DNA of 64,000 bases, taken from assembly GCA_002591745.1 (NCBI GenBank), contig PDLQ01000004.1, positions 124,001 through 188,000 of the forward strand, written 5' to 3'. Shown in pieces: positions 1-64,000 of the stretch. A program made the position numbers and the translations under genes. The stretch comes from Lewinellaceae bacterium SD302 (GTDB lineage Bacteria; Bacteroidota; Bacteroidia; Chitinophagales; Saprospiraceae). Numbering within the stretch: position 1 is the first letter of the stretch; each line of letters starts with the position of its first letter. The notes under the pieces are model-generated. The model saw nothing but the letters and a program-made list of their open reading frames with translations. It was not told where the DNA came from and searched no databases.

Positions 1-37
1 TGATGTTGTCGAGGCTGGTGTCGTTGAAATCAGGCAT
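1..37 (-). CDS. Start of the next ABC-transporter operon gene, cut by the window edge
   Basis: Only twelve codons are visible (MPDFNDTSLDNI), running off the left edge. The ATG overlaps the end of the upstream permease gene by 8 bp, which is typical of translationally coupled ABC-transporter subunits. By context the product is probably the ATP-binding partner of the permease, but nothing in these few residues proves it. Confidence 0.5.
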   Translation of the reverse strand, partial: MPDFNDTSLDNI

Positions 38-1205
38 TTTCAGTGTCGTTTTGGGTAGTGGGTTGGGCGAAACGCAGCAGGTACTCACCGTAGAGGATCA
101 GCAGCAGGGCGGCCAGACAGACAATAAGGATGAACGGCCCCATGGCAGTCAGAGCACCGTCGGTTAGTGCGTTAATGAGGATGTAAAGCAGTGGAACACC
201 CAGCAGGGTATAGAAACCCAACCGGCTTTCTTTCATGCCGGGGCGGGTCCGCTTAAAAGCCTTGTGGGGGAAAAGGCGGTGATTCATGTACACGAACAGA
301 CGATCCTGTAAATAGCCGATCACCACGATAATGATCAGTACGGCATAGACACTGGGCATCTTTCCCAAACGGGCGAAAATGTAGAGTAATGAACCCAGCC
401 CGGTATCCCGGTTCAGGGATTCGGCGATGATGATATAAGTCCAGCTGATGGCGGTCAGTACCCGGATATCGTCGATCAGTTTACTGAAAACGGAGGGTAG
501 GTAAACCGTTTTGATCAATTGCCAGTCCGTAGCGCCCAGGGTAAAAGCGGTTTTGAGGTATACGCCCTCGGTCTCCCATACCCGCTGCATCACCACCGGT
601 AATAAATAGACCATGATGCCGAATGCCAGGAAGCTGACTTTCAGTTCTTCACCGTACTCAAAAGCGGCGACGAAGAGCGGGAAAACCGCCGTAAGCGGAA
701 TGTACCTCAATACATCGATCTGACGGGCGAACATGGCCCTTACTGCGGGAATCAATGCCACCGGGATGCCGATGATCACACTTAAGAAAACCGCCCAGAA
801 ATATCCTTGTAAATTGCGCCAGATGGAGATGAGCGCGTTGGGTACGATACCCTGTGGTTTCCCCGTTTCCGGCCACCACCAGCTTTCACCCTGTGGCTTG
901 AAGACCGTCGGAAAGGCCGCCAGCACCAAATGGGGTGGAGATAGCAACGGGTAATCTTTTTCGAATTCAGTGGCGTTGGCGATGGCGACACTATCGGCCC
1001 GCAGAATGGAATCGCGGGCGGCAATCTCGGCCGGATCCAAAGACAGGCTGGAGGGCGGGCGGGTATTGATCTCTACTACCGGCCGGTCAACTGCCAGTGC
1101 TTCGGCCAGAAGCCACCAGGCCGCCAGGAAAATGACCAGCCCCAGTACGCCGAAAAGCAGCTTTTGGGTAGAGTTATAGCGGTACTCCGCGTTGATGAGT
1201 GACAT
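30..1205 (-). CDS. ABC transporter permease, NitT/TauT-like (SsuC/TauC superfamily)
   Basis: This is an inner-membrane permease of a binding-protein-dependent importer. A first membrane segment lies at residues 17-35, followed by an unusual ~95-residue extracytoplasmic insertion (about 40-130). The BPD_transp_1 core comes next and contains the EAA-type loop (TLGATDWQLIKTVYLP, about 222-237). Two additional hydrophobic segments at about 325-345 and 353-375 make the protein (391 aa) far longer than the usual ~260-residue SsuC/TauC subunits. Family members import nitrate, sulfonates, taurine or pyrimidine precursors; the substrate here cannot be read from the sequence. The gene overlaps the following reading frame by 8 bp, so it belongs to a leftward operon. 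Confidence 0.85.
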   Translation of the reverse strand: MSLINAEYRYNSTQKLLFGVLGLVIFLAAWWLLAEALAVDRPVVEINTRPPSSLSLDPAEIAARDSILRADSVAIANATEFEKDYPLLSPPHLVLAAFPTVFKPQGESWWWPETGKPQGIVPNALISIWRNLQGYFWAVFLSVIIGIPVALIPAVRAMFARQIDVLRYIPLTAVFPLFVAAFEYGEELKVSFLAFGIMVYLLPVVMQRVWETEGVYLKTAFTLGATDWQLIKTVYLPSVFSKLIDDIRVLTAISWTYIIIAESLNRDTGLGSLLYIFARLGKMPSVYAVLIIIVVIGYLQDRLFVYMNHRLFPHKAFKRTRPGMKESRLGFYTLLGVPLLYILINALTDGALTAMGPFILIVCLAALLLILYGEYLLRFAQPTTQNDTENA

Positions 1206-1425
1206 AATAGGTGGGTTTCGTGGGTGGAAGGTATAAAATCCCTTTCCGGTTTGCTAGTTGGTAAAGATAATTGTGATATTTGACCTCTTCTCTAAGCCTG
1301 ACTCTCCGTCGGCGGAGGAAAATATAACATAAAAATTTTACCTCATTTCTTACTGGTTCTTTCGCATACGCTCCGCTCTGGCCTGGTATTTCTCGGCGTC
1401 TACCCGCTACGACCTGCACTCACCG
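1206..1425. promoter_or_regulatory. Divergent intergenic region
   Basis: About 220 bp between the leftward permease operon and the rightward methyltransferase; a short hairpin CTCCG-TCGG-CGGAG lies at 1306-1319. Both promoters must be here; no strong consensus is seen. Confidence 0.35.
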
Positions 1426-2175
1426 TTGCTGGCGGATTTCGTGGAAAAAGTCGTCCGCGACCGTCGCCCCTACCACATCTACGAACTGACCGCCCAATTG
1501 CGGGAGTACTGGAAAAATCACCCCGGCGAAGTAACCACTTTAGAGCTGGGCGCGCCCAGTAAGGTCAGTTCGGCTAACCGCAGAAAAATCAGTGAGTTGG
1601 TCAAACATTCCGCCATTTCGCCGGACTGTGGCCGTATTTTATTCCGTCTGGCGCTCTGGTCGGAAGCGGAGACCATCGTGGAGTTGGGCACCAACGCGGG
1701 CATCTCCACCCTCTACCTGCATTACGCCGACCGCCGTGCCCAATTGCACACCATTGAAGGAAATCCAGAGGTGGCCGGTCTGGCGCGAAAAACCTTCGAG
1801 ATCGCCCGCTGTCGGGCAAGCCTGCACCAGTACGTAGGGACTTTCGAAGAATTACTGCAACCGGTACTGGATGAATTGGACCGGGTAGATCTGCTGTTTG
1901 TCGACGGTGATCATCGTTACCCCCAGGCCGTTGAGTACGTAAAAAATGCCCTGCCCAAATTACACGCCGGATCAGTGGTAGTGGTGGCAGACATTCACTG
2001 GTCTGAAGGGATGGAAAGGGCCTGGGCTGAACTCATCGGTCTTCCGGAGGTGACGGCCTCGCTGGACCTTTATCATTTCGGCATTCTCTTCTTCAAGCCT
2101 GGAATGACGCCAGACCAACATCTGACCTTGGTAAATACGCGCTGGAAGCCCTGGCGGGTAGGGTTCTTTAGCTGA
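1426..2175 (+). CDS. Class I SAM-dependent methyltransferase (O-methyltransferase-like), start uncertain
   Basis: This is a Rossmann-fold methyltransferase: motif I is VELGTNAGISTLYL (about residues 84-97), an acidic residue follows in HTIEGN, and VDLLFVDGDHRYP is the post-motif typical of the Methyltransf_24/O-methyltransferase 3 group. The substrate is unknown. The first conventional start in frame is TTG at 1426, but the frame is open back to about 1333 and encodes RYDLHSPLLADF. A basic stretch followed by HSP is a recurrent N-terminal feature of Bacteroidota relatives as I recall them, so translation probably begins upstream. The only candidates there are non-standard, such as ATT at 1345. 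Either the start is non-canonical or the ATG has been lost. Confidence 0.75.
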   Translation: MLADFVEKVVRDRRPYHIYELTAQLREYWKNHPGEVTTLELGAPSKVSSANRRKISELVKHSAISPDCGRILFRLALWSEAETIVELGTNAGISTLYLHYADRRAQLHTIEGNPEVAGLARKTFEIARCRASLHQYVGTFEELLQPVLDELDRVDLLFVDGDHRYPQAVEYVKNALPKLHAGSVVVVADIHWSEGMERAWAELIGLPEVTASLDLYHFGILFFKPGMTPDQHLTLVNTRWKPWRVGFFS

Positions 2176-2204
2176 TAGTTGACAGGCGTAACTTCCTTTG
2201 TCTG

Positions 2205-2388
2205 TTTTGGACTAGCAAAGTAGCAATGTTTGAGTTCGTCCGTTGAAACGGCTTCTACACACAAGAAAAATCAAGACTCTGCGACGGATGAACTCGTAAT
2301 TTGAATTGAATACGCTGTTTTCCTGATCGCTCCCTGGTAAGCTGCACTGAATGCTTTCCTCAGCAACTTTGCTACTTTGAAGTCAAAA
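2205..2388. repeat. Inverted pair of the dispersed CAAAGTAGC motif
   Basis: One copy runs rightward at 2205-2228 (TTTTGGACTAG then CAAAGTAGCAATG) and one leftward at 2367-2388 (CTTTGCTACTTTGAAGTC then AAAA), separated by ~140 bp of non-coding DNA. This is the same 22-bp family found across the window. The rightward-facing TTTG of the second copy lies 16 bp before TATCTTCA (2396-2403), so it may also provide a -33 element for the VCBS operon starting at 2432. Confidence 0.8.
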
Positions 2389-2431
2389 TGTTGCTTATCT
2401 TCAATATTGCTTTTACCTGACGATCTAAAAA

Positions 2432-4450
2432 ATGAGACCTATTTTATCCATTCTGGCGGCCCTGCTGCCCGTACTATCTCTTTGTGCCCAGACCTTTTCG
2501 GAAGTGGCATTAGCCTCCGGTATCAATATCAGCTACGGTGACGGTAACCAGGGAGGCGGGGTGAGTTTTGCCGACTTTAACGGCGATGGCAGCGACGATC
2601 TTACTTTTACTTCTGCGGCCGGACTGCCGCTCTACTTTTACCGGAATAACGGGAATGGCACCTTCACCTCCCTCAACCTGGTAAACAACTTTGACGAAAG
2701 CAAAGAAGCGATCTGGGTCGATTACGATAACGATGGCGACCAGGACCTTTACGTTACCGTATTTAACGGGGTAAGCCGCTTATACCGCAACGAAGGTGGG
2801 CTGAATATGACGGACGTGACGATGAGTGCCTTCGGTAGCCTTACTGCTCACCCTACTTTCGGGGCAGTCTGGGGCGACTACGATCGTGATGGCTGGCTGG
2901 ACCTTTACGTATGCAGGTACGTTTCCGGAATTACGAACATCAACCGACTTTATCGCAACAACGGCAACGGAACTTTCACCGACATTAGCGATGGATCGGC
3001 GAGTAACGATGGAAGTAAACTGAGCTTCGATGCCTGTTTTCTGGATGTAAATAATGACAACTGGCAAGAAATTTACGTAGCCAACGACCGTCCGTTTTTT
3101 GCCAATTCCCTTTACTTGAATCAACTCGGGACTTATGCCCAGGATCCTGGCGGCAGCGCCAACATCGCCATTGATGCCATGAACGCCGGAGGGGCGGATT
3201 ACGACAACGATGGAGATATGGATCTCTACGTTTCCAACACGAGCGAAGGAAACGCCCTCCTGCAGAATGATGGATTCGGCAACTTTACCGACGTGGCCGG
3301 AGCTACTGGAACGGGCGTATTTCAGGAAACCTGGGCCTCCAATTTTTTCGACTACGATAATGACCTGGACCTGGACCTCTATGTTTCCAGCATCAATTTT
3401 TTTCAGCAGAACTGGGCGAACGCATTTCTGGTGAATGAAGGAGACGGGACTTTCAGCAACAACCTGGCTGCCACTGGCGGACTGGGGGGGAGCGATACCG
3501 GACTCAGCTACGGTCACGCCATGGGAGATCTGAATAATGACGGGAAACTGGACATCGCAGTTAGCCAGGAGACGGATAACAATTTACTTTGGCGTAACGA
3601 TGAAAGCAGTGTGGGCAATTATTTGCGAGTACGACTAACGGGCACCACCAGTAACGCCGACGGGATCGGGGCCAGGGTAGTTGCTCAGGTAGGCAACCAG
3701 ATACTCACGCGTTATCGCCACGGTAGCCAGGGCTATTTGAGTCAGCATAGCCAGTCTTTACATTTTGGACTGGGGAGCAATACGCAGATCGATAATATCC
3801 AGGTTTTCTGGCCCAGCGGAATCGTAGACAGCTACGATAACATTACCTCAATCAATCAACTGATGGGACTGACGGAAGGGGAAACCGTCTTGCCGCTGGT
3901 ACTTACGGCCTTTGCGGTCAAAACAGAAGAGAACCACAACTACCTGGACTGGACAACAAGCCGGGAAAACAACACCAGCCACTTCGAGATTGAGCGGAGC
4001 GTCGACGGTCAGAATTTCCTTGAAATCGGTCGGGTTATGGCCGCTGGAAACAGTCAGTCTGTACTGTCCTACGAATTTCTGGATGACGATTTCAAGCGCG
4101 AAGTGGCTTATTACCGCTTAAAAATGCTCGATAAGGATGACAGTTTTACTTATTCTGAAGTTCGGCGGGTCGTGCGGTCAAAAACGGCTTCCAGTATGCT
4201 GGTCCGGCTGGGGGCTAATCCCGCCAGCCACTCCTCGATTAATGTTATTTCCGAGGCGGGGATGCCGGCGGACAACTACGAATTGAAACTTTACGACATC
4301 AACGGTACGCTGGTACGTCAGGGTATTTTGACAACGGACGGATCTACGAGGGGAACGTACACCTTTGCTGCTGGATTGATGGCCGGAAATTATGTATTAA
4401 AAGTAGGTGGTAATGGTCGCAGCGAATACCACCAGTTGATTGTGCATTAG
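2432..4450 (+). CDS. Secreted VCBS/FG-GAP and ASPIC/UnbV protein with T9SS type A sorting domain (paralog 1 of 3)
   Basis: A signal peptide (residues 1-19, cleavage after LCAQ) precedes roughly seven FG-GAP/VCBS repeats with calcium-binding DYDNDGDQDLY-type loops (about 20-390), which should fold as a beta-propeller. An ASPIC/UnbV domain follows (about 395-475, including SLHFGLG and VFWPSGIVDSYDN). A fibronectin-like linker leads to a C-terminal T9SS type A domain (about 590-672, YELKLYDINGTLV and YVLKVGGNG). The protein is expected to be exported by Sec, cross the outer membrane by T9SS and end on the cell surface or in the medium. Binding target unknown. It is the first of three tandem paralogs, 23 bp before the next. 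Confidence 0.9.
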   Translation: MRPILSILAALLPVLSLCAQTFSEVALASGINISYGDGNQGGGVSFADFNGDGSDDLTFTSAAGLPLYFYRNNGNGTFTSLNLVNNFDESKEAIWVDYDNDGDQDLYVTVFNGVSRLYRNEGGLNMTDVTMSAFGSLTAHPTFGAVWGDYDRDGWLDLYVCRYVSGITNINRLYRNNGNGTFTDISDGSASNDGSKLSFDACFLDVNNDNWQEIYVANDRPFFANSLYLNQLGTYAQDPGGSANIAIDAMNAGGADYDNDGDMDLYVSNTSEGNALLQNDGFGNFTDVAGATGTGVFQETWASNFFDYDNDLDLDLYVSSINFFQQNWANAFLVNEGDGTFSNNLAATGGLGGSDTGLSYGHAMGDLNNDGKLDIAVSQETDNNLLWRNDESSVGNYLRVRLTGTTSNADGIGARVVAQVGNQILTRYRHGSQGYLSQHSQSLHFGLGSNTQIDNIQVFWPSGIVDSYDNITSINQLMGLTEGETVLPLVLTAFAVKTEENHNYLDWTTSRENNTSHFEIERSVDGQNFLEIGRVMAAGNSQSVLSYEFLDDDFKREVAYYRLKMLDKDDSFTYSEVRRVVRSKTASSMLVRLGANPASHSSINVISEAGMPADNYELKLYDINGTLVRQGILTTDGSTRGTYTFAAGLMAGNYVLKVGGNGRSEYHQLIVH

Positions 4451-4473
4451 TAATTGGTTTGAATAATTAGCTC

Positions 4474-6477
4474 ATGAAGAATTCACTCTTGTTTATTTTG
4501 CTCACTTTTCCGGGATTCGTCCTCGTTGCTCAAACATTTACGGAAGTCGCGGGCAGTTTGGGTATCAATACCACTTACGGAGATGGTAATCACGGTGGTG
4601 GTTTCAGTTTTGCCGATTTTAACGGTGACGGTAACGACGACCTGACCTTTACCTCCGCAAACGGCCTGCCCGTTTATTTTTATCGAAACAATGGCAATGG
4701 TACTTTCACTTCCCTCAACTTGATCAACAACACCCAGGAAAGTAAGGAAGCGATCTGGGCCGATTACGATAATGACGGCGACCAGGACCTTTTTCTAACC
4801 GTACATAACGGGGCAAATCGCCTTTACCGCAACGACGGTGGCTTAAACATGACTGACGTAACCATGAGTGCATTCGGTTACCTGGATAACCTACAGACTT
4901 TTGGGGCCGTATGGGGTGATTATGACCGCGACGGTTGGTTGGATCTTTACGTTTGTGAGTACATCGTCAGCGGAACCGAGAGCAACAAGCTTTTCCGGAA
5001 TAACGGCAATGGCACCTTCTCGGACATCAGTGCCGGTACCTTTTGTAACAACGGTCCACAATTGACCTTCGACGCTTGTTTCTTTGATCGGGATTTCGAT
5101 ACCTGGCAAGACTTGTACGTAGTAAATGATAAATTCAATTATTCTAATGCGCTTTATGCCAATCAGTTAGGGACCTTCAGTCACTTGCCCGGTTCGGGCG
5201 CTAATATCAGCATCGAGGCGATGAATGCCGGGGGCGCAGATTTCGATAACGACGGTGATTTAGACCTCTACGTTTCCAATACCCAATCAGGTAACCAGCT
5301 TTTACAGAATAACGGACTGGGAGATTTTACCGACGTAGCCGGAACGACCGGAACGGGGGTTTACCAGATCACCTGGGGTTCTACTTTCTTTGATTACGAC
5401 AACGATCTGGACCTGGACCTTTACGTATCCTCTCTGAACAATAATGTGGTTACCTGGGCCAATGCTTTTCTGGTCAATGAAGGCGACGGCACTTTCAGTA
5501 ATAATCTGGCGGCCACCAACGGGCTGGGTGGTATCGATATTGGTCAAAGCTACGGCAATGCGATGGGGGACTTGAATAACGATGGCAAACTGGATATAGC
5601 CGTTAGCCAGGAGACGGACAATAACTTTATCTGGCGCAATGATGAAACCTCAGTCGGCAACTACCTGCGGATAAGGCTGACGGGAACTACCAGCAACCGC
5701 GACGGTATCGGTGCCAGAGTAGTGGCGCAGGTAGGCAACCACACCCTGACCCGCTTTCGTCACGGTAGCCAGGGCTATTTGAGTCAGCATAGCCAGTCTT
5801 TACATTTTGGGCTGGGAAGCAATACGCAGATCGACAATATTCAGGTATTCTGGCCCAGCGGAATCGTGGACAGCTACGATAATATTACCTCAATCAATCA
5901 ACTGATGGGACTGACGGAAGGTGAAACCGTGTTGCCATTAGTACTGACCGACTTTCAGGCCAAACCGGACGGACTCCACAACCAGCTCGAATGGGTCACC
6001 AGCCTGGAGAGTAACACCAGCCACTTTGAGGTGGAACGCAGCTTTGACGGAAGCGAATTTCACCGGATCGGCCGAGTATTGGCCGGTGGCGATAGCCAGA
6101 ACGAACTTAGCTACAATTTCCTGGATCGTAACATCGATAAACAGGATATCTATTACCGCCTGCAAATGGTGGACCAGGACGATAGCTTTACTTACTCTGA
6201 AGTCAGATTAATCAATCGTACCAATGGCGGTACTAAGAAGCTGTTTAGCCTTGGTGCTAACCCCACCAGTCCGGATGCGGTTAAGGTTTACCTGGCTACG
6301 GATGCCCCGAACGGGAATTACGTGCTCAGCCTTTATGACGCTGCCGGCAGGATTGTGCGGAGTGGGCGCTTAACTACCGGAGATTATACTTTTGCCGGCG
6401 GACTGGCTGCCGGGAGATACACGCTGGTCGTTAGCGGAAATGGTCGCCGGGAAAGCAGGCGGGTAATCGTCTATTAA
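4474..6477 (+). CDS. Secreted VCBS/FG-GAP and ASPIC/UnbV protein with T9SS type A sorting domain (paralog 2 of 3)
   Basis: The architecture matches its upstream neighbour: signal peptide ending LVAQ, VCBS repeats with DxDNDGD loops, an ASPIC/UnbV domain, a beta-sandwich linker (LPLVLTDFQAKPDGLHNQLEW onward is diagnostic of T9SS cargo) and a T9SS type A tail (about 590-667, YVLSLYDAAGRIV). A 50-bp block inside the ASPIC region (5761-5810) is identical to paralog 1, and the surrounding ~170 bp are about 95% identical, against roughly 78% just upstream; this suggests recent gene conversion. It is 23 bp after paralog 1 and 13 bp before paralog 3, so all three are probably co-transcribed. Confidence 0.9.
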   Translation: MKNSLLFILLTFPGFVLVAQTFTEVAGSLGINTTYGDGNHGGGFSFADFNGDGNDDLTFTSANGLPVYFYRNNGNGTFTSLNLINNTQESKEAIWADYDNDGDQDLFLTVHNGANRLYRNDGGLNMTDVTMSAFGYLDNLQTFGAVWGDYDRDGWLDLYVCEYIVSGTESNKLFRNNGNGTFSDISAGTFCNNGPQLTFDACFFDRDFDTWQDLYVVNDKFNYSNALYANQLGTFSHLPGSGANISIEAMNAGGADFDNDGDLDLYVSNTQSGNQLLQNNGLGDFTDVAGTTGTGVYQITWGSTFFDYDNDLDLDLYVSSLNNNVVTWANAFLVNEGDGTFSNNLAATNGLGGIDIGQSYGNAMGDLNNDGKLDIAVSQETDNNFIWRNDETSVGNYLRIRLTGTTSNRDGIGARVVAQVGNHTLTRFRHGSQGYLSQHSQSLHFGLGSNTQIDNIQVFWPSGIVDSYDNITSINQLMGLTEGETVLPLVLTDFQAKPDGLHNQLEWVTSLESNTSHFEVERSFDGSEFHRIGRVLAGGDSQNELSYNFLDRNIDKQDIYYRLQMVDQDDSFTYSEVRLINRTNGGTKKLFSLGANPTSPDAVKVYLATDAPNGNYVLSLYDAAGRIVRSGRLTTGDYTFAGGLAAGRYTLVVSGNGRRESRRVIVY

Positions 6478-6490
6478 TTATCAATCATCA

Positions 6491-8497
6491 ATGATGAAAA
6501 AGCTATTATTTCTAATTTTATTAGCTCTTCCGCTACTGCCCCTTTTTGCCCAGACTTTCACTGAAGTGGCGCTCACTTCGGGGGTCAGTTCCACTTACGG
6601 CAACGGAAACCATGGAGGCGGCGTCAGTTTCGCCGATTTTAATGGAGATGGTCTCGACGACCTTACTTTTACCTCCGCAAATGGTTTGCCCGTCTACTTT
6701 TACCGAAACAACGGCAATGGTACTTTCACCACGCTTAACCTGATCAACAATACCCAGGAGAGCAAGGAAGCGATTTGGGCTGATTACGACAATGATGGCG
6801 ACCAGGATCTTTTCCTGACCGTACATAACGGGGCAAATCGCCTCTACCGCAATGAAGGTGGACTAAATATGACCGACGTGACCATGAGCGCATTCGGCTA
6901 CCTGGATAACCTACAAACCTTCGGGGCTGCGTGGGGAGATTTTGACCGCGACGGCTGGCTCGACCTGTACGTTTGTGAGTATATTGAAAGTGGGTCGGAG
7001 AACAACAAACTTTTTCGTAACAATGGCGACGGCACCTTCGAGGATATCAGTGCGGGAACTGCTTGTAACGACGGGCCTAAGCTCACCTTCGATGCCTGCT
7101 TTATTGATAGTAACCTCGATCTATGGCCGGATATTTACGTGGCGAATGATAAATTCTACATGGCCAATGCACTTTACGTCAACCAACTGGGAACTTATGT
7201 CCACGCAGCCGGATCAGGGGCGAATATTGTCATCGACGCCATGAACGCCGGGGGTGGAGATTACGACAACGACGGAGATTTTGATCTCTACGTCTCCAAC
7301 AGCGAAACGGGCTGCCAGCTGCTTCAAAACGACGGGTTCGGAGGCTACTCGGATGTTGCCGCTGCCACGGGAACGGGAATCTATCGTTTCAACTGGTCGT
7401 CCAACTTTTTCGATTACGACAACGACCTGGACCAGGATCTCTACGTTTCCTGCCTCAAATTTGTCAGCCAGGGTTGGGCAAATTCATTTCTGATCAACGA
7501 AGGTGACGGTACCTTTAGTGATAACCTGGCGGCTACCGGCGGTTTGAGCGGAACCGATACCGGAAACAGCTTCGGTCACGCCATGGGGGACATCAATAAT
7601 GACGGGAAACTGGACATTGCCGTTTGCCAGGAAATGGATAATAACCTGCTCTGGCGTAATGATGAAACGACGGTGGGAAATTACCTGAGGGTACGCCTGG
7701 CCGGAACCACTAGCAATCGAGATGGTATTGGTGCCCGAGTAGTGGTCACCGTCGGGCCGAACCAACTGACCCGCTGGCGCCACGGTAGCCAGGGATATCT
7801 GAGCCAGCATAGCCAGTCACTTCATTTTGGACTGGGAAACAATACGCAGATCGACAATATCCAGGTTTTCTGGCCGAGTGGAATCGTGGACAGCTACGAT
7901 AATGTCACCTCGATTAACCAGTTGATCGGATTAACGGAAGGGGAAACTGTATTACCATTGACTTTGATTGACTTTCAGGCCAAGCCGGCCGGACTCCACA
8001 ATCAGCTGAACTGGGTTACTGGCCTGGAAATCAACACCAGTCATTTTGCGGTGGAAAGTAGTATTGATGGAAGCAATTTTTATAATATCGGTCGGGTGCT
8101 TGCCACCGGAGATAGTCAGAACGAACTGACCTACGGTTTTCTGGATCGAAATGTTGACACCCAAGCAACTTATTATCGCCTGAAAATGACGGACCTGGAT
8201 GGCAGTTTCAGCTATTCGGAAATCCGTTTAGTCAAGCGGGATGGTAGCGATTTAAAAGATCTGTTCAGTTTGGGAGCCAATCCTGCCGGGCCCGGTACTA
8301 TAAATGTAACGCTGGCACCGGATGCTCCCGTTGGTGATTACCGACTCAGTCTCTACGATGTCACCGGCAAGATCGTACGGTATGGACATCTGGCTTCCGG
8401 AAGCTTGATTCTCGCCGGAGGGCTAACCGCCGGTAGCTATACAGTTGTCGTTACTGGAAACGGCCACCGTCAAAGCCGAAGGCTTATCGTGCAATAA
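6491..8497 (+). CDS. Secreted VCBS/FG-GAP and ASPIC/UnbV protein with T9SS type A sorting domain (paralog 3 of 3)
   Basis: Third tandem member with the same domain order: signal peptide (MMKKLLFLILLALPLLPLFAQ, first ~21 residues), calcium-type VCBS repeats, ASPIC/UnbV domain with FWPSGIVDSYDNVTSINQL, linker and T9SS type A domain ending in HRQSRRLIVQ. Family knowledge places such proteins at the cell surface, but their ligands are mostly unknown. Divergence among the paralogs is concentrated in the propeller loops (for example NIVIDAMNAGGGDYDNDGDFD), whereas the ASPIC domains are nearly constant, so the three copies may bind different ligands while sharing one assembly or anchoring function. 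The stop codon is embedded in a small hairpin before the next gene. Confidence 0.9.
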   Translation: MMKKLLFLILLALPLLPLFAQTFTEVALTSGVSSTYGNGNHGGGVSFADFNGDGLDDLTFTSANGLPVYFYRNNGNGTFTTLNLINNTQESKEAIWADYDNDGDQDLFLTVHNGANRLYRNEGGLNMTDVTMSAFGYLDNLQTFGAAWGDFDRDGWLDLYVCEYIESGSENNKLFRNNGDGTFEDISAGTACNDGPKLTFDACFIDSNLDLWPDIYVANDKFYMANALYVNQLGTYVHAAGSGANIVIDAMNAGGGDYDNDGDFDLYVSNSETGCQLLQNDGFGGYSDVAAATGTGIYRFNWSSNFFDYDNDLDQDLYVSCLKFVSQGWANSFLINEGDGTFSDNLAATGGLSGTDTGNSFGHAMGDINNDGKLDIAVCQEMDNNLLWRNDETTVGNYLRVRLAGTTSNRDGIGARVVVTVGPNQLTRWRHGSQGYLSQHSQSLHFGLGNNTQIDNIQVFWPSGIVDSYDNVTSINQLIGLTEGETVLPLTLIDFQAKPAGLHNQLNWVTGLEINTSHFAVESSIDGSNFYNIGRVLATGDSQNELTYGFLDRNVDTQATYYRLKMTDLDGSFSYSEIRLVKRDGSDLKDLFSLGANPAGPGTINVTLAPDAPVGDYRLSLYDVTGKIVRYGHLASGSLILAGGLTAGSYTVVVTGNGHRQSRRLIVQ

Positions 8498-8517
8498 GTT
8501 ACGGCTGGTCGTAACTT
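8496..8517 (+). promoter_or_regulatory. Intercistronic hairpin at the end of the VCBS operon
   Basis: AAGTTACG, a 6-nt loop and CGTAACTT form a perfect 8-bp stem that overlaps the TAA of the third VCBS gene and ends 6 nt before the next ATG (8524). There is no T-tract, so it looks like an RNA-processing or attenuation hairpin rather than a classical terminator. Confidence 0.4.
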
Positions 8518-8523
8518 ACGGCC

Positions 8524-9012
8524 ATGTACCGATTTTTGATCGCCCTGGGGTTGCCGGTCCTGTTTTGTGGCCTGGTCATTTTGTTCTACCGTCCGGAGAA
8601 CACCTACCTTAATACACTGCTGCTGGAAGTAAGTACGGAAAACTTCGGCCAATTGCGGTCGTGGTGGCAAATGGAATTGGCGCTGCCGACATTCATGGTG
8701 TTTTCATTACCCGGGGGACTGTGGGTATTCGTGCTGAGCCTACTGGGCTGGCGACTCTATCTGGCCGGCTTTCACCTGTTCTGGTTAGGCCTGCTCTTTG
8801 GCCTGGGTTTTGAATTTACCCAACTGGTAGGTATTACTGACGGTACTTACGACCTACAGGATTTAATTGCGGTACTAATTGGTTTCGGACTGGCCCGTTA
8901 CTGCACTTCAAATTGGCTGCCCGTTGAATGGCGGTCCAAACCAGGTTATTGGCGCTACGTAGCCTTTTTTACTATTTTTTTTGCTGCTTACGGGGCGGAC
9001 GTACTGGGCTAA
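8524..9012 (+). CDS. Small integral membrane protein, VanZ-like
   Basis: A 162-residue protein with about four hydrophobic segments (3-22, 57-75, 83-101, 118-134, plus a weaker C-terminal one at 145-160). The stretch FEFTQLVGITDGTYDLQDLIAVLIGFGLA resembles the VanZ-like pattern of an acidic residue, Q, then D-x-x-D before a glycine-rich helix. VanZ-like proteins are poorly understood membrane proteins; no function is assigned here. It lies 26 bp after the third VCBS gene and is probably the last gene of that operon, ending before a strong bidirectional terminator. Confidence 0.65.
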   Translation: MYRFLIALGLPVLFCGLVILFYRPENTYLNTLLLEVSTENFGQLRSWWQMELALPTFMVFSLPGGLWVFVLSLLGWRLYLAGFHLFWLGLLFGLGFEFTQLVGITDGTYDLQDLIAVLIGFGLARYCTSNWLPVEWRSKPGYWRYVAFFTIFFAAYGADVLG

Positions 9013-9100
9013 GTGGAAATACTGAAAGCGTTGAGTTACTGTCTGAACCGGCGCATGGGGGAGTGATTAACTTTAGTGAATTGGGATTGAGATAAAATGA

Positions 9101-9136
9101 AAACCGCCGCTCCAGATCAAGTCCGGAGCGGCGATT
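9101..9136. terminator. Bidirectional rho-independent terminator
   Basis: AAACCGCCGCTCC and GGAGCGGCGATTT form a 9-bp GC-rich stem around an 11-nt loop, with A-runs on the left and T-runs on the right. It serves both the rightward VCBS operon and the converging leftward gene at 9165. Confidence 0.8.
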
Positions 9137-9164
9137 TCCTATTACGTTCTGGGTATGTCTATTC

Positions 9165-9827
9165 CTAACGCAGACGGTAGCGGATACCGACGTTCAAAGT
9201 GCTTAATCCACTGGTCAACTCGCCCTGAATGCTAAAAGCAGAGGAGAGGGAATAGCGGGCACCAATCTGGCCGGTGAAGAAGAAACCTTCCTGGGGACGA
9301 ACTACTGTCCGATCAGGTTGGTCGGTTTTGGGGCCATCTTCCAGAGCGGTAATGTCAGTGTTCTGGTAGCCGGCAGCGAAACCACCGTAGGCCTCTCCAC
9401 GTAGCCCCAGGGGAAAGTGAGCGTTAACGTTTGCCGTCGCAATTTGCAGGCGGGTTTCGGCGCGGGTTTCAAAAGTACGGTCGTAGTAATACATGTCGCT
9501 GTTGTAGACGGACTGGCCGGCGCGTACGCCTACGGACCAGGTTGGGCTGATGCGGTAACCGAGCCCCAGACTTACCGGAGCGGCAACGGTGTAGGCTTCG
9601 TCCTTGCTGAAGGAACCCATCACGCCGTAGTTGGCTTCGGCGTAAAGGAATGATTTGAAACGACGAGTGTTAAATACGTCAAGCTTGCGCTCCTTGGCTT
9701 TCTTGCTGAGCTTGGTGCGTGGCTGGCTGGAACGACTGGGAAATTCCTTACTAGTCGTGGTGACCTGGGCACTGAGACTCAAAGTCGTAACGAAGATCAG
9801 GGCGAGGGTGAAGATGTGGCGAATCAT
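9165..9827 (-). CDS. Outer-membrane beta-barrel protein (OmpA/OprF-like porin family fold)
   Basis: About 220 residues from the preferred start (MIRHIFTLALIFVTTLSLSAQ, a good signal peptide cleaved after SAQ); an in-frame ATG 13 codons upstream would spoil the signal. The mature part begins with a basic linker (SQPRTKLSKKAKERKLD), then alternating-hydrophobicity strands (FKSFLYAEANYGVMGSF, VSLGLGYRISPTWSVGVRAG, FFFTGQIGARYSLSSAFSIQGELTSG, LNVGIRYRLR) ending in an aromatic/arginine-type last strand, as in eight-stranded barrels. No adhesive or enzymatic motif is seen, so the role is unknown. It is monocistronic and converges on the VCBS operon. Confidence 0.75.
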   Translation of the reverse strand: MIRHIFTLALIFVTTLSLSAQVTTTSKEFPSRSSQPRTKLSKKAKERKLDVFNTRRFKSFLYAEANYGVMGSFSKDEAYTVAAPVSLGLGYRISPTWSVGVRAGQSVYNSDMYYYDRTFETRAETRLQIATANVNAHFPLGLRGEAYGGFAAGYQNTDITALEDGPKTDQPDRTVVRPQEGFFFTGQIGARYSLSSAFSIQGELTSGLSTLNVGIRYRLR

Positions 9828-10460
9828 AGTTAAATGGATTATTGGGTTTAAAGAGAGAGAGAACAAAACATAGCATTAGCAGTATTGCCAAGTGCAATTA
9901 CCAAGTAGTATCCCGGAAATCTGGTTTTTTGTGAAAGCGGGATCCAACCTTGTATTAAGTAAGTCTGCTAAATAAGCTGTGAGAATTATATTTATATAGA
10001 CACCAAAACCGGTAGCAAACCGTAAATCATTTGGTGTGTTTAACAAAGCTATAGCTTTTACGTCGGCCAGCTACCGTTTGTTGCGGCAAAGATCAGTATT
10101 TAATTTTAAATTAACGCGGGCGCGAAAATCGATGCAATATTTAATTTTGTTTTATCTGCTGCGCCGTGATATTAAATCGTTGCCGTGCCAATTTGCTTCC
10201 GCTGAAAAAAGCAGCTTAAAGACCCTTGGAATTAAATTTTTTTTCCTCTTTCTGAGCGAATCCGATCCTTGTTAACGGCTAACTAATGTTCACTTTCGCA
10301 GAAAGGAAAAAGAGTAGTATTGTGAAGCAGGGGAAACGCAGGCTTATCCTGTACTATAACTAAGAGCTTGACTTTAGCCCTTTGAGTCGGGCTAAGAAAG
10401 TCAGGGATATTCCGTAGTTGTCGGGATGGCCTCGAACTACTTGCCAAATGCCCGTTTCTC
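9828..10460. other. AT-rich intergenic region
   Basis: About 630 bp without a convincing gene. It should contain the promoter of the leftward barrel gene (9827) and the end of the leftward anti-sigma gene (10461). A weak hairpin (GACTTTAGCCC at 10370-10380 and GGGCTAAGAAAGTC at 10389-10402) follows the latter. Short open frames here have unusual composition and no recognisable similarity. Confidence 0.6.
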
Positions 10461-12179
10461 TTATTCCAGCACTAACCGCTGCCGCAGCAAAGTGGCTGAA
10501 GAGGGTAAGGGCTCGGAAGCTCCGGTACGTAGCTTGATCTTATCTTCTTTTGTTTCCGCCTGAGTCCGGATCAACTGACCCTGGTCATTGACCAGCCAAA
10601 CCCGGGCGCTGGAATTATCGTCACCGGCACGAATGGGTAATTGGGTAGATTGCTTGCGCACCAGACCACGGTAGAGCGTCTTATGCTTACCGTCGGTGAG
10701 ATAAACGCGGGCGTTGTCATCATCCTCGATGGTCTTGTCACTGGAAAGCTCTACTGAAGTCAGGCTGGGCAGATCTCGTATTTTCTTGGCCACGGCGTAG
10801 ATGCCCCAACTGGAGATGGCGAAGCGAAAGTTGGCTCGGCGGTTACTGAGTCGCTGCTGTTCTTCAATCGGCATTGCTTCTATGCTAGCCATGATCTCAG
10901 CCTCCAAGACTTGTAATTGCTCGTCTCGGGCAGAACGGATGTCGTCGACTTCACTGGTTGTGCTCTGAGAAGCCTCCGCTACGGCAGTTTCGTAGGCAGC
11001 CAGTTCAGCTTCGAAGCGCCGTTGGGCCTCCTGAAAGTTTCCATCATCCAGCAGAATTGGGCGTACGATCAGTCGCTCCTGCCGTTGAGGGTTAATGAGG
11101 GTCAGTTCGTATTTGCCACTGGGCATGCTGATCAGGCGTACACTTTCCCATTCTACGTTAAAGGCCCGTAGGTCTACGTTACCGGTTTCGGGAAGTAACT
11201 CCCAGATACCATCGTCGTTGATGTCCTCCAGGTCTCCAGCGCTGACGTTGCTGCCGGAAGCCAGGGCGACTTGCTTGAGGAAGTCCAGTTCCAGGGTTGG
11301 GTTGTTGCCGATTTCCCGCTGTGGTGGGGTAGGGCGTTGCGGCAGGTTGTTGCTGGGGCGCGCCTGTTCAGCGGCGGCAATTTGACGGTTAAAATCTGCC
11401 TCGGCCTGGCGGTAGGCCTGTACTGCGGGCAAGTCCGCCGGCCACTCTTCAGCCTGGGCGATGTTGCTGCCACTAAGTGGGCCTGCGTCGATCCAACGGC
11501 GGGTGACCGTGTCCAACTGGTATAGACGGTAATCGGAACCATCGTTATTGATGGTGGTATTTAGTTCTACGGCTACACTTTCGCCCTCGGCGATTTTCAC
11601 CGGCTCGCCAGCGGCGGTAGCGTATACATCAAGGACCACGGCGGCGTCCAATTGCTCTTTTTGGCCGTTTTCATCGTAGCTGAGCGGTAGGCCGGACAGG
11701 AAATAATCGGCAATTTCGTCCAGTTGGCGATAGTGAACCTGTACGGGTTTACCGATGGATTTGCCACGGTCGCGGAAAAGGGCACTGGAGGAAAGCACGA
11801 GTTGACCATCTTCCAGGGCTACGTTCTGAGCCTGCTCGGGATCTACGATGACTTCGGCTACCAGGTCGGGCACATTGGCTGTCGCGGGTGGGTCCACGAA
11901 GGGGCGGGTGGCAAAGAATTCTTCCTGGTTCGGGGCTGGTGAAAAAAGACTGTTCTTGAAGATTGGATAGCTGAAAATCAGGAAAGCCACGGCCGCCGCA
12001 GCGGCGTATAGCCAGCGGAAATTGCGGCCTCTGGTGGCCATGGGGACTACCACGGCACCATTGTCCTGCTCGTCTTCAGACTCGAAAGCGGCCAGCAGGG
12101 CGTCGAAATCCTGGTGAGCGGCAATTTGCTGGCTACTGGGTTCGGCCCGATTAAATCGTATGTCGTATTGCTCCTCCAT
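10461..12179 (-). CDS. Membrane-anchored partner (putative anti-sigma factor) of the ECF sigma factor
   Basis: A 572-residue protein with a short cytoplasmic N-terminus (1-52, acidic, starting MEEQYDIRFN), one membrane segment (about 55-72) and a ~500-residue exported region. That region contains a repeated pattern of secreted beta-domains and a helical, Q/E-rich stretch (about 375-435, ERLIVRPILLDDGNFQEAQRRFEAELAAYE). The size is well above a standard zinc-binding anti-sigma factor and no HxxxCxxC motif is present. The role is inferred from position: it starts 3 bp after the sigma gene stop, so the two are co-transcribed. It may sense an envelope signal through its large outer domain. Confidence 0.65.
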   Translation of the reverse strand: MEEQYDIRFNRAEPSSQQIAAHQDFDALLAAFESEDEQDNGAVVVPMATRGRNFRWLYAAAAAVAFLIFSYPIFKNSLFSPAPNQEEFFATRPFVDPPATANVPDLVAEVIVDPEQAQNVALEDGQLVLSSSALFRDRGKSIGKPVQVHYRQLDEIADYFLSGLPLSYDENGQKEQLDAAVVLDVYATAAGEPVKIAEGESVAVELNTTINNDGSDYRLYQLDTVTRRWIDAGPLSGSNIAQAEEWPADLPAVQAYRQAEADFNRQIAAAEQARPSNNLPQRPTPPQREIGNNPTLELDFLKQVALASGSNVSAGDLEDINDDGIWELLPETGNVDLRAFNVEWESVRLISMPSGKYELTLINPQRQERLIVRPILLDDGNFQEAQRRFEAELAAYETAVAEASQSTTSEVDDIRSARDEQLQVLEAEIMASIEAMPIEEQQRLSNRRANFRFAISSWGIYAVAKKIRDLPSLTSVELSSDKTIEDDDNARVYLTDGKHKTLYRGLVRKQSTQLPIRAGDDNSSARVWLVNDQGQLIRTQAETKEDKIKLRTGASEPLPSSATLLRQRLVLE

Positions 12180-12182
12180 ACC

Positions 12183-12773
12183 TTATGCGTTGTTCGGCAT
12201 TTTCTTGCGCAGCTTGGTCAGCAGACGGTAGGTCCGCATTTTCGCGTTGGCCTCGGTGATGTCCAGCAAGCTGGCAATCTCGGCGAAGGGCCGCTGTTCA
12301 AAAAAACGCCATTCGATTAACGAAAGCTCTTCCGGTTTCAGAGTCTTGAGCAACTTGCGCAGCTTTAGTTCCTTGATCTCCAACGTTTGTCGTTCCTCTG
12401 CCTCGCCGAGGGTATTATCGGCAAGTTCGCGGAATAATGAGGTGTCGGCACTTACCACCCGCTGTTTCTTTTGGCGGCGGTAAAACATGCTGACCTCATT
12501 GGCGGCAATCCGGTACAACCAAGCGCTGAAGGGCAGCCCGCGGTTTTCGTACCTGGGCAACTGCTTAAGCGCTTTGAGGAAGACCTGACTACAAATATCC
12601 GCGGCTTCGGCCTCGCCTTCACAACGTCGGAAAATGTAGCGAAAGATCTGCTCGTAGTACCGTTGGTAGAGCGGGCGAAAGGCCCGTGGGTCTCGTTGAG
12701 CGGCGCGTATTTCTTCCCACTCGGCGCTGAGCGCATCGTCCGAAACGCGTTCGCCGGGAACGTAGCTAGACAT
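12183..12773 (-). CDS. RNA polymerase sigma factor, ECF (sigma-70) family
   Basis: A 196-residue ECF sigma factor from the preferred start MSSYVPGERV; an in-frame ATG 21 codons further up precedes non-conserved sequence. Region 2 is clear (ALRPLYQRYYEQIFRYIFRR-like core at about 30-50, DICSQVFLKALKQLPRYENRGLPFSAWLYRIAANEVSMFYRR at about 60-101). Region 4 (about 140-190, LSLIEWRFFEQRPFAEIASLLDITEANAKMRTYRLLTKLRKKM) carries a helix-turn-helix for -35 recognition. It would direct transcription of an envelope-related regulon in response to release from the membrane protein encoded just downstream. The upstream region contains a copy of the dispersed CAAAGTAGC repeat. Confidence 0.9.
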   Translation of the reverse strand: MSSYVPGERVSDDALSAEWEEIRAAQRDPRAFRPLYQRYYEQIFRYIFRRCEGEAEAADICSQVFLKALKQLPRYENRGLPFSAWLYRIAANEVSMFYRRQKKQRVVSADTSLFRELADNTLGEAEERQTLEIKELKLRKLLKTLKPEELSLIEWRFFEQRPFAEIASLLDITEANAKMRTYRLLTKLRKKMPNNA

Positions 12774-12888
12774 GGTCTGGTTACTATGAATGGTTAAGGT
12801 ACGCAAGATAGTCGCTGAAATCGGTTTCGCCAGCATAATGCGGGCATGGGAAAATAGTAACGGATTGGCGGCGAATTATTTGTGGTGT

Positions 12889-12910
12889 TTTTGGCTGGCA
12901 AAGTAGCAAG
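12889..12910 (+). repeat. Dispersed CAAAGTAGC motif, single copy
   Basis: TTTTGGCTGG then CAAAGTAGCAAG, a member of the 22-bp dispersed family, lying between the divergent sigma gene and the large surface-protein gene. Read leftward, its TTTG could serve as a -33 element for the sigma operon. Confidence 0.75.
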
Positions 12911-13035
12911 GCGGGTTAGCAACATAAAGTCAGGGGCTACGGTCTAAGGGCTTAAATCTTAAACAATTGTCTGAATTCCTTATTTTAGCACCCGTAGCGA
13001 TAGATCAAGGCCTGAGTTAAACTCCACTTTCCCCC

Positions 13036-15834
13036 GTGAAAACCAAGCAGTCTATGCCGTTTCGTTACCGTGACCTCCTTCTTTTTTTATTAATCGGCTT
13101 TTCGGTTTCCCTGACTGCCCAGCAGTCGTCTTTCGGTAACCGCTTCTGGTTGTCTTATCTGGAGAACCTGAATCTATTGTTCAATGATGATCCCGTTTTT
13201 ACCATCGTTGTTTCGGCTGATCAGCCTACCAGTGGAAGCGTCACTGTTCCTACGACGGGATTGACTGCCAGCTTCTCCGTGCCGGCCGGCGCGACGGAGA
13301 TCGACCTTTTCGACGCCATCCTTTATTCTGAAGGATCCGATGACATCGACAACAAAGGCTTGCTGATCGAAACGGATGCCCCCGTTCAACTATCCGCTTT
13401 TCATTATCGCTCCTTTTTCAGCGAGGCCAGCTCTATTTTACCCGAATCAGAATTGGGCATCGAGTATTTGGTCACTACTCCGATGGACGTAGAGAATAAT
13501 GCTCAACCCAATAGCTTCGTCGTCGTAGCTACCAGCGACGCTACCGAGGTAGAGATCATTCCTGCGGCCGTCACTCTGGGGCTGTTTCCACCGGACCTGC
13601 CAATTACAATTACCCTGGATGCGGGTGAAAATTACCAGGTCCAGGCCTTTGGTGACCTGAGTGGCAGCCGCGTCACCAGTCTGAGCGGAGAGCCGCTGGC
13701 AGTCTTCGCCGGGGCCAGAGAAGCCAACATCAATGCTGTTTGCAATGATTTCGCCAATAGCCACGTCTGGGATCAGCTGCCGCCAATCGATCATTTTAGT
13801 AACCTGTATTATTTCGTTCCCTTCAACGGGCAGAATGGTGACGGTATCAAAATTACGGCTGCAGAAGACGGTACGGACATCTTCTTCGACTGCGAGATCG
13901 AAACCAATCTGAATGCGGGAGAGAGCTACTTCGCTTCTCGTACCGTGCCTACCGTAATTTCTTCTACCGGTCCCGTCTCCCTGACCCATTATAACGACGA
14001 GGGCGGCTGCAACGCCGGTGACCTGGGTGACCCGAATGGCCTGAACTATCTGCCGGCCGAGTTGCGATTGCAGGAAGTTACCTGGTTCGCCTCGGACCGA
14101 AACAAGGAAGGGGGAAGCGTTCCTTACTTTACCCAGCACGGGATTACGGTGATTGTACCTGCCGACGCAGCCCCGGAGGTTGAACTTGACGGTACTCCGC
14201 TGGGTGGGTTCGTTACTTTCCCCGCGGATCCTACCCAGTCTTTTGCCAGTCTGACCGTAAGTGCTGGCACCCATACCCTGATCGCCGAGAATGTGGATTT
14301 TCAAGCCTACGCCTACGGCTTTAATGAGTTTGAGGCCTACACCATGAACCTGGGGTACGGGCAGCCGACGGCCGCTAATTTCAATTGTAACGCCGAATGC
14401 GACCCAGCAAGTGGCGAAACCGTCATTACGCCCGGCGAGATCGCCTGCCCCGGATACACTACGTCTTTTGTTTTTACCACTAGCTATCCCGCAGTGGGGG
14501 CCTGGTACTGGGTCTTCGGCCAGGACACCGTTTTTGACGAAACCTTCACGGAGGATTACGTATTTCCCGCTCCCGGCCAGTATAGCGTACGGGTAGTCGT
14601 GCTAACAATTGATGGTTGTGAATACGTAGAACTGATCAATGTCGTAGTACCTGATTGCTCCGATCCGTGTGAGGTGAATGAGCCTGACTTTATGTTCTTT
14701 GGTATCGGTGAAGCTTGCGTGGATTCTTCATATACCTTCGGAATAACGGTCGGGCCGGACGATGACCAGATTCTCAGCGCCCTTTGGGTGCCGCAGTTTG
14801 GTGGCCCCGGCAACCTGGAGGGTGATACGGTCTCCTTGGTCTTTACCGAAGCAGGTGCATACTTATTTGAAGTAGAAATTATTACGGAGATCGACTGCCA
14901 GTACTTCCTGCCTTATACAGTTCAGATCGAGGAGTGTCAGATAGATACTGTCGTCAATTGTGCCACCCAGGCTCCATTACTGGAGATTATTCTACCCGAA
15001 GATTCAGTTTGCGTGGATTCAACTTTTAGCCTGGAACTAATGGTCACCGGCCTACCCGTCAACGAGATCGATTCAATCATTTGGCAGGGTGGTGAACTGG
15101 GTACCTTTGTTGGCCAGAGCTGGCCGGGAATAGTAGTCTCGGACACCCTGCCCATTACGATCTTTGCTACTTTGAAGTCACAAGACAGCTGCGAATACAA
15201 CACACAAATAATGTTGATGGCACAGGATTGTTCCGGTCCTGTAACCGTTGACTGTGAAACGGCGGTTCCTGATTTCGATATCATCTTAAATGACTCTTCA
15301 CCTTGCGCGGATTCTTCTTTAAGCCTCAATTTGGTGATCAACGATCTTAACGGTGCAATTTTGGATTCCGTCATCTGGGAAAGCCCGGAATTCGGCTCCT
15401 TTATAGGTAATAACTGGACCGGCCTAAATTATCCGGAACCGGGCGATTACTCCTTCAGCGTTACGCTAACGACCGTAAATGGCTGCGAATACACGGAGGA
15501 AATTCTTCGGGCCGGGATCATTGATTGCTCCGTCCCGGTAGAGCCGGCTGTTTGCGAACTTTACTGGCCCAACGCTTTCTCTCCGAACGGAGACGGCGTA
15601 AATGACCGTTACAGAGCCGAGTTTTCCCAATCCTGCAGACCTTCCGATTATCGCCTCACCATCTACCACCGTTGGGGAGGGCAGGTCTTCGAATCCACCG
15701 ACCCGGACCACGGCTGGGACGGGCTAGATAGAGGTGAAGGGCTCAATCCCGGCGTTTTCGTTTACCTGGCTGAATATCGCTTGCCGAATGGTAGTTTAGT
15801 GCAAAAGCACGGAGCTGTTGTACTTATACGCTAA
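13036..15834 (+). CDS. Large surface protein: IgGFc-binding-like domain, PKD-like repeats and T9SS type B sorting domain
   Basis: A 932-residue exported protein. A signal peptide ends at about residue 29 (SLTAQ). Residues ~35-440 resemble the IgGFc_binding N-terminal domain found in bacterial surface proteins (QPNSFVVVATSDATEVEIIP, FAGAREANINAVCNDFANSHVWDQLPP, VTWFASDRNKEGG). Three degenerate ~95-residue repeats follow, each opening with C and a P-x-(F/L) motif and containing CVDS/CADS and a W-x-G pair (about 545-840). The C-terminus (about 845-932: LYWPNAFSPNGDGVND, YHRWGGQVFES, GWDG, PGVFVYLAEY) is a classical gliding-motility-type (CHU_C, T9SS type B) sorting domain. It is expected to be displayed on the cell surface, perhaps as an adhesin. 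It carries a copy of the dispersed repeat in frame at 15162-15183. Confidence 0.9.
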   Translation: MKTKQSMPFRYRDLLLFLLIGFSVSLTAQQSSFGNRFWLSYLENLNLLFNDDPVFTIVVSADQPTSGSVTVPTTGLTASFSVPAGATEIDLFDAILYSEGSDDIDNKGLLIETDAPVQLSAFHYRSFFSEASSILPESELGIEYLVTTPMDVENNAQPNSFVVVATSDATEVEIIPAAVTLGLFPPDLPITITLDAGENYQVQAFGDLSGSRVTSLSGEPLAVFAGAREANINAVCNDFANSHVWDQLPPIDHFSNLYYFVPFNGQNGDGIKITAAEDGTDIFFDCEIETNLNAGESYFASRTVPTVISSTGPVSLTHYNDEGGCNAGDLGDPNGLNYLPAELRLQEVTWFASDRNKEGGSVPYFTQHGITVIVPADAAPEVELDGTPLGGFVTFPADPTQSFASLTVSAGTHTLIAENVDFQAYAYGFNEFEAYTMNLGYGQPTAANFNCNAECDPASGETVITPGEIACPGYTTSFVFTTSYPAVGAWYWVFGQDTVFDETFTEDYVFPAPGQYSVRVVVLTIDGCEYVELINVVVPDCSDPCEVNEPDFMFFGIGEACVDSSYTFGITVGPDDDQILSALWVPQFGGPGNLEGDTVSLVFTEAGAYLFEVEIITEIDCQYFLPYTVQIEECQIDTVVNCATQAPLLEIILPEDSVCVDSTFSLELMVTGLPVNEIDSIIWQGGELGTFVGQSWPGIVVSDTLPITIFATLKSQDSCEYNTQIMLMAQDCSGPVTVDCETAVPDFDIILNDSSPCADSSLSLNLVINDLNGAILDSVIWESPEFGSFIGNNWTGLNYPEPGDYSFSVTLTTVNGCEYTEEILRAGIIDCSVPVEPAVCELYWPNAFSPNGDGVNDRYRAEFSQSCRPSDYRLTIYHRWGGQVFESTDPDHGWDGLDRGEGLNPGVFVYLAEYRLPNGSLVQKHGAVVLIR
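15162..15183 (-). repeat. Dispersed CAAAGTAGC motif inside a coding region
   Basis: CTTTGCTACTTTGAAGTC then ACAA, read here as FATLKSQ within the T9SS type B surface protein. It matches the intergenic copies over ~20 nt. Confidence 0.7.
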
Positions 15835-16193
15835 CTCAATCATTAGCGTACTCGGCAAATATTGTATATACTACGGTGAGCTAAAATTAAAAATCGCCCC
15901 GGCAGCCCGAAGGCACCGGAGCGATCCACACACTATGAGAACACCCATTAAGTTCTTGATATCTTCACCGGAGCGTGTCCGTATCAGATTCGCCTATAAG
16001 ACGATATTAATGAGACGATAGATGCGTTTTAAAAAGTTAAAAACGATAACACTTTTTCGTAAAAATCTGAATTTCAATAGGTTGTGTATTTTAGGTAAAT
16101 GGTTTAAAGACGCGATTCCGACACTTTAACATTTGTTGTTTTCGTATTTCAGCCATTCGGACCGAATTGGGAACCTTCGTATCTTTACCGGGA
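15835..16193. other. Intergenic region upstream of dnaG
   Basis: About 360 bp without a gene. A GC-rich hairpin (ATCGCCCCGG at 15893-15902, CCGGAGCGAT at 15916-15925) lies near the left side; it has a T-tract only for leftward transcription but may still mark the end of the surface-protein mRNA. The right half is AT-rich and should hold the dnaG promoter; TATCTTTA at 16180-16187 just before the ATG is -7-like, but I see no good -33 partner. Confidence 0.5.
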
Positions 16194-18317
16194 ATGATCT
16201 TAGAAGAAAGCGTAAGGGAAGTAATCGATACTGCCCGCATTGAGGATGTAGTGGGTGACTTCGTCTCGTTGAAGCGGCGGGGGCAGAACCTGACCGGTCT
16301 ATGCCCTTTCCACAATGAAAATACGCCGAGCTTTAACGTCAACCCGGCCCGTAATATTTACAAGTGCTTCGGTTGTGGCGTGGGAGGGGATCCGGTGAAA
16401 TTCCTCATAGAACTGGAGCAAATTTCTTTCCCGGATGCCATCAAATGGCTCGCCCGTCGTTATAACATTAAGCTCAAGGAGAAGGAACTGACTGATGAGC
16501 AGCAGGTCGTCTTTAAGGAAAAGGAAAGTCTTTACCTGGTCAACGAATTCGCCCGTCAGTGGTATGAGCAACAGTTGTATGAGACGGACGAGGGCAAATC
16601 CGTTGGTCTCAGCTACTTCAAAGGCCGCGGTTTCCGGGAGGAGGTGATGCGTAAATTCGGTCTGGGTTATGCGCCAAATTCACGGGATGCCTTTACCAGG
16701 AAAGCCCTGGCTACCGGTTACAAAAAGGACCAACTGCAGAAACTGGGGTTGAGCCGCAATGGTCGTGATTTTTTCTACGACCGGGTGATGTTCACCATCC
16801 ACAACCTGACGGGGAAGCCCATCGCCTTCGCCGGCCGCATCCTCAAAAAGGACGCCAAGGCTCCTAAATACGTCAACAGTCCGGAGACGGAGATCTACCA
16901 CAAGAGCAATGTCCTTTACGGCATGTTCCAGGCCAAGCAGTCCATCCGAAAATTGGACAATGTTTATCTGGTAGAGGGCTATACCGACGTCATCAGCCTG
17001 GCCCAGCATGGAGTAGAGAACGTGGTGGCCAGCTCGGGAACCAGCCTGACCCCTGGTCAGGTGAGTCTGATCAAACGCTTTACCGATAACGTCACCTTAT
17101 TATACGACGGTGATAAGGCGGGGATTAAAGCCGCCTTGCGTGGGGTGGATATTTTGCTGGACCAGGATATGACCGTCCGTTGCGTTCGTCTGCCGGAAGG
17201 GGAGGACCCCGACAGTTATCTGCAAAGCGTCGGTACCACTGCTTTTGTGGACTACCTGACCAAGCAGCGGCAGGATTTTATGATCTTCAAAGCCAAGTTG
17301 CTCCTTGACGAAAGTGGCAATGACCTGGGAGGTAAAACGGCCGTTATTCAGAATCTGGCCGAAAGTTTGGCGAGGATCAATCAGCCGCTGAAACGGGCCG
17401 AATACATCAAACAACTGGCCGAACTGATTGGTGTACAGGAAAACTTGCTGGTGGGTCAGATCAATAAGGCCGTCGGTTCCCGCCAGAAACAGCTGCAGCA
17501 AGATGCCCAGCGCAATGAATGGAAAGCCCGACGTGAACGGCCACAGCCACCGCCTGCTCCGGGTCCGGACAGCGGAGGTGCCGACCCCGGCCCCCAGGCG
17601 CCACCCGCTACTCACGGAGATGAAGGCTGGCCCGGCGCGGAACCCGGCTGGTACGGTGATGAACAGGCAGGCATGGACCCCGGTGCGCCACCCCCCGATT
17701 TCTTTCCCGGCGCACCACCGCCACCAGTAGAAGAACCGCTCGAGGAAGAACTGGCCATCGGCCATACCTACCAGGAACGCTACCTGGCCATACTGTTAAT
17801 GCGGGACGGGGCCAAACTATACGACGAAGCGACCAACTCCACCATCGCCCAATTCTTACTCGTCAACGTGCAGGATGTACTGGATGATTTCGACAGTCCG
17901 TTCTACCGCCTCGTGGTGGAAGACGCCCGTAACTATTTCCAGGAAAAAGGAAAACCCGCCGACCTCGATTACTACCTGGCCCACGCTGATCAAAAAGTAC
18001 GTAAACTAGCGGTGGACAGCAGTATCAGCCGTTATACCATGAGCCCTAATTGGGTCAGTAAATACGGCAAATATCTGAGCCAGAAACTACCTGAAGAGAA
18101 CCAGCGCGCCGCCGCCGACAGTTTTATCCGCATCTTTCGCCAGGAAAAACTTCAGCGTAAAATAGACCAGAACATGCGTAAGATCAGGGAGCTACAGTCC
18201 GCTGGCCAACACGAGGAATTAATCCCTTACCTGAAACTACAAAGTGAATTGATCAAACTCAAGAACCAGACTTTGGGAGAGAACATGCAGAAGTTCACGC
18301 CACCGAAGTATTATTAG
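16194..18317 (+). CDS. dnaG: DNA primase
   Basis: DnaG makes RNA primers at the replication fork. The CHC2 zinc-binding domain is at the N-terminus (CPFHNENTPSFNVNP and KCFGCG, about residues 32-65). The catalytic core includes LGYAPNS and FAGRIL, and the Toprim domain has VEGYTDVISLAQ with its acidic residue and LLYDGDKAG (about 255-320). A proline- and glycine-rich linker (about 445-520) precedes the helicase-interacting C-terminus, as is common in Bacteroidota. The ATG at 16194 (MILEESVREVIDTARIEDVV) matches the family N-terminus; a TTG nine codons upstream is less likely. The TAG stop forms part of the first word of the adjacent repeat array. Confidence 0.97.
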   Translation: MILEESVREVIDTARIEDVVGDFVSLKRRGQNLTGLCPFHNENTPSFNVNPARNIYKCFGCGVGGDPVKFLIELEQISFPDAIKWLARRYNIKLKEKELTDEQQVVFKEKESLYLVNEFARQWYEQQLYETDEGKSVGLSYFKGRGFREEVMRKFGLGYAPNSRDAFTRKALATGYKKDQLQKLGLSRNGRDFFYDRVMFTIHNLTGKPIAFAGRILKKDAKAPKYVNSPETEIYHKSNVLYGMFQAKQSIRKLDNVYLVEGYTDVISLAQHGVENVVASSGTSLTPGQVSLIKRFTDNVTLLYDGDKAGIKAALRGVDILLDQDMTVRCVRLPEGEDPDSYLQSVGTTAFVDYLTKQRQDFMIFKAKLLLDESGNDLGGKTAVIQNLAESLARINQPLKRAEYIKQLAELIGVQENLLVGQINKAVGSRQKQLQQDAQRNEWKARRERPQPPPAPGPDSGGADPGPQAPPATHGDEGWPGAEPGWYGDEQAGMDPGAPPPDFFPGAPPPPVEEPLEEELAIGHTYQERYLAILLMRDGAKLYDEATNSTIAQFLLVNVQDVLDDFDSPFYRLVVEDARNYFQEKGKPADLDYYLAHADQKVRKLAVDSSISRYTMSPNWVSKYGKYLSQKLPEENQRAAADSFIRIFRQEKLQRKIDQNMRKIRELQSAGQHEELIPYLKLQSELIKLKNQTLGENMQKFTPPKYY

Positions 18318-18395
18318 TATGCTCGTGCCTCGCTTTAGTATACCTGCGGTGTTAGTATGCTCGTTTCTCGCGTTAGTAAGCCTTTGGCCTTAGCC
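18314..18395 (+). repeat. Left word array of the four-helix-bundle element
   Basis: Four words begin with TTAGTA: TTAGTATGCTCGTGCCTCGC (18314-18333), TTAGTATACCTGCGGTG (18335-18351), a second GCTCGTTTCTCGC word (18352-18372) and TTAGTAAGCCTTTGGCC (18373-18389). The inserts are small or imperfect palindromes. The array starts on the dnaG stop codon. The first word is an exact 20-bp inverted match to 18863-18882 beyond the four-helix-bundle gene, and the second matches 18899-18915 with one mismatch. Confidence 0.85.
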
Positions 18396-18486
18396 ATTTT
18401 AAACGTTTAAAAACGTATTTATACGTTTAATGCACGACTATTTTGTTGGAGGTGTTTGAGATTTGTGGCGAATCAAGAAGTGCAAT

Positions 18487-18861
18487 ATGCAATCTCTACA
18501 CAAAAAGTGGCTGGCCTATGAAAAGGGTTTCTCGTTGGCCATGGACATCTTCCGAATCTCGAACAGTTTTCCAAAATGTGAAATCTATTCCTTGACGGAT
18601 CAAATTCGCAGGTCTTCCAGATCAGTTAATGCAAATCTGGCTGAAGCAGTCGGGAAACGTCGCTATCCAAAGCACTTCGTTGCAAAACTAACGGATGCCG
18701 GCTCCGAAAACTTCGAAACCCAAACGTGGCTGGACTTTGCAGTAGAGTGCAAATACATTTCCCCGGAAGCCTACCAGCAATTAACCAATCGTTCCGAAGA
18801 AGTAGGCAAACTAATTGCTTACATGATTCGCAACCCTTCTCAGTTCATCAAAGCGTACTAA
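18487..18861 (+). CDS. Four-helix-bundle protein, 23S rRNA IVP (S23) family
   Basis: A 124-residue helical protein of the family first known from intervening sequences in bacterial 23S rRNA genes and related to the Avd accessory protein of diversity-generating retroelements. Diagnostic features are the aromatic N-terminal helix (KKWLAYEKGFSLAMDIFRIS), KCEIYSLTDQIRRSSRSVNANLAEA with the conserved Q-I-R-R-S/A and N-x-A-E-A/G motif, and ETQTWLDFAVECKYIS. ATG at 18487 gives the family N-terminus. The molecular role of stand-alone members is unknown; IVP-family proteins are basic and thought to bind nucleic acid. It looks AT-richer than its neighbours, and its last codons and stop (GCGTACTAA) are themselves a word of the right-hand repeat array, so gene and arrays form one unit. 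Confidence 0.85.
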   Translation: MQSLHKKWLAYEKGFSLAMDIFRISNSFPKCEIYSLTDQIRRSSRSVNANLAEAVGKRRYPKHFVAKLTDAGSENFETQTWLDFAVECKYISPEAYQQLTNRSEEVGKLIAYMIRNPSQFIKAY

Positions 18862-18951
18862 TGCGAGGCACGAGCATACTAACGCTAAGGGCGTACTAAC
18901 ACCGCAGGTGTACTAAGGAGCTTGCTCCGTCCTAACGCAAAGCGCACTAAA
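18853..18951 (-). repeat. Right word array of the four-helix-bundle element
   Basis: Words end in TACTAA or a close variant: GCGTACTAA (which contains the gene's stop codon), GCGAGGCACGAGCATACTAA (18863-18882), CGCTAAGGGCGTACTAA, CACCGCAGGTGTACTAA, GGAGCTTGCTCCGTCCTAA and CGCAAAGCGCACTAA. Several inserts are perfect mini-palindromes (CACC-GGTG, GGAGC-GCTCC). The array is an inverted counterpart of 18314-18395 and ends 2 nt from the ffh stop codon. Confidence 0.85.
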
Positions 18952-18953
18952 TT

Positions 18954-20288
18954 CTACCTCCTCCGTCCAGCAGGTATTCCTCCTCCCATCATCGCCGGAT
19001 TCTTGCTCATTTTGTGCATCATCTTACGCATTTGATCGAACTGCTTGATGAAACGATTGACGTCGTCCATACCCTGACCGCAACCACGGGCAATCCGCTT
19101 CTTACGACTCAGGTTGAGGAGTTCCGGATTGGAGCGCTCTTTAGGTGTCATACTGAAAATAATGGCTTCCACCTTGTTGAAGGCCGTGTCGTCGATGTCC
19201 AGGTCCTTGGTCATCTTGCTCATGCCGGGGATCATGTTCAGCAGGCTCTTGATGTCACCCATTTTGCGGAGTTGGGCGAGCTGGCCAAGGAAGTCGTTGA
19301 AGTCGAATTTGTTCTTACGAATCTTCTTTTCGAGGCGCTTGGCTTCCTCTTCGTCGAACTGGTCCTGGGCACGCTCCACGAAGGAGATGATGTCACCCAT
19401 ACCCAGGATTCGCTGGGCCATACGTTCGGGGTGAAAGACATCCAGGGTGTCCATCCCTTCACCGGTAGAGACGAATTTAATGGGCTTACCCACAGTGTAC
19501 TTCACCGAAAGGGCGGCACCACCGCGAGTGTCACCGTCCAGTTTGGTCAGTACGACGCCGTCGTAGTTGATCCGCTCGTTGAAGGCCTTGGCGGTGTTCA
19601 CGGCATCCTGACCGGTCATGGAGTCCACTACGAAGAGTGTCTCATTTGGTGAGATCGCTTCTCTTACTTCGGCGATCTCCTGCATCATCGCTTCGTCGAC
19701 ACTCAGGCGGCCGGCCGTATCGACAATCACCACGTCGTACTTGTTGTCCTGGGCGTGGGCAATGGCGTTGAGGGCAATCTCTACCGGTTTCTTGTTTTCC
19801 GGTTCCTTGTAAATGCCCGCCCCTACCTGTTCGGAAAGCACCGTCAGCTGGTCAATGGCCGCCGGACGGTAAACGTCACAGGCGGTCAACAGCACTTTCA
19901 TGTTCTTTTTAGTCTTCAGGTGCAGGGCCAGTTTTCCGCTAAAGGTGGTCTTACCTGACCCCTGCAATCCGGCGATCAAAATCACGGCCGGGTCGCCCTT
20001 GGCGTTGATGCCTTCGGCCTGGCCCCCCATCAATTCGGTGAGCTGATCCCTGACGATTTTTACCATCAATTGGCCCGGTTTCACTGACTTGAGTACGTTA
20101 TCCGTACCCAGCGCCTTTTCCTTGACCTTATCGGTAAACTCCTTGGCGATCTTATAGTTAACGTCAGCCGCCACCAGCGCGCGCCGGATCTCCTTGATGG
20201 ATTGGGCTACGTTGATCTCAGTGATCTTGTTATCTCCCGTCAGGGTCTTGAAAGCGCCTTCGAGGCGATCGCTCAGGTTATCGAACAT
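18954..20288 (-). CDS. ffh: Signal recognition particle protein (SRP54)
   Basis: Ffh binds signal peptides and 4.5S RNA and delivers nascent membrane proteins to FtsY. The N domain (1-~95, four helices) leads into the SRP GTPase: P-loop GLQGSGKTT (about 107-115), TACDVYRPAA, VDTAGRL and TKLDGDTRGGAALS. The methionine-rich M domain (about 295-444: GMGDIISFVERAQ, RKMGDIKSLLNMIPGM, SMTPKERSNPELL, RKKRIARGCGQ) is complete and ends in a short basic tail. The length of 444 residues is normal. It converges on dnaG across the four-helix-bundle element. Upstream, TTTG and TATATTCG with an 18-nt spacer look like its promoter. Confidence 0.97.
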   Translation of the reverse strand: MFDNLSDRLEGAFKTLTGDNKITEINVAQSIKEIRRALVAADVNYKIAKEFTDKVKEKALGTDNVLKSVKPGQLMVKIVRDQLTELMGGQAEGINAKGDPAVILIAGLQGSGKTTFSGKLALHLKTKKNMKVLLTACDVYRPAAIDQLTVLSEQVGAGIYKEPENKKPVEIALNAIAHAQDNKYDVVIVDTAGRLSVDEAMMQEIAEVREAISPNETLFVVDSMTGQDAVNTAKAFNERINYDGVVLTKLDGDTRGGAALSVKYTVGKPIKFVSTGEGMDTLDVFHPERMAQRILGMGDIISFVERAQDQFDEEEAKRLEKKIRKNKFDFNDFLGQLAQLRKMGDIKSLLNMIPGMSKMTKDLDIDDTAFNKVEAIIFSMTPKERSNPELLNLSRKKRIARGCGQGMDDVNRFIKQFDQMRKMMHKMSKNPAMMGGGIPAGRRR

Positions 20289-20309
20289 AATTAGTGAAAT
20301 TTAAGGACG

Positions 20310-20341
20310 CGAATATACGGAGTTTTTATGGCTAGCAAAGT
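20310..20341 (-). promoter_or_regulatory. Candidate ffh promoter whose -33 box lies in the dispersed repeat
   Basis: Read leftward, TTTG (20336-20339) is followed after 18 nt by TATATTCG (20317-20310), close to the Bacteroidota TTTG / TAnnTTTG consensus, and the ATG is ~22 nt further on. The TTTG belongs to the dispersed 22-bp motif. Confidence 0.5.
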
Positions 20342-20402
20342 AGCAATGCCGGGCTTTTGCCTTAGGTTGATCAAATCAGCCCTGCTACTTTGATAGCCAA
20401 AA
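20325..20402. repeat. Inverted pair of the dispersed CAAAGTAGC motif (REPIN-like hairpin)
   Basis: TATGGCTAG then CAAAGTAGCAATG (20328-20348) faces CCTGCTACTTTGATAGCC then AAAA (20381-20402). The arms can pair over about 19 bp (GGCTAGCAAAGTAGCA with TGCTACTTTGATAGCC, one mismatch) around a ~33-nt loop. This is the tightest of three inverted pairs in the window. Confidence 0.85.
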
Positions 20403-20658
20403 TCCGACCAATACCTGGCTTATTCCCTTGAGTCGAGGCCATTAAGGACGCTTTAATCCACCAGCTACTGCCATTTATGTGCTAAATGCCCGAAATAAGC
20501 ACACTTACGCTTGTTAAAATTCAAGATGTGATTATATTTAGGAACTTCATTTCCCCCACGCCAAGCTTTTCCCTGAACAGTAACACCGAAATTGTCTTCC
20601 TCGCGAGGACAACGATCCAACTATTTTGGAAATATATCACTAAACCACACCTATTCAT
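20403..20658. promoter_or_regulatory. Intergenic region with candidate promoter for the OmpA operon
   Basis: Non-coding. TTG (20511-20513), a 19-nt spacer and TATATTTA (20533-20540) fit a Bacteroidota housekeeping promoter with a ~110-nt leader before the ATG at 20659. Nothing else is recognised; the inverted repeat pair lies just to the left. Confidence 0.45.
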
Positions 20659-21510
20659 ATGAGTACGTTCTTAAAAGCCATACTGTTCGTGGTAGCGTGG
20701 CTGGTTTTCGCGTTTGCGACCTTTACCTTTTGCATCGAGCCGGAGTGCTGCGGTGTACGGGGTGACGGAATCGTGGATGAGGAAATCATCGACCCACCTC
20801 CAGCAGTAAGCAATGATTACGCCATCGTATCCCGCCTCAACGACCAAGAGGTTCTGGATGGCGCCCTTTGGCCCGCTCTACGCGATCAATTACTAGGGGA
20901 ATATCGCGAGAATCCTGACCAAGAGTTAGACATCTATGGCCACTACTACGCCGGCGAGCCCGCTCCCGAAGGATTCGAAAATATGGGTTTCTATCGAGCC
21001 GAGGAGATTAAAAAGCTCTTGGTGCCGGACATTCCAGCCGATAAGATCGTAACGTTATCGCGCCGACTGGATACCGCAAAGCCCGGTGCTGATGAGCTAT
21101 GGGTTGCCGGTACGTTCAACTGGCAGGAAGTCGATGGAGGCGGTGGCGGACCTGCTCCGATCATCGAATTGGATAGCAATGAAATTATCATCCGCTTCCC
21201 CTTCGACGCCGATACCAAGCAAGTGGCCCCCGCCGTAGACAGCTACCTGGGCAAACTGGCCGAGCGTCTGAAACTAACGGATGAAAACGTAAGCATCACC
21301 GGTCACACCGACAATGTGGATACGGATGCTTACAATCTGAGGCTCGGCCAAAGGCGAGCGGATTTTGTACGCGATATTCTGGTCCGCAAAGGTGCACCGG
21401 CCGATCGCATCACAACGAAATCCGACGGAGAGTCCAATCCTACGGCCACCAACGGAACTTCCGCGGGTCGTCAGTTGAATCGCCGTGCAGTCGTTAGACT
21501 TAACGAGTAG
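20659..21510 (+). CDS. OmpA-family peptidoglycan-binding protein
   Basis: A 283-residue protein with an N-terminal hydrophobic segment (about 6-24), a short variable middle region with a LWPALRDQLLGEYRENPDQELDIYGHYY block, a glycine linker (DGGGGG) and a C-terminal OmpA domain (about 168-283: IIRFPFDADTKQVAP, VSITGHTDNVDTDAYNLRLGQRRADFVRDILV, ESNPTATNGTSAGRQLNRRAVV). The D and R residues for diaminopimelate binding (TDN and NRR) are present, so it should tether an envelope complex to peptidoglycan. The middle region (residues ~60-150) resembles a second, degenerate OmpA-like fold. It is followed after 41 bp by a coiled-coil/HhH membrane protein. Confidence 0.85.
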   Translation: MSTFLKAILFVVAWLVFAFATFTFCIEPECCGVRGDGIVDEEIIDPPPAVSNDYAIVSRLNDQEVLDGALWPALRDQLLGEYRENPDQELDIYGHYYAGEPAPEGFENMGFYRAEEIKKLLVPDIPADKIVTLSRRLDTAKPGADELWVAGTFNWQEVDGGGGGPAPIIELDSNEIIIRFPFDADTKQVAPAVDSYLGKLAERLKLTDENVSITGHTDNVDTDAYNLRLGQRRADFVRDILVRKGAPADRITTKSDGESNPTATNGTSAGRQLNRRAVVRLNE

Positions 21511-21551
21511 CAGTAACCACATCGAATCACATTATTTAAGATACATATATT

Positions 21552-22532
21552 ATGAACCATATTTTGTTACATACCAGTTTGCTGGGCGATACCCCCTGTT
21601 GGTGGTGGTGGATCTGGAGTCTCGGCGCAATGATCCTGGGTTGCCTGATCTGCCGTTTCCTTTTCGGCGGAAAAGACCGGACCGAGGAAATTGAAGAACT
21701 GAAAGCAGAACGCGATCGCTACCACAGCTCGGCAACGAAGTGGGAGACGGATTATAAGTCACTGAAGTACCAACTGGAAGAAGCCCAGAAAAACGAGGCT
21801 GATTTGCGGGCCGCCCTCCAACGCTGTGAGGCTGACCGCCAAACCATTCAATACCAACTGGATACCGCCGCGGCGGGTGCAGGACTGGGCATTGCTGCCG
21901 GCCTGGACGGCGATGACAAGAGCGTTGATGCTGATGGAGGTTTCGGTGGGCTATTCACCAACGACAATCTACAGATCATCGAAGGTGTTGGTCCAAAGAT
22001 CGAAGGTGTACTCCACGACGCCGGCTACAAGACCTGGACCGAGTTGGCTGCCGCTGACGTAGACGCCTTGCGCGGCGTACTGGCCGCCGCAGGAAGTCGC
22101 TACAAACTGGCAGATCCCACCAGCTGGCCTCACCAGGCAAGCCTGGCCGCAGCGGGTAACTGGGATGAGCTGATCCGCTACCAGAAATTCACCGACGGAG
22201 GCCGGGAAACTACCGGCGATTTTGCGACTCCTTCCAAGTTCGAAAAACTGGCCGCCAAGAAAATGGGCTTCTCCAGCACAAACCCGAACGACCTGAAAGT
22301 CGTGGAAGGTATCGGACCGAAGATCGAAGGCTTGTTTAAAGATGCCGGTGTCAACACCTGGTCTGAACTAGCCGCAACCAGTACCGAACGGATGCAAGAG
22401 ATTCTGACTGCTGCCGGAGACCGCTACCGCCTGGCCAACCCGGCTACCTGGGCCCAACAGGCTCAGCTGGCCGCCAGTGGCGAATGGGAGAAACTGAGCG
22501 CCTTGCAGGCTCAACTACGTGGCGGGAACTAA
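21552..22532 (+). CDS. Membrane-anchored coiled-coil protein with two helix-hairpin-helix domains
   Basis: A 326-residue protein. A tryptophan-rich start (CWWWWIWSLGAMILGCLICRFLF, about 16-38) forms one membrane anchor. A coiled coil follows (about 42-105, EEIEELKAERDRYHSS and SLKYQLEEAQKNEADLRAALQRCEADRQ). Two ~85-residue HhH repeats then appear: LQIIEGVGPKIEGVLHDAGYKTWTEL (about 140-165) and LKVVEGIGPKIEGLFKDAGVNTWSEL (about 250-275), each followed by A-G-x-R-Y-(K/R)-L-A-(D/N)-P-x-(S/T)-W. Such HhH modules usually bind DNA non-specifically or act as protein-protein modules; membrane anchoring makes the latter attractive. No enzymatic motif is seen. It is co-directional with the OmpA gene and ends at a clear terminator. 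Confidence 0.8.
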   Translation: MNHILLHTSLLGDTPCWWWWIWSLGAMILGCLICRFLFGGKDRTEEIEELKAERDRYHSSATKWETDYKSLKYQLEEAQKNEADLRAALQRCEADRQTIQYQLDTAAAGAGLGIAAGLDGDDKSVDADGGFGGLFTNDNLQIIEGVGPKIEGVLHDAGYKTWTELAAADVDALRGVLAAAGSRYKLADPTSWPHQASLAAAGNWDELIRYQKFTDGGRETTGDFATPSKFEKLAAKKMGFSSTNPNDLKVVEGIGPKIEGLFKDAGVNTWSELAATSTERMQEILTAAGDRYRLANPATWAQQAQLAASGEWEKLSALQAQLRGGN

Positions 22533-22569
22533 ATTTCCTCTCGAAAATACCTGATAGAGTCCCAGAGGA

Positions 22570-22596
22570 GGGCGGCCGCTTGCGGTCGCCCTTTCT
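22570..22596 (+). terminator. Rho-independent terminator
   Basis: GGGCGGCCGC, a short TTG loop and CGGTCGCCC form a GC-rich stem followed by TTTCTT, downstream of the OmpA/HhH operon. Confidence 0.8.
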
Positions 22597-22671
22597 TAAT
22601 GTTGCATCCTGGTGGTTAAGTACCGGACGCATTTAACACGAGTTACGTTAACTTACCACCAAAATTGAAGT

Positions 22672-23952
22672 ATGCGTTTACTCTGTCTTACCATTTTCGC
22701 AATACTTGTAAGTGGACTTACTGCCCAAAAAACTTACCTGGAATGCGGTCGCCTCATCACCGCCACTAACGACGAGGTGCTTACCGAACAGACCATCGTG
22801 GTAGAAGATGGCATGATCCTGGAAATTCTAAGCGGTTACCCACGCCTGGCTGAGGGTAGTGAAGTGATCGATTTGCGTGACCGGACGGTGATGCCGGGGT
22901 TGATCGACCTGCACGTACACATTGAAAGTCAAAGTAGCAAAACCCGTTACCTGGAGCGCTTCACAATGGATCCTGCTGACGTAGCGCTTAGAGCTACCAC
23001 CTACTGCGATAAAACCCTGCAAGCCGGCTTTACCACGGTACGTGACCTAGGAGGCAGTGGGGTGAACGTGAGCTTGCGCAACGCCATCTCCGCCGGTCAC
23101 ATCCCCGGCCCACGGATCGTTACTGCTGAAAAAGCTATCGGTACCACCGGTGGCCACGCGGACCCGACGAACGGCCAGCGCAGTGACTTAATGGGCGACC
23201 CCGGCCCCAACGAAGGAGTGATCAACGGTCCGGAAGATGCTTACGCAGCCGTACGGGCCCGCTACAAAAAAGGCGCCGATTGTATTAAGATCACCGCTAC
23301 CGGGGGCGTATTGAGCGTAGCCAAGGATGGCTCCGGGCCCCAGTTTACCCAGGAAGAAGCCAACGCCATTGTAGCCGCTGCCAACGACTATGGCATGACC
23401 ACCGCGGCGCACGCTCACGGAGCGGAAGGTATGAAACGGGCGGTCATTGCCGGAATCACTACCATTGAACACGGAACATTGATGAACAAGGAAGTGATGG
23501 ACCTGATGATTGAAAATGGAACCTACTACGTGCCGACCATCAGCGCCGGCAAGTTTGTGGCAGAGAAGGCCAGGCAACCCGGCTTCTACCCAGCCATCAT
23601 TGTGCCCAAGGCCTTATCAATTGGTGCACAGATCCAGAACACTTTCAAAAAAGCTTACGCTTATGGTGTGCCGATCGCCTTTGGCACGGATACTGGCGTG
23701 AGCTACCACGGCGACAACGCCCGGGAGTTCGAATTCATGGTGGAAGCCGGGATGCCGGAGATTGCCAGCATACGCAGTGCCACCGAAGTAGCGGCCAAAG
23801 TGCTACGTCTCGATGAACAGATCGGTACGATCAAAGCCGGTTTAAGAGCCGATATCATCGCCGTACCAGGAAATCCGACCGAAGACATCAAACTGATGAC
23901 CCAAGTGAATTTCGTTATGAAAGACGGTAAGGTCTACCGCCATGATCAATAG
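22672..23952 (+). CDS. Secreted amidohydrolase (imidazolonepropionase/prolidase-like)
   Basis: A 426-residue metal-dependent hydrolase of the amidohydrolase superfamily with an N-terminal signal peptide (1-18, GLTAQ), so it acts in the periplasm. Metal ligands are visible: HVH at 81-83, the lysine in CIKITATGG for carbamylation, HAHG and EHGT for the two later histidines, and GTDTG for the catalytic aspartate. Closest in pattern to the group of Xaa-Pro dipeptidases and Sgx9260-like carboxypeptidases, which often hydrolyse small acyl-amino-acid or dipeptide bonds; the substrate is not predictable here. It is followed 5 bp downstream by an alpha/beta hydrolase gene, so the two are probably an operon. 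Confidence 0.88.
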   Translation: MRLLCLTIFAILVSGLTAQKTYLECGRLITATNDEVLTEQTIVVEDGMILEILSGYPRLAEGSEVIDLRDRTVMPGLIDLHVHIESQSSKTRYLERFTMDPADVALRATTYCDKTLQAGFTTVRDLGGSGVNVSLRNAISAGHIPGPRIVTAEKAIGTTGGHADPTNGQRSDLMGDPGPNEGVINGPEDAYAAVRARYKKGADCIKITATGGVLSVAKDGSGPQFTQEEANAIVAAANDYGMTTAAHAHGAEGMKRAVIAGITTIEHGTLMNKEVMDLMIENGTYYVPTISAGKFVAEKARQPGFYPAIIVPKALSIGAQIQNTFKKAYAYGVPIAFGTDTGVSYHGDNAREFEFMVEAGMPEIASIRSATEVAAKVLRLDEQIGTIKAGLRADIIAVPGNPTEDIKLMTQVNFVMKDGKVYRHDQ

Positions 23953-23957
23953 CTCCG

Positions 23958-24920
23958 ATGCCGATAATTGATAGTACTTACGAACCCAACCGGCTCTGGT
24001 TCCGAAATGCTCACCTCAATACCATAACGCCTGCCCTATGGCGAAACGTCAGCGATAGCCAGTATCAGCGAGAAGTGTTGGAGATCGACGACGGTGATTT
24101 CCTCGACCTCGATTGGCAAAGGTCGGGTAAGGGCCAACGTAAAGCAGTTATCGTCCTCCACGGATTGGAGGGTAGTGCAGACCGCCCCTACGTACGCGGT
24201 ACTTGCCGTTACTTCTCCGTGCGGGGCTGGGATGCCTTGGCACTCAACCAACGCACTTGCGGTGGGCGTATGAACCGATTGCCTCGCGCCTACCACATGG
24301 GCACTACTGATGACCTGAAACGGGTGGTGGACCACCTGGTTAGCCTGGGCTATCAAAAAATCGGACTCGTCGGTTTTAGTATGGGAGGTAATCACGTTAT
24401 GAAATACCTGGGTGAGAATGGCGCAAAAGTACCCGCACAACTCATTGGCGGTGTCGCTTTCTCGGTACCCTGCCACATCGCTTCTGCCAATGTGGAAATC
24501 GATAAATGGTACAACCGCCCATACCTCAGCCGTTTTTTGAAGGGATTGGTCGGGAAGATCGCCGAAAAGCATAAAACCTGGCCGGAGCGCTTTGACCTGA
24601 GCGGACCGATGCCCAAAACATTCAGCGCCTTCGATGACCGTTATACTGGCCCTCTCCACGGATTTAGCGGAGCCGAGGAGTACTGGGATAAATGCAGCAG
24701 CCGGCAATTCATACCCGCGATCGACCGACCCTGCCTGCTGGTCAATGCCCTGGATGATACTTTCCTGAGCGAACAATGCTACCCCCGCGAAGAAGCAAGG
24801 GATATGGATCAATTCTTCCTGGAAACTCCCCGGTACGGAGGTCACGTAGGCTTCGCCGGGCCCGCCGGAGGAGATTATTGGTCGGAGCGGCGGGCGTTTG
24901 AATTTATAAACGGACTCTGA
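23958..24920 (+). CDS. Alpha/beta hydrolase, YheT-like
   Basis: A 320-residue cytoplasmic hydrolase of the YheT/ABHD1-3 group. Visible features are the oxyanion-type HGLEGS (about 67-72), NQRTCGG (about 97-103), the nucleophile elbow GFSMGG with serine near residue 141, a late aspartate (LVNALDDTFLS, about 262) and the histidine in RYGGHVGFAG (about 295). Family members are esterases or putative carboxylesterases of poorly known substrate. Start ATG at 23958 lies 5 bp after the amidohydrolase stop, indicating coupled expression. A very strong hairpin ends the operon. Confidence 0.88.
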   Translation: MPIIDSTYEPNRLWFRNAHLNTITPALWRNVSDSQYQREVLEIDDGDFLDLDWQRSGKGQRKAVIVLHGLEGSADRPYVRGTCRYFSVRGWDALALNQRTCGGRMNRLPRAYHMGTTDDLKRVVDHLVSLGYQKIGLVGFSMGGNHVMKYLGENGAKVPAQLIGGVAFSVPCHIASANVEIDKWYNRPYLSRFLKGLVGKIAEKHKTWPERFDLSGPMPKTFSAFDDRYTGPLHGFSGAEEYWDKCSSRQFIPAIDRPCLLVNALDDTFLSEQCYPREEARDMDQFFLETPRYGGHVGFAGPAGGDYWSERRAFEFINGL

Positions 24921-24928
24921 CCAACATT

Positions 24929-24981
24929 CCTAAACTGAACGAGGGGATGCAACACCGTTGCATCCCCTCGTTCAGTTTAGG
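24929..24981. terminator. Bidirectional terminator with a perfect 25-bp stem
   Basis: Positions 24929-24953 and 24957-24981 are exact inverted copies around a 3-nt ACC loop, from CCTAAACTGAACGAGGGG to its complement. The hairpin separates the converging hydrolase gene and the DUF2795 gene. The length and perfection exceed a usual terminator. Confidence 0.8.
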
Positions 24982-24992
24982 GTGGATATCCG

Positions 24993-25214
24993 TTAGTATT
25001 CATCCTCATTGAATAGGAAATCATCTTTGCGGGGGTAATCCGGCCAGATATCTTCGATGCCTTCGTAGGCCTCGCCTTCGTCTTCCATCGCCTGAAGGTT
25101 TTCAATAACTTCCAGGGGGGTACCCGAGCGAATCGAGTAGTCGATTAACTCATCACGAGTAGCGGGCCAGGGCGCGTCTTCCAGGTGTTGGGCAAGTTCA
25201 AGTGTCCAGTACAT
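24993..25214 (-). CDS. DUF2795 family small protein
   Basis: A 73-residue acidic protein with the DUF2795 signature: LAQHLEDAPWPATRDELIDYSIRSGTPLEVIENLQAME, a compact helical fold with a P-A-T-(R/K)-(D/E)-E-L motif. The C-terminus is Asp/Glu/Tyr rich. Family members occur widely in Bacteroidota and Actinobacteria; their function is not established. The gene stands alone on the minus strand, ending at the strong hairpin it shares with its neighbour. Confidence 0.85.
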   Translation of the reverse strand: MYWTLELAQHLEDAPWPATRDELIDYSIRSGTPLEVIENLQAMEDEGEAYEGIEDIWPDYPRKDDFLFNEDEY

Positions 25215-25548
25215 AAGTAGCAGTCTTCATTTTGTTGGTCATAGCCGTTCCGGATGAGCCCGGTATTGGCTGCTTAGGAATGCCGATTTAGTAAGTGTCC
25301 TGATTGAAACGCCGCTATCGTGGAGTTGAACGACTGACTGGAAACCGGGCCTAGCCATAGCTAAGTGACGTTTTCAGGCGGGAAGTTCAGCGCCGCGAGA
25401 GCAAGTTGCAGATCGGACGCTGGTTAAATCGACGTCCCTTATAATTAAATATGCGTCAGGGTAGCAAATTGTTTGCTTCCTTCCAAGCCGCAAAACTAAT
25501 AATTAACGGCAGATGAACAAGTGAAGTGGGCAAGTGATTGAAAAACAA
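25215..25548. other. Intergenic region
   Basis: About 330 bp between two leftward genes, presumably holding the DUF2795 promoter. No gene, hairpin or repeat member was recognised. Confidence 0.5.
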
Positions 25549-26745
25549 CTATTTATGTTGGCCAATTATTTCAAAACTTTTATCCTCATATCCCGGAGGG
25601 ATTTGACCTATTCGACTACTTCCTTTCGGTCCGGTGGGGTCGCAAAAAATATAGCGTCGCCCTTCATAGTTGAAAAAATCACCGGGAATGTCATCGCTTT
25701 CCACGGCTACCGTCAGGTGATCGTCGTAGGCAACTACGGCCATTGACTTGCCCATCAGGTCCTTCACCAGGGCAAAGAACAGGGCCGAACGATCTTCGCA
25801 GTCACTGTAATCGTAGCTGAACAGCTCTTCCGGTACCATCGGCTTGGAACGGCCGAAGTAGGCATTATCTTCTTTGTAAGCAAAAGCCGAGCGGGTGAAG
25901 CTGACCAGAAATTCGAGTTGTTCCCTTTCACTGAGTGGCCCCAGCATGCGGCGCAGTTCGGGTAACAGGCTTTCACGCAAGGTGGGGGAGAGCGGGGTCT
26001 CCAGATAGGCATATTCGTGAATAAAGGGATAATCTTCCATGATGTCGACCATCGTCTTATCGTAGGTCACATTCATGTTCACCGTAGCGTTGCGGAAGTT
26101 GAAGCGTAATGGTTTTTTGACCGGTTGAATTTTGAGTCTTGGCCAATCGTTCAGTTTGAAACCAAAAGACCTGCCGCTTGGGTTGGGCTGGTTTTGGAAG
26201 ATGTAAAGTCTTTGGCGACCGTTACATTCACCATTCATGCAAGAAATATTAGCGTAAGACCGACCATCACTCTCAATGATTGGAACTTCAAATAGGTCGT
26301 CTTGGGTGAAAATATTCACGTAAGCGCGCTTGCCTTTGAAAGTAAGCCTGGCATCGAAGCCGGCTTCGTTCAACAGGTGGAAAAGGCTGATTTCCCGTAA
26401 AGCGCTTTCCTTGCCGTTATAAATGACTGCCATGCTCTGTCTGGCCAACTTATAGAACAGAAAGTCGTTGAGGGCGTAAATTTCCTTATTAGCCAGCAGG
26501 CTCTTAAGTAGAATGTGGGTAGGGCGACGCTTAAGGTCGCCGTATATCTGATTGATGACCCGTTCGTCCAATTCGCGCACCGATCGATCTACCCGCATAG
26601 TGGGTGCGTATTCGATATTTATTGGTTGCGCGAAAAAATCCATCGTAAAACGCTGAATCTCCACTGGTTCAGGAGTGGCAACGCTGGATAGAAAGATAGC
26701 CGTGAGAAAACTCAGCAGCACTGGGGAAAAGCGATTAACAGTCAT
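25549..26745 (-). CDS. Exported transglutaminase-like cysteine protease fold protein
   Basis: A 398-residue protein from the preferred start (MTVNRFSPVLLSFLTAIFLSS, a signal peptide); an in-frame ATG 26 codons upstream would place a hairpin in the coding region. The C-terminal part has the transglutaminase-like triad in order: C in YSDCEDRSALFFALVKDL, H in YDDHLTVAVE, and D in YIFCDPTGP. The preceding region (EQLEFLVSFTRSAFAYKED) matches the helix before the catalytic domain. Bacterial relatives are thought to be periplasmic peptidases or amidases, often on cell-surface polymers. The N-terminal ~200 residues are beta-rich and unassigned. It lies downstream of queA on the same strand, separated by two hairpins. 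Confidence 0.8.
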   Translation of the reverse strand: MTVNRFSPVLLSFLTAIFLSSVATPEPVEIQRFTMDFFAQPINIEYAPTMRVDRSVRELDERVINQIYGDLKRRPTHILLKSLLANKEIYALNDFLFYKLARQSMAVIYNGKESALREISLFHLLNEAGFDARLTFKGKRAYVNIFTQDDLFEVPIIESDGRSYANISCMNGECNGRQRLYIFQNQPNPSGRSFGFKLNDWPRLKIQPVKKPLRFNFRNATVNMNVTYDKTMVDIMEDYPFIHEYAYLETPLSPTLRESLLPELRRMLGPLSEREQLEFLVSFTRSAFAYKEDNAYFGRSKPMVPEELFSYDYSDCEDRSALFFALVKDLMGKSMAVVAYDDHLTVAVESDDIPGDFFNYEGRRYIFCDPTGPKGSSRIGQIPPGYEDKSFEIIGQHK

Positions 26746-26801
26746 GGGAAACGGTAAAAGGGTGAGTTGACGGCTGGGTGTTCCGCTAAGCTCAAAGACG
26801 A

Positions 26802-26830
26802 AAGCATTTTGCGTCAGTCGCAAAATGCTT
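26802..26830. terminator. Perfect hairpin downstream of queA
   Basis: AAGCATTTTGCG and CGCAAAATGCTT form a perfect 12-bp stem with a TCAGT loop. On the minus strand it sits between queA and the transglutaminase-like gene, 57 nt before that gene's ATG, so it could terminate queA transcripts or act in the leader of the next gene. Confidence 0.5.
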
Positions 26831-26905
26831 CCGTTTTCTTCCCTAAATATACGTAATGACCGATGATAATAGTGTGGTCGGTCACCCCATAGGCTGTTAA
26901 ATTTT

Positions 26906-26932
26906 CTTAATTGGCGCTTAGCGCCAATTAAG
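26906..26932. terminator. Hairpin directly after the queA stop
   Basis: CTTAATTGGCGC, a TTA loop and GCGCCAATTAAG make a perfect 12-bp stem 2 nt past the queA stop codon. The T-tract is weak (AAAATTT follows on the minus strand), but location and symmetry fit a terminator. Confidence 0.6.
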
Positions 26933-26934
26933 CT

Positions 26935-27999
26935 TTAAAGTATCAGCATTGCGTCACCGTAAGTGTAGAAGCGGTACTTTTCCTTAATCGCCTCGGCGTA
27001 AGCTTCCAGCATCAGGTCGATACCCCCAAAAGCACAGGCCATGATAAAGAGGCTGCTCTTGGGCAAGTGGAAGTTGGTCAGCATACTGTCGGCGATCCTA
27101 AATTCGAAAGGCGGGAAAATGAACTTATTGGTCCATCCTTCACTGGTTTTGAGTAAGTCCTCGGCACTGACACTGGTCTCAATACTGCGAATCACCGTCG
27201 TACCCACTGCACAAACCTGCTTTCTGGCGCGCTTGGATTTATTGACAATATCGACTGCAGGTTGCTCGATCTTAAAGTATTCGGCTTCCATTTTATGCTT
27301 GCTGAGATCTTCCACTTCGATGTCGCGGAAAGTACCCAGCCCCAGGTGAAGTGTCACCTCAGCGCGCTGAATACCCTGAATCTGCATACGCAGCAAAGTT
27401 TCTTCGCTAAAGTGCAGACCCGCAGCTGGAGCGGCCACAGAGCCCATAGTCTTGGCCACTACGGTCTGGAAACGTTCGGCGTCGATGGCTTCGGCTTCCC
27501 GTTCCATGATACGGGGCAGGGGAGTGTTGCCGAGGGCGTAGAGCTCTTTCATGAACACATCATCCGGCCCATCGTAGAGAAAGCGAATGGTACGGCCACG
27601 GCTGGTAGTATTGTCTACCACCTCTGCTACCAGACGATCATCGTCGTCGTTGTTGCTGAAATACAATTTGTTGCCCACGCGGATTTTCCGGGCAGGATCC
27701 ACCAGTACATCCCATAGGCGACTGTGGCTATTGAGTTCGCGGAGCAGAAATACCTCGATACGGGCACCGGTTTTTTCTTTGCGACCGTATAGTCGGGCGG
27801 GGAAAACCTTGGTGTTATTGAATATGAAGGTGTCACCGTCATCGTAGTAATCCAGGATATCCTTAAATTGCTTGTGCTCGAAAGTGCCGGTTTTTCGGTC
27901 TACAACCATCAGTCGACTATCGTCACGATGGCGCAGGGGATACTTGGCAATAAGTTTTTCGGGCAGCTCAAATTTAAATTGGGATAACTTAGTCCTCAT
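26935..27999 (-). CDS. queA: tRNA preQ1(34) S-adenosylmethionine ribosyltransferase-isomerase
   Basis: QueA transfers and isomerises the ribosyl part of SAM onto preQ1 in the tRNA anticodon, making epoxyqueuosine. The 354-residue protein has the family start [19 protein letters not shown], then [63 protein letters not shown] and [13 protein letters not shown], ending FAFGG.. and [10 protein letters not shown]. The chosen ATG (27999) gives the conserved N-terminus; an ATG 22 codons upstream adds unrelated sequence. A hairpin follows its stop codon. Confidence 0.96.
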
Positions 28000-28576
28000 T
28001 CCGGGTGGTTGATTTTGAAAAAGCAAACCGAGATTAGGTCTCGGAACAGCGGGCGAAGATAACACCCTTTAAGTAAATGGCGGCCGGGGTACTAAAGTTT
28101 GGTGCGAATTAGAGATTTTCAGTATTTCTGAACCGGACTGCCAGAGCGAAGACGGCCCTTTCAGACTCAATGCAATAATCACAATGATCGTCCTTTGGCC
28201 CGAGCATTGCTACTTTGAAGACCTGAAAAATAACAGATCGCGACGTACAATCGAGCTTTTCCTATTGACCGTACAGATTAAAGCTACATGCTTGAGTAAA
28301 ATCAGATGAAATCTACTCATAATCATAAAATCTAAATCCGTTGGTCCTCCTAAATCTACTTTTCATCGAAAGGCGAACTTGTATACTGGGTAAGGTGCCT
28401 ATGTTTGATTAACAACTCCGAGGAGCGAATAAACGATCAGTCATTATTTTGGTTAACAAAGTAGCAATGCTGGTTTAGCGTGAGAATGATCCCGTCATGC
28501 GACGATCAGTAAAGCTAAAGCGGTGATGCCTATATTTACTGATTAGCATTATGCTACCGGACCACTCACTCCCACC
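28000..28576. other. Intergenic region with an inverted pair of dispersed repeats
   Basis: About 575 bp between divergent genes (queA leftward, permease rightward). Besides the two repeat copies at 28205-28223 and 28447-28469, no gene is recognised. It must hold both promoters, but no clear TTG/TAnnTTTG pair stands out. Confidence 0.5.
28205..28469. repeat. Widely spaced inverted pair of the dispersed CAAAGTAGC motif
   Basis: CATTGCTACTTTGAAGACC (28205-28223) faces TTTTGGTTAA then CAAAGTAGCAATG (28447-28469), 223 bp apart. Both match the 22-bp consensus. Confidence 0.8.
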
Positions 28577-29827
28577 ATGCTGATTTTTCTCAAAGTCTTT
28601 ACCGAATCGATCCGCCAAGCCCTCCAGCAGTTGGTGGGTTCTAAATTGCGGACCTTCCTCTCTTTACTGGGCATCAGCATCGGTATCTTCTGTATCATCG
28701 GTGTGTTGTCGGCGGTTTCTTCCCTGCAGCAGAGCCTGGAAGGAAGCCTGGCTAAGCTGGGCGACGATGTGCTTTACATCGATAAGTGGCCCTGGAAAGA
28801 TAATTCTAATGACTGGTGGGACTATTTCCAACGTCCATATCCTGATTTTGATGATTACGAAACCATCAAAAATAAAGTACCTGCCGCTGCTATAACTTCC
28901 TATTGGACGGTGCCGGGCCGGCGGGTAGTGAAGTACAAGAAAAACTCAGTTGAGGGGGGCTTCCTGTTCGTAACCACTTCGGAAATGGATCGCATTTTCA
29001 ACATTGAATTGGAGAAGGGGCGTTTTTGGAGTTCGGGGGAATACAATTCCGGTGCAGACAAATTATTACTGGGTCATACCATCGTACAAGAACTGTTCGG
29101 CTCGGTAGACCCCATCGGTAAGCGGATCAAGATGCAGGGCCGCTACTACGAAGTGATCGGTACCCTGGCCGCCGCCGGCGAAGACCTGATCAATCCCCTG
29201 AATTTTGACGAAGCAATTATCGTAGGATACAATAACGCCGCCCGTTTCATCAATCTGAAGAACCGTAACCAATTCGGCGGTACCGTGGCCGCAAAGGCTC
29301 AGGACGGGGTTTCGTTGCGCCGGTTGGAAGACGATATTCGCGGCGCACTACGGGCCAGTCGCCGCCTCAAGCCCCGGGAAGACGATAACTTCAGTATGAA
29401 CGAACTGAGTATGATGACTGATGCACTGGGTAGCTTCTTCAGTGTGTTGACCATCATTGGTGGCGTAATTGGCTTTTTCTCTATTCTGGTTGGTGGGGTA
29501 AGTGTGGCGAACATCATGTTCGTGAGTGTAAAAGAAAGAACCAGTCTGATCGGCGTCAAAAAGGCACTGGGAGCCAAACGCTTCATCATCCTCCTCGAAT
29601 TCCTGATCGAATCCGTCATTCTCTGTTTGATTGGTGGCTTACTCGGACTATTATTGGTTTTCCTGCTTGCTATGGCACTGACCGCGGTACTGCCTTTCCC
29701 GATTCACCTGGGTACGGGCAATATCATTCTGGGAGTTGGCCTGTCGGTGATCATCGGTCTATTCGCAGGGGTTATCCCTGCTTTCCTGGCTGCCCGGATG
29801 GATCCGGTGGATGCGATGCGGAGTTAA
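28577..29827 (+). CDS. ABC transporter permease, MacB/FtsX family
   Basis: A 416-residue inner-membrane protein with the MacB_PCD/FtsX architecture. TM1 is at about 24-46 (LRTFLSLLGISIGIFCIIGVLSAV). A periplasmic core domain of ~230 residues follows (ITSYWTVPGRRVV, EKGRFWSSGEYNSG, GKRIKMQGRYYEVIGTLA). The C-terminal FtsX domain has three membrane helices with VSVKERTSLIGVKKALGAKR between the first two and FLAARMDPVDAMRS at the end. Such proteins are mechanotransmitting exporters or lipoprotein/peptide efflux parts and need a separate ATPase, which is not encoded adjacently. Monocistronic here. Confidence 0.9.
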   Translation: MLIFLKVFTESIRQALQQLVGSKLRTFLSLLGISIGIFCIIGVLSAVSSLQQSLEGSLAKLGDDVLYIDKWPWKDNSNDWWDYFQRPYPDFDDYETIKNKVPAAAITSYWTVPGRRVVKYKKNSVEGGFLFVTTSEMDRIFNIELEKGRFWSSGEYNSGADKLLLGHTIVQELFGSVDPIGKRIKMQGRYYEVIGTLAAAGEDLINPLNFDEAIIVGYNNAARFINLKNRNQFGGTVAAKAQDGVSLRRLEDDIRGALRASRRLKPREDDNFSMNELSMMTDALGSFFSVLTIIGGVIGFFSILVGGVSVANIMFVSVKERTSLIGVKKALGAKRFIILLEFLIESVILCLIGGLLGLLLVFLLAMALTAVLPFPIHLGTGNIILGVGLSVIIGLFAGVIPAFLAARMDPVDAMRS

Positions 29828-30296
29828 TGCTAATGCTTGCTGTTTGGTGTATAAAAAAGTACCGTCGTGCAAACACACGACGGCCGAAAAGCAAATTTCC
29901 CCTAAAGTAAAAAGTTGAAGACTTTCGGGGGCGAAATTGCTCCTCGGCAGTCTTCGCTCTTTCCGACGACAGGAATCGACGCTGGTCACAAGTGCCGTCA
30001 AGAAACATTTCGAGAAGGTGACGAGTGGGGTTGTTTTGTTGGGTGAAGCTTGTTATTCGGGTGATTACCGAATAGGGCTACTTGAACGTTGATCAAATGC
30101 AGGCGGCACGGGGAAGGCGGACCAGGGATAGTAATTCTGCCGACGCGCGCCAGCTCATTGGAAAAACTAAAAGACGATCTCCGCCAACCTCGTCGGTCTT
30201 TAAAATACCTGCCCTTCGGCGGGATATACGAAGCTAAAAGCGAACGTCTGCCCGTCTGCGTCTTCGGCGTGAAACCTCGTTAAATTAGCAATAGCC
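29828..30296. other. Intergenic region between converging genes, with a hairpin
   Basis: CCGTCGTG (29862-29869) and CACGACGG (29876-29883) form a perfect 8-bp stem; read leftward it is followed by TACTTTTTTAT, a good terminator for the long AAA gene transcript from the right. The remaining ~400 bp has open frames on both strands but no composition or similarity that I trust as coding. Confidence 0.6.
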
Positions 30297-32942
30297 CTAA
30301 AACCCAATCCTTTTCCGCTGAATACTCAATGATTCCGGGTTTTCTTTCAAATGCTCCAGATCTTCCAGAGTAAGCTGACTGGCTCGTTTCGCGCTTTCCA
30401 GTTCCATATTGGCCCGGCGCAGGTCATAACGCTTTTGAATGTCGTCGATGAGTTGACGGACTGCCCGGGCATTGCCGAAGTACTTGTCACGGTACTTTTC
30501 CAGGAAGCGAAGGTAGGATTGTAATTTACGGCGAGCCGCTGGTGTGGGCTTAAGCCCGTGTTCCTTCATCATACGATCGGCGATCTCCAGCAGTTGATCC
30601 CCATCGTAATCCTCGAATCGGAGAATCTTATCGAAGCGGCTACTCAGCCCAGGGTTGGCCTTGAGGAAATCATCCATCTGGTCAGGATATCCAGCGACGA
30701 ATACGAAAAACTCACCGCGTTGGTCCTCCATCCTCTTCAAAAGTGTTTGAATGGCCTCGTCACCGAAATCACCCCGCTGACCGGCCTTTTTACTGGTAAG
30801 GGCATAGGCTTCGTCGATGAAAAGAACACCATTCTTGCTTTCTTCAATTTTTTTAGCGGTCTTTTCTGCTGTCTGACCTACGTATCCGGCCACCAGTCCT
30901 TGACGATCAGTTTCCACCATATGGCCGCGTTCCAGGATACCGAGCGCTTTGTAGAGTTTGGCCAGTATGCGGGCAACGGTAGTCTTACCAGTTCCCGGGT
31001 TACCGATGAGAACGGTATGGAGGTGGAAGGCATTGAGGACATCACGGCCCATGTTCTGATAAAAACGAACCAGGCTAATGAGGTCGCGGATCTGTTCTTT
31101 GACGGCTTTGAGACCAATCAGTGCATCGAGTTCTTTTAGACCTTCGTTGAGCAGGTCTTCATCGATTGGAATACTGGGGCGGTCCTGACGACGGGAACGG
31201 TCAAGGGCTTCAATGTCGGAGAGTTCGATGATGCCCAGCGTCTCAGTATCGATACGCTGCTTTTGCTCGCGGCGATTCATTAACCGCAAGCCAAGATTTA
31301 TTTTTGCTTTTTCGATCAGGTCGTCCACGAAACGGGCGTTCCCGAAGGTACGGTTGCGGTCACGGTAAGCTTTGACGATAATTTCGTTAAGCTTGCTTTC
31401 CGCCGCAGCGGTGAGCGTAACTCCCTTTTTTTCGCAGCTGTAGTTGGCGATTACGTTGAGTTCCTGAGGCAGGAAATCACGAAATTCGTAGTTGTGTTTA
31501 AAGCGGGAACGCAGTCCGGGGTTGCTCTCTAGAAAACGTTTCATTTCGTCGGGGTAGCCAGCGACGATCACTGCCAGATCACCCGCGCCATTTGACATCT
31601 CTTTCATCAGGATCTCAATGACCTCGCGGCCGAAATCCTTGCCGTCGTCGTTGGAACGCGCCAGGCTATAGGCTTCGTCGATAAAAAGTACGCCGCCACG
31701 GGCTTTGTCGATGATCTCCCGGGTTTTGGGAGCAGTCTGACCTATATATTCTCCAACCAGGTCTACGCGGTCGGCTACGGTAACGTGTCCCTTACTGAGC
31801 AGGCCCATCTTTTTATAGAGTTGGCCCATCATGCCGGCCACCGTAGTTTTACCCGTGCCGGGGTTACCGATGAAGACAGAATGCACATTAATGGGTTCAT
31901 CCTCTACGTATCCGCGGTCACGTCGAAGCTGAAGGAACTTGAGGTAAATGGCGTGGTCACTAACCTGTTGTTTGATTTCCTGTAAACCGATCAGGGCATT
32001 CAGCTTGGCCATGATGGTCTCGAAGGAGGACTCGTCAACTTCGGCTGGGGCCAGGGTTATCGGGTTGTCGTTACCGGGTATGTAGACCAAGGGCGGGCCT
32101 TCTACGCTTTCGTTGCCAACCTCGAAAGGTATGCTGGCCAGCAACTTGTCCATAAAAATGATCTCGGCAGTGTATTTTTCCTCTCGCCAGAGATTGGGGG
32201 TGGTGGATCCCCAGCCGGCTGAAAAGCGAATGGTTTGCTGACCTTCATCGATGCCCTGTAGGCGCACTACCTGCCCCTTCAGTTCGCGGGGCTGGTTGAG
32301 GAACTTGGTAAACAGTTCGAGGTGCCAGGCCTGGTGGGGCTGCAAGTTCCGGAAAATCAGGTCCAGGTAGACGTAGCGGGTTTCTTTACGGGCAAAAGAG
32401 CGATAATACTTGCGTTCTTCATCGGGTAGGTCGTCGTGTGGGCCTTCGTATAGGCGTACGGACTGCAATTCGAGGTAACCGGCTGGTTCATCGCTGAAGT
32501 CATCGTCGTCGTCCGTCCCACGCTCATTGATGTAAAAGGAACGATTGCCGATCATCTTTCCGTCTACGTAAGCTTCCCAGACGTAGACGCCCTGTTTCCA
32601 GAATGAACTGACTTTGGAGTTGCCCCAGCCTTCACGGATATAGACGATGTTGTCGTAGCGGGAGACTTCTTTTTCAACGTTCAGATGACAGATTTCAGTT
32701 CGATTCTTCTCTTCGATCTGGAAGCACTTGAGGTTGACGTTGATAGTCCAGTCTTCCTGGTCGAAGCGTTTATTGAAGATAGAAAGCTCGGCGTAAATGT
32801 AGGCGGTCTCATCCCGGTCGAAGACGCGGCGGTATTTCTTCAGGTTGTCCCACAGGTATTCCGTTGAGTTATATACCCGCAGTGCCCTGAACTTATAGGG
32901 AGAACTTTTAGCTGCTGTTTCTTCAATTCCTTGCATATCCAT
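30297..32942 (-). CDS. Double AAA+ ATPase (CbbX/SpoVK/EccA-like) with a duplicated N-terminal beta domain
   Basis: About 880 residues. The N-terminal third (about 13-280) holds two copies of an unassigned ~125-residue beta-rich domain sharing a GWG-x(6-8)-W-x(3)-Y pattern (IREGWGNSKVSSFWKQGVYVW and FSAGWGSTTPNLWREEKYTA). Two AAA+ modules of the CbbX/SpoVK type follow: each has LIGLxxxKxQ, GNPGTGKTTVA (Walker A, about 359 and 645), VGQTA, GVLFIDEAY (Walker B) and NPGLxSRF (sensor/arginine region). Relatives include the Rubisco activase CbbX and the type VII secretion ATPase EccA, so a substrate-remodelling chaperone is likely; the substrate is unknown. Start ATG at 32942 preferred over one 20 codons upstream; both are possible. 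The hairpin at 29862 may end its transcript. Confidence 0.85.
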   Translation of the reverse strand: MDMQGIEETAAKSSPYKFRALRVYNSTEYLWDNLKKYRRVFDRDETAYIYAELSIFNKRFDQEDWTINVNLKCFQIEEKNRTEICHLNVEKEVSRYDNIVYIREGWGNSKVSSFWKQGVYVWEAYVDGKMIGNRSFYINERGTDDDDDFSDEPAGYLELQSVRLYEGPHDDLPDEERKYYRSFARKETRYVYLDLIFRNLQPHQAWHLELFTKFLNQPRELKGQVVRLQGIDEGQQTIRFSAGWGSTTPNLWREEKYTAEIIFMDKLLASIPFEVGNESVEGPPLVYIPGNDNPITLAPAEVDESSFETIMAKLNALIGLQEIKQQVSDHAIYLKFLQLRRDRGYVEDEPINVHSVFIGNPGTGKTTVAGMMGQLYKKMGLLSKGHVTVADRVDLVGEYIGQTAPKTREIIDKARGGVLFIDEAYSLARSNDDGKDFGREVIEILMKEMSNGAGDLAVIVAGYPDEMKRFLESNPGLRSRFKHNYEFRDFLPQELNVIANYSCEKKGVTLTAAAESKLNEIIVKAYRDRNRTFGNARFVDDLIEKAKINLGLRLMNRREQKQRIDTETLGIIELSDIEALDRSRRQDRPSIPIDEDLLNEGLKELDALIGLKAVKEQIRDLISLVRFYQNMGRDVLNAFHLHTVLIGNPGTGKTTVARILAKLYKALGILERGHMVETDRQGLVAGYVGQTAEKTAKKIEESKNGVLFIDEAYALTSKKAGQRGDFGDEAIQTLLKRMEDQRGEFFVFVAGYPDQMDDFLKANPGLSSRFDKILRFEDYDGDQLLEIADRMMKEHGLKPTPAARRKLQSYLRFLEKYRDKYFGNARAVRQLIDDIQKRYDLRRANMELESAKRASQLTLEDLEHLKENPESLSIQRKRIGF

Positions 32943-33288
32943 AATAAAGGAAGTCTTTTTATTTCGGAATACCAAGGCAAGTTGGTGGATATAAAAAGGC
33001 ACGTCGGAATAAAAATCCGACGCGCCCCAAAACCACCTATCTAAACTTGGGGGGAATTGTTGGCACGCCCCCCGAATTTGTAGATTTCAGTGGGTTAACG
33101 AAGAGATTTAGATTCGGTTCAAAACTGGCGAAAAAATTTTAAAAGTAACTCGGTGGCAACTTTCATTCGTCGCGCTAAGGTTAAAAGCGCATTAAATCCT
33201 TAGTAATTAATCGATTGTCAGTCTTAATGCCATTGATTCCGATTATCTTACGAAGGTTAATTTTTCCACCCGCAAATGCTTTTCCAGA
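32943..33288. other. Divergent intergenic region
   Basis: About 345 bp between the leftward AAA gene and the rightward YkuK-like gene; a GGGG/CCCC-rich spot (33030-33080) and an AT-rich right half. Promoters for both must lie here, but no strong consensus pair is seen. Confidence 0.45.
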
Positions 33289-33777
33289 ATGAAACCGCTA
33301 ATCGATTCTCCCTGGCGCCGGCTGGATGGCCGCCAGATCGAATTACCTATCAAAGACGCCGTGGCCGCGGCTATCGAACGTGAAATAGCCGATGGGCATA
33401 AATTGAAAGTTTGCATCGGTACCGATAGCCAAGTTCGGGGCAAGCTCGTGGAGTTTGCTACGGTAATTGTCTTTGTACGTGAAAAAAAAGGGGGCTTTAT
33501 GTTCATCTCCAATTATAAAACGGAGCAGAAAATGGGCATCCGCGAAAGAATGATCCTGGAAGTTGCCCGCTCCGTAGAAGTCGCTTACGCACTGTGCGAT
33601 CTGTTGGACCGCTATAAAGTAGAATTGGAGGTACACGCTGATATCAACACCGACCCCCACTTCCAGTCCAATGTTGCGCTCAAGGAAGCCATGGGATATA
33701 TTTTGGGAATGGGCTTTGTCTTCAAGGCTAAGCCAAATGCATTTGCCAGTTCGGCTTGCGCGGATAAGGTGGTGTAG
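33289..33777 (+). CDS. RNase H-like YkuK family protein (DUF458)
   Basis: A 162-residue protein of the YkuK/DUF458 family, which adopts an RNase H-like fold. Visible features: KVCIGTDSQVRGKLVEFATVIVFVREKKGG (first acidic residue in GTDS, about 44-46), IRERMILEVARSVEVAYALCDLL, and VELEVHADINTDPHFQSN with HAD-x-N (about 117-121), then a conserved GYILGMGFVFKAKPNAFASSACADK end. The family is assumed to act on nucleic acid but the activity is not firmly established. Its TAG stop directly abuts a palindromic word array. Confidence 0.88.
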   Translation: MKPLIDSPWRRLDGRQIELPIKDAVAAAIEREIADGHKLKVCIGTDSQVRGKLVEFATVIVFVREKKGGFMFISNYKTEQKMGIRERMILEVARSVEVAYALCDLLDRYKVELEVHADINTDPHFQSNVALKEAMGYILGMGFVFKAKPNAFASSACADKVV

Positions 33778-34005
33778 TGGACGCGCTGCGCGCTTTTAGA
33801 CGTCGCTGCGCAACTTTTGGACACTCGTTCCTCACTTTTGGGTATACTGGAGTCGAAGACAAGAGCTTTCTCTTTTTGATTTTAGTACATCCACAAGATC
33901 GCTTCAGCGATCGTCCTTTAGCTTTGTGTCCACAAGCCGAAGGCGTCTAAAAGGGCTTTAGCCCGTCCAATAGGAGCACAGCGACGTCTAAAAGCGCAGC
34001 GTCCA
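33774..34005. repeat. MITE-like element of palindromic words in inverted arms, no gene inside
   Basis: The left arm (from 33774: AGTGGACGCGCTGCGCGC, then TTTTAGACGTCGCTGCGC) and the right arm (33976-34005, GCACAGCGACGTCTAAAAG then CGCAGCGTCCACT) are near-perfect inverted copies. Between them lie further words joined by GTCC/GGAC and TTTTAGAC/GTCTAAAA spacers, with perfect palindromes GATCGCT-AGCGATC (33898-33913), GCCGAAGGC and GGGCTTTAGCCC. It begins at the YkuK gene's stop codon and ends ~13 bp before fabD. Confidence 0.8.
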
Positions 34006-34006
34006 C

Positions 34007-34014
34007 TATCTTCG
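34007..34014 (+). promoter_or_regulatory. Candidate fabD -7 box next to the start codon
   Basis: TATCTTCG lies 4 nt upstream of the fabD ATG, resembling the TAnnTTTG -7 element that in Bacteroidota can sit right before a start codon. The -33 region would fall inside the word array. Confidence 0.35.
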
Positions 34015-34018
34015 CGGC

Positions 34019-34900
34019 ATGAAAGCATACATCTTCCCCGGACAAGGCGCCCAGTTCACTGGAATGGGCAAGGAATTATTTGAAACCAACGCCAAAGCTC
34101 GTCAGCTATTCGAGCAGGCAGATGAGGTATTGGGTTACTCACTCAGCGAAGTCATGTTCAATGGCACGGATGAGGAGTTGAAGCAGACCAAATATACCCA
34201 GCCGGCCATTTTTGTACACTCGGTAATTACTTTTCTAAGCACCGAAGAGAATCAGGTGCCCGAAGCCGTTGCGGGCCACAGCCTGGGCGAGTTCAGCGCG
34301 CTGGTGGCTGCGGGAGCACTGGATTTTGCTGCTGCTCTGCGTCTGGTGCAGGAACGCGCGTTGGCGATGCAGGAGGCTTGTGACGCCGTGCCCGGTACTA
34401 TGGCCGCGGTATTGGGGATGGACGATGACGTAATTGAAAATGCCTGTGCCGAGATCGAAGAAGTGGTCGTGCCGGCCAACTACAACAGTGTTGGTCAATT
34501 GGTGATCAGTGGATCGAACGAAGGTGTAGAAAAAGCTTCGGCCGTGCTAACCGATCTGGGGGCGCGTCGGGTGGTGCCACTGCCCGTAGGTGGTGCTTTT
34601 CACAGTCCGCTGATGCAGCCCGCTCAGGATCGACTACGTAAGGCTATCGAGGATACTCACTTTCGCCCACCCGCCTGCCCGATCTACCAGAACGTGGACG
34701 CCAAGGCGAGTGTAGACCCCGACGATATTCGCGAAAAGTTAATCGCCCAGCTGACTGGTCCAGTACGTTGGACTCAGACGGTACAAAACATGATCGCTGA
34801 TGGTGCTGCTCCATTTGTTGAAGTAGGTGGTAAGGGTAAGATCCTGGCTGGGTTGGTGCGCAAGATAGACCGCCAGGCTACGGTGGAACAGCTTCAGTAA
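34019..34900 (+). CDS. fabD: Malonyl-CoA:ACP transacylase
   Basis: FabD loads malonate from CoA onto acyl carrier protein to start fatty-acid elongation. The 293-residue protein has FPGQGAQFTGMGKEL at the N-terminus, the nucleophile motif GHSLGE with serine 88, the arginine in QERALAMQEA, VVPANYNSVGQLVISG, LPVGGAFHSPLMQPA with the catalytic histidine near 196, and a final VEVGGKGKILAGLVRKI. Length and motifs are standard. It stands alone, not beside other fab genes, directly after the palindromic element. Confidence 0.96.
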   Translation: MKAYIFPGQGAQFTGMGKELFETNAKARQLFEQADEVLGYSLSEVMFNGTDEELKQTKYTQPAIFVHSVITFLSTEENQVPEAVAGHSLGEFSALVAAGALDFAAALRLVQERALAMQEACDAVPGTMAAVLGMDDDVIENACAEIEEVVVPANYNSVGQLVISGSNEGVEKASAVLTDLGARRVVPLPVGGAFHSPLMQPAQDRLRKAIEDTHFRPPACPIYQNVDAKASVDPDDIREKLIAQLTGPVRWTQTVQNMIADGAAPFVEVGGKGKILAGLVRKIDRQATVEQLQ

Positions 34901-35255
34901 GCCGGTCCGCTGGTTTAGGATTCGCTGAGTCGTGCTGTTTTGTTCCCAGGACTCGGTACTGGAACTTGATAATCCATAGATATGCTCCGGATATGGCGCT
35001 TAGACTGTAAACGAGAAGCTGGCTCTATGATGGCAAAAATCACGAACCCGCCTACTAATCCGAATTGTATTATCTTTAGGCAGTTGTTTGGCTCGGGTTA
35101 GGCATCATGTTTACCGCGAGGCTGTTCGGATACGAGAACTTTTTAATATGCTGGTGATTTCGTGGGCTTTCCCGCAGAAATCAGTAAAAGCTATTTCTTC
35201 TTTACTTATTTGCACTCCTGCTACACCGTATTCTTGTATCAACCTATTGCACCAA
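34901..35255. other. Intergenic region upstream of the cytochrome lipoprotein gene
   Basis: About 355 bp. TATCTTTA at 35071-35078 is -7-like and could drive the next gene with a ~170-nt leader, but no clear -33 is seen. An open frame joins it to the following gene, yet its codons before 35256 have no signal-peptide or domain character. Confidence 0.45.
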
Positions 35256-36389
35256 ATGCGATTGCTACTTTCTTTTTTTTCCCTGCTAGTGATATGCTGC
35301 ATGTTCTCCTGTGCGTCCGATGATGACGATGGTGGTGGAAACATGCCGCCGGTTGTTGAACCCCCGGTCGTAGAGCCTCCGGTAGAAGAAACCGGCGTAA
35401 ATGTCGATCTGGCGGCGATGCCTTTCGATAGTCTTTCTACTTACCGTTTCTTTATTGGAGATGATCTGGCGGAGATGGAACCTAACGAGCGAATGTTGGC
35501 CTATGCGCCCATTTCGACGTTATTCTCCGATTACGCCCATAAATCCCGCTTTGTCTGGATGCCGGAAGGCACCTCCGCGAGCCAGGGTGAAGATGGCCGG
35601 ATCCTGAATTTTCCGGATGGTACCGTGATCATCAAAACCTTCTATTTCGACAACGTATTGCCGGCCAACGAGCGCCGGATCATCGAAACCCGCGTCCTTT
35701 ACCTAGATGCGGGGGATTGGAAATTCGCCGAGTACGTCTGGAACGATGCTCAGACCGAAGCTACGCTGGACCTATCGGGTTCTACCACACTGGTTGAATT
35801 CACCAATGAGGAGGGCGATGAGCAAACCGTCAACTATCGTCTGCCGGCCGAAGCCGAGTGCCTTACCTGCCACAAAAGTGGAGAGACGGCCATTCCCATC
35901 GGCCCCAAACCCCAGAATCTGAATGCCGACTATACATACCCCGATGGCAGTAGCGGCAATCAACTTATGAAATGGTTTGAAGCGGGGTACCTCAGTCAGG
36001 AGCCCGATCTCTCCGCCATTACAACAGTAGTGCCCTGGGACGATCCAGTCCACGACCTGGAATTGCGCGTGCGTTCTTATCTCGACATCAATTGCGCCCA
36101 CTGTCACCGCGAGGGCGGGCACTGTGATTATCGGGATATCCGGCTGGCCTTTTCTGAATCCGGAGACGCGGAAAATCAGGGCGTATGCGTAAATACCCAG
36201 GAATTTATCGACGGGAGCCAGCGCTTTATCATCAGCCCCGGCCGGCAGGAACGATCGGCCATGTTTTTTCGCATGAATGCCATCGACGAACAATTTCGAA
36301 TGCCGCTCCTGGGCCGCACCGTACAACATACCGAAGGGCTGGAACTTATCTCCACCTGGATCAGTCAGCTCGCAGGCGAATGTGACTAG
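35256..36389 (+). CDS. Diheme c-type cytochrome lipoprotein, SO2930-like family
   Basis: A 377-residue lipoprotein: signal peptide MRLLLSFFSLLVICCMFSC with lipobox ending at cysteine 19, then an Asp/Gly and Pro/Val-rich linker. The body matches the SO2930-type pattern (YAPISTLFSDYAHKSRFVWMPEG, FPDGTVIIKTFYFD, RRIIETRVLYL, FAEYVWNDAQTEATL). Two CxxCH motifs, CLTCH and CAHCH, would bind covalent haem c, and an axial methionine may be in RMPLLGR. It is probably an outer-membrane or periplasm-facing electron carrier. ATG at 35256 chosen because only it gives the lipoprotein signal. A T9SS protein gene follows 125 bp downstream. Confidence 0.85.
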   Translation: MRLLLSFFSLLVICCMFSCASDDDDGGGNMPPVVEPPVVEPPVEETGVNVDLAAMPFDSLSTYRFFIGDDLAEMEPNERMLAYAPISTLFSDYAHKSRFVWMPEGTSASQGEDGRILNFPDGTVIIKTFYFDNVLPANERRIIETRVLYLDAGDWKFAEYVWNDAQTEATLDLSGSTTLVEFTNEEGDEQTVNYRLPAEAECLTCHKSGETAIPIGPKPQNLNADYTYPDGSSGNQLMKWFEAGYLSQEPDLSAITTVVPWDDPVHDLELRVRSYLDINCAHCHREGGHCDYRDIRLAFSESGDAENQGVCVNTQEFIDGSQRFIISPGRQERSAMFFRMNAIDEQFRMPLLGRTVQHTEGLELISTWISQLAGECD

Positions 36390-36433
36390 TTTCCGCGCTC
36401 GATAGAACTCAATGCGCTCTTCTCCGGAGTTAA

Positions 36434-36456
36434 CATTGCTACTTTGTTAGTCAAAA
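36434..36456 (-). repeat. Dispersed CAAAGTAGC motif, single copy
   Basis: CATTGCTACTTTGTTAGTC then AAAA, full-length match to the 22-bp family, between the cytochrome gene and the next T9SS gene. Confidence 0.8.
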
Positions 36457-36514
36457 ACGGAAATTGGCCGGCGACCAAAATGCTCCATTTCCCAATTAAA
36501 AACCCCACTTAAAT

Positions 36515-38515
36515 ATGAAAAACACACTACTGATTTGTTTACTACTTGGCCTCGGGTCACTCAGCGCTCAGGATGACTGCGCCAGCGCCGTGGATGTATT
36601 TACCGGCCTTACCTACGTCGATACGTTGACGGGAGTGCAGGTAACGGATATCGACTGCCTGGGGCCCTTCTCGGGCAACGAATCCGGCTGGTTCACTTAT
36701 CTGGCCACCGCTGACACTACGATACGGGTCGCTACCGGCGGCTTCCCGGAATCAACCGGTTCGGATACGCGATTCAGCGTGTATACGGGTAATTGTGATA
36801 GTCTGGTCTGCTTGGGCGGAGACGACGATAGCGGACCGGTTTACACTTCCATTTTCGACTTTGAGGTAAGCGCGGGAACGGTCTACTACCTTGTTTTTAA
36901 CGATCGCTGGGAGAATGACCCCTTCGTCATCAACATCGAGGAAGTGTTCATTCCGCCAAGCTTAGTCGACTTTACCACCGTCCAACTGAACCGCGAGGGG
37001 ACCTTTGGCGGTGTCGTGGACATGAACGGAGATTTTCTGGACGATATCGTTTCCTCCACGAGCGATACGATCCACGTTCAGTACCAGCAAGCTGATGCCA
37101 CTTTCACCGAGGCGTATCTGGCGACTCCCGTTGCCGATCACACCAATTTTTGGAGCCTGACCGCCGGCGACCTCAACGGTGACGGCCTGAATGACCTGAT
37201 CTACGGGGGAGGTAGCGGGACGACTTTCATGATCACCGACGGTAACGAAGGCTTCACGGAATATTCACCGGACTACTATATCTTTTGCCAGCGCGGCAAT
37301 ACCGTTGATCTGAATAACGACGGGGTGCTGGACGTTTTCATGTGCCACGACGTAGAACCCAATGTCTACTTCATTAACCAGAACGACGGCGAATTTTCCC
37401 TGACTCAGGGCGGCATCGGCGACACCGAGAACGGTGGTAATTACGGTTCCATCTGGCTGGATTATGACAATGATGGCGACCAGGATATGTTCATCGCAAA
37501 ATGCCGTGGTGGTAACTCGGATGCCAGGATCAATCAACTACATCGCAACAACGGTGACGGCACCTTTACCGAAGTCGGGGCGGAACTCAATCTGGCCGAT
37601 ACGATTCAGACCTGGTCAGCCGCGGTAGGTGATTATGACAACGACGGTGATATGGACATCTTCGTCGGGGCCAGCTCCCTGGGCAACGACTACCATCGCC
37701 TGATGCGGAACGACGGCGATGTATTCACCGATGTCTCCGCAGGTTCCGGATTGGAGGTGAACCTGGAAACCAGCCGGGAAAACAAGACCCATGATTTCAA
37801 TAATGACGGCTATCTGGACATTCTGGGCGGCGGTAGTGACATCTGGATCAATAATGGAGACATGACTTTCGTCCGCACTCTTTTCGCCGGCCCTAACGGT
37901 GCCGTTGGTGATTTGAATAACGACGGTTTTCTCGACGTGGTCGGGACCGGAGGCGGAGACTCCCGCATTTACCTCAACGAAGGCAACGACAACAATTGGA
38001 TCAAGATCAATGCTATCGGAACGGCCAGCAACCTCAACGGGATCGGCGCGCGGGTGGAATTGTACACAACTTCCGGCCAACAAATTCGGGACATTCGTGG
38101 TGGCGACGGTTTCGAGTTTATGAGTAGCCTCAACGTCCACTTCGGGATCGGCGAAAATACGAACATCGACAAGCTGGTGGTCAAATGGCCATCCGGAATC
38201 GTTGACGAGATATTTCCCGCGAACATCAATACGACGATTACCGTGATTGAAGGCGAGAGTCCGTCCAGCATCAGTGGATTTGCACCACTGGATGTTGCGG
38301 TTTACCCCAATCCGGCGGCCAATGAGTTATTCCTGCCGCTTGAATTAGTGGTGGAAAAAGCCACCGTGGATGTATTCGACGTTAATGGTCGGCTGTTGAT
38401 TCGCCGTGCTTTGACCAGCGATCGTATCGATCTAAACAACTTTCCCGCCGGTAGCTATCAGTTAATCTACCGCAACGGAGCGGAGATCCGGGTAGGTAAA
38501 TTCGTTAAACGATAG
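36515..38515 (+). CDS. Secreted VCBS/FG-GAP and ASPIC/UnbV protein with T9SS type A domain (fourth paralog)
   Basis: A 666-residue exported protein. The signal peptide ends LSAQ (about residue 19). Unlike the three paralogs at 2.4-8.5 kb, it has an extra N-terminal ~130-residue beta domain with four cysteines (DDCASAVDVFTG, DCLGPFSGNESGWFTYLAT, YTGNCDSLVCLGGDDDSG) resembling pre-peptidase C/CUB-like carbohydrate-binding modules. VCBS repeats with DLNNDG and DYDNDGD calcium loops (about 160-490) and an ASPIC/UnbV domain (about 490-575, VHFGIGENTNIDKLVVKWPSG) follow, then a T9SS type A tail (about 590-666, VAVYPNPAANELFL, VDVFDVNGRLL). The 3' end overlaps the converging acyltransferase gene by 49 bp. 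Confidence 0.9.
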   Translation: MKNTLLICLLLGLGSLSAQDDCASAVDVFTGLTYVDTLTGVQVTDIDCLGPFSGNESGWFTYLATADTTIRVATGGFPESTGSDTRFSVYTGNCDSLVCLGGDDDSGPVYTSIFDFEVSAGTVYYLVFNDRWENDPFVINIEEVFIPPSLVDFTTVQLNREGTFGGVVDMNGDFLDDIVSSTSDTIHVQYQQADATFTEAYLATPVADHTNFWSLTAGDLNGDGLNDLIYGGGSGTTFMITDGNEGFTEYSPDYYIFCQRGNTVDLNNDGVLDVFMCHDVEPNVYFINQNDGEFSLTQGGIGDTENGGNYGSIWLDYDNDGDQDMFIAKCRGGNSDARINQLHRNNGDGTFTEVGAELNLADTIQTWSAAVGDYDNDGDMDIFVGASSLGNDYHRLMRNDGDVFTDVSAGSGLEVNLETSRENKTHDFNNDGYLDILGGGSDIWINNGDMTFVRTLFAGPNGAVGDLNNDGFLDVVGTGGGDSRIYLNEGNDNNWIKINAIGTASNLNGIGARVELYTTSGQQIRDIRGGDGFEFMSSLNVHFGIGENTNIDKLVVKWPSGIVDEIFPANINTTITVIEGESPSSISGFAPLDVAVYPNPAANELFLPLELVVEKATVDVFDVNGRLLIRRALTSDRIDLNNFPAGSYQLIYRNGAEIRVGKFVKR

Positions 38516-39597
38516 TACCATTTATTGTTACGGATCCAGTCGAGTTGAGTGGCAAGAACCACACCGGCGACAACAAAGGCCAAGGCGCCGATGGTAGCCA
38601 GTATTGGATTGAGTTCATCGATCAGATAACGATTCAGTCCCAGGCCAAACCAGGCTCCGTAGAGTACCACATAATGGGCGGCGTAGATCGTAAGGGTCTC
38701 GCCGCCCGTTTTCATGATCCAGCGCGGTAGCCGGGCCAGTCTGCGGGTGAGTAGGACGAACAGCCCGACGAGTATTAGCGTATGCCCCAGCCGCATGTAA
38801 AAAGTATTGCTGTAAGCGACGCTTTTGAACAGTTCAAGTTCGGTAAGACGGTGTAAATCCATCCACCAGCCGCTGGAAAAAGTAGCGATGAGCCAACCGA
38901 ATACCAGTAGTGCTGCGGGAAAGATGGGAGAGAAACCCAGTTTAGGACGTAGGCGCAGTAAGGTGCCGAGTACACCGCCGAAACAGGTATAGCCCAGCCA
39001 GGGCAATGGAGAAAAAATGGCTCCGTGCTGCTGGTTCACAAAGTGCCGTAGGGGAAGAGCGATTCCTTGTAAATCCACATTGTTGAGTAGCGGAGCGGAG
39101 AAAAAGACAATGATTCCACTTATTCCTAGCAAAGTAGCAGTGCCAGCCGCTCGCTGACGCCCCAGGGCAAATGTTCCACAGACAAACAACAACGCTAATC
39201 CGATACAGTGAAGGACATCGGTATAAAACATCCAGGGCCGAAAGTCCAGACTGATCAGGGTCAATACGTTGAGTCTTAACGAGTAACCCAATGCGATCAG
39301 GAATAGTCCCCGACGAATACCTTTTCGCCAGCGCTTGTGCCTGAAGATTTGATCGGCCTTTGTTTCACCCAACAGCAGGTAGCAAAAAACCAGTCCGGTG
39401 CTGGTGAAAAAAACGGGAGCGGTAAGTCCACGCATAAATTCCCAGCCGGCGTAAAGCCAGTGGTCGGGACGGTGAAATTCATCCGCCAGGGTAGCAGAGA
39501 TGAAATGCCCCTGCAGCATCATCAGGATGGCAAAAGCCCGTAGAGCATCGATGAATAGCAGCCGTTTGGGAGCGGCGGCTTTAGCAAACTTGTTCAA
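38467..39597 (-). CDS. Multi-pass membrane acyltransferase, HGSNAT/DUF1624-like
   Basis: A 376-residue protein with about ten hydrophobic segments. The N-terminus RLLFIDALRAFAILMMLQGHF has the R-x(5)-D-x-x-R-x(3)-I-L-x-M-x-x-G-H pattern of the heparan-alpha-glucosaminide acetyltransferase-like (DUF1624) and acyltransferase-3 families, with a likely catalytic histidine in QGHF. Such enzymes acetylate surface sugars using cytoplasmic acyl-CoA; the acceptor is unknown. The last 49 bp overlap, in the opposite strand, the sorting-domain codons of the neighbouring T9SS gene. It also contains a dispersed-repeat copy. Confidence 0.78.
   Translation of the reverse strand: MNKFAKAAAPKRLLFIDALRAFAILMMLQGHFISATLADEFHRPDHWLYAGWEFMRGLTAPVFFTSTGLVFCYLLLGETKADQIFRHKRWRKGIRRGLFLIALGYSLRLNVLTLISLDFRPWMFYTDVLHCIGLALLFVCGTFALGRQRAAGTATLLGISGIIVFFSAPLLNNVDLQGIALPLRHFVNQQHGAIFSPLPWLGYTCFGGVLGTLLRLRPKLGFSPIFPAALLVFGWLIATFSSGWWMDLHRLTELELFKSVAYSNTFYMRLGHTLILVGLFVLLTRRLARLPRWIMKTGGETLTIYAAHYVVLYGAWFGLGLNRYLIDELNPILATIGALAFVVAGVVLATQLDWIRNNKWYYRLTNLPTRISAPLR
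39124..39142 (+). repeat. Dispersed CAAAGTAGC motif inside a coding region
   Basis: TCCTAG then CAAAGTAGCAGTG, within the acyltransferase gene on the opposite strand to its coding sense. Confidence 0.6.
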
Positions 39598-39728
39598 ATG
39601 TAACTAGATATTCTAGTGAGAAAATCTAACTGGGGTAGAGCGAAACGGTAATTGAAATTTCAAATGTTTGCATGATCTGACGGAACTGGTTTAATCAATG
39701 TATCATTAAACCATTTTAACAATAGCTA

Positions 39729-40325
39729 CTAATCGTTACTGGCCTTGCGGCGGTTGATCTCATCCCGAATATTGGCTGCTTTTTCGTAATCTTCTTCACC
39801 GAGCACGTCCTCGAGCATCTGCTGGAGTTCGCCAATGGTGTAACTGGTGAGACCGGCTTCCTTTTCGGGGTCAGTTGCTTCTTTTTCGTACTCCTCGAAT
39901 TCTTCTTCGTCTTCCCCTTCCAGCACTACACTGGCACTTTCCATGATGAACTCGTAAGTGTAGATGGGGCAATCGTAGCGAATCGCTAAAGCAAGGGCGT
40001 CGCTGGTGCGGCTGTCTACTTCAATGATCTCACCCATACGATCCAATACCAGACGGGCGTAAAATATGCCCTCCTGCAAATTGTTGATGATGACTTCGCG
40101 CAACTGTACGTCCAGTGTTTCCAGTGTATTGCGGAACAGATCGTGGGTCATTGGCCGGGAGTTGACCATTCCTTCGATAGCTACGGCGATGGCCTGGGCT
40201 TCGAAAGAACCGATAATGACCGGAAGGCGACGCGAACCACTGGTCTCCCCCAATACAACGGCGTAATTGTTCGTCTGGGTGACGGAGCGGCTGATGGCCA
40301 TTATCTTCAACTCGATCTTGTTCAT
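39729..40325 (-). CDS. Bifunctional nuclease family protein (DUF151) with UvrB/C motif
   Basis: A 198-residue protein. Residues 1-~135 are a DUF151/bifunctional nuclease domain (KIMAISRSVTQTNNYAVVLGETSGSRRLPVIIGSFEAQAIAVAIEG, YARLVLDRMGEIIEVDSRTSDALALAIRYDCPIYT). An acidic linker (EGEDEEEFEEYEKE) leads to a C-terminal UVR motif (LQQMLEDVLGEEDYEKAANIRDEINRR), which binds proteins such as UvrA/UvrB or McsA partners. Family members are reported as nucleases in plants and bacteria, but the role in Bacteroidota is not settled. ATG at 40325 (MNKIELKIMAIS) is the family start; the open frame upstream has no conserved sequence. Confidence 0.88.
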   Translation of the reverse strand: MNKIELKIMAISRSVTQTNNYAVVLGETSGSRRLPVIIGSFEAQAIAVAIEGMVNSRPMTHDLFRNTLETLDVQLREVIINNLQEGIFYARLVLDRMGEIIEVDSRTSDALALAIRYDCPIYTYEFIMESASVVLEGEDEEEFEEYEKEATDPEKEAGLTSYTIGELQQMLEDVLGEEDYEKAANIRDEINRRKASND

Positions 40326-40969
40326 CTTCTCGGTAGGATATTTTCTGGTGACAACGGATTCAAAGCCATAGAGTGGCTGATTTCCGCGAAAAGGCTGCAA
40401 AGATAGGGGATTTTTGGTTTTGTTGGTGTGTGGGGCTTTTAGAGGCTTTATCTCGTGGTGTGCTTTCCCGTATCGCTGCGCTTGCATTCGCCTACGGCGT
40501 GCCTCTGGCGGCTTCATTTTTTCCCATCGATGGAAAAAACGAAGCAAAAAAAATCTAGGACTGTTATCTGGGCTTAACGCTCAATCTTTGCTGAAAAGCT
40601 AAAATGAAAAAACTCGCACAGAGATTTCATCTTCGTTATTTTAGTTTTAGAGTTATTAGACTGTCATTCTTCGGATAAAGCTCTACGGCTGCTCAGACAG
40701 TTTTCATTTTTTAACGCTTTTCAGTAAAGATTGAACTACCCAGCTAAATGTCCGGTCCTTCGTAAGCTTTATCGTCCGTCAGTTGCTCTTAGCCATCCTT
40801 TAGTAGTGTGGCTGAGCATGTCGCTTTGAGCTGCAATCACGCTTGATAATTACATTAGACCGAAGCGGGGACTGAACTCAGTATTGTCTGAGTGAAGCGA
40901 GTTTACTGAGTTCTAGATTTTTTTGCTACTTTTTTCATCAATGGAAAAAAGTAGGGTAAGAGCAGCACG
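40326..40969. repeat. Intergenic region with nested inverted repeats
   Basis: About 640 bp between two leftward genes. An outer inverted repeat spans 40517-40558 (TTTTTTCCCATCGATGG, AAAAAACGAAGC, then A-run and TCTAG) and 40913-40951 (CTAGA, T-run, GCTACTTTTTTCATCAATGG, AAAAAAG). An inner pair is TCAATCTTTGCTGAAAAGC (40581-40599) and GCTTTTCAGTAAAGATTGA (40716-40734), one mismatch. A third hairpin, GAACTCAGTA (40873-40882) with TACTGAGTTC (40904-40913), abuts the right arm. No coding signal is convincing; the whole looks like a non-autonomous mobile element or a structured RNA. Confidence 0.65.
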
Positions 40970-41854
40970 CTAGCAGAAACTACCACTTACCACCAGCTCC
41001 TTACCCCCACCGGAGTAATCATAAAAACCCTCCCCGGACTTCCGCCCGAGTTTCCCGGCCATAACCATATTGACCAATAACGGACAGGGCTGGTAATGCG
41101 CCCGACCGAAACCGTCTTGCATCACCCGAAGAATGGCCAGACAGGTATCCAGCCCGATGAAATCCGCTAACTGTAGCGGCCCCATAGGGTGGGCCATACC
41201 CAGTTTCATAACGGTATCGATTTCCTCAACGCCCGCAACGCCTTCCCAGAGGGTAGTAATGGCTTCGTTGATCATTGGCATCAGTACGCGATTGGCCACG
41301 AAACCCGGGTAGTCGTTGACTTCCGTTGGCGTCTTACCCAGCTCCTTGCTCAGCTGCATAATGGTCTCGGTAGTCGCCTCGTCGGTGGCGTAGCCACGGA
41401 TCACCTCCACCAGTTTCATGATCGGTACGGGGTTCATGAAGTGCATCCCGATCACCTTGTGTGGTCGCTTGGTAGCCGCGGCGATCTGGGTGATGCTGAT
41501 GGAAGAGGTATTGGTGGCCAGAATGCAATCCGCCGGAGCGGCAGCGTCCAACTGGCCGAATATCTTCAGTTTTAGATCCAGGTTCTCGGTGGCGGCTTCC
41601 ACGACGAGTTCGGCTTCCCTTACGCCGGCTTCCAGCGAAGTTTCGAGTCGAATATTGGCCAGGATATTCTCCTTTTCCTTCGTCGTGATCCGTTCCTTCT
41701 TGATTAGTCGATCTAAACTATTGCTAATGGTGGCCAAACCCCGATCCAGCGCCTTCCGGTTCAGGTCGATCATGGTTACTTGGTGACCTTTGGCGGCAAA
41801 GACCTGGGCAATGCCGTTGCCCATCTGGCCGGCTCCGATGATGCTCGTTTTCAT
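40970..41854 (-). CDS. 3-hydroxyacyl-CoA (3-hydroxybutyryl-CoA) dehydrogenase
   Basis: A 294-residue NAD(P)-dependent oxidoreductase of beta-oxidation or butyrate/PHB-type metabolism. The Rossmann motif is at the very N-terminus (GAGQMGNGIA, 7-16), with ATNTSSISITQIA and HFMNPVPIMKLVEVI including the catalytic histidine (about 138), EVNDYPGFVANRVLMPMINEA and MKLGMAHPMGPLQLADFIGLD in the C-terminal dimerisation domain, then GRKSGEGFYDY. Length is typical for the single-domain Hbd form rather than FadB/FadJ. Monocistronic and divergent from the copper island. Confidence 0.92.
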   Translation of the reverse strand: MKTSIIGAGQMGNGIAQVFAAKGHQVTMIDLNRKALDRGLATISNSLDRLIKKERITTKEKENILANIRLETSLEAGVREAELVVEAATENLDLKLKIFGQLDAAAPADCILATNTSSISITQIAAATKRPHKVIGMHFMNPVPIMKLVEVIRGYATDEATTETIMQLSKELGKTPTEVNDYPGFVANRVLMPMINEAITTLWEGVAGVEEIDTVMKLGMAHPMGPLQLADFIGLDTCLAILRVMQDGFGRAHYQPCPLLVNMVMAGKLGRKSGEGFYDYSGGGKELVVSGSFC

Positions 41855-42012
41855 GGGGCGAAGATAAAAATTTTGGAGCTAAGATGGTGTTTTCATTTAT
41901 TGACGAGAAAGGGAGTCATTCACTTCGTTTCGTTGCTGGGATATTCACTGAAACTTACCAAATCCTGTAAGCAAGAATCAAAATTCTGTAAACCTCTATA
42001 AAGTATTTCCCC

Positions 42013-42020
42013 TACTTTTG
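42013..42020 (+). promoter_or_regulatory. Candidate -7 promoter box for the copper island
   Basis: TACTTTTG is an exact TAnnTTTG and ends 4 nt before the GTG start at 42025, so the mRNA could be leaderless or nearly so. I do not see a strong -33 TTG. Confidence 0.45.
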
Positions 42021-42024
42021 CCTG

Positions 42025-42456
42025 GTGTTATTACGAATACTCCACATATCGCTGGCTTTACTGTTGCTTTTCAGCTCCAGCGGCGTCGTGTTCAGTAAGC
42101 ACTATTGCCAGGGGGAGTTGAAATCCATCGCTTTCTTTAGCGAAGCGGAGTCTTGCCACGATAGTAAGAAGGCCAGGTCATGTCCCTTTCATCCGCCCGT
42201 GGAGGAGGATAAGGAAGAGCCGACCAGGAAAGATTGCTGTGAGGACGAGTCCGAAATCATCAAATTGGACGAAGACATAGAGGTTCCGCAGTTCGACCTC
42301 GATCTTCCGGAGTATCAGCAACTGGTTGCCGTCCTATTGGTCACGGCTGAACTGTTTTCATCTGGTTCCGACAGCAAAACGCTCCACTATTTAAACTACA
42401 AGCCTCCCCTCATCGTCCGTGACCTCCCGGTGAGCTTGCAGACCTTCCTCATTTAA
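42025..42456 (+). CDS. HYC_CC_PP family exported protein, first gene of the copper island
   Basis: A 143-residue protein with a signal/anchor segment (3-24) and the motifs that name the Bacteroidota HYC_CC_PP family: HYC in KHYCQGE, the CC pair in KDCCEDESE, and PP near the end in YKPPLI. Further cysteines (ESCHDSKKARSCPF) could bind metal. The family occurs next to heavy-metal efflux genes and has no proven function; a periplasmic copper-binding or sensing role is inferred from position. It starts on GTG; no in-frame ATG lies nearby. CusA follows 113 bp downstream. Confidence 0.85.
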   Translation: MLLRILHISLALLLLFSSSGVVFSKHYCQGELKSIAFFSEAESCHDSKKARSCPFHPPVEEDKEEPTRKDCCEDESEIIKLDEDIEVPQFDLDLPEYQQLVAVLLVTAELFSSGSDSKTLHYLNYKPPLIVRDLPVSLQTFLI

Positions 42457-42568
42457 TTTGCCGTCATTTTCTCTTTGGGCTTCTACTACCATCCGTGTAG
42501 TAGGGGCTGACTCCATTGTTCGTTTACGGTAATGTGGACGGACGAGTTAATTCAACGAAAATGATGCC

Positions 42569-45500
42569 ATGCTTGCCCGCTATATCAGGTTTTTTCTTGA
42601 GAATAAGCTAGTCGCTTACCTGCTGTTGTTGCTGTTCGTCGGCTGGGGATTGGTTACCGCACCCTTTAATTTCGGGATCGATAAGCTACCGCGCGACCCG
42701 GTGGCGGTCGATGCCATTCCCGACATCGGTGAGAACCAACAGATCGTCTTCACCAACTGGCCCGGCAGGTCTCCGCAAGACGTTGAAGACCAGATCACTT
42801 ATCCACTCACTACCGCCCTGTTCGGCATTCCCGGCGTAAAGAGCGTGCGGTCCAATTCGATGTTCGGCTTTTCGAGCATCTACCTCATTTTCGACGAGGA
42901 TATCGAATTTTACTGGAGCCGGAGCCGCATTCTTGAAAAACTCAACTCGCTTCCGGCCAATACCCTTCCAGAGGGCGTTCAGCCCACCCTCGGCCCGGAT
43001 GCCACGGCCCTCGGGCAGATTTTCTGGTACACCCTGGAAGGGCGTGACGCCGAGGGCAATCCGACCGGTGGGTGGGACTTACACGAACTACGGTCCATCC
43101 AGGACTTTTACGTTCGCTACGGTTTATCCTCGGCCGGTGGAGTCGCGGAGGTCGCTTCCATCGGAGGTCACGTCAAGGAATACCAGGTTGACGTAGATCC
43201 CGAGGCTATGCGGATTTACGGCGTCACCCTGGAGCAGGTCATGCAGGCGGTCCGGGGCAGCAACCTCGACGTAGGGGCGCAGACCATCGAGATCAACCGG
43301 GCGGAGTATTTCGTCCGCGGTCTGGGTTACGTCAAAAACATCGGGAGTATCGAGCAAAGTCCGTTAAGCGCTCCGGACAACGTCCCCGTCACGGTGGGCG
43401 ACGTAGCCAGGGTGTCCATCGGCCCCGCGGCCCGGCGGGGTGTTTTGGATAAATCGGGTGCCGAAGCGGTCGGCGGCGTGGTGGTCGCCCGTTACGGAGC
43501 GAATCCACTGGCGGTCATCAATAACGTAAAGGCGAAAATCACCGAGCTGGAAGCGGGTTTACCCCAAAAGACGCTCGCCGACGGTACGGTATCTAAACTC
43601 GCCATCGTCCCCTTCTACGATCGCACCCAGCTCATCAACGAAACCATCGGCACTTTACAGGAAGCCATTTCGCTGCAAGTACTCATCACGGTGATCGTGA
43701 TCGTACTGATGTTGCTCAACCTCAAATCTTCCCTGCTGGTGGCGGGCAGCCTGCCGGTGGCCGTGCTGATGTGTTTCGTGGCGATGCGTTATTTCGGGGT
43801 CGATGCCAATATCGTTGCGCTCTCCGGCATCGCCATCGCCATTGGCACGATGGTAGATATGGGGATCGTGCTCAGCGAAAGTATGGTCAATCGCCTGGAA
43901 GAAGCTCCGCCGGAAGAAAGCCTTTTTACCAGCATCTACGAATCTACGGTTGAGGTAGCCTCTGCCGTACTCACCGCGGTGGCTACGACGGTGATCAGCT
44001 TCCTACCTGTTTTCGCGATGGAAGCGGCCGAAGGCAAACTTTTCCGTCCCCTGGCCTACACCAAGACCTTTGCCCTGGTGGCTTCCATCATAGTGGCCGT
44101 CAGCATCATTCCGCCGCTGGCGCACAGCTTGTTCTCCCTGAAGATCGACCGGCGCAAATGGTCGGTCACCACCAATGCGTTACTGGTCCTCACCGGACTG
44201 GCTTGCTGGGTCTGGGTAAGCAGCCTGCTGGGAGCCGGGGCAGTCATTCTCGGTCTGTTCGGTCTTTTGCGTGACTTCAAAGTAGCAAAGCGAATTTCGA
44301 GCAGTGAGCGATTCGCCACCTTTCTGGAACGCTGGTTCCCTAATCTGCTGATCGCACTACTGATCGCCTGGTTACTGACTACGGTCTGGATGCCGCTGGG
44401 CGTGGAAAGAAGTGAAGGGACCAACTACCTCTTCGTCGTATTGGTGGCCGGTGGACTGATCGGCTTTTTCTACCTGCTGATCTATTTCTACGAAAATATC
44501 CTGCGGTTTCTCCTGCGCTTCAAGATCCTGTTCCTGCTTTTGGTTGGGATTTTGGTCTTCCAGGGTTACCAGGTGTATCAGCATACCGGGGAAGAGTTCA
44601 TGCCCGCGCTGGACGAGGGTTCTTTCCTGTTAATGCCCACTTCCATGCCACACGCCGGCATGGAAGAGAACACCAGGAATCTCCGTCTTCTGGACATGGC
44701 CGTCACCGCCATCCCGGAAGTGGAGACGGTAGTCGGTAAAGCCGGTCGGGTCAACAGTCCGCTCGACCCGGCCCCCATGTCCATGTACGAAAACGTCATT
44801 CTTTACAAATCCGAATACAAAACGGACGAGCAGGGCCATCGCCTGCGGTTTCGTTACGCAGACGATGAATACGAGCGAGATGACCAGGGCGAACTGATTC
44901 CGGACGAGGATGGCCGTTATTACCGTCAGTGGCGGGAAGGGATCAAAAGCCCTGACGATATTTGGCAAGAGATCGTTCGGGTAACCGATTTTCCGGGGGT
45001 CACTTCCGCGCCCAAGTTGCAACCTATCGAAACGCGCCTGGTCATGCTGCAAACGGGGATGCGGGCACCAATGGGAATTAAAGTGCGCGGTCCCGATTTA
45101 GCCACCATTGAAGCTTTTGGTTTGCAACTGGAAAAAGCGTTAAAAGATGTCGAAGGCGTAAAGGAGGCCGCAGTATTCGCCGACCGTATCGTTGGGAAGC
45201 CTTACTTGCTGCTCGACATACAGCGGGGCAAGATCGCCCGTTACGGACTCACCGTGGCCGACGTACAAAGACACATCCAGGCCGCAATCGGGGGAATGAT
45301 CATGACCACAACCGTGGAGGGGCGCGAGCGATATGCCATTCGGGTACGTTACCCGCGCGAGTTGAGAAATGCTCCGGATGCCTTGGCCGATGTTTACGTA
45401 CCAACGGAGAACGGGCAGCCGGTCCCGCTGGGTGAACTGGTCAAGATTCGCTACGAGCAAGGCCCGCAATCCATCAAAAGTGAAGACGGTTTTTTGCTGG

Positions 45501-47503
45501 GGTACGTCCTCTTCGATCGCCAGGGCGATTATTCCGAAGTGGAAGTCGTCAATAATGCCCAGGCATTTCTCGACCGCCTGATTGATACCGGGGAGTTGAT
45601 CGTTCCCGCCGGCATCAGCTACCGGTTCGCGGGCAATTACGAACAACAGGTCCGGGCCAGTGAACGACTCAGCCTGGTAGTACCCATCGCATTGGTACTC
45701 ATTTTCCTGATTCTGTATTTTCAATTCAAATCGGTACCGATTGCGCTGATGGTCTTCAGTGGGGTATTTATTGCTTTTTCGGGAGGCTTCATTATGATCG
45801 GGCTTTACGACACGAGCTGGTTTTTGAACGTAGATTTTTTCGGGGTAAATATGCGCGACCTCTTTCAGATCCAGTCCATCAATTTGAGTGTGGCGGTCTG
45901 GGTTGGTTTCCTGGCCTTGTTCGGTATTGCTACCGACGATGGCGTTCTGGTAGCCACCTTTCTTCAGGACAGTTTCAGAAAAAACCAACCCGAATCCATC
46001 GCCGGTATCAGGGATGCCGTTGTGGAAGGCGGTCTGCGCAGGGTTCGCCCGGCCATGATGACCACGGCTACGACGATCCTTGCCCTGCTGCCTATTCTGA
46101 CCTCTACCGGGCGCGGGGCCGATATTATGTTGCCCATGGCTATCCCGTCATTCGGAGGTATGGCCTTTCAAATGATTACTATGTTTACCGTACCGATCCT
46201 GTACGCCCTTTGGCAGGAGACCCGGCACCGACTTTCCGGTTACAAGGGCATTGCTACTTTGAAGTCAAAAAAATATTTACTCTTCCTGCTATTGCTGGCT
46301 GGTGCCGGAAGCCTGCAGGCCCAGTCGATCGAAGAACTCGAACGGCAGCTAAGTCGGAACAACCCCGAACTGGCTGCTTTGAGAAACGAATACCGTGCCG
46401 CGCTTGAAGTCGCCCCGCAGTTAAGGCAATTGCCCGATCCGGAGATCGGCGTGGGTGGATTTCCCTTACCCGTAGAGACGCGGGTGGGGGCTCAACGGGC
46501 CCGGTTGAGTGTAGGGCAACGCTTCCCCTGGTTCGGTACGCTGAACGCCCGTGCTGAATTGGGCGCGGCCAAAGCAGAACCACTGAACGCAAAGATCGGA
46601 GCGCAGGAACTCGAACTTAGCTACGAACTCCGGCGGGCATACTTCCAGCTGTACGAATTGCGGGAACGGCGGGAGATTATTGCGCGTAATCTGGAAATAC
46701 TGGCCGCTATGGAGAAACTGGGATTGGCCAAAGTAGCCAGTGGCAAGGCCAGTTCCGCCGATGTGCTGAGGATTCAACTGCAGGAGGAAGAACTGTTGCA
46801 AGAATTGGCCATCCTCGCAAGCCAGCAAGCGATTCCGACCGCCGAGATCAACCGATTATTGAACAGCTCGGTCAACCGGGAGATCACGATAACCGATTCG
46901 CTCGGCTTTGCCAGCTTATCTTTTTCCCGTGACAGCCTGATGGCGGAAATTTCCGTCAATCATCCCGTGATCAGGATGTTTGAACTGCGGCAGGAGGTTT
47001 CCAGGGCGGCCATTAGCCTGAATGAGTTGTCGGGCAAACCGGAGTTTTCGGTAGGCCTCGATTATATCCTGGTGGACGAGCGGAGCGACGTATCCATTGA
47101 AAACAACGGCCGGGACATCCTGCAACTGAAAGCTTCGGTACGCCTCCCCCTGTCTCGCGGTAAATACGCGGCTAAAGAACGGGAAGAGCGGTTAATGATC
47201 GACGCGGCCGAGGCTAGAAAATCAGCGGCCTTATCCCGTTTCTCCGCGGCAGTGGAACAGGCTTTTTCAAAGTACGATCAGGCAAAACTGCGCTACGAAC
47301 TTTCCTACCAACAGGAACGGTTGACGCGGGCGGCGCGGGACATCCTGCAAGCGGGTTACCGCGCGGAGGGCAAAAGTTTCGATGAGTTGCTCCGGCTTGA
47401 ACGGGAACTGATCGACTACGAGCTAAAACGGCTGAGTGCCATCGTTGCCAGCCACCAGGCTAAAAATGAGATCCAACGCTTAACGACCAATCAACAACTA
47501 TGA
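42569..47503 (+). CDS. cusA: CusA-type heavy-metal RND pump fused to a TolC-like outer-membrane factor
   Basis: A 1644-residue fusion. Residues 1-~1225 form a complete HME-RND transporter: FTNWPGRSPQDVEDQITYPL, the TM4 signature GIAIAIGTMVDMGIVLSESM (Cu/Ag-type IAIGxMVD), PALDEGSFLLMPTSMPHAGMEEN, MLQTGMRAPMGIKVRG with periplasmic methionines for Cu(I)/Ag(I), and ATDDGVLVATFLQD in TM10. Residues ~1235-1644 are a TolC/CusC-type outer-membrane factor (SIEELERQLSRNNPEL onward, helix-rich with two OEP repeats). Between them KKYLLFLLLLAGAGSLQAQ looks like a complete signal peptide, so export and possibly cleavage at QAQ is plausible. A dispersed-repeat copy encodes the joint (GIATLKSK). The adaptor CusB overlaps by 4 bp. 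Confidence 0.93.
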   Translation: MLARYIRFFLENKLVAYLLLLLFVGWGLVTAPFNFGIDKLPRDPVAVDAIPDIGENQQIVFTNWPGRSPQDVEDQITYPLTTALFGIPGVKSVRSNSMFGFSSIYLIFDEDIEFYWSRSRILEKLNSLPANTLPEGVQPTLGPDATALGQIFWYTLEGRDAEGNPTGGWDLHELRSIQDFYVRYGLSSAGGVAEVASIGGHVKEYQVDVDPEAMRIYGVTLEQVMQAVRGSNLDVGAQTIEINRAEYFVRGLGYVKNIGSIEQSPLSAPDNVPVTVGDVARVSIGPAARRGVLDKSGAEAVGGVVVARYGANPLAVINNVKAKITELEAGLPQKTLADGTVSKLAIVPFYDRTQLINETIGTLQEAISLQVLITVIVIVLMLLNLKSSLLVAGSLPVAVLMCFVAMRYFGVDANIVALSGIAIAIGTMVDMGIVLSESMVNRLEEAPPEESLFTSIYESTVEVASAVLTAVATTVISFLPVFAMEAAEGKLFRPLAYTKTFALVASIIVAVSIIPPLAHSLFSLKIDRRKWSVTTNALLVLTGLACWVWVSSLLGAGAVILGLFGLLRDFKVAKRISSSERFATFLERWFPNLLIALLIAWLLTTVWMPLGVERSEGTNYLFVVLVAGGLIGFFYLLIYFYENILRFLLRFKILFLLLVGILVFQGYQVYQHTGEEFMPALDEGSFLLMPTSMPHAGMEENTRNLRLLDMAVTAIPEVETVVGKAGRVNSPLDPAPMSMYENVILYKSEYKTDEQGHRLRFRYADDEYERDDQGELIPDEDGRYYRQWREGIKSPDDIWQEIVRVTDFPGVTSAPKLQPIETRLVMLQTGMRAPMGIKVRGPDLATIEAFGLQLEKALKDVEGVKEAAVFADRIVGKPYLLLDIQRGKIARYGLTVADVQRHIQAAIGGMIMTTTVEGRERYAIRVRYPRELRNAPDALADVYVPTENGQPVPLGELVKIRYEQGPQSIKSEDGFLLGYVLFDRQGDYSEVEVVNNAQAFLDRLIDTGELIVPAGISYRFAGNYEQQVRASERLSLVVPIALVLIFLILYFQFKSVPIALMVFSGVFIAFSGGFIMIGLYDTSWFLNVDFFGVNMRDLFQIQSINLSVAVWVGFLALFGIATDDGVLVATFLQDSFRKNQPESIAGIRDAVVEGGLRRVRPAMMTTATTILALLPILTSTGRGADIMLPMAIPSFGGMAFQMITMFTVPILYALWQETRHRLSGYKGIATLKSKKYLLFLLLLAGAGSLQAQSIEELERQLSRNNPELAALRNEYRAALEVAPQLRQLPDPEIGVGGFPLPVETRVGAQRARLSVGQRFPWFGTLNARAELGAAKAEPLNAKIGAQELELSYELRRAYFQLYELRERREIIARNLEILAAMEKLGLAKVASGKASSADVLRIQLQEEELLQELAILASQQAIPTAEINRLLNSSVNREITITDSLGFASLSFSRDSLMAEISVNHPVIRMFELRQEVSRAAISLNELSGKPEFSVGLDYILVDERSDVSIENNGRDILQLKASVRLPLSRGKYAAKEREERLMIDAAEARKSAALSRFSAAVEQAFSKYDQAKLRYELSYQQERLTRAARDILQAGYRAEGKSFDELLRLERELIDYELKRLSAIVASHQAKNEIQRLTTNQQL
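44272..44290 (+). repeat. Dispersed CAAAGTAGC motif inside cusA
   Basis: TGACTT then CAAAGTAGCAAAG, read as DFKVAK in the cytoplasmic loop region of the RND pump. Confidence 0.6.
46249..46270 (-). repeat. Dispersed CAAAGTAGC motif at the CusA-TolC junction
   Basis: CATTGCTACTTTGAAGTC then AAAA, a full match to the consensus, lying exactly where the RND sequence ends and the signal peptide of the TolC-like part begins; it encodes IATLKSK. Confidence 0.8.
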
Positions 47504-49260
47504 AAAATCATCTAATTATTGCCGTCGCTACGCTGGTGGTCGGTTTTTTTCTGGGGTATTTGATCTTTGGCGGTAAGCAATCGGAAATTCCGGATGCAAT
47601 ACATACCGGCCACGATCACGCAACGGAACATTCCGGGGGTGATGGTGTCGAAGAAACCTGGACGTGCTCCATGCACCCCCAGATCCGGCAGGCCGAACCC
47701 GGCGATTGTCCGATTTGTGGCATGGATCTCATCCCGTTAACAACCAATTCTTCCAATGACCCTACGGTGCTTGAAATGACCGAAGCAGCCGTGGCGTTGG
47801 CGAACATTCAAACTACGACGGTAGGACGAGCGGTCGGAGAAGAGGAAAACACGATCAAGCTCGCCGGCAGGGTAGAGGCGGACGAACGACTGATGGCCAG
47901 CCAGGTAGCCCACGTTCCGGGCAGGATCGAGCGCCTCTACGTGACCTTCACGGGCGAAAACGTGGTGGCCGGTCAGAAGCTGGCCGATATCTATTCTCCC
48001 GATCTGATTACCGCCCAAAGGGAATTGATCGAGGCGTTGCGTTTGCGGGAGGTCAACCCCGCCTTACTGGATGCCGCCCGCGATAAGCTTCGTTATTGGA
48101 AAATCGACGAAGAATTCATTGCCGAAGTGGAAAGGGACGAAAAGATACGTGAAGTATTTACGCTCCGGGCCGATGCGACCGGTGTGGTATCCGAGCGCAT
48201 GGTTGCCGTGGGCGATTATGTACAACGGGGCGAGCCGCTGTTCAATTTGGTTAACCTCGGGCGGGTCTGGGTACTCTTCGACGTTTACGAAGACGACTTA
48301 TCCGCCGTTAGTTTAGGAGACCGAATCGAGTTCACCACCCCCTCCTTACCGGATAAGGATTTCTCCGCACGCATCACTTTTGTCGATCCGGTTATCGACC
48401 CGCTAACCCGTACCGCCTCGGTGCGTACGGAAGTAAATAATCCCCGGGGGCGGCTTAAGCCCGAAATGCTGGTTTATGGCGAGTTGCTGAGTACCGCCGG
48501 GGTGGGCAAGGAGGAACTCTACGTGCCGAAATCAGCGGTTCTATGGACGGGAACGCGGTCCGTCGTCTACGTCAAACTCAGTGATGTAGCCGTACCTTCT
48601 TACCAGTACCGGGAAGTTCGGCTCGGCGAATCTGCCGGCGATGGCTACGCTGTACTCGAAGGTCTGATGCCGGGGGAGGAAGTGGTTACCTACGGCAACT
48701 TTACAATCGACGCCGCGGCCCAACTCAATAACCAATTCAGTATGATGAACCGAGAGGTAACGGTGAGCGGAACGGAGGTGAGGGTAGAAGTCGCGCCGGA
48801 TTTCAGGGAAGAAACGCCTCCGGGCTTTCAGGAACAATTATCCCTTTTGGTTCGTGCTTACCTACCCCTCAAAGATGCCTTGGTAGCGAGCGATCCTGGC
48901 AAAGTAGCAGTGGCGGCAAAGGAACTGATGCTTGTTTTCGAGAACGCCGACGTGAAGTTATTACGGGATGATGCCCATCTGTACTGGATGGAGCAACGAT
49001 CCGCCATCGAAGCGCACGCCGGCCAGCTGGCCCGATCAACCAAAATAGAAGAACAGCGGGTGCAATTCGGCTATTTATCCTCGGCAATGATCAATTCCCT
49101 AAAGGCATTCGGGGTCATTGGAGATACCATTTATGTTCAACATTGTCCCATGGCCTTCAACAACGAAGGGGCCGATTGGCTGGCTGCAGAAGAACAAATC
49201 AATAACCCTTATTTCGGAGACGCCATGCTAAAGTGTGGGAGTATCACCGACGAACTATAA
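47500..49260 (+). CDS. cusB: CusB-type periplasmic adaptor with HMBD and DUF3347 domains
   Basis: A 586-residue membrane-fusion protein that links the RND pump to the outer-membrane channel. N-terminal anchor (about 4-22), a histidine patch, then an HMBD zinc/copper-binding module (CSMHPQIRQAEPGDCPICGMDLIPL, about 56-80). The adaptor body follows (GRIERLYVTFTGENVVAGQKLADIYSPDLITAQRELI, TGVVSERMVAVGDYVQRGEPLFNLVNLGRVWVLFDVYE, VLEGLMPGEEVVTYGNFTIDAAAQLN). The C-terminal ~140 residues are a DUF3347 domain ending in YVQHCPMAFNNEGADWL and MLKCG, also found as a separate protein at 52602. Start ATG overlaps the CusA stop (ATGA). Confidence 0.93.
   Translation: MKNHLIIAVATLVVGFFLGYLIFGGKQSEIPDAIHTGHDHATEHSGGDGVEETWTCSMHPQIRQAEPGDCPICGMDLIPLTTNSSNDPTVLEMTEAAVALANIQTTTVGRAVGEEENTIKLAGRVEADERLMASQVAHVPGRIERLYVTFTGENVVAGQKLADIYSPDLITAQRELIEALRLREVNPALLDAARDKLRYWKIDEEFIAEVERDEKIREVFTLRADATGVVSERMVAVGDYVQRGEPLFNLVNLGRVWVLFDVYEDDLSAVSLGDRIEFTTPSLPDKDFSARITFVDPVIDPLTRTASVRTEVNNPRGRLKPEMLVYGELLSTAGVGKEELYVPKSAVLWTGTRSVVYVKLSDVAVPSYQYREVRLGESAGDGYAVLEGLMPGEEVVTYGNFTIDAAAQLNNQFSMMNREVTVSGTEVRVEVAPDFREETPPGFQEQLSLLVRAYLPLKDALVASDPGKVAVAAKELMLVFENADVKLLRDDAHLYWMEQRSAIEAHAGQLARSTKIEEQRVQFGYLSSAMINSLKAFGVIGDTIYVQHCPMAFNNEGADWLAAEEQINNPYFGDAMLKCGSITDEL
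48895..48912 (+). repeat. Dispersed CAAAGTAGC motif inside cusB
   Basis: CCTGG then CAAAGTAGCAGTG, read as PGKVAV in the DUF3347 region. Confidence 0.5.
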
Positions 49261-49308
49261 TTATTTACTTAACCGCTTCTATCGAGGCAACCACAATTCA
49301 TTCAGCTA

Positions 49309-49578
49309 ATGCGTTTTATCAAATCAACAACTACTCTGATACTTATACTTTCTTTCCTCTTCGCATTCACCGCATGTGGTAAAAATCCCAATCAAGCAGA
49401 GAGCAAATCTGGGACTGAAACTACGACACCACATGGGGAAGGCCAAGAATATACCTCTGTATACGTCTGCCCTATGCACTGTGATGGCAGTGGCAGCGAT
49501 CACGCGGGAGAATGTCCGGTCTGTGGAATGACCTACGTGGCTCAAGCTGACCATAGAGAAAATGGTCATAAGCACTAG
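49309..49578 (+). CDS. HMBD-domain lipoprotein (small periplasmic metal-binding protein)
   Basis: An 89-residue lipoprotein. The lipobox is FTAC (signal about 1-21, cysteine 22), followed by a polar linker and a heavy-metal-binding domain with VCPMHCDGSGSDHAGECPVCGM (about 53-74), the same C-x-M-H...C-x-x-C-G-M pattern as in the CusB N-terminus, and a histidine-rich tail (HRENGHKH). It should sit in the periplasm or outer-membrane inner leaflet and bind or deliver Cu/Zn to the efflux complex. It is the next gene after CusB, 48 bp away, so a shared transcript is likely. Confidence 0.88.
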   Translation: MRFIKSTTTLILILSFLFAFTACGKNPNQAESKSGTETTTPHGEGQEYTSVYVCPMHCDGSGSDHAGECPVCGMTYVAQADHRENGHKH

Positions 49579-49733
49579 TCCGCAGATTGAGACTTCCAAG
49601 CGATTCAGTTGATTAGCCCAAGAGGCTCATCTTTGAAAAAAGAGTGCTGATTTCTATTAAACCTGTGTCCGGATTCAAAGACCATTTAAACGGTTCTCTG
49701 GACCATCTATTCACTTTTACAAACCACTTTACC

Positions 49734-50120
49734 ATGCGTATTCTTCCTATCTTTCTTTTTGTTTTTGCCTTCGTGGCAATGGCGGCACCGCCCAAAACCC
49801 TCGTTATACAGACCAATGCTCAGTGTGGGATGTGCAAAACATCTATTGAGAAACAGCTTACTAACTTAGACGGAGTTAAAGAAGCAGTACTCGATCTGGA
49901 TACCAAGCAGGTCACTGTAACCTACAATGGCAAAAAAGTCAACGAAAATGAGTTGCGTCAGACTATTGCCAATACTGGCTACCAAGCTGATGACGTAGCA
50001 CCAAATCCCGAAGCTCAGGCAAAGCTCATGGCCTGTTGCCAGCCCAAAAAAGCGAAAGCTAGCGGTTGCTGCGCTCCGAAGGCCGGTGCGAGCTGTGGCA
50101 AAAAAGAGGGCGTTAAATAG
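49734..50120 (+). CDS. Exported HMA-domain copper chaperone with Cys-rich tail
   Basis: A 128-residue protein from ATG 49734 (MRILPIFLFVFAFVAMAAPP, signal peptide; the open frame upstream lacks one). The HMA domain (about 22-88) has NAQCGMCKTSIEKQLTNLDGVKEAVLDLDTKQVTVTYN with CxxC at the metal site. A tail with CCQPKK, GCCAPK and SCGKK adds five cysteines, probably a second copper site. Likely a periplasmic metal carrier feeding the efflux machinery; metal specificity (Cu(I) versus Hg or Zn) cannot be told from sequence. Confidence 0.85.
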   Translation: MRILPIFLFVFAFVAMAAPPKTLVIQTNAQCGMCKTSIEKQLTNLDGVKEAVLDLDTKQVTVTYNGKKVNENELRQTIANTGYQADDVAPNPEAQAKLMACCQPKKAKASGCCAPKAGASCGKKEGVK

Positions 50121-50197
50121 TCCTTACTCCATTTGATCTACCACTAATCGGCTACGCTAAGTGGCTGGTTAGTGGTGCTTTACAATGAATTAAACTG

Positions 50198-51052
50198 ATG
50201 ATGATAAACTTAAGCTTGGCGTATTGCCGCTATCTAGCCTTTATTTTTTTATTAGGTTTTATCGTTGCTTGTGTGGAGTCGGCTTCCGTTCCAGAAATTA
50301 ATGCGACGAAAGCAAAAATCTCCGATGCGGTTATGAATGCACCAAAAACCGAAGCTAACCGTCAGGCCCGTGCCATCATCGAAGCGGCCACCGCCGCCGC
50401 CGGCCTGGAAGGAATGGACGAAGCGGCTTTTGCCTTTCGCTTTCGGGATAAGGAATACCGCTACCAGCGAACGGACGGTACCTTTACTTACGAACGTTGG
50501 TGGACGGACTCAACGACTAGCGAAGTCACGCGTGATGTACTAGACAATGATGGTTTGGTGCGCTATATAAACGGGCAGGTGGCGGAAATAACGGAGAAGA
50601 AACGAAAGGCTTATTCGAACTCTGTTAATTCGGTCATTTACTTTGCGTTTCTTCCGTGGGTGCTAAATGACCCGGCGGTAATTCCGACTTACCTGGGTAG
50701 AGATACAGTCAAAGGGGAAATACTGGATCAGATAGATGTCGCCTTTACAACAGATAACGGAGGAGAGGATGCCAATGATGAGTATATGTATTGGTTTACG
50801 CTGGATACCAGGCAGTTGAAGTATTTGGCTTATTCCCATCCAGATGGTAAAGCTCCTCGCTTACGTGAAGCAAAAAATGAACGTAGAGTAGATGGTATCG
50901 TTGTGCGTGATTACAATAACTGGAATACGCCCGGAAATAAGGCGCGCCCCATCAACGAACTACCAGAAGCTTTTGAGGCTGGTGAATTGAATCTGCTTTC
51001 AGAGATTAACCTGAAGGATGTACGAAAATTAGAGGTTCGTAAGGACCAGTAA
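50198..51052 (+). CDS. DUF6503-like lipoprotein
   Basis: A 284-residue lipoprotein (signal about 1-24, lipobox IVAC). The body has ARAIIEAATAAAGLEG near the start, FRFRDKEYRYQRTDG, RDVLDNDGLVRYINGQ, NSVNSVIYFAFLPWVLNDPAVI and a beta-rich second half (YWFTLDTRQLKYLAYSHPDG), consistent with the Bacteroidota DUF6503 family. Its role is unknown; it could be a lipoprotein-localisation-like (LolA/LolB-type beta-half-barrel) carrier, which is only an impression from the pattern. It lies among copper genes and probably belongs to their transcript, but no metal-binding motif is present. Confidence 0.7.
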   Translation: MMINLSLAYCRYLAFIFLLGFIVACVESASVPEINATKAKISDAVMNAPKTEANRQARAIIEAATAAAGLEGMDEAAFAFRFRDKEYRYQRTDGTFTYERWWTDSTTSEVTRDVLDNDGLVRYINGQVAEITEKKRKAYSNSVNSVIYFAFLPWVLNDPAVIPTYLGRDTVKGEILDQIDVAFTTDNGGEDANDEYMYWFTLDTRQLKYLAYSHPDGKAPRLREAKNERRVDGIVVRDYNNWNTPGNKARPINELPEAFEAGELNLLSEINLKDVRKLEVRKDQ

Positions 51053-51115
51053 AGTGAAAATGCTAACGTAGCATATTAATAAGAAGCCATTGAAGAGTAG
51101 TATAAATCTTAAATA

Positions 51116-51679
51116 ATGGAAGAGAAAACACTCCACATCGACAATATGGTCTGTGACCGGTGTAAACTGGTTGTCCGAGGAATACTGGAGGAATTCGGTT
51201 GGGAGGTCCATTATCTCGAACTGGGAGAAGTCAGTGGTATTGCTCCATTAGGATTTGATGCAAAAGATAAACTGGCCGAACGATTACAAGCGGTAGGTTT
51301 TGCGTTGGCGAAGGAAGGTTCGCTGAGTACTCGAATGAAAGGCTTAATCATAGATTACGTACACAATGAATCAAAATGGAATAACAGAGTTCTTTCCGAG
51401 GTGTTGGCCACGGCGTTAAATCGCAGCTACGGTTTCTTGAGCCGTAGTTTTAGTGAAGAGGTTGGAAGAACGATTGAGGATTTTTATCAGGCGCATCGGA
51501 TCGAGCGGGCCAGTCAACTGCTTCACCAAACGGATTTGCCGATATCAGAAATTGCTCCGCTCTTACGCTACGGTACTGCGGCACACTTCTCAAATTCTTT
51601 TCGTCGGCATACGGGGCAATCACCGTCAACTTTTCGAAAGTCCGGGACTTACGTTCCTAAAGATTTAACCAAAATCTAA
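51116..51679 (+). CDS. HMA-AraC regulator (copper-responsive, putative), copy 1
   Basis: A 187-residue regulator. Residues 1-~65 resemble a shortened HMA-like metal-binding domain with CxxC in IDNMVCDRCKLVVRGILEEFGW. The C-terminal half (about 75-175) is an AraC-type double helix-turn-helix (LSEVLATALNRSYGFLSRSFSEEVGRTIEDFYQAHRIERASQLLHQTDLPISEIAPLLRYGTAAHFSNSFRRHTGQSPSTFRK). No AraC ligand domain is present, so the CxxC module is the likely sensor, most simply of Cu(I). It is a paralog of the regulator at 60252; both use M-V-C-(D/E)-R-C. Likely target: the promoters of this island. Confidence 0.85.
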   Translation: MEEKTLHIDNMVCDRCKLVVRGILEEFGWEVHYLELGEVSGIAPLGFDAKDKLAERLQAVGFALAKEGSLSTRMKGLIIDYVHNESKWNNRVLSEVLATALNRSYGFLSRSFSEEVGRTIEDFYQAHRIERASQLLHQTDLPISEIAPLLRYGTAAHFSNSFRRHTGQSPSTFRKSGTYVPKDLTKI

Positions 51680-51776
51680 GGTATTTTCGCTGAATCATCA
51701 TAAAGTCGCAATAGATAACAAAAAGGTGTAAAGCAAGTTAGGGGTCGTCGCTTGTTGTTATGAAAAAGCAATAACG

Positions 51777-52520
51777 ATGAGATACGAAGTAGCCGGTATG
51801 ACGTGCAGTGGATGCGTGAACAGCGTCCGGAAAGGACTGGAAAACGTTCCTGGGCTCGATAACATTCAGGTACAATTGGCTAGGCCGCAGTTGCGATTTT
51901 CGTCGGAAAGAACGGTGCCAGTAGAAGAATTACAGGCGGCGGTGGGGCATTATAAGATCAGCCCAATCATGGAAGAAGCTGAAATACCAGTAATGGAAAA
52001 GAGCAGATCCATTGCCGTTACCGAACTCGTACCGGAGCCGAGTTTAGCCACCTATTGGCCATTGCTGATGATCATTGGCTTCATTCTCGGCGTAAGCCTA
52101 TTGGCGCAATATCCGTTTGAAAGTTTTAACGGAAGCCTTTGGATGCGTCACTTTATGGCGGGCTTTTTCATCGTTTTCGCCTTCTTTAAGTTGTTGAACA
52201 TTCAAGGTTTTGCGGATAGCTATCGGATGTACGATATCGTGGCGAGAAAGTGGCCGGGCTGGGGATACATCTATCCTTTCGTTGAGTTAGGATTGGGACT
52301 ATTCTACCTGACAGGAGTATTTCCTTTCTGGACAAACGTGGTGACGATCGTCGTGTTGAGCGTGAGTAGCATCGGTGTGATTCAGAGCAACCTTAACAAA
52401 CGAAAGATAAAGTGCGCATGTTTAGGGGAAGTCTTCAACCTGCCGATGTCGACCGTAACGATCGTGGAAGACGTGAGCATGGTAGTAATGGCGGGTTTGA
52501 TGCTAGCTTATGGTGGATAG
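51777..52520 (+). CDS. HMA domain fused to a MauE/DoxX-like membrane domain
   Basis: A 247-residue fusion. Residues 1-~65 form a canonical HMA domain (YEVAGMTCSGCVNSVRKGLENVPGLDNIQVQLARPQLRF). After a linker (about 70-95), four hydrophobic segments follow (about 98-118, 130-147, 170-190, 195-212 plus a terminal one), with a MauE/DoxX-like pattern (FMAGFFIVFAFFKLLNIQGFADSYRMYDIVARKWPGWGYIYPFVELGLGLFYLTG) and a conserved KIKCACLGEVFNLPMS near the end holding two cysteines. MauE-type proteins help redox or disulfide chemistry; a copper-linked thiol transfer role is plausible but not shown. Confidence 0.82.
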   Translation: MRYEVAGMTCSGCVNSVRKGLENVPGLDNIQVQLARPQLRFSSERTVPVEELQAAVGHYKISPIMEEAEIPVMEKSRSIAVTELVPEPSLATYWPLLMIIGFILGVSLLAQYPFESFNGSLWMRHFMAGFFIVFAFFKLLNIQGFADSYRMYDIVARKWPGWGYIYPFVELGLGLFYLTGVFPFWTNVVTIVVLSVSSIGVIQSNLNKRKIKCACLGEVFNLPMSTVTIVEDVSMVVMAGLMLAYGG

Positions 52521-52601
52521 ATCATAATACCGCAAGATTCAACATAATTCTGAAAAGCATAACGGAACTTTTTCCGGTTATAACTATAAATAAAACTTAC
52601 G

Positions 52602-53150
52602 ATGATGATTAAGTATTCCATCTACCTTCTTTTGCTATCTGCCTTTTTTTCGTGTGGTAGCTCATCGACGGATACCGAAAACGCTACTGAAATCGGTGTT
52701 AATACTCCTGAAGAGGTTGCCGCGCAAAAAGCGGCGGCACCGGCGAGGGGGGGCACTAGTTTCAAAGACGGTATGACCGGTAAGGTTTGGCAGAATTATC
52801 TACACGTCCGTACAGCCTTGGTAAACACTGATGCAGATGAAGCAGCGGTTGCTGCTGGCAACCTGACGGAGGCACTGACTAGTGAGCGTGCGGATTTGAA
52901 AAAAGCGGCGATGGCAATTTCGAAAGCGAAAGATATCGAAACCCAGCGGGTAGCCTTTGTAGATCTCTCGGTAGAAATGGAGAAACTTCTTGATGGTGCC
53001 TTATCAAACGGAACTGTATATAAACAGCACTGCCCGATGGCATTCGACGGAGCCGGAGCGAATTGGCTGTCCGAGGTTAGTGAAATTCGTAACCCCTACT
53101 ACGGTGACAAGATGCTGAAGTGCGGCAAAGTCGTCGCAGAAATAAAGTAA
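52602..53150 (+). CDS. DUF3347 lipoprotein
   Basis: A 182-residue lipoprotein (lipobox FFSC, cysteine about 18) with an Ala/Glu-rich linker and a DUF3347 domain (about 58-182: WQNYLHVRTALVNTDADEAAVAAGNLTEAL, YKQHCPMAFDGAGANWLSEVSEIRNPYYGDKMLKCG). The histidine, methionine and two cysteines in HCPMA...MLKCG are the likely metal ligands. The same domain forms the C-terminus of CusB at 49260, where the matching stretch is nearly identical in pattern. It would act as a soluble copper store or donor in the periplasm for the adaptor. Located between the HMA-MauE gene and the DUF305 gene. Confidence 0.85.
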   Translation: MMIKYSIYLLLLSAFFSCGSSSTDTENATEIGVNTPEEVAAQKAAAPARGGTSFKDGMTGKVWQNYLHVRTALVNTDADEAAVAAGNLTEALTSERADLKKAAMAISKAKDIETQRVAFVDLSVEMEKLLDGALSNGTVYKQHCPMAFDGAGANWLSEVSEIRNPYYGDKMLKCGKVVAEIK

Positions 53151-53240
53151 TCCAGCCTTTTAACCCTGCTCTTTTTAATCTGGCACCGCACCTGCGGCTG
53201 CGCCCGGATACAGTAACTTAAATAATAAATTCACCCAATA

Positions 53241-53723
53241 ATGATGAACCACAAAGATGATAAAGAAGGGATGAACCCCTACCTTAAATTTGCCATCATG
53301 ATGGCTACTTCCTTCGTCATCATGTACGCTGTTATGTACCTGAGCGTGGATAAGGTGGACCATATTTATCTGGCACCTTCCCGCACCTACATGACCTTTT
53401 TGATGATCGCGGCGATGGCCCCGACGATGCTGCTTTTCATGTGGGGGATGTACAAAAAGAAATCGTGGAACTACGCTATACTCGGCATCTCCGTTCTGGC
53501 TTTCGTACTATCCGTATTTGGTTTGCGCCAGCAGGTACTTGTAAGTGATGTTCAGTGGATGAAAGCGATGATTCCCCACCACAGTATCGCCATTATGGTG
53601 AGCCAAAAAGCGCATTTGAAAGACCCCGAAGCGATCAAACTGGCGGAGGAAATCATTGAGGCGCAGGAGCGTGAGATCGCCGAGATGAAGAAGATGATCT
53701 ACCGCCTGGAAAGCGAAGAATAA
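53241..53723 (+). CDS. DUF305 family membrane protein
   Basis: A 160-residue protein with three membrane segments (about 16-34, 53-71, 77-97) and a C-terminal helical DUF305 motif: WMKAMIPHHSIAIMVSQKAHLKDPEAIKLAEEIIEAQEREIAEMKKMI. The MIPHH-S-A-I-x-M pattern is characteristic; methionine and histidine clusters may bind copper. Other DUF305 members accompany copper and silver resistance genes, though their biochemical role is not established. Together with the flanking small proteins it supports copper handling in the envelope. Confidence 0.85.
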   Translation: MMNHKDDKEGMNPYLKFAIMMATSFVIMYAVMYLSVDKVDHIYLAPSRTYMTFLMIAAMAPTMLLFMWGMYKKKSWNYAILGISVLAFVLSVFGLRQQVLVSDVQWMKAMIPHHSIAIMVSQKAHLKDPEAIKLAEEIIEAQEREIAEMKKMIYRLESEE

Positions 53724-53767
53724 CCCGGCGCGCGCAATCCTACACGCTGCCACCAAATCGTTGTATT

Positions 53768-54097
53768 ATGAATGCATTAGTGAAACCCGATTACGTAAAG
53801 TGTTTAGAAGCCTGCCAGGAATGTCTGATCGACTGCCAGGTCTGCCTAGCGAAGATGGCCGGTAAGGACAGCATGAACGACTGTCCGTACTGCTGTGTGC
53901 AGTGCATCGAAGTTTTATGCGCCAGCATCGGCCTGATGGCCGCCGACAGTAAGTTCTCCAAGGAGCAGTGCGAACTCTCCGCGAAGGTCTGTGAGTACTG
54001 CGCAGAGCAGTGCGAAGCGCACGACCACGAGCACTGTAAAAAATGCGCGGAGAGTTGCCGCAAATGCGCGGAAGCTTGCCGTGCCATGGTTGCGTAA
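53768..54097 (+). CDS. Four-helix-bundle copper-storage protein, Csp-like (DUF326)
   Basis: A 109-residue protein with 16 cysteines in C-x-x-C, C-x-x-x-C and CC spacings on predicted helices (KCLEACQECLIDCQVCLAKM, CPYCCVQCIEVLCASI, CELSAKVCEYCAEQCEAHDHEHCKKCAESCRKCAEACR). This is the copper-storage protein (Csp) pattern, in which thiolates line a four-helix bundle and hold many Cu(I) ions. No signal peptide is visible, so this copy would act in the cytoplasm like Csp3. It lies between DUF305 and the multicopper oxidase gene. Confidence 0.92.
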   Translation: MNALVKPDYVKCLEACQECLIDCQVCLAKMAGKDSMNDCPYCCVQCIEVLCASIGLMAADSKFSKEQCELSAKVCEYCAEQCEAHDHEHCKKCAESCRKCAEACRAMVA

Positions 54098-54170
54098 GTC
54101 TAGATATTTTCTAATTTATGCCACTGCGGTCGGTGTCGTACCGGCTGCGGTACTTTTTAAGTATATTCCC

Positions 54171-56603
54171 ATGAAGTTATTCCGTTTCCTCCTACTCTTA
54201 ATAACAATCCCTACGTTGGCCGTCGGTCAACAGATTGGGATGGTACCCAATGGTTCGTTAGAGGGTAACCCCGATAATTTACCGGTTAGGGAATACAGCT
54301 TAGTCTTGGAAGAGGCCATGGTGAATAAGGCGGGCAAAAAGGTAAAGGGTATGACCGTCAATGGTGGTATTCCCGGTCCGGTACTAACCTTTAAGGAAGG
54401 AGAATACGCTAAGATCACCATAATCAATAAAATGGATGCGGAAACGTCGATCCATTGGCATGGCATCCTACTGCCTAACTTCTACGATGGGGTGCCGTAC
54501 CTGAACACACCGCCGGTAGCGCCCGGGGAAAGCTTTGTTTACGAATTTGAGTTAAAGCAATCCGGTACTTACTGGTACCACTCACACACCATGCTGCAGG
54601 AGCAAAGCGGCGTGTACGGATCTATCGTCATAGAGCCTAAAGAGACTGATCTTGCGTACGATACAGATTTTGTGTTGATGCTGTCTGACTGGACAAACGA
54701 AGACCCCCATAGCGTACTCAAAAATCTCAAGCGTGGTAACGAATGGTACGGGATCAAAAAAGGAACCTCCACGCCTTTGAACCGTGTGATTGCCCGGGGC
54801 GCGCTTGGGGCGCAGGTAGACTTTTGGCGGCAGCGGATGGAAGGGGCGGATATTGCCGACATTTACTATCCGGCCTTTTTAATTAATGGCGAAAGGGAGT
54901 CGGAAAACCCGCAATTTGAACCTGGGGAGCGCGTGCGGCTACGCATCATCAACGGTGCTGCGTCATCTTATTTTTGGCTGACGTTTGGCGGGCCTACCCC
55001 AACGCTGGTTGCGGCGGACGGCCTGGACATAGTACCAGTGGGAAAGAATAAAACGTTGATCGGTAACGCCGAGACCTATGATTTTATCGTCACTATTCCG
55101 GAAGACGGTAAACTTCAGGTGAAGGCCTCGGCCTTTGATGGTTCCGGTAAGGCGGTTACTACGCTTGGAAAGGGGCAGTTGTACCCAGCCATGGAAATCC
55201 CCCGCCCTGATAAGATTGGGATGATGAAGATGATGGCTAAAATGGATATGCGGATGGGCGCTCCAGCACTCAAGGCGAACCCAGGTAAGGACGAGCGTTA
55301 CGAGATCAAAAAAAAATTCGGGATGCAAATGAATATGGGCGATATGGGCATGTCGGACGGTGACATGAACGATATGAATATGAGCGAACAGCCACCAGCG
55401 GATTCGATGAAAATGGGTCAAGAAAAAATGCCGGGTATGGACCACGGTAAGATGAACCCCGAGGAACATGCGCGAATGACAAGCAAACCGCGGAAGGATA
55501 AAATGGAACACGCTGGGATGGCTGGCGTGGGTGATGGTAAAATGTCCGGGATGCAGAAAGGAGTGGACGGGATGATGCCCGCTGCGGAAATGATGGGTCG
55601 CGCCTTTGACTATAGTTATTTGCGTTCTCCTGATAAGACGACTTATGAAGCTGATGCACCCGTTAGAAAAATTTTGCTCAACGTGACGGGAAACATGAAT
55701 CGTTATATCTGGAGTTTCAACGGTGTCGGCCTATCAGAAACCGATCAGATCAAGATAAAATCCGGGGAGGTAACTCGAATTACGTTCAACAACCTGACGA
55801 TGATGCATCACCCGTTACATCTACACGGTCATTTCTTTCGGGTCATTAACAAGAACGGAGCGTATTCACCATTAAAGCACACCGTCAACGTAGCCCCCAT
55901 GCAGGAGGTGACCATCGAGTTCTACGGAGATGAATACGGCGACTGGTTTTTCCATTGTCACATTCTCTATCACATGATGGGTGGTATGGCACGCATCTTC
56001 AGTTACGATACGCCGCGCGACGAACGGCTAGCAGACGCTCCGCTAAAGAACTTGGTGGCGGAAACCGATCAGTTTTATACCTGGGGCATGGCGGACGTGG
56101 CTTCCCAAATGAGTGGTGTCAACCTTACCGCCTCCAACCTCAGGAACCAGTTTAATCTGCTCGTGGAGTACGGTTACAACCAAAACTTCGAGGCGGAGGT
56201 AACTTACGAACGCTACATCTACGACTGGGTGACGGTTTTTGGTGGTGTTAACGCGGAGAACGGTGAACCGGAATCGCTGGACGACCCTTCTATCACTGCA
56301 GTGGCGGGTGTGCGTTGGTTGAGCCCTTATCTATTTAATATAGATATGCGGATAGATAATATGCTGCGGCCCCGGGTTAGTATCGGACGGAGTATTATGC
56401 TGTTTCCCCGCTTGTCGGCCTTTGGTTATTACGAATATCAGGCCGACTTCGGGGTGATGGACCGGGAGGACGGCACATCTGACTACCAGAGCGAAACCGT
56501 TTGGAGTGCCGGTGTGGAATACATGCTGGGCCGGAACTTCTCGCTGATGGGAAGCTATGATAATCGCTTTGGTTACGGTGGTGGGCTGAGCGTAAGGTTT
56601 TAA
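54171..56603 (+). CDS. Multicopper oxidase (CopA-like) fused to a CopB-like outer-membrane beta-barrel
   Basis: An 810-residue protein from ATG 54171 (signal peptide MKLFRFLLLLITIPTLAVGQ; an earlier in-frame start would lack it). Three cupredoxin domains hold copper sites: HWHG (95-98), HSH (137-139), HHPLHLHGHFF (about 547) and HCHILYHMMGGM (about 595). Between the second and third domains a methionine/histidine-rich loop (about 345-470, many MGDM, MDHG, MSDGDM repeats) probably binds Cu(I). After the last copper site, about 195 residues (613-810: QFYTWGMADVASQMSG, LLVEYGYNQNFEAEVTYERYIYDW, ending FGYGGGLSVRF) look like the C-terminal barrel of CopB. It would oxidise Cu(I) to Cu(II) at the periplasm while anchoring to the outer membrane. 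Confidence 0.9.
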   Translation: MKLFRFLLLLITIPTLAVGQQIGMVPNGSLEGNPDNLPVREYSLVLEEAMVNKAGKKVKGMTVNGGIPGPVLTFKEGEYAKITIINKMDAETSIHWHGILLPNFYDGVPYLNTPPVAPGESFVYEFELKQSGTYWYHSHTMLQEQSGVYGSIVIEPKETDLAYDTDFVLMLSDWTNEDPHSVLKNLKRGNEWYGIKKGTSTPLNRVIARGALGAQVDFWRQRMEGADIADIYYPAFLINGERESENPQFEPGERVRLRIINGAASSYFWLTFGGPTPTLVAADGLDIVPVGKNKTLIGNAETYDFIVTIPEDGKLQVKASAFDGSGKAVTTLGKGQLYPAMEIPRPDKIGMMKMMAKMDMRMGAPALKANPGKDERYEIKKKFGMQMNMGDMGMSDGDMNDMNMSEQPPADSMKMGQEKMPGMDHGKMNPEEHARMTSKPRKDKMEHAGMAGVGDGKMSGMQKGVDGMMPAAEMMGRAFDYSYLRSPDKTTYEADAPVRKILLNVTGNMNRYIWSFNGVGLSETDQIKIKSGEVTRITFNNLTMMHHPLHLHGHFFRVINKNGAYSPLKHTVNVAPMQEVTIEFYGDEYGDWFFHCHILYHMMGGMARIFSYDTPRDERLADAPLKNLVAETDQFYTWGMADVASQMSGVNLTASNLRNQFNLLVEYGYNQNFEAEVTYERYIYDWVTVFGGVNAENGEPESLDDPSITAVAGVRWLSPYLFNIDMRIDNMLRPRVSIGRSIMLFPRLSAFGYYEYQADFGVMDREDGTSDYQSETVWSAGVEYMLGRNFSLMGSYDNRFGYGGGLSVRF

Positions 56604-56643
56604 GGCATAATAATCTATTTAAAAGCACTCAACAAAAGAAGAA

Positions 56644-57177
56644 ATGAGTACCAAAAAATCGCTTTTCCTATGGGGAGGTTTCACGACAGTAGCTTACGCT
56701 TTGACTCAATTGTTTCAGTCAACTGATATTCTCGGACACACTAGTGTCACCGCCATGTGGGGAGCAGCATTTTTTGCACCGATTGTGGTTGCGATAAAAG
56801 ACTGGCCTGTTAAGAAAAACACAACGTTGATTGATGGCGATGAAACCGGAGCCTTTTGGACCGGACTATGTCTGCTGGGGATGAGTGTGACTTTTTTTTC
56901 TCTTACTACTGAAAGTCATGATTTTAAGCACTTTTCATTCCGGACACTTTGGTTTATAGTGGGAGCTTTAGGTTTTGTTTATGTTGGGGCTAAAGCGCTG
57001 GGCAAACGCAGGTTATGTTATCTATTCCTATCTGTGATAAACTTGCTTGTTGCAGTAGTTCTATTTGTCAACTATGATTTATTAAAGCCCGTTGCTTTTG
57101 GGTTAGCCGTTATCATACAGGGTCTTCCTATTATTGTCGACGGTTTAACCTATCAAGAAGACAATGTCGTGGGATAG
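56644..57177 (+). CDS. Five-pass integral membrane protein of unknown function in the copper island
   Basis: A 177-residue protein with five hydrophobic stretches (about 7-24, 35-52, 73-92, 105-122, 126-170 with a break). No cysteine pairs, histidine clusters or transporter motif are visible, so metal binding is not supported. It is 40 bp after the oxidase gene and 86 bp before the small CC peptide. I do not recognise the family. It may be a recent arrival or a membrane partner of the following channel. Confidence 0.6.
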   Translation: MSTKKSLFLWGGFTTVAYALTQLFQSTDILGHTSVTAMWGAAFFAPIVVAIKDWPVKKNTTLIDGDETGAFWTGLCLLGMSVTFFSLTTESHDFKHFSFRTLWFIVGALGFVYVGAKALGKRRLCYLFLSVINLLVAVVLFVNYDLLKPVAFGLAVIIQGLPIIVDGLTYQEDNVVG

Positions 57178-57263
57178 GCTTTGCCAATGATGATATCGGT
57201 ATTGTTGACTATTGTATCTCTCTAAACAGTAAGAGAACTAGTGTACTATTAAAATGCCTGATC

Positions 57264-57386
57264 ATGAAAGACTGTTGTAAGCCGGACGAAAATCCGGGCA
57301 TCGTGAAACGACTACTTAACGGAATCACTACGCTCATATTGATAGCGCTGTTATTGTATGGTGTCGTTATAATGTTCATACAATGA
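57264..57386 (+). CDS. 40-residue membrane peptide with an N-terminal Cys-Cys pair
   Basis: A short frame starting ATG at 57264 (MKDCCKPDEN...) encodes 40 residues: a soluble CC-containing head (MKDCCKPDENPGIVKR) and one membrane helix (LLNGITTLILIALLLYGVVIMFIQ). Its TGA overlaps the next ATG as ATGA, so translation is coupled. The spacing, position inside a metal island and the paired cysteines near the N-terminus argue that it is real; similar small MKxCC peptides occur near Bacteroidota copper genes as I recall them, without known function. It could be a copper sensor or a regulatory subunit of the downstream channel. Confidence 0.7.
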   Translation: MKDCCKPDENPGIVKRLLNGITTLILIALLLYGVVIMFIQ

Positions 57387-57901
57387 GTTTCAGTAGCTCC
57401 TTCGAGATAGACTCATGGTGGAGAGAAGTACTCTTGATAACTGTTTGTAGTCTTATAGGCTACGGTGCGATTCTCATTGAGTCGCCCTGGGCGGCATTTG
57501 TAATTGCTGCGCTATCGATGCTACAGTCAGGGTACTATTTGCGCAATACCGTACAGAATGTTTTTAAGCATTTACAGCATAGTGATATGCCAATCAAATA
57601 CTGCTTACTGTTACTAGGGCTAATGGTAGCCATCTTCATTATTAGCTACGGGATGAATTTCTTTTTAATGACGCTGGCTGATAAAAATGCGCTTAAAAAC
57701 ATCAACCCGCCGAGCATCTGGCACCGCTTGTTTGACGGAATTTATTTTAGCACTGTCACCTTCACAGCTACCGGATTTGGTGAAATTACCCCGACTACAT
57801 ATCCGGCAAAAGTCGTGGTCTGGGGTGAAATGGTGCTAGGTTTTGCTACTTCCGTTTTTGCTATTTCTTCTTTTATTTCCCTGGCTAGCAGAAGCAAATA
57901 G
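57383..57901 (+). CDS. Two-TM ion channel (Ion_trans_2 family, potassium-channel-like)
   Basis: A 172-residue protein with about five hydrophobic segments; the last two with the pore between them form a KcsA-like module (about 72-97, pore about 120-135, 142-165). The pore loop TVTFTATGFGEITPTTYPAK aligns with the T-V-G-Y-G-D selectivity filter, but G-F-G-E replaces G-Y-G-D, as in a minority of bacterial channels; ion selectivity is therefore uncertain. No regulatory RCK domain follows. It overlaps the 40-residue CC peptide by 4 bp and stands 23 bp before the copper ATPase, so it probably balances charge during copper export; this is inference only. Confidence 0.8.
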   Translation: MSFSSSFEIDSWWREVLLITVCSLIGYGAILIESPWAAFVIAALSMLQSGYYLRNTVQNVFKHLQHSDMPIKYCLLLLGLMVAIFIISYGMNFFLMTLADKNALKNINPPSIWHRLFDGIYFSTVTFTATGFGEITPTTYPAKVVVWGEMVLGFATSVFAISSFISLASRSK

Positions 57902-57924
57902 CTGCTGTAAAATCATCTTACTAC

Positions 57925-60231
57925 ATGACCCATACTTATTCTATTTCCGGCATGACCTGCGAACACTGCGTCGCCAAGGTTCAAAAAGCATTAGAGGCTG
58001 TGCACGGTATTCAGTCTGTGCAGGTCAGTTTAGATCCGCCGCAGGCTGTAGTCACTATGCACCATCACGTTACCGTAGAAGACCTCAACGCAGCGGTTGC
58101 GGCGGTTGGTGACTACGCGCTGGCAGCGGAAGTGGTAAGTACGACTAAAGATCATCTGGCGGAACTTACTGAGCACGGACATGAAGCGGCGATCAGCGAC
58201 AAGAACCACCAAGGGATGGACCACAGCCAGATGGACCATGGTCAAATGGATCACGCTACCATGGACCATTCCGGACACGGTAATCACGGTGACCACCATC
58301 GGATGATGATCGAAGATTTCAAACGCCGGTTTTGGGTATCGCTGATACTGATGCTGCCGGTGCTTTTTCTTGCGCCCATGATCCAAAACCTCCTGGGGGT
58401 AAGCTGGACGTTTACGGGGGACCGGTATCTTCAGTTTGTATTATCATCCATCATTTACTTTTACGGTGGATGGCCATTTTTGAAAGGTCTGAAAGAAGAG
58501 TTGGGTAAACGGGCTCCAGGAATGATGACGCTGATCGCGATTGCGATCTCGGCGGCCTATATCTACAGTTCCGCTGTGGTATTTGGCCTGGAGGGAAAGA
58601 CCTTTTTTTGGGAGCTGGCCTCCCTTATCGTGGTGATGCTGCTCGGGCACTGGATCGAGATGCGCTCGGTACTCGGGGCCAGTAAAGCGCTGGAGGCGCT
58701 GGCGGCGCTAATGCCTAACGATGCAACGCGGATCGATGAAAAAGGACAAGCAAATAAAGTCCTGATCAGCGAATTAAAAACGGGGGACTTGGTGCTGATT
58801 AAGCCCGGGGAGAAGGTTCCAGCTGACGGAGTGATCAAAGAGGGGAGTAGTTCCCTGAACGAGAGTATGCTGACGGGTGAGAGTGTACCTGTAAGTAAGT
58901 CTGAAGGGGCGGAGGTTATTGGAGGCTCCATCAACGGTAGCGGCGCCATTAAGGTCGGGGTGAAGGGAGTAGGGGAGGACAGCTACTTAGCTAAGGTGGT
59001 TAAGCTGGTACAGGATGCTCAGGGGCAAAAATCAAAAACCCAGCACCTAGCCGACCGGGCAGCTAAATGGCTTACGGTAATTGCCTTGGTGGCAGGTTTC
59101 GGCACATTCACCGCGTGGATGTTTACAGGCAAGGAGTTGGCCTTTGCGCTGGAGCGGATGGTGACCGTGATGGTAATCTGTTGTCCGCACGCTTTAGGCT
59201 TGGCCATTCCATTGGTTGCGGCAATCTCCACTAGTGTTTCCGCTAAACACGGTCTGCTGATTCGCAACCGTACAGCCTTTGAGAACTCACGCAAGATTAC
59301 CACCATTGTTTTTGACAAGACGGGAACGCTCACTAAGGGCTCGCACGAAGTTACTCGGGTGGTATCGCTGGCTGAAGGTTGGGACGAGGCAAAGTTGTTA
59401 CGCTACGCTACGGCAGTAGAAAGCAGTTCAGAGCATCACATTTCGAAGGGATTGCAACGGCGGGCTAAAGCTGACGGATTGGAAATACCCACAAGCAAAG
59501 ATTTTAAATACGAAGCCGGAGTAGGAGTGAGCGGAACGGTGGAAAGCAAAGCGGTCCGCGCCGGCGGTTACCTGATGCTGGAAGCCGCTGGCATCACGGC
59601 CCCAGACGACAATAAGGACGGGGTGGAAACAAAAATCTTCCTAGTTGTTGACGACCGACTTGTCGGCTTTGTCACCTTCGCCGACCAAATTCGGGAGTCT
59701 TCCGCGGGGGTCATCAATACACTGCAAAAGAACGGTATCAAATGCCTCCTGTTAACTGGAGATAATGAGCGCGTTGCCGCTTCGGTGGCTAAGGAGTTAG
59801 GAATGGAGGACTACTTAGCTGAGGTCCTTCCGGACCAGAAGCAAGACAAGATTAAGGAACTGCAGGCGGCGGGTGAGTTCGTGGCCATGACGGGTGATGG
59901 CGTTAATGATGCGCCGGCATTGGCGCGTGCCGACGTCGGTATCGCTATCGGTTCCGGGACGGACGTGGCGGCGGAGACCGCCGATATCGTTTTGGTCGAC
60001 AGTGACCCGAAAGATATTGCTAATTTGATCTTATTTGGTAAGGCGACCTATCGCAAGATGATTCAGAATTTATGGTGGGCGACGGGTTATAATGCAGTTG
60101 CATTGCCTCTCGCTACGGGCTTTATTCCCGGCTTGATGATTAGCCCGGCAATCGGAGCAGTCTTGATGAGTCTGAGCACCGTAATTTGTGCAGTAAATGC
60201 TCAGCTTTTAAATAAACAGCTACGATTTTGA
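57925..60231 (+). CDS. copB: Copper-translocating P1B-type ATPase (CPH-type, CopB-like) with HMA and His/Met-rich N-terminus
   Basis: A 768-residue P-type ATPase. One HMA domain (GMTCEHCVAKV, CxxC 12-15) is followed by a His/Met-rich patch (about 93-125, MDHSQ, MDHGQ, MDHAT, GNHGDHH). Eight membrane helices surround the core. The TM6 motif is CPH (about 418-420, VICCPHALGLA), which defines the P1B-3 (CopB) class exporting Cu(II)/Ag(I). Phosphorylation motif DKTGTLTKG starts at D464, with TGES in the actuator, and TGDGVNDAPALARADVGIAIG as the hinge. Overlaps the next start by 4 bp region (ATG 60252 lies 20 bp after the stop). Confidence 0.93.
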   Translation: MTHTYSISGMTCEHCVAKVQKALEAVHGIQSVQVSLDPPQAVVTMHHHVTVEDLNAAVAAVGDYALAAEVVSTTKDHLAELTEHGHEAAISDKNHQGMDHSQMDHGQMDHATMDHSGHGNHGDHHRMMIEDFKRRFWVSLILMLPVLFLAPMIQNLLGVSWTFTGDRYLQFVLSSIIYFYGGWPFLKGLKEELGKRAPGMMTLIAIAISAAYIYSSAVVFGLEGKTFFWELASLIVVMLLGHWIEMRSVLGASKALEALAALMPNDATRIDEKGQANKVLISELKTGDLVLIKPGEKVPADGVIKEGSSSLNESMLTGESVPVSKSEGAEVIGGSINGSGAIKVGVKGVGEDSYLAKVVKLVQDAQGQKSKTQHLADRAAKWLTVIALVAGFGTFTAWMFTGKELAFALERMVTVMVICCPHALGLAIPLVAAISTSVSAKHGLLIRNRTAFENSRKITTIVFDKTGTLTKGSHEVTRVVSLAEGWDEAKLLRYATAVESSSEHHISKGLQRRAKADGLEIPTSKDFKYEAGVGVSGTVESKAVRAGGYLMLEAAGITAPDDNKDGVETKIFLVVDDRLVGFVTFADQIRESSAGVINTLQKNGIKCLLLTGDNERVAASVAKELGMEDYLAEVLPDQKQDKIKELQAAGEFVAMTGDGVNDAPALARADVGIAIGSGTDVAAETADIVLVDSDPKDIANLILFGKATYRKMIQNLWWATGYNAVALPLATGFIPGLMISPAIGAVLMSLSTVICAVNAQLLNKQLRF

Positions 60232-60251
60232 AAAAATCATTAAATAAAAAA

Positions 60252-60818
60252 ATGACTACCCTATACGTGAAAAATATGGTCTGCGAACGCTGTGTCAAAG
60301 TGGTACGCGAGGAGCTGACGGCCACGAATTATACGGTAACCCATATTGAACTCGGTCGGGTGGTACTCGCCGAGAACTTCACCGATTCTGACTTCAAAGT
60401 AGCCAGGCTGGTGTTGCAAAGGAATGGTTTCGAATTACTGGACAACGAAGAACAAAAACTCGTGGAAATGGTCAAAAAACTTGTCATCCAACACGTACAT
60501 GGTTACCAAGAAAAAGCAGGCAGCCAAAACTTTTCCGAGTACTTGTCCGATGAAACCGGGGTCAACTACTTCAAACTCTCCAAGTTGTTTTCTACTACCG
60601 AAGGTGTCACGATAGAAAAATACATCATTCACCAAAAAATTGAGAAAGTAAAAGAACTCCTACTCTACGGTGAGCAAACTTTGGGGGAGATCGCTTTTGA
60701 ATTAGACTATAGCAGCACCGCCCACCTCTCTGGACAATTTAAGTCAGTAGTGGGCCTTACTCCTACGGAATTCAAACGAAACGGTCCGGGGCATCGAAAG
60801 CCACTGGATGAAGTTTAG
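60252..60818 (+). CDS. HMA-AraC regulator (copper-responsive, putative), copy 2
   Basis: A 188-residue regulator of the same design as 51116: CxxC-containing HMA-like head (LYVKNMVCERCVKVVREELTATNYTVTHIELG) and AraC helix-turn-helix tail (LSKLFSTTEGVTIEKYIIHQKIEKVKELLLYGEQTLGEIAFELDYSSTAHLSGQFKSVVGLTPTEFKR). ATG 60252 is preferred to a TTG eight codons upstream. Family sequences of this type are common beside Bacteroidota copper ATPases and are usually annotated only as AraC proteins. Two copies in one island, one next to the CusAB set and one next to the ATPase, suggest they respond to different compartments or thresholds. It holds an in-frame dispersed repeat (DFKVAR). Confidence 0.85.
   Translation: MTTLYVKNMVCERCVKVVREELTATNYTVTHIELGRVVLAENFTDSDFKVARLVLQRNGFELLDNEEQKLVEMVKKLVIQHVHGYQEKAGSQNFSEYLSDETGVNYFKLSKLFSTTEGVTIEKYIIHQKIEKVKELLLYGEQTLGEIAFELDYSSTAHLSGQFKSVVGLTPTEFKRNGPGHRKPLDEV
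60389..60405 (+). repeat. Dispersed CAAAGTAGC motif inside the second regulator gene
   Basis: TGACTT then CAAAGTAGCCA, in frame as DFKVAR. A weaker member of the family. Confidence 0.5.
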
Positions 60819-60888
60819 TTTACCACGACTTCAGACATTAATACTAACCATAATTGCAGTAAGGTTACCGAACTGAAATGACCCCGGC

Positions 60889-60935
60889 CAGATTCAGCTA
60901 CGGCTGAGCCGCCATGGGCTATCCGTCTGAATCTG
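60889..60935. terminator. Hairpin at the end of the copper island
   Basis: CAGATTCAG and CTGAATCTG pair perfectly (9 bp) around a 29-nt GC-rich loop, between the rightward regulator and the leftward barrel gene. There is no T-tract, so function as a terminator is uncertain. Confidence 0.4.
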
Positions 60936-60985
60936 CGTAAGTCCGCGTCCCAAAACCAGAGCTTTTAGGAATTTACCTGTCGATA

Positions 60986-62632
60986 TCAGAATCGAATACT
61001 CACCCCACCCAGTACATTGATACCGATCGTAGGATACTGCACGAAACGTTGCCGCTTGTTATTCGCCAGATTATTCAGTTGTAGCCAGACGCCGATATTC
61101 TCCGTCACGCCATACTCGCCACTAAGGGAGAGGTCAAAAAGAGCGTTCAGGTTTTCGGCCTCGCCGTCAAGATTACGGTAGGGGACACCATTTTCCACGA
61201 ATAGGTCGGCACGAATCTGAATGCCCTGGTCACTTAGGGTATAAATGGCAGCGGTATTCAGACTGAAAGAAGGTAGGTGCCAGGGCTTATCTTCCCGTTC
61301 CAGGGAGTAAAAGCGCTGGGTAGCGGTAGCACTGATGTCCAGGTTCTCAATAATGGGCACGGTGACTGTTCCCTGTAAGGAGACTATGCGCGCCGTATCG
61401 TACTGAACATCAAAACGAGGCAGTTCCAGATTACGGTCTACGTTAAAGAGGGCCAGACGCTTTACGTTCTGGTAACCTACTTCGGCGCGGTAGGGTAAAC
61501 CGAAGACGGCACCGCTGACTCCGCCGTATAAGTGAGTAACCTCACTGTTGCGAATCCGTAGGCGGTCTTTCATGAAGGGGTTGAATTCGATCAGGCTGCG
61601 GTAGCTGTTTTTCCGCAGGCCACCCTTGGCACCGATAAATGCATTGGCGACACCCGGCACGACAATGGTGTTCACCTCTACGTCTGGGAAAATATTGAAG
61701 TTGTCGTTGTTGCTGGTCAGGTTAGCACCAATACGCAGTTTTAACTCGTCGGAAACGGCCAGGGTGTAGGCGGGGTTGAGCGAGAAGTTGTTCAGGCTTT
61801 GCTTGGAAGTGTCGCGGAAGTTGGTGAAATCAGTGACCAGTTTGATATCCAGGGCATCACGGTCGTTGATCCACTTCGTAGCATTGAGGGTAAGTGCAAA
61901 GGAATTTTCCCGGGTCGCATTGATGGCATCGAGGATGTAGAAATCAACTTCGGCACTGTAGTCAAAATCTGCTTGGGTACGCACACCGTTGAAGACCTTG
62001 CCCTTGAAATCCAGGATGTTGAAACGCTGGCGGACGTCCTCCTGGTCAAAACTGGGTACCGTATCGGTTTCACCAAGGGGAAAGTTGTAGCCGTAGAAAT
62101 AACGGGTCTGACCACTATAGTCCGCCCCCAGATTAATGGCAAATCCTTTATCCGAATAATAGGTGCCCTCAGCCCCTAATTTGGTGTCGGCACTGCGCTG
62201 GTTTTCAACGTTGGAGTTGTTATTAAAACTGTGGCGATGAGCCTTGAAGCCGAGGTCAAAATCTTCCAACCCGGTAATGTGGTAGCTCAGGTCACCGTAG
62301 AAAGCTCCCGGGAAACCGGCTCCTAGTTTCACGAGGCCGTTTTGGGTGCTCTCGGCCCGGTCCCTGGCAATGCCTTTGGGTCGGATGATCGGAGCAGGGT
62401 AATCTACGTTCAGTGGCCGGGCCATTACGTTGTACTGTTGCCGGCGGATGGAAGTATCCGCCGGGGGTAGAACGGGGGTTACCGGAATACGGGAAGCCTC
62501 AGCCAGTCGTGCCTCGAAATTACGAACGACATCCACCTGGTCACTCGGCAAGTCATTTCCCGACTGGGCAAGTAGTTGCAGGCTGGTGAGAAAACAGGTG
62601 GTGAAAAGAATATATTTGAATACGCTGGTCAT
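60986..62632 (-). CDS. TonB-dependent receptor-like outer-membrane beta-barrel without plug
   Basis: A 548-residue protein: signal peptide (about 1-22, LQLLAQ), a ~75-residue soluble region with VMARPLNVDYPAPIIRP, then an antiparallel strand pattern through the C-terminus (LVKLGAGFPGAFYGDLSYHI, GLEDFDLGFKAHRHS, INLGADYSGQTRYFYGYNFPL, repeating every ~40-45 residues, ending GVSIRF with terminal phenylalanine). It matches the porin-like, plugless TonB-dependent-receptor relatives common in Bacteroidota. The ligand is unknown. It is on the same strand as the TPR gene (to the right), consistent with an operon read leftward, although the palindromic array lies between. Confidence 0.78.
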   Translation of the reverse strand: MTSVFKYILFTTCFLTSLQLLAQSGNDLPSDQVDVVRNFEARLAEASRIPVTPVLPPADTSIRRQQYNVMARPLNVDYPAPIIRPKGIARDRAESTQNGLVKLGAGFPGAFYGDLSYHITGLEDFDLGFKAHRHSFNNNSNVENQRSADTKLGAEGTYYSDKGFAINLGADYSGQTRYFYGYNFPLGETDTVPSFDQEDVRQRFNILDFKGKVFNGVRTQADFDYSAEVDFYILDAINATRENSFALTLNATKWINDRDALDIKLVTDFTNFRDTSKQSLNNFSLNPAYTLAVSDELKLRIGANLTSNNDNFNIFPDVEVNTIVVPGVANAFIGAKGGLRKNSYRSLIEFNPFMKDRLRIRNSEVTHLYGGVSGAVFGLPYRAEVGYQNVKRLALFNVDRNLELPRFDVQYDTARIVSLQGTVTVPIIENLDISATATQRFYSLEREDKPWHLPSFSLNTAAIYTLSDQGIQIRADLFVENGVPYRNLDGEAENLNALFDLSLSGEYGVTENIGVWLQLNNLANNKRQRFVQYPTIGINVLGGVSIRF

Positions 62633-62685
62633 GGCGCTTGTTTTTAGGTTGTTCCGAGTGCATTGAGCCTCCGGTTGGTTTTTAA

Positions 62686-62705
62686 CATTGCTACTTTGAA
62701 GACAT
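62686..62705 (-). repeat. Dispersed CAAAGTAGC motif next to an octamer array
   Basis: CATTGCTACTTTGAAGACAT, ~80-bp left of the middle of the octamer array. Full match to the core. Confidence 0.75.
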
Positions 62706-62708
62706 AAT

Positions 62709-62834
62709 GGTCTTACGGTCTTACGGTCTCATAGTCTTGCGGTCTTACAGTCTTACGGTCTTGCGGGCGAGCATGATGCGGTGGCCGTTAGACCGTTAGA
62801 CTGTCAGACCGTTAGACCGTAAGACTGTCAGACC
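62709..62834. repeat. Inverted array of 8-bp words
   Basis: Seven to eight rightward octamers of the type GGTCTTAC (62709-62772: GGTCTTAC x4 exact or near, AGTCTTAC, GGTCTTGC, GGTCTCAT, AGTCTTGC) are separated by a 14-nt spacer (62773-62786) from six leftward octamers GTTAGACC/GTCAGACC/GTAAGACT (62787-62834). The two halves can fold on each other as one long imperfect hairpin. The array starts 1 nt from the stop codon of the TPR gene. Confidence 0.85.
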
Positions 62835-62835
62835 A

Positions 62836-64000
62836 CTACCTCCCCCCTCCATTATCCAGTTCCAAAAAGCCGTTCGGATTTGGATTGCTGCCGCTGGGAC
62901 TCAGGTTGCTTCCCTGGTTGATCTCATTCTCAATCCGCGTCAACTTCTGCCGGGCTTCCTGGATGATTGCGGGATCGCCGGTGTAGTTTTCCAACAGGGC
63001 CTCCAGAGCGGCGCGAGCGTTGTAGGCATCACCCTTGTCGCGAAGAATATCAGAGAGCAGGATCACGCTCTTAGCTACCCAGTCTGGGTAACCGGAGCTT
63101 TCGCGGTTGGCCTCCATGACCAACTCCTGAGCACGATCCAGGTTACGTTGCAGATAGTAGATGTTGGCGCGGAGATAGCGGGCTTCAGCGGTCTGCTCGT
63201 TGTCGCTATTGGCAATTACCCCGTCGAAAAGGCTGATCGCCCGGGGATACTGCTGGCGATCGTAGGCAATCTTCCCGAGGTAAAAATTGGCGGTTGCCCG
63301 CTGGTCGGTGGTAGCAGACGGGTTGTTAGCCACCTTGGCGGCGAACTGCTCCACGGCGCTGGTATTGCTCAGTCGGTAAGCCGAACGGAGCGCACCGAGC
63401 TGGGCCTCGAAACGGGTGTCTTCGCTGTCCGCTGCCTGCTCTAACTGAGTATAGAGGCTGTAGGATTTATTGAAATCCTCGGAAACGTTGTAGGCGATCA
63501 GGGCCGCATTTTTCAGGGCCTTGACGTAGTAATTGCTGTTACCACGAGCCGCCACTGCCTCGTAGTCGGCCAGCGCTTCAGGGTAACGTTGTAGTTGGGT
63601 ATAGCTATCACCCCGGTGCATGAGGGCCGTTAAAATATTGCGGCCCTGGGGGTACTGGCGGATGTAGTCGGTGAAACTTTCCACGGCCCGTTGGTAGTTG
63701 CCGGTGCCGTACTGGCTTTCGGCGGCTTCGAAACTGATGTTGTCACGGCCGTCGGTATCCACGCTGTAGCCCGGAACGGTTTCCAGGAAGGCGAAGTAGA
63801 GATCGGCCCGGCCCATGTCACGTACGTAAATTTCTTCCAGAGCAGCCAGGGCAGAGTTGGCTTCTCCCTCGTTGGGGTTGTTGCTGAAGACCTGCTTGTA
63901 GTAATTCACGGCAGCTTCCTGGTTGCCCAGATTATAGCTTACCAAGCCAAGTTGGAGCAGGCTGGCGTTGACCAGATTCGAGCGATCTTTATAATCGCTG
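62836..64000 (-). CDS. Tetratricopeptide-repeat protein, N-terminus beyond the window
   Basis: The last ~388 residues of a larger protein; the frame stays open to the right edge. TPR helix pairs recur with W/L-G-Y-A-F-A-P-type spacing: YNLGNQEAAVNYYKQVFSNNPNEGEANSALAALEEIY, YGTGNYQRAVESFTDYIRQYPQGRNILTALMHRGDSYTQLQRYPEALADYEAVAARG, AKIAYDRQQYPRAISLFDGVIANSDNEQTAEARYLRANIYYLQRNLDRAQELV. The C-terminus is Asn/Ser/Gly-Pro-rich. It should scaffold protein complexes, probably in the periplasm, and could work with the barrel encoded next on the same strand. The stop codon borders the octamer array. Confidence 0.88.
   Translation of the reverse strand, partial: SDYKDRSNLVNASLLQLGLVSYNLGNQEAAVNYYKQVFSNNPNEGEANSALAALEEIYVRDMGRADLYFAFLETVPGYSVDTDGRDNISFEAAESQYGTGNYQRAVESFTDYIRQYPQGRNILTALMHRGDSYTQLQRYPEALADYEAVAARGNSNYYVKALKNAALIAYNVSEDFNKSYSLYTQLEQAADSEDTRFEAQLGALRSAYRLSNTSAVEQFAAKVANNPSATTDQRATANFYLGKIAYDRQQYPRAISLFDGVIANSDNEQTAEARYLRANIYYLQRNLDRAQELVMEANRESSGYPDWVAKSVILLSDILRDKGDAYNARAALEALLENYTGDPAIIQEARQKLTRIENEINQGSNLSPSGSNPNPNGFLELDNGGGR

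Follow-up and report, generated by a model that had tools for sequence, protein, structure and literature searches.

An orphan four-helix-bundle gene between inverted arrays of short words: a candidate minimal mobile element at bacterial gene ends

A four-helix-bundle gene in the gap between two converging genes

How could a genetic unit without a recognised transposase or reverse transcriptase (RT) move, and why would it settle at the ends of genes and in their sense direction? These questions are posed by a short gap in the window, by which we mean the whole 64,000-nucleotide stretch of Lewinellaceae bacterium SD302 that was analysed. The gap separates two genes that we take, from their sequences, to be dnaG and ffh, and it is filled by a four-helix-bundle (fhb) gene of the PF05635 family with inverted arrays of the words TTAGTA and TACTAA on its two sides:

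16167..18317, + strand: upstream neighbour, presumably dnaG, codirectional with the fhb gene (from the ORF list)
18314..18395, + strand: left array, with TTAGTA words at 18314, 18335, 18352 and 18373, each with inserts, followed by TTAGCC
18401..18430, + strand: palindrome AAACGTTTAAAAACGTATTTATACGTTTAA, between the left array and the fhb ORF
18487..18861, + strand: fhb gene, 124 aa, start codon ATG at 18487, PF05635/TIGR02436 (23S rRNA IVP family)
18853..18951, + strand: right array, made of TACTAA words in the opposite orientation to those on the left
18954..20288, - strand: downstream neighbour, presumably ffh, convergent (from the ORF list)

The dnaG stop codon TAG (18315-18317) lies inside the first left-array word (18314-18319), so that the left array begins on the stop, while the stop codon of the fhb gene lies inside the first right-array word (TACTAA, 18856-18861) and the last position of the right array, 18951, falls 2 nt short of the ffh stop (18954-18956, minus strand). 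The two sides are complementary over several arms: 18314-18340 against 18856-18882 (96%, 27 nt), 18335-18360 against 18891-18916 (92%, 26 nt) and 18335-18384 against 18850-18899 (76%, 50 nt). Sequence, ORFs and repeat arms thus confirm the enclosure of the gene by inverted TTAGTA/TACTAA arrays that an earlier note on this DNA had described. The pattern TACTAA-N(5-20)-TACTAA occurs six times in the window, always at the fhb locus, against an expectation of 0.05, and none of 100 shuffles reached six.

That note had also described the inserts as often palindromic. Several inserts are indeed palindromic by eye, but folding the left and the right array singly gave z values of +0.79 and -0.83, no improvement on shuffled sequence; palindromic inserts are thus not supported as a defining feature, and single hairpins were dropped as the functional unit. 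Across fhb loci a word of about 7 nt is the commoner form, and the spacer with a hairpin-like insert is a variant found locally; the start-to-start distances of 21 and 17 between the TTAGTA spacers of the window copy are a variant of this 7-nt scheme. Folded as RNA, the whole unit reaches z -8.1 with none of 20 shuffles as good, the two arrays pairing with each other. The palindrome at 18401..18430 has a fold z of -2.5. A strict form of its motif was found at 15 of 96 fhb loci, within the 160 nt that precede the domain and exclusively in the window's genus; it occurs in 464 kb of its own genome at two fhb loci only (L004 and L005) and nowhere in 800 kb of two other genomes. It is probably the promoter/operator of the fhb gene.

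The encoded protein

In profile searches the fhb protein matched PF05635 (23S_rRNA_IVP) with 103.7 bits (cut-off 33.8) and TIGR02436 with 99 bits (cut-off 24). Weaker matches to bAvd (32.2 bits, cut-off 40) and DivGenRetAVD (25.6 bits, cut-off 80), both below the curated cut-offs, mark it as a distant homologue of the Avd proteins of diversity-generating retroelements; unlike in those systems, a search of the window's genome for RVT_1 gave no match. No nuclease, transposase, recombinase or RT family was matched by the protein, and the unit thus differs from insertion sequences and DNA transposons in encoding no recognised transposase or recombinase. An Rfam search of the window locus likewise returned nothing. 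Solved relatives of the protein (2rld and 2gsc) have five chains each. Since it has no catalytic domain, the protein may be a passenger; in relatives, the fhb protein is under purifying selection (dN/dS 0.14, L296 versus L298).

We propose, with a probability of about two in three, that the unit at 18314-18951 belongs to a widespread kind of minimal mobile element, in which a single fhb gene lies between terminal inverted word arrays. Such an element lacks a recognisable transposase or RT, and would be kin to the 23S rRNA intervening sequences (IVSs) but located at gene ends. The earlier note had called it a candidate non-canonical mobile element, a view now supported by its relatives: enclosing arrays in several phyla, fhb-free counterparts on cyanobacterial plasmids, and one element at two unrelated sites.

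Enclosing arrays at other fhb loci

A locus was counted as enclosed when its inverted-array score exceeded 12. In the window's order, where the set comprises 96 loci among the matches listed, including those of the own genome, 3 were left out for short flanks and 67 of the 93 scored were enclosed, as against 11/312 control genes (p 6e-43) and 14/219 gap-matched controls; 26 of the 93 do not exceed 12, and at 15 the direct orientation also does. In a Pseudomonadota-based set 34/41 fhb loci were enclosed and 7 do not exceed 12, compared with 20/270 controls and 15/153 gap-matched controls. Two of its 43 loci were left out (L326, no hit; L343, short), four duplicate loci of another set (L316/L258, L317/L253, L318/L264, L320/L277) and one G043 locus must duplicate L285. 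The counts for mixed phyla (55/76 enclosed, 21 not exceeding 12, with 4/80 loci left out for short flanks) and for cyanobacterial plasmids (10/13 enclosed, 3 not exceeding 12) stand without phylum-matched controls, control genes having been scored for the other two sets only. The plasmid set consists of 15 records with a match, of which H11 was left out, as it agrees with H10 in organism and score, and L299 (partial gene) is unscored. Here L296 scored only 10 because its right array runs into the end of the gene, although site comparison reveals an L296 unit. At least one counted match of the Pseudomonadota-based set, L352, resembles coding sequence.

The array words vary by locus and yet match across each fhb gene. 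Taken as a set, fhb flanks of the window's order have periods of 7, 14 and 21, as do those of other phyla, and related fhb proteins at different sites more often have words in common. The latter relation was computed on right flanks only, because the upstream palindrome inflated word similarity. The proposal that gene and arrays evolve together is upheld by these observations.

Filled and fhb-free sites at gene ends

Among cyanobacterial plasmids, five of the six filled sites compared have clean fhb-free counterparts with a linker of at most 42 nt. The insertions run from one array to the other and lie at the upstream stop codon or no more than 39 nt ahead of it. The remaining site (L293/L300, cas6|cas4) was not counted as clean because, although its matched parts are 98.6% identical to Dolichospermum, the fhb-free relative carries 273 nt of other sequence. 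The L296 and L298 elements occupy two unrelated sites and are identical at 338 of 418 aligned positions, with homology confined to these 418 nt. A check for target-site duplications found overlaps of 5 nt and 3 nt at two cyanobacterial junctions and not at others. Judged from these alignments, insertion in relatives takes in the whole unit, from array to array; it occurs at the 3' end of the upstream gene, before the next gene, and the array supplies a new stop after insertion in the upstream stop or within 39 nt before it. Transposition was not seen in action, and at single sites the absence of fhb could reflect precise loss rather than insertion.

Junction comparison yielded the same unit at different sites and empty sites in the cyanobacterial relatives, and no clean empty site for the window copy itself. 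Of the 20 genomes in the genus, 18 others gave a match to the presumed dnaG, but gene order differs so much that the dnaG|ffh junction is unreadable there. On inspection by eye, the 420 nt that follow dnaG in these genomes hold neither an fhb gene nor a two-sided array; words resembling CCAAAAGA/CCAACGAA form a one-sided run at L197 and a less distinct one at L202. By homology, the window copy would also have arisen by insertion.

The preference for gene ends extends over all four sets, in which the median distance between the upstream stop and the array start is 4, 0, -4 and 6 nt. The upstream neighbour is codirectional with the fhb gene at 165 of 185 loci, and the unit is nearly always in the sense direction of the upstream gene (104 sense, ++, versus 11 antisense, --); 45 of 230 loci fall outside the orientation count, as no neighbour was called on one side.

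How the unit might move

In the mechanism that we favour for a mobile fhb unit, the protein, perhaps with five chains like its solved relatives, would be made both from transcripts that read through from the upstream gene and from those started at its own promoter palindrome, and would bind the G-rich word arrays as its cognate ends. Because it matches no nuclease, transposase or RT family, it would leave the strand chemistry to enzymes of the host or to a nuclease acting in trans, which it would recruit. The arrays would turn over fast through word slippage, with both ends staying alike.

A rival explanation, which we regard as unlikely, is that the unit is non-autonomous and moved in trans, for instance by a Y1 transposase or by the PD-(D/E)XK-like GxxExxY protein, with fhb only protecting or regulating the ends. 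The window's genome has a single Y1_Tnp match (28.9 bits, cut-off 23). GxxExxY is matched in 33/40 relatives, and orphan GxxExxY genes themselves lie inside similar arrays in 20/26 cases (four of 30 having been left out: L160, L180 and L184 were not located by the motif rule, and L179 has a short flank). However, fhb is matched in four genomes of the same genus in which GxxExxY is either unmatched (G006, G014 and G016) or matched only by one partial hit of 37.7 bits (G008), and GxxExxY flanks do not have the 7-nt period of fhb flanks.

Less likely again is an intervening sequence of mRNA, whose arrays would pair in the transcript as a long stem that leaves the fhb ORF looped out, to be excised by RNase III and spread via RNA. 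The account of the Coxiella IVS (PMC4990558) describes an element of 428-444 nt that has a 28-bp terminal stem, is excised by RNase III, carries the S23 ORF in its loop and is called selfish. The fhb units resemble it in the PF05635 protein, in an ORF between terminal inverted repeats with a predicted long stem, and in a nearly equal size of about 420-440 nt; the fold of the whole unit as one long stem and the strong sense bias are also what this explanation would predict. They differ from 23S rRNA IVSs in 1) lying at the ends of protein genes, as the window unit does between dnaG and ffh; 2) having arrays of short locus-specific words as ends and 3) having dispersed gene-free copies and both filled and fhb-free sites. 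None of 20 tested fhb loci matched an rRNA family, and the lack of RVT_1 in the window's genome also speaks against a spread via RNA. Wobble asymmetry as a sign of an RNA stem was rejected, the G-U-type mismatches between arms giving no consistent excess over four sets: 260 versus 192 for the window's order, 89 versus 91 for the mixed phyla, 11 versus 24 for the cyanobacteria and 86 versus 104 around GxxExxY.

Gene-free arrays in the same genomes

The window also contains these gene-free inverted arrays:

33775..34008, strand not assigned: gene-free inverted array with words of the own-genome fhb copy L004 (TTTTGGACG plus inserts)
62709..62834, strand not assigned: gene-free inverted array with words of the own-genome fhb copy L006 (GGTCTTACG / CGTAAGACC)

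The former runs from the stop of the ORF at 33289-33777 to just before an ORF starting at 34019, which is presumably fabD-like. Across three genomes of the window's genus, the best match of a gene-free array was an own-genome fhb flank in 19/22 cases (expected 1.24), a count corrected to 18/21 because the match of window positions 28065-28576 to L007 runs through another dispersed repeat. Of the 21 matched arrays only 11 are inverted (at least 17), the others being one-sided or weaker. These counts rest on an alignment-checked test, clusters of 8-mers giving a noisy signal at word-rich loci. In one operon, word arrays enclose ExbD genes amid neighbouring gene-free arrays.

According to PMC3116915, REPIN/RAYT systems likewise have the gene's flanking repeat words dispersed gene-free in the same genome, which can contain several families of words, every family with a gene of its own next to it; unlike fhb, a four-helix bundle between arrays of short words, they have a Y1 HUH transposase and REP palindromes as ends. 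Gene-free arrays would then be non-autonomous derivatives of fhb units, as REPINs are of RAYTs. Evidence for this REPIN-like part is confined to the window's genus, since no gene-free period-7/8 arrays were found in Pseudomonadota, either in 400 kb of four fhb-bearing genomes or in 488 kb of five fhb-free ones. With zero in both samples, they offer no contrast for the prediction that word arrays are missing where fhb is.

The same arrays could be ordinary host intergenic repeats, with fhb as a passenger that became trapped between a pair of them and is carried along when they recombine. That gene-free arrays are present in the same genomes, and that arrays enclose GxxExxY genes and the ExbD genes of one operon, would fit such a view; we consider it improbable, given that ordinary small genes are rarely enclosed (11/312 and 20/270), that Pseudomonadota fhb genes are enclosed where the samples hold no gene-free arrays, that gene-free words match own-genome fhb copies, and that fhb is under purifying selection. 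The prospect, raised by the earlier note against its own proposal, of arrays at unrelated loci independent of the gene is borne out in so far as gene-free arrays exist in the own genome, but they mostly carry own-genome fhb words and fhb is enclosed far more often than controls. Chance or composition can be set aside almost entirely: the arrays are simple repeats that could score by composition, as the coding-like L352 illustrates for at least one counted match, but the control genes and the swapped left and right flanks of different loci (95th percentile 12.0 versus an observed median of 18.5 in the window's order) refute it.

A possible wider class

If the mobile-element reading is correct, the orphan genes annotated as 'four helix bundle' and 'GxxExxY' would acquire a mobility history, as would the heptameric intergenic repeats of cyanobacteria, Xanthomonas and Beggiatoaceae (candidate members) a gene and such a history, and the 23S rRNA IVS would be one branch of a large element family instead of a curiosity. 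We tentatively suggest, at somewhat below even odds, a pan-bacterial class of mobile elements without known transposase or RT, composed of an fhb (or GxxExxY) gene and inverted arrays of short, often 7-nt words, in which heptamer repeats would be ends and gene-free derivatives, and 23S rRNA IVSs a branch settled in rRNA. Jumping array-gene-array units may explain some of the puzzling short repeats of bacterial genomes. Cyanobacterial STRRs are heptameric intergenic repeats. The excerpted accounts report GGGAATC in Xanthomonas, with 70 and 75 inverted pairs in two genomes, and GGGGA(C/T)T in Nostoc (PMC4692102), as well as TAACTGA in Beggiatoaceae, cyanobacteria and Bacteroidetes (PMC4679880), and in these excerpts the heptamers are linked neither to fhb nor to any other gene family. 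In the cyanobacterial plasmids studied here, we found Nostoc-type heptamers as the ends of fhb units.

The fhb unit of the window and its copies in the same genome

The following gene carries the four-helix-bundle (fhb) domain in the window:

18487-18861, fhb gene of 124 aa, between dnaG and ffh

We assign the names dnaG and ffh from the genes' own sequences. The fhb protein belongs to PF05635/TIGR02436, exceeding both curated cut-offs, and shows only a distant likeness to Avd; the solved structures of its relatives, 2rld and 2gsc, each contain five chains. The earlier note's observation that this gene lies between inverted arrays was confirmed in the window sequence: TTAGTA words on the left and TACTAA words on the right fully occupy the space between both neighbours' stop codons, with the dnaG stop forming the start of the left array and the fhb stop codon lying inside a right-array word. 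The genome encodes seven PF05635 proteins, and reading the flanks of all seven copies showed that the left words recur inverted on the right, with each locus having its own word. Further word pairs in this genome are:

AGATTGG/CCAATCT, between genes we take to be mraY- and murD-like
GTCGGGA/TCCCGAC
TTTTGGACG/CGTCCAAAA
GGTCTTACG/CGTAAGACC
AATGATC/GATCATT

Inverted arrays around fhb and GxxExxY genes

Enclosure was scored by local alignment between the 400 nt preceding the domain and the 400 nt following the stop, the latter reverse-complemented, with the 95th percentile of swapped left/right pairs (12.0) as threshold. Five of the seven own-genome copies score above 12, and the other two (L003, L006) exactly 12.0. 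PF05635 is present in 39/40 relatives, and among 96 loci taken from the window's order, of which 93 could be scored, 67 exceed 12.0; the same 93 loci compared in direct orientation do so in 15 cases. In 1.264 Mb of three genomes, 11/312 small genes and 14/219 controls matched for gaps on both sides score above 12. In named genome records of mixed phyla 55/76 scored loci are enclosed, out of the best 80 among the matches listed. In the phylum of a Mesorhizobium genome (Pseudomonadota) the family occurs in 52/299 genomes and 23/28 scored loci exceed 12, as do 11/13 in five more genomes reached through loci. Pooled, 34/41 of these are enclosed, 23 of them at scores of at least 18; among control genes from nine genomes (888 kb) 20/270 exceed 12 (none reaching 18), as do 15/153 gap-matched controls from the same genomes (one reaching 18). 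One fhb query matched 15 plasmid records, every one cyanobacterial; their words are heptamers (e.g. TAGGGAG/CTCCCTA, AACAGGG/CCCTGTT), and 10/13 scored loci exceed 12. The control genes given here belong to the window's order and to the Mesorhizobium-phylum set.

Genes of the GxxExxY family (PDDEXK_3, TIGR04256; membership verified at two loci) occur in 33/40 relatives. Thirty loci were taken, and inverted arrays scoring above 12 enclose 20 of the 26 scored; the orphan loci (L157-L186) have CACGGATT/AATCCGTG or CACAGAG/CTCTGTG words. Hence, the claim no longer concerns one gene: it extends to a type of element harbouring two or more small gene families.

Filled and fhb-free sites

Six filled cyanobacterial sites were set against relatives without fhb. 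In five of them the fhb-free relative has a linker of at most 42 nt, or touching or overlapping stop and start codons, as against a unit of 413-518 nt:

L289 filled; L301, L302 fhb-free
L295 filled; L303, L304 fhb-free
L298 filled; L305, L311, L312 fhb-free
L294 filled; L306-L308 fhb-free
L296 filled; L306, L308 fhb-free

Homology ends in or beside the upstream stop codon at L289, L294 and L296, 8 nt ahead of it at L295, and 37-39 nt ahead of it at L298 (versus L305 and L312); in the latter two the array provides a new stop. In Nostoc sp. ATCC 53789 two plasmids carry one and the same gene set, each with its own fhb unit at a different junction (L294, L296), and a third plasmid (L306) has neither unit. 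The sixth site (L293/L300, cas6|cas4) does not give a clean fhb-free counterpart. Comparing the units of L296 and L298, which occupy unrelated sites, gives a 418-nt alignment (338 identical positions) that does not extend further; dN/dS between their fhb genes is 0.14. In seven other pairs, dS is saturated in six and close to saturation in the seventh, which has a dN/dS of 0.04. The earlier note's proposal of a mobile element is thus well supported in the relatives, and by extension from them would apply to the window copy.

A Nostoc N6 plasmid (L310) has an L296-type unit in a longer 601-nt insert with the annotated fhb gene shortened to 240 nt, probably a decayed copy. CRISPR operons of cyanobacterial plasmids also contain fhb units (L286, L293, L297; twice at cas6|cas4, once at cas10|cmr3-family), which may make fhb seem CRISPR-linked in association screens; the 23S rRNA IVP domain is named in a figure legend about CRISPR-associated proteins (PMC10910872).

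Position, period and turnover of the words

Measured from the stop codon of the co-directional upstream gene, the array start has a median of 4, 0, -4 and 6 nt in the four sets and falls within -10 to +15 nt in 25/48, 33/45, 14/27 and 4/7 loci. Both neighbours were called at 185/230 loci, of which 165 have a co-directional upstream neighbour; between co-directional neighbours the unit lies in sense in 104 cases and antisense in 11. The p values are too strong, as related loci at one site are non-independent. The right-hand flanks of fhb genes are periodic at 7, 14 and 21, with a mean lag-7 self-match of 0.358 (window's order) and 0.359 (mixed phyla), where random positions give 0.25; around GxxExxY genes there is only a slight excess, near lag 9. 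The left arms of fhb units are G-rich over C (2428 versus 1034 aligned bases).

When two loci lie at non-homologous sites, their right-array words are similar in 25.9% of cases if the proteins are 60-80% identical, in 2.5% at 50-60% and in <1% below 50%; among 49 homologous-site pairs, the words differ in 24%. Thus, the words travel with the gene and turn over fast, both arms together. Where different genomes share an insertion site (L053, L057 and L062, and on visual inspection L008 and L010-L012 too), the arm words differ and seem to have been replaced in place.

Possible mechanism and affinities

Profile searches with the fhb protein matched no nuclease, transposase or reverse transcriptase family; the window's genome gave no RVT_1 match and has one Y1 transposase. 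As RNA the whole unit is predicted to form a single long stem (z -8.1), and the 23S rRNA intervening sequences (PMC4990558) likewise form a long stem. Arm mismatches show no wobble bias consistent across sets, so word identity seems to be maintained at the DNA level. We favor a view in which an fhb-array complex would mark the unit ends for host or trans-acting enzymes; both array binding by fhb and the strand chemistry are what we infer. The closest known kind is the 23S rRNA intervening sequence, of which the window unit represents, at a minimum, a new variant that is intergenic and ends in arrays; were the fhb protein the determinant, it would be a new class of element. Among the open-access papers listed by the literature search, no title or abstract opening connects repeat arrays with genes of the fhb, S23 or GxxExxY kind.

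Gene-free arrays and other repeats

Arrays without a gene also exist in the window's genus, with 36 candidates in 1.264 Mb. A library flank is matched at 18 or more by 22, and the best match is the own genome's flank in 19 of these (expected 1.24). One of the 19, window 28065-28576, was dropped because its alignment passes through another dispersed repeat; the 18/21 left match fhb flanks throughout. Inverted arrays scoring 17 or more make up 11 of the 21; the remainder, including all four of genome G007, are weaker or one-sided. Those in the window are:

33775-34008, gene-free array
62709-62834, gene-free array

In genome G013 (L130, 9700-10760) gene-free AGTCTACAGTCTGT arrays occupy consecutive gaps around two ExbD genes. 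In two further genomes (L197 of G014 and, less clearly, L202 of G002) the space from dnaG to the following gene holds a one-sided series of words resembling CCAAAAGA/CCAACGAA and no fhb, directly after dnaG and hence at the same gene end as the window unit, with other words. A second dispersed intergenic repeat, with inverted ends TTCAAAGTAGCAATG / CATTGCTACTTTGAAG about 150-700 nt apart, looks like a MITE family and is found at:

window 2175-2431
window 28065-28576
window near 62690, one arm
own-genome C1 40050-40750, 107850-108050, 168750-168950 and 334422-334840 (L097-L114)
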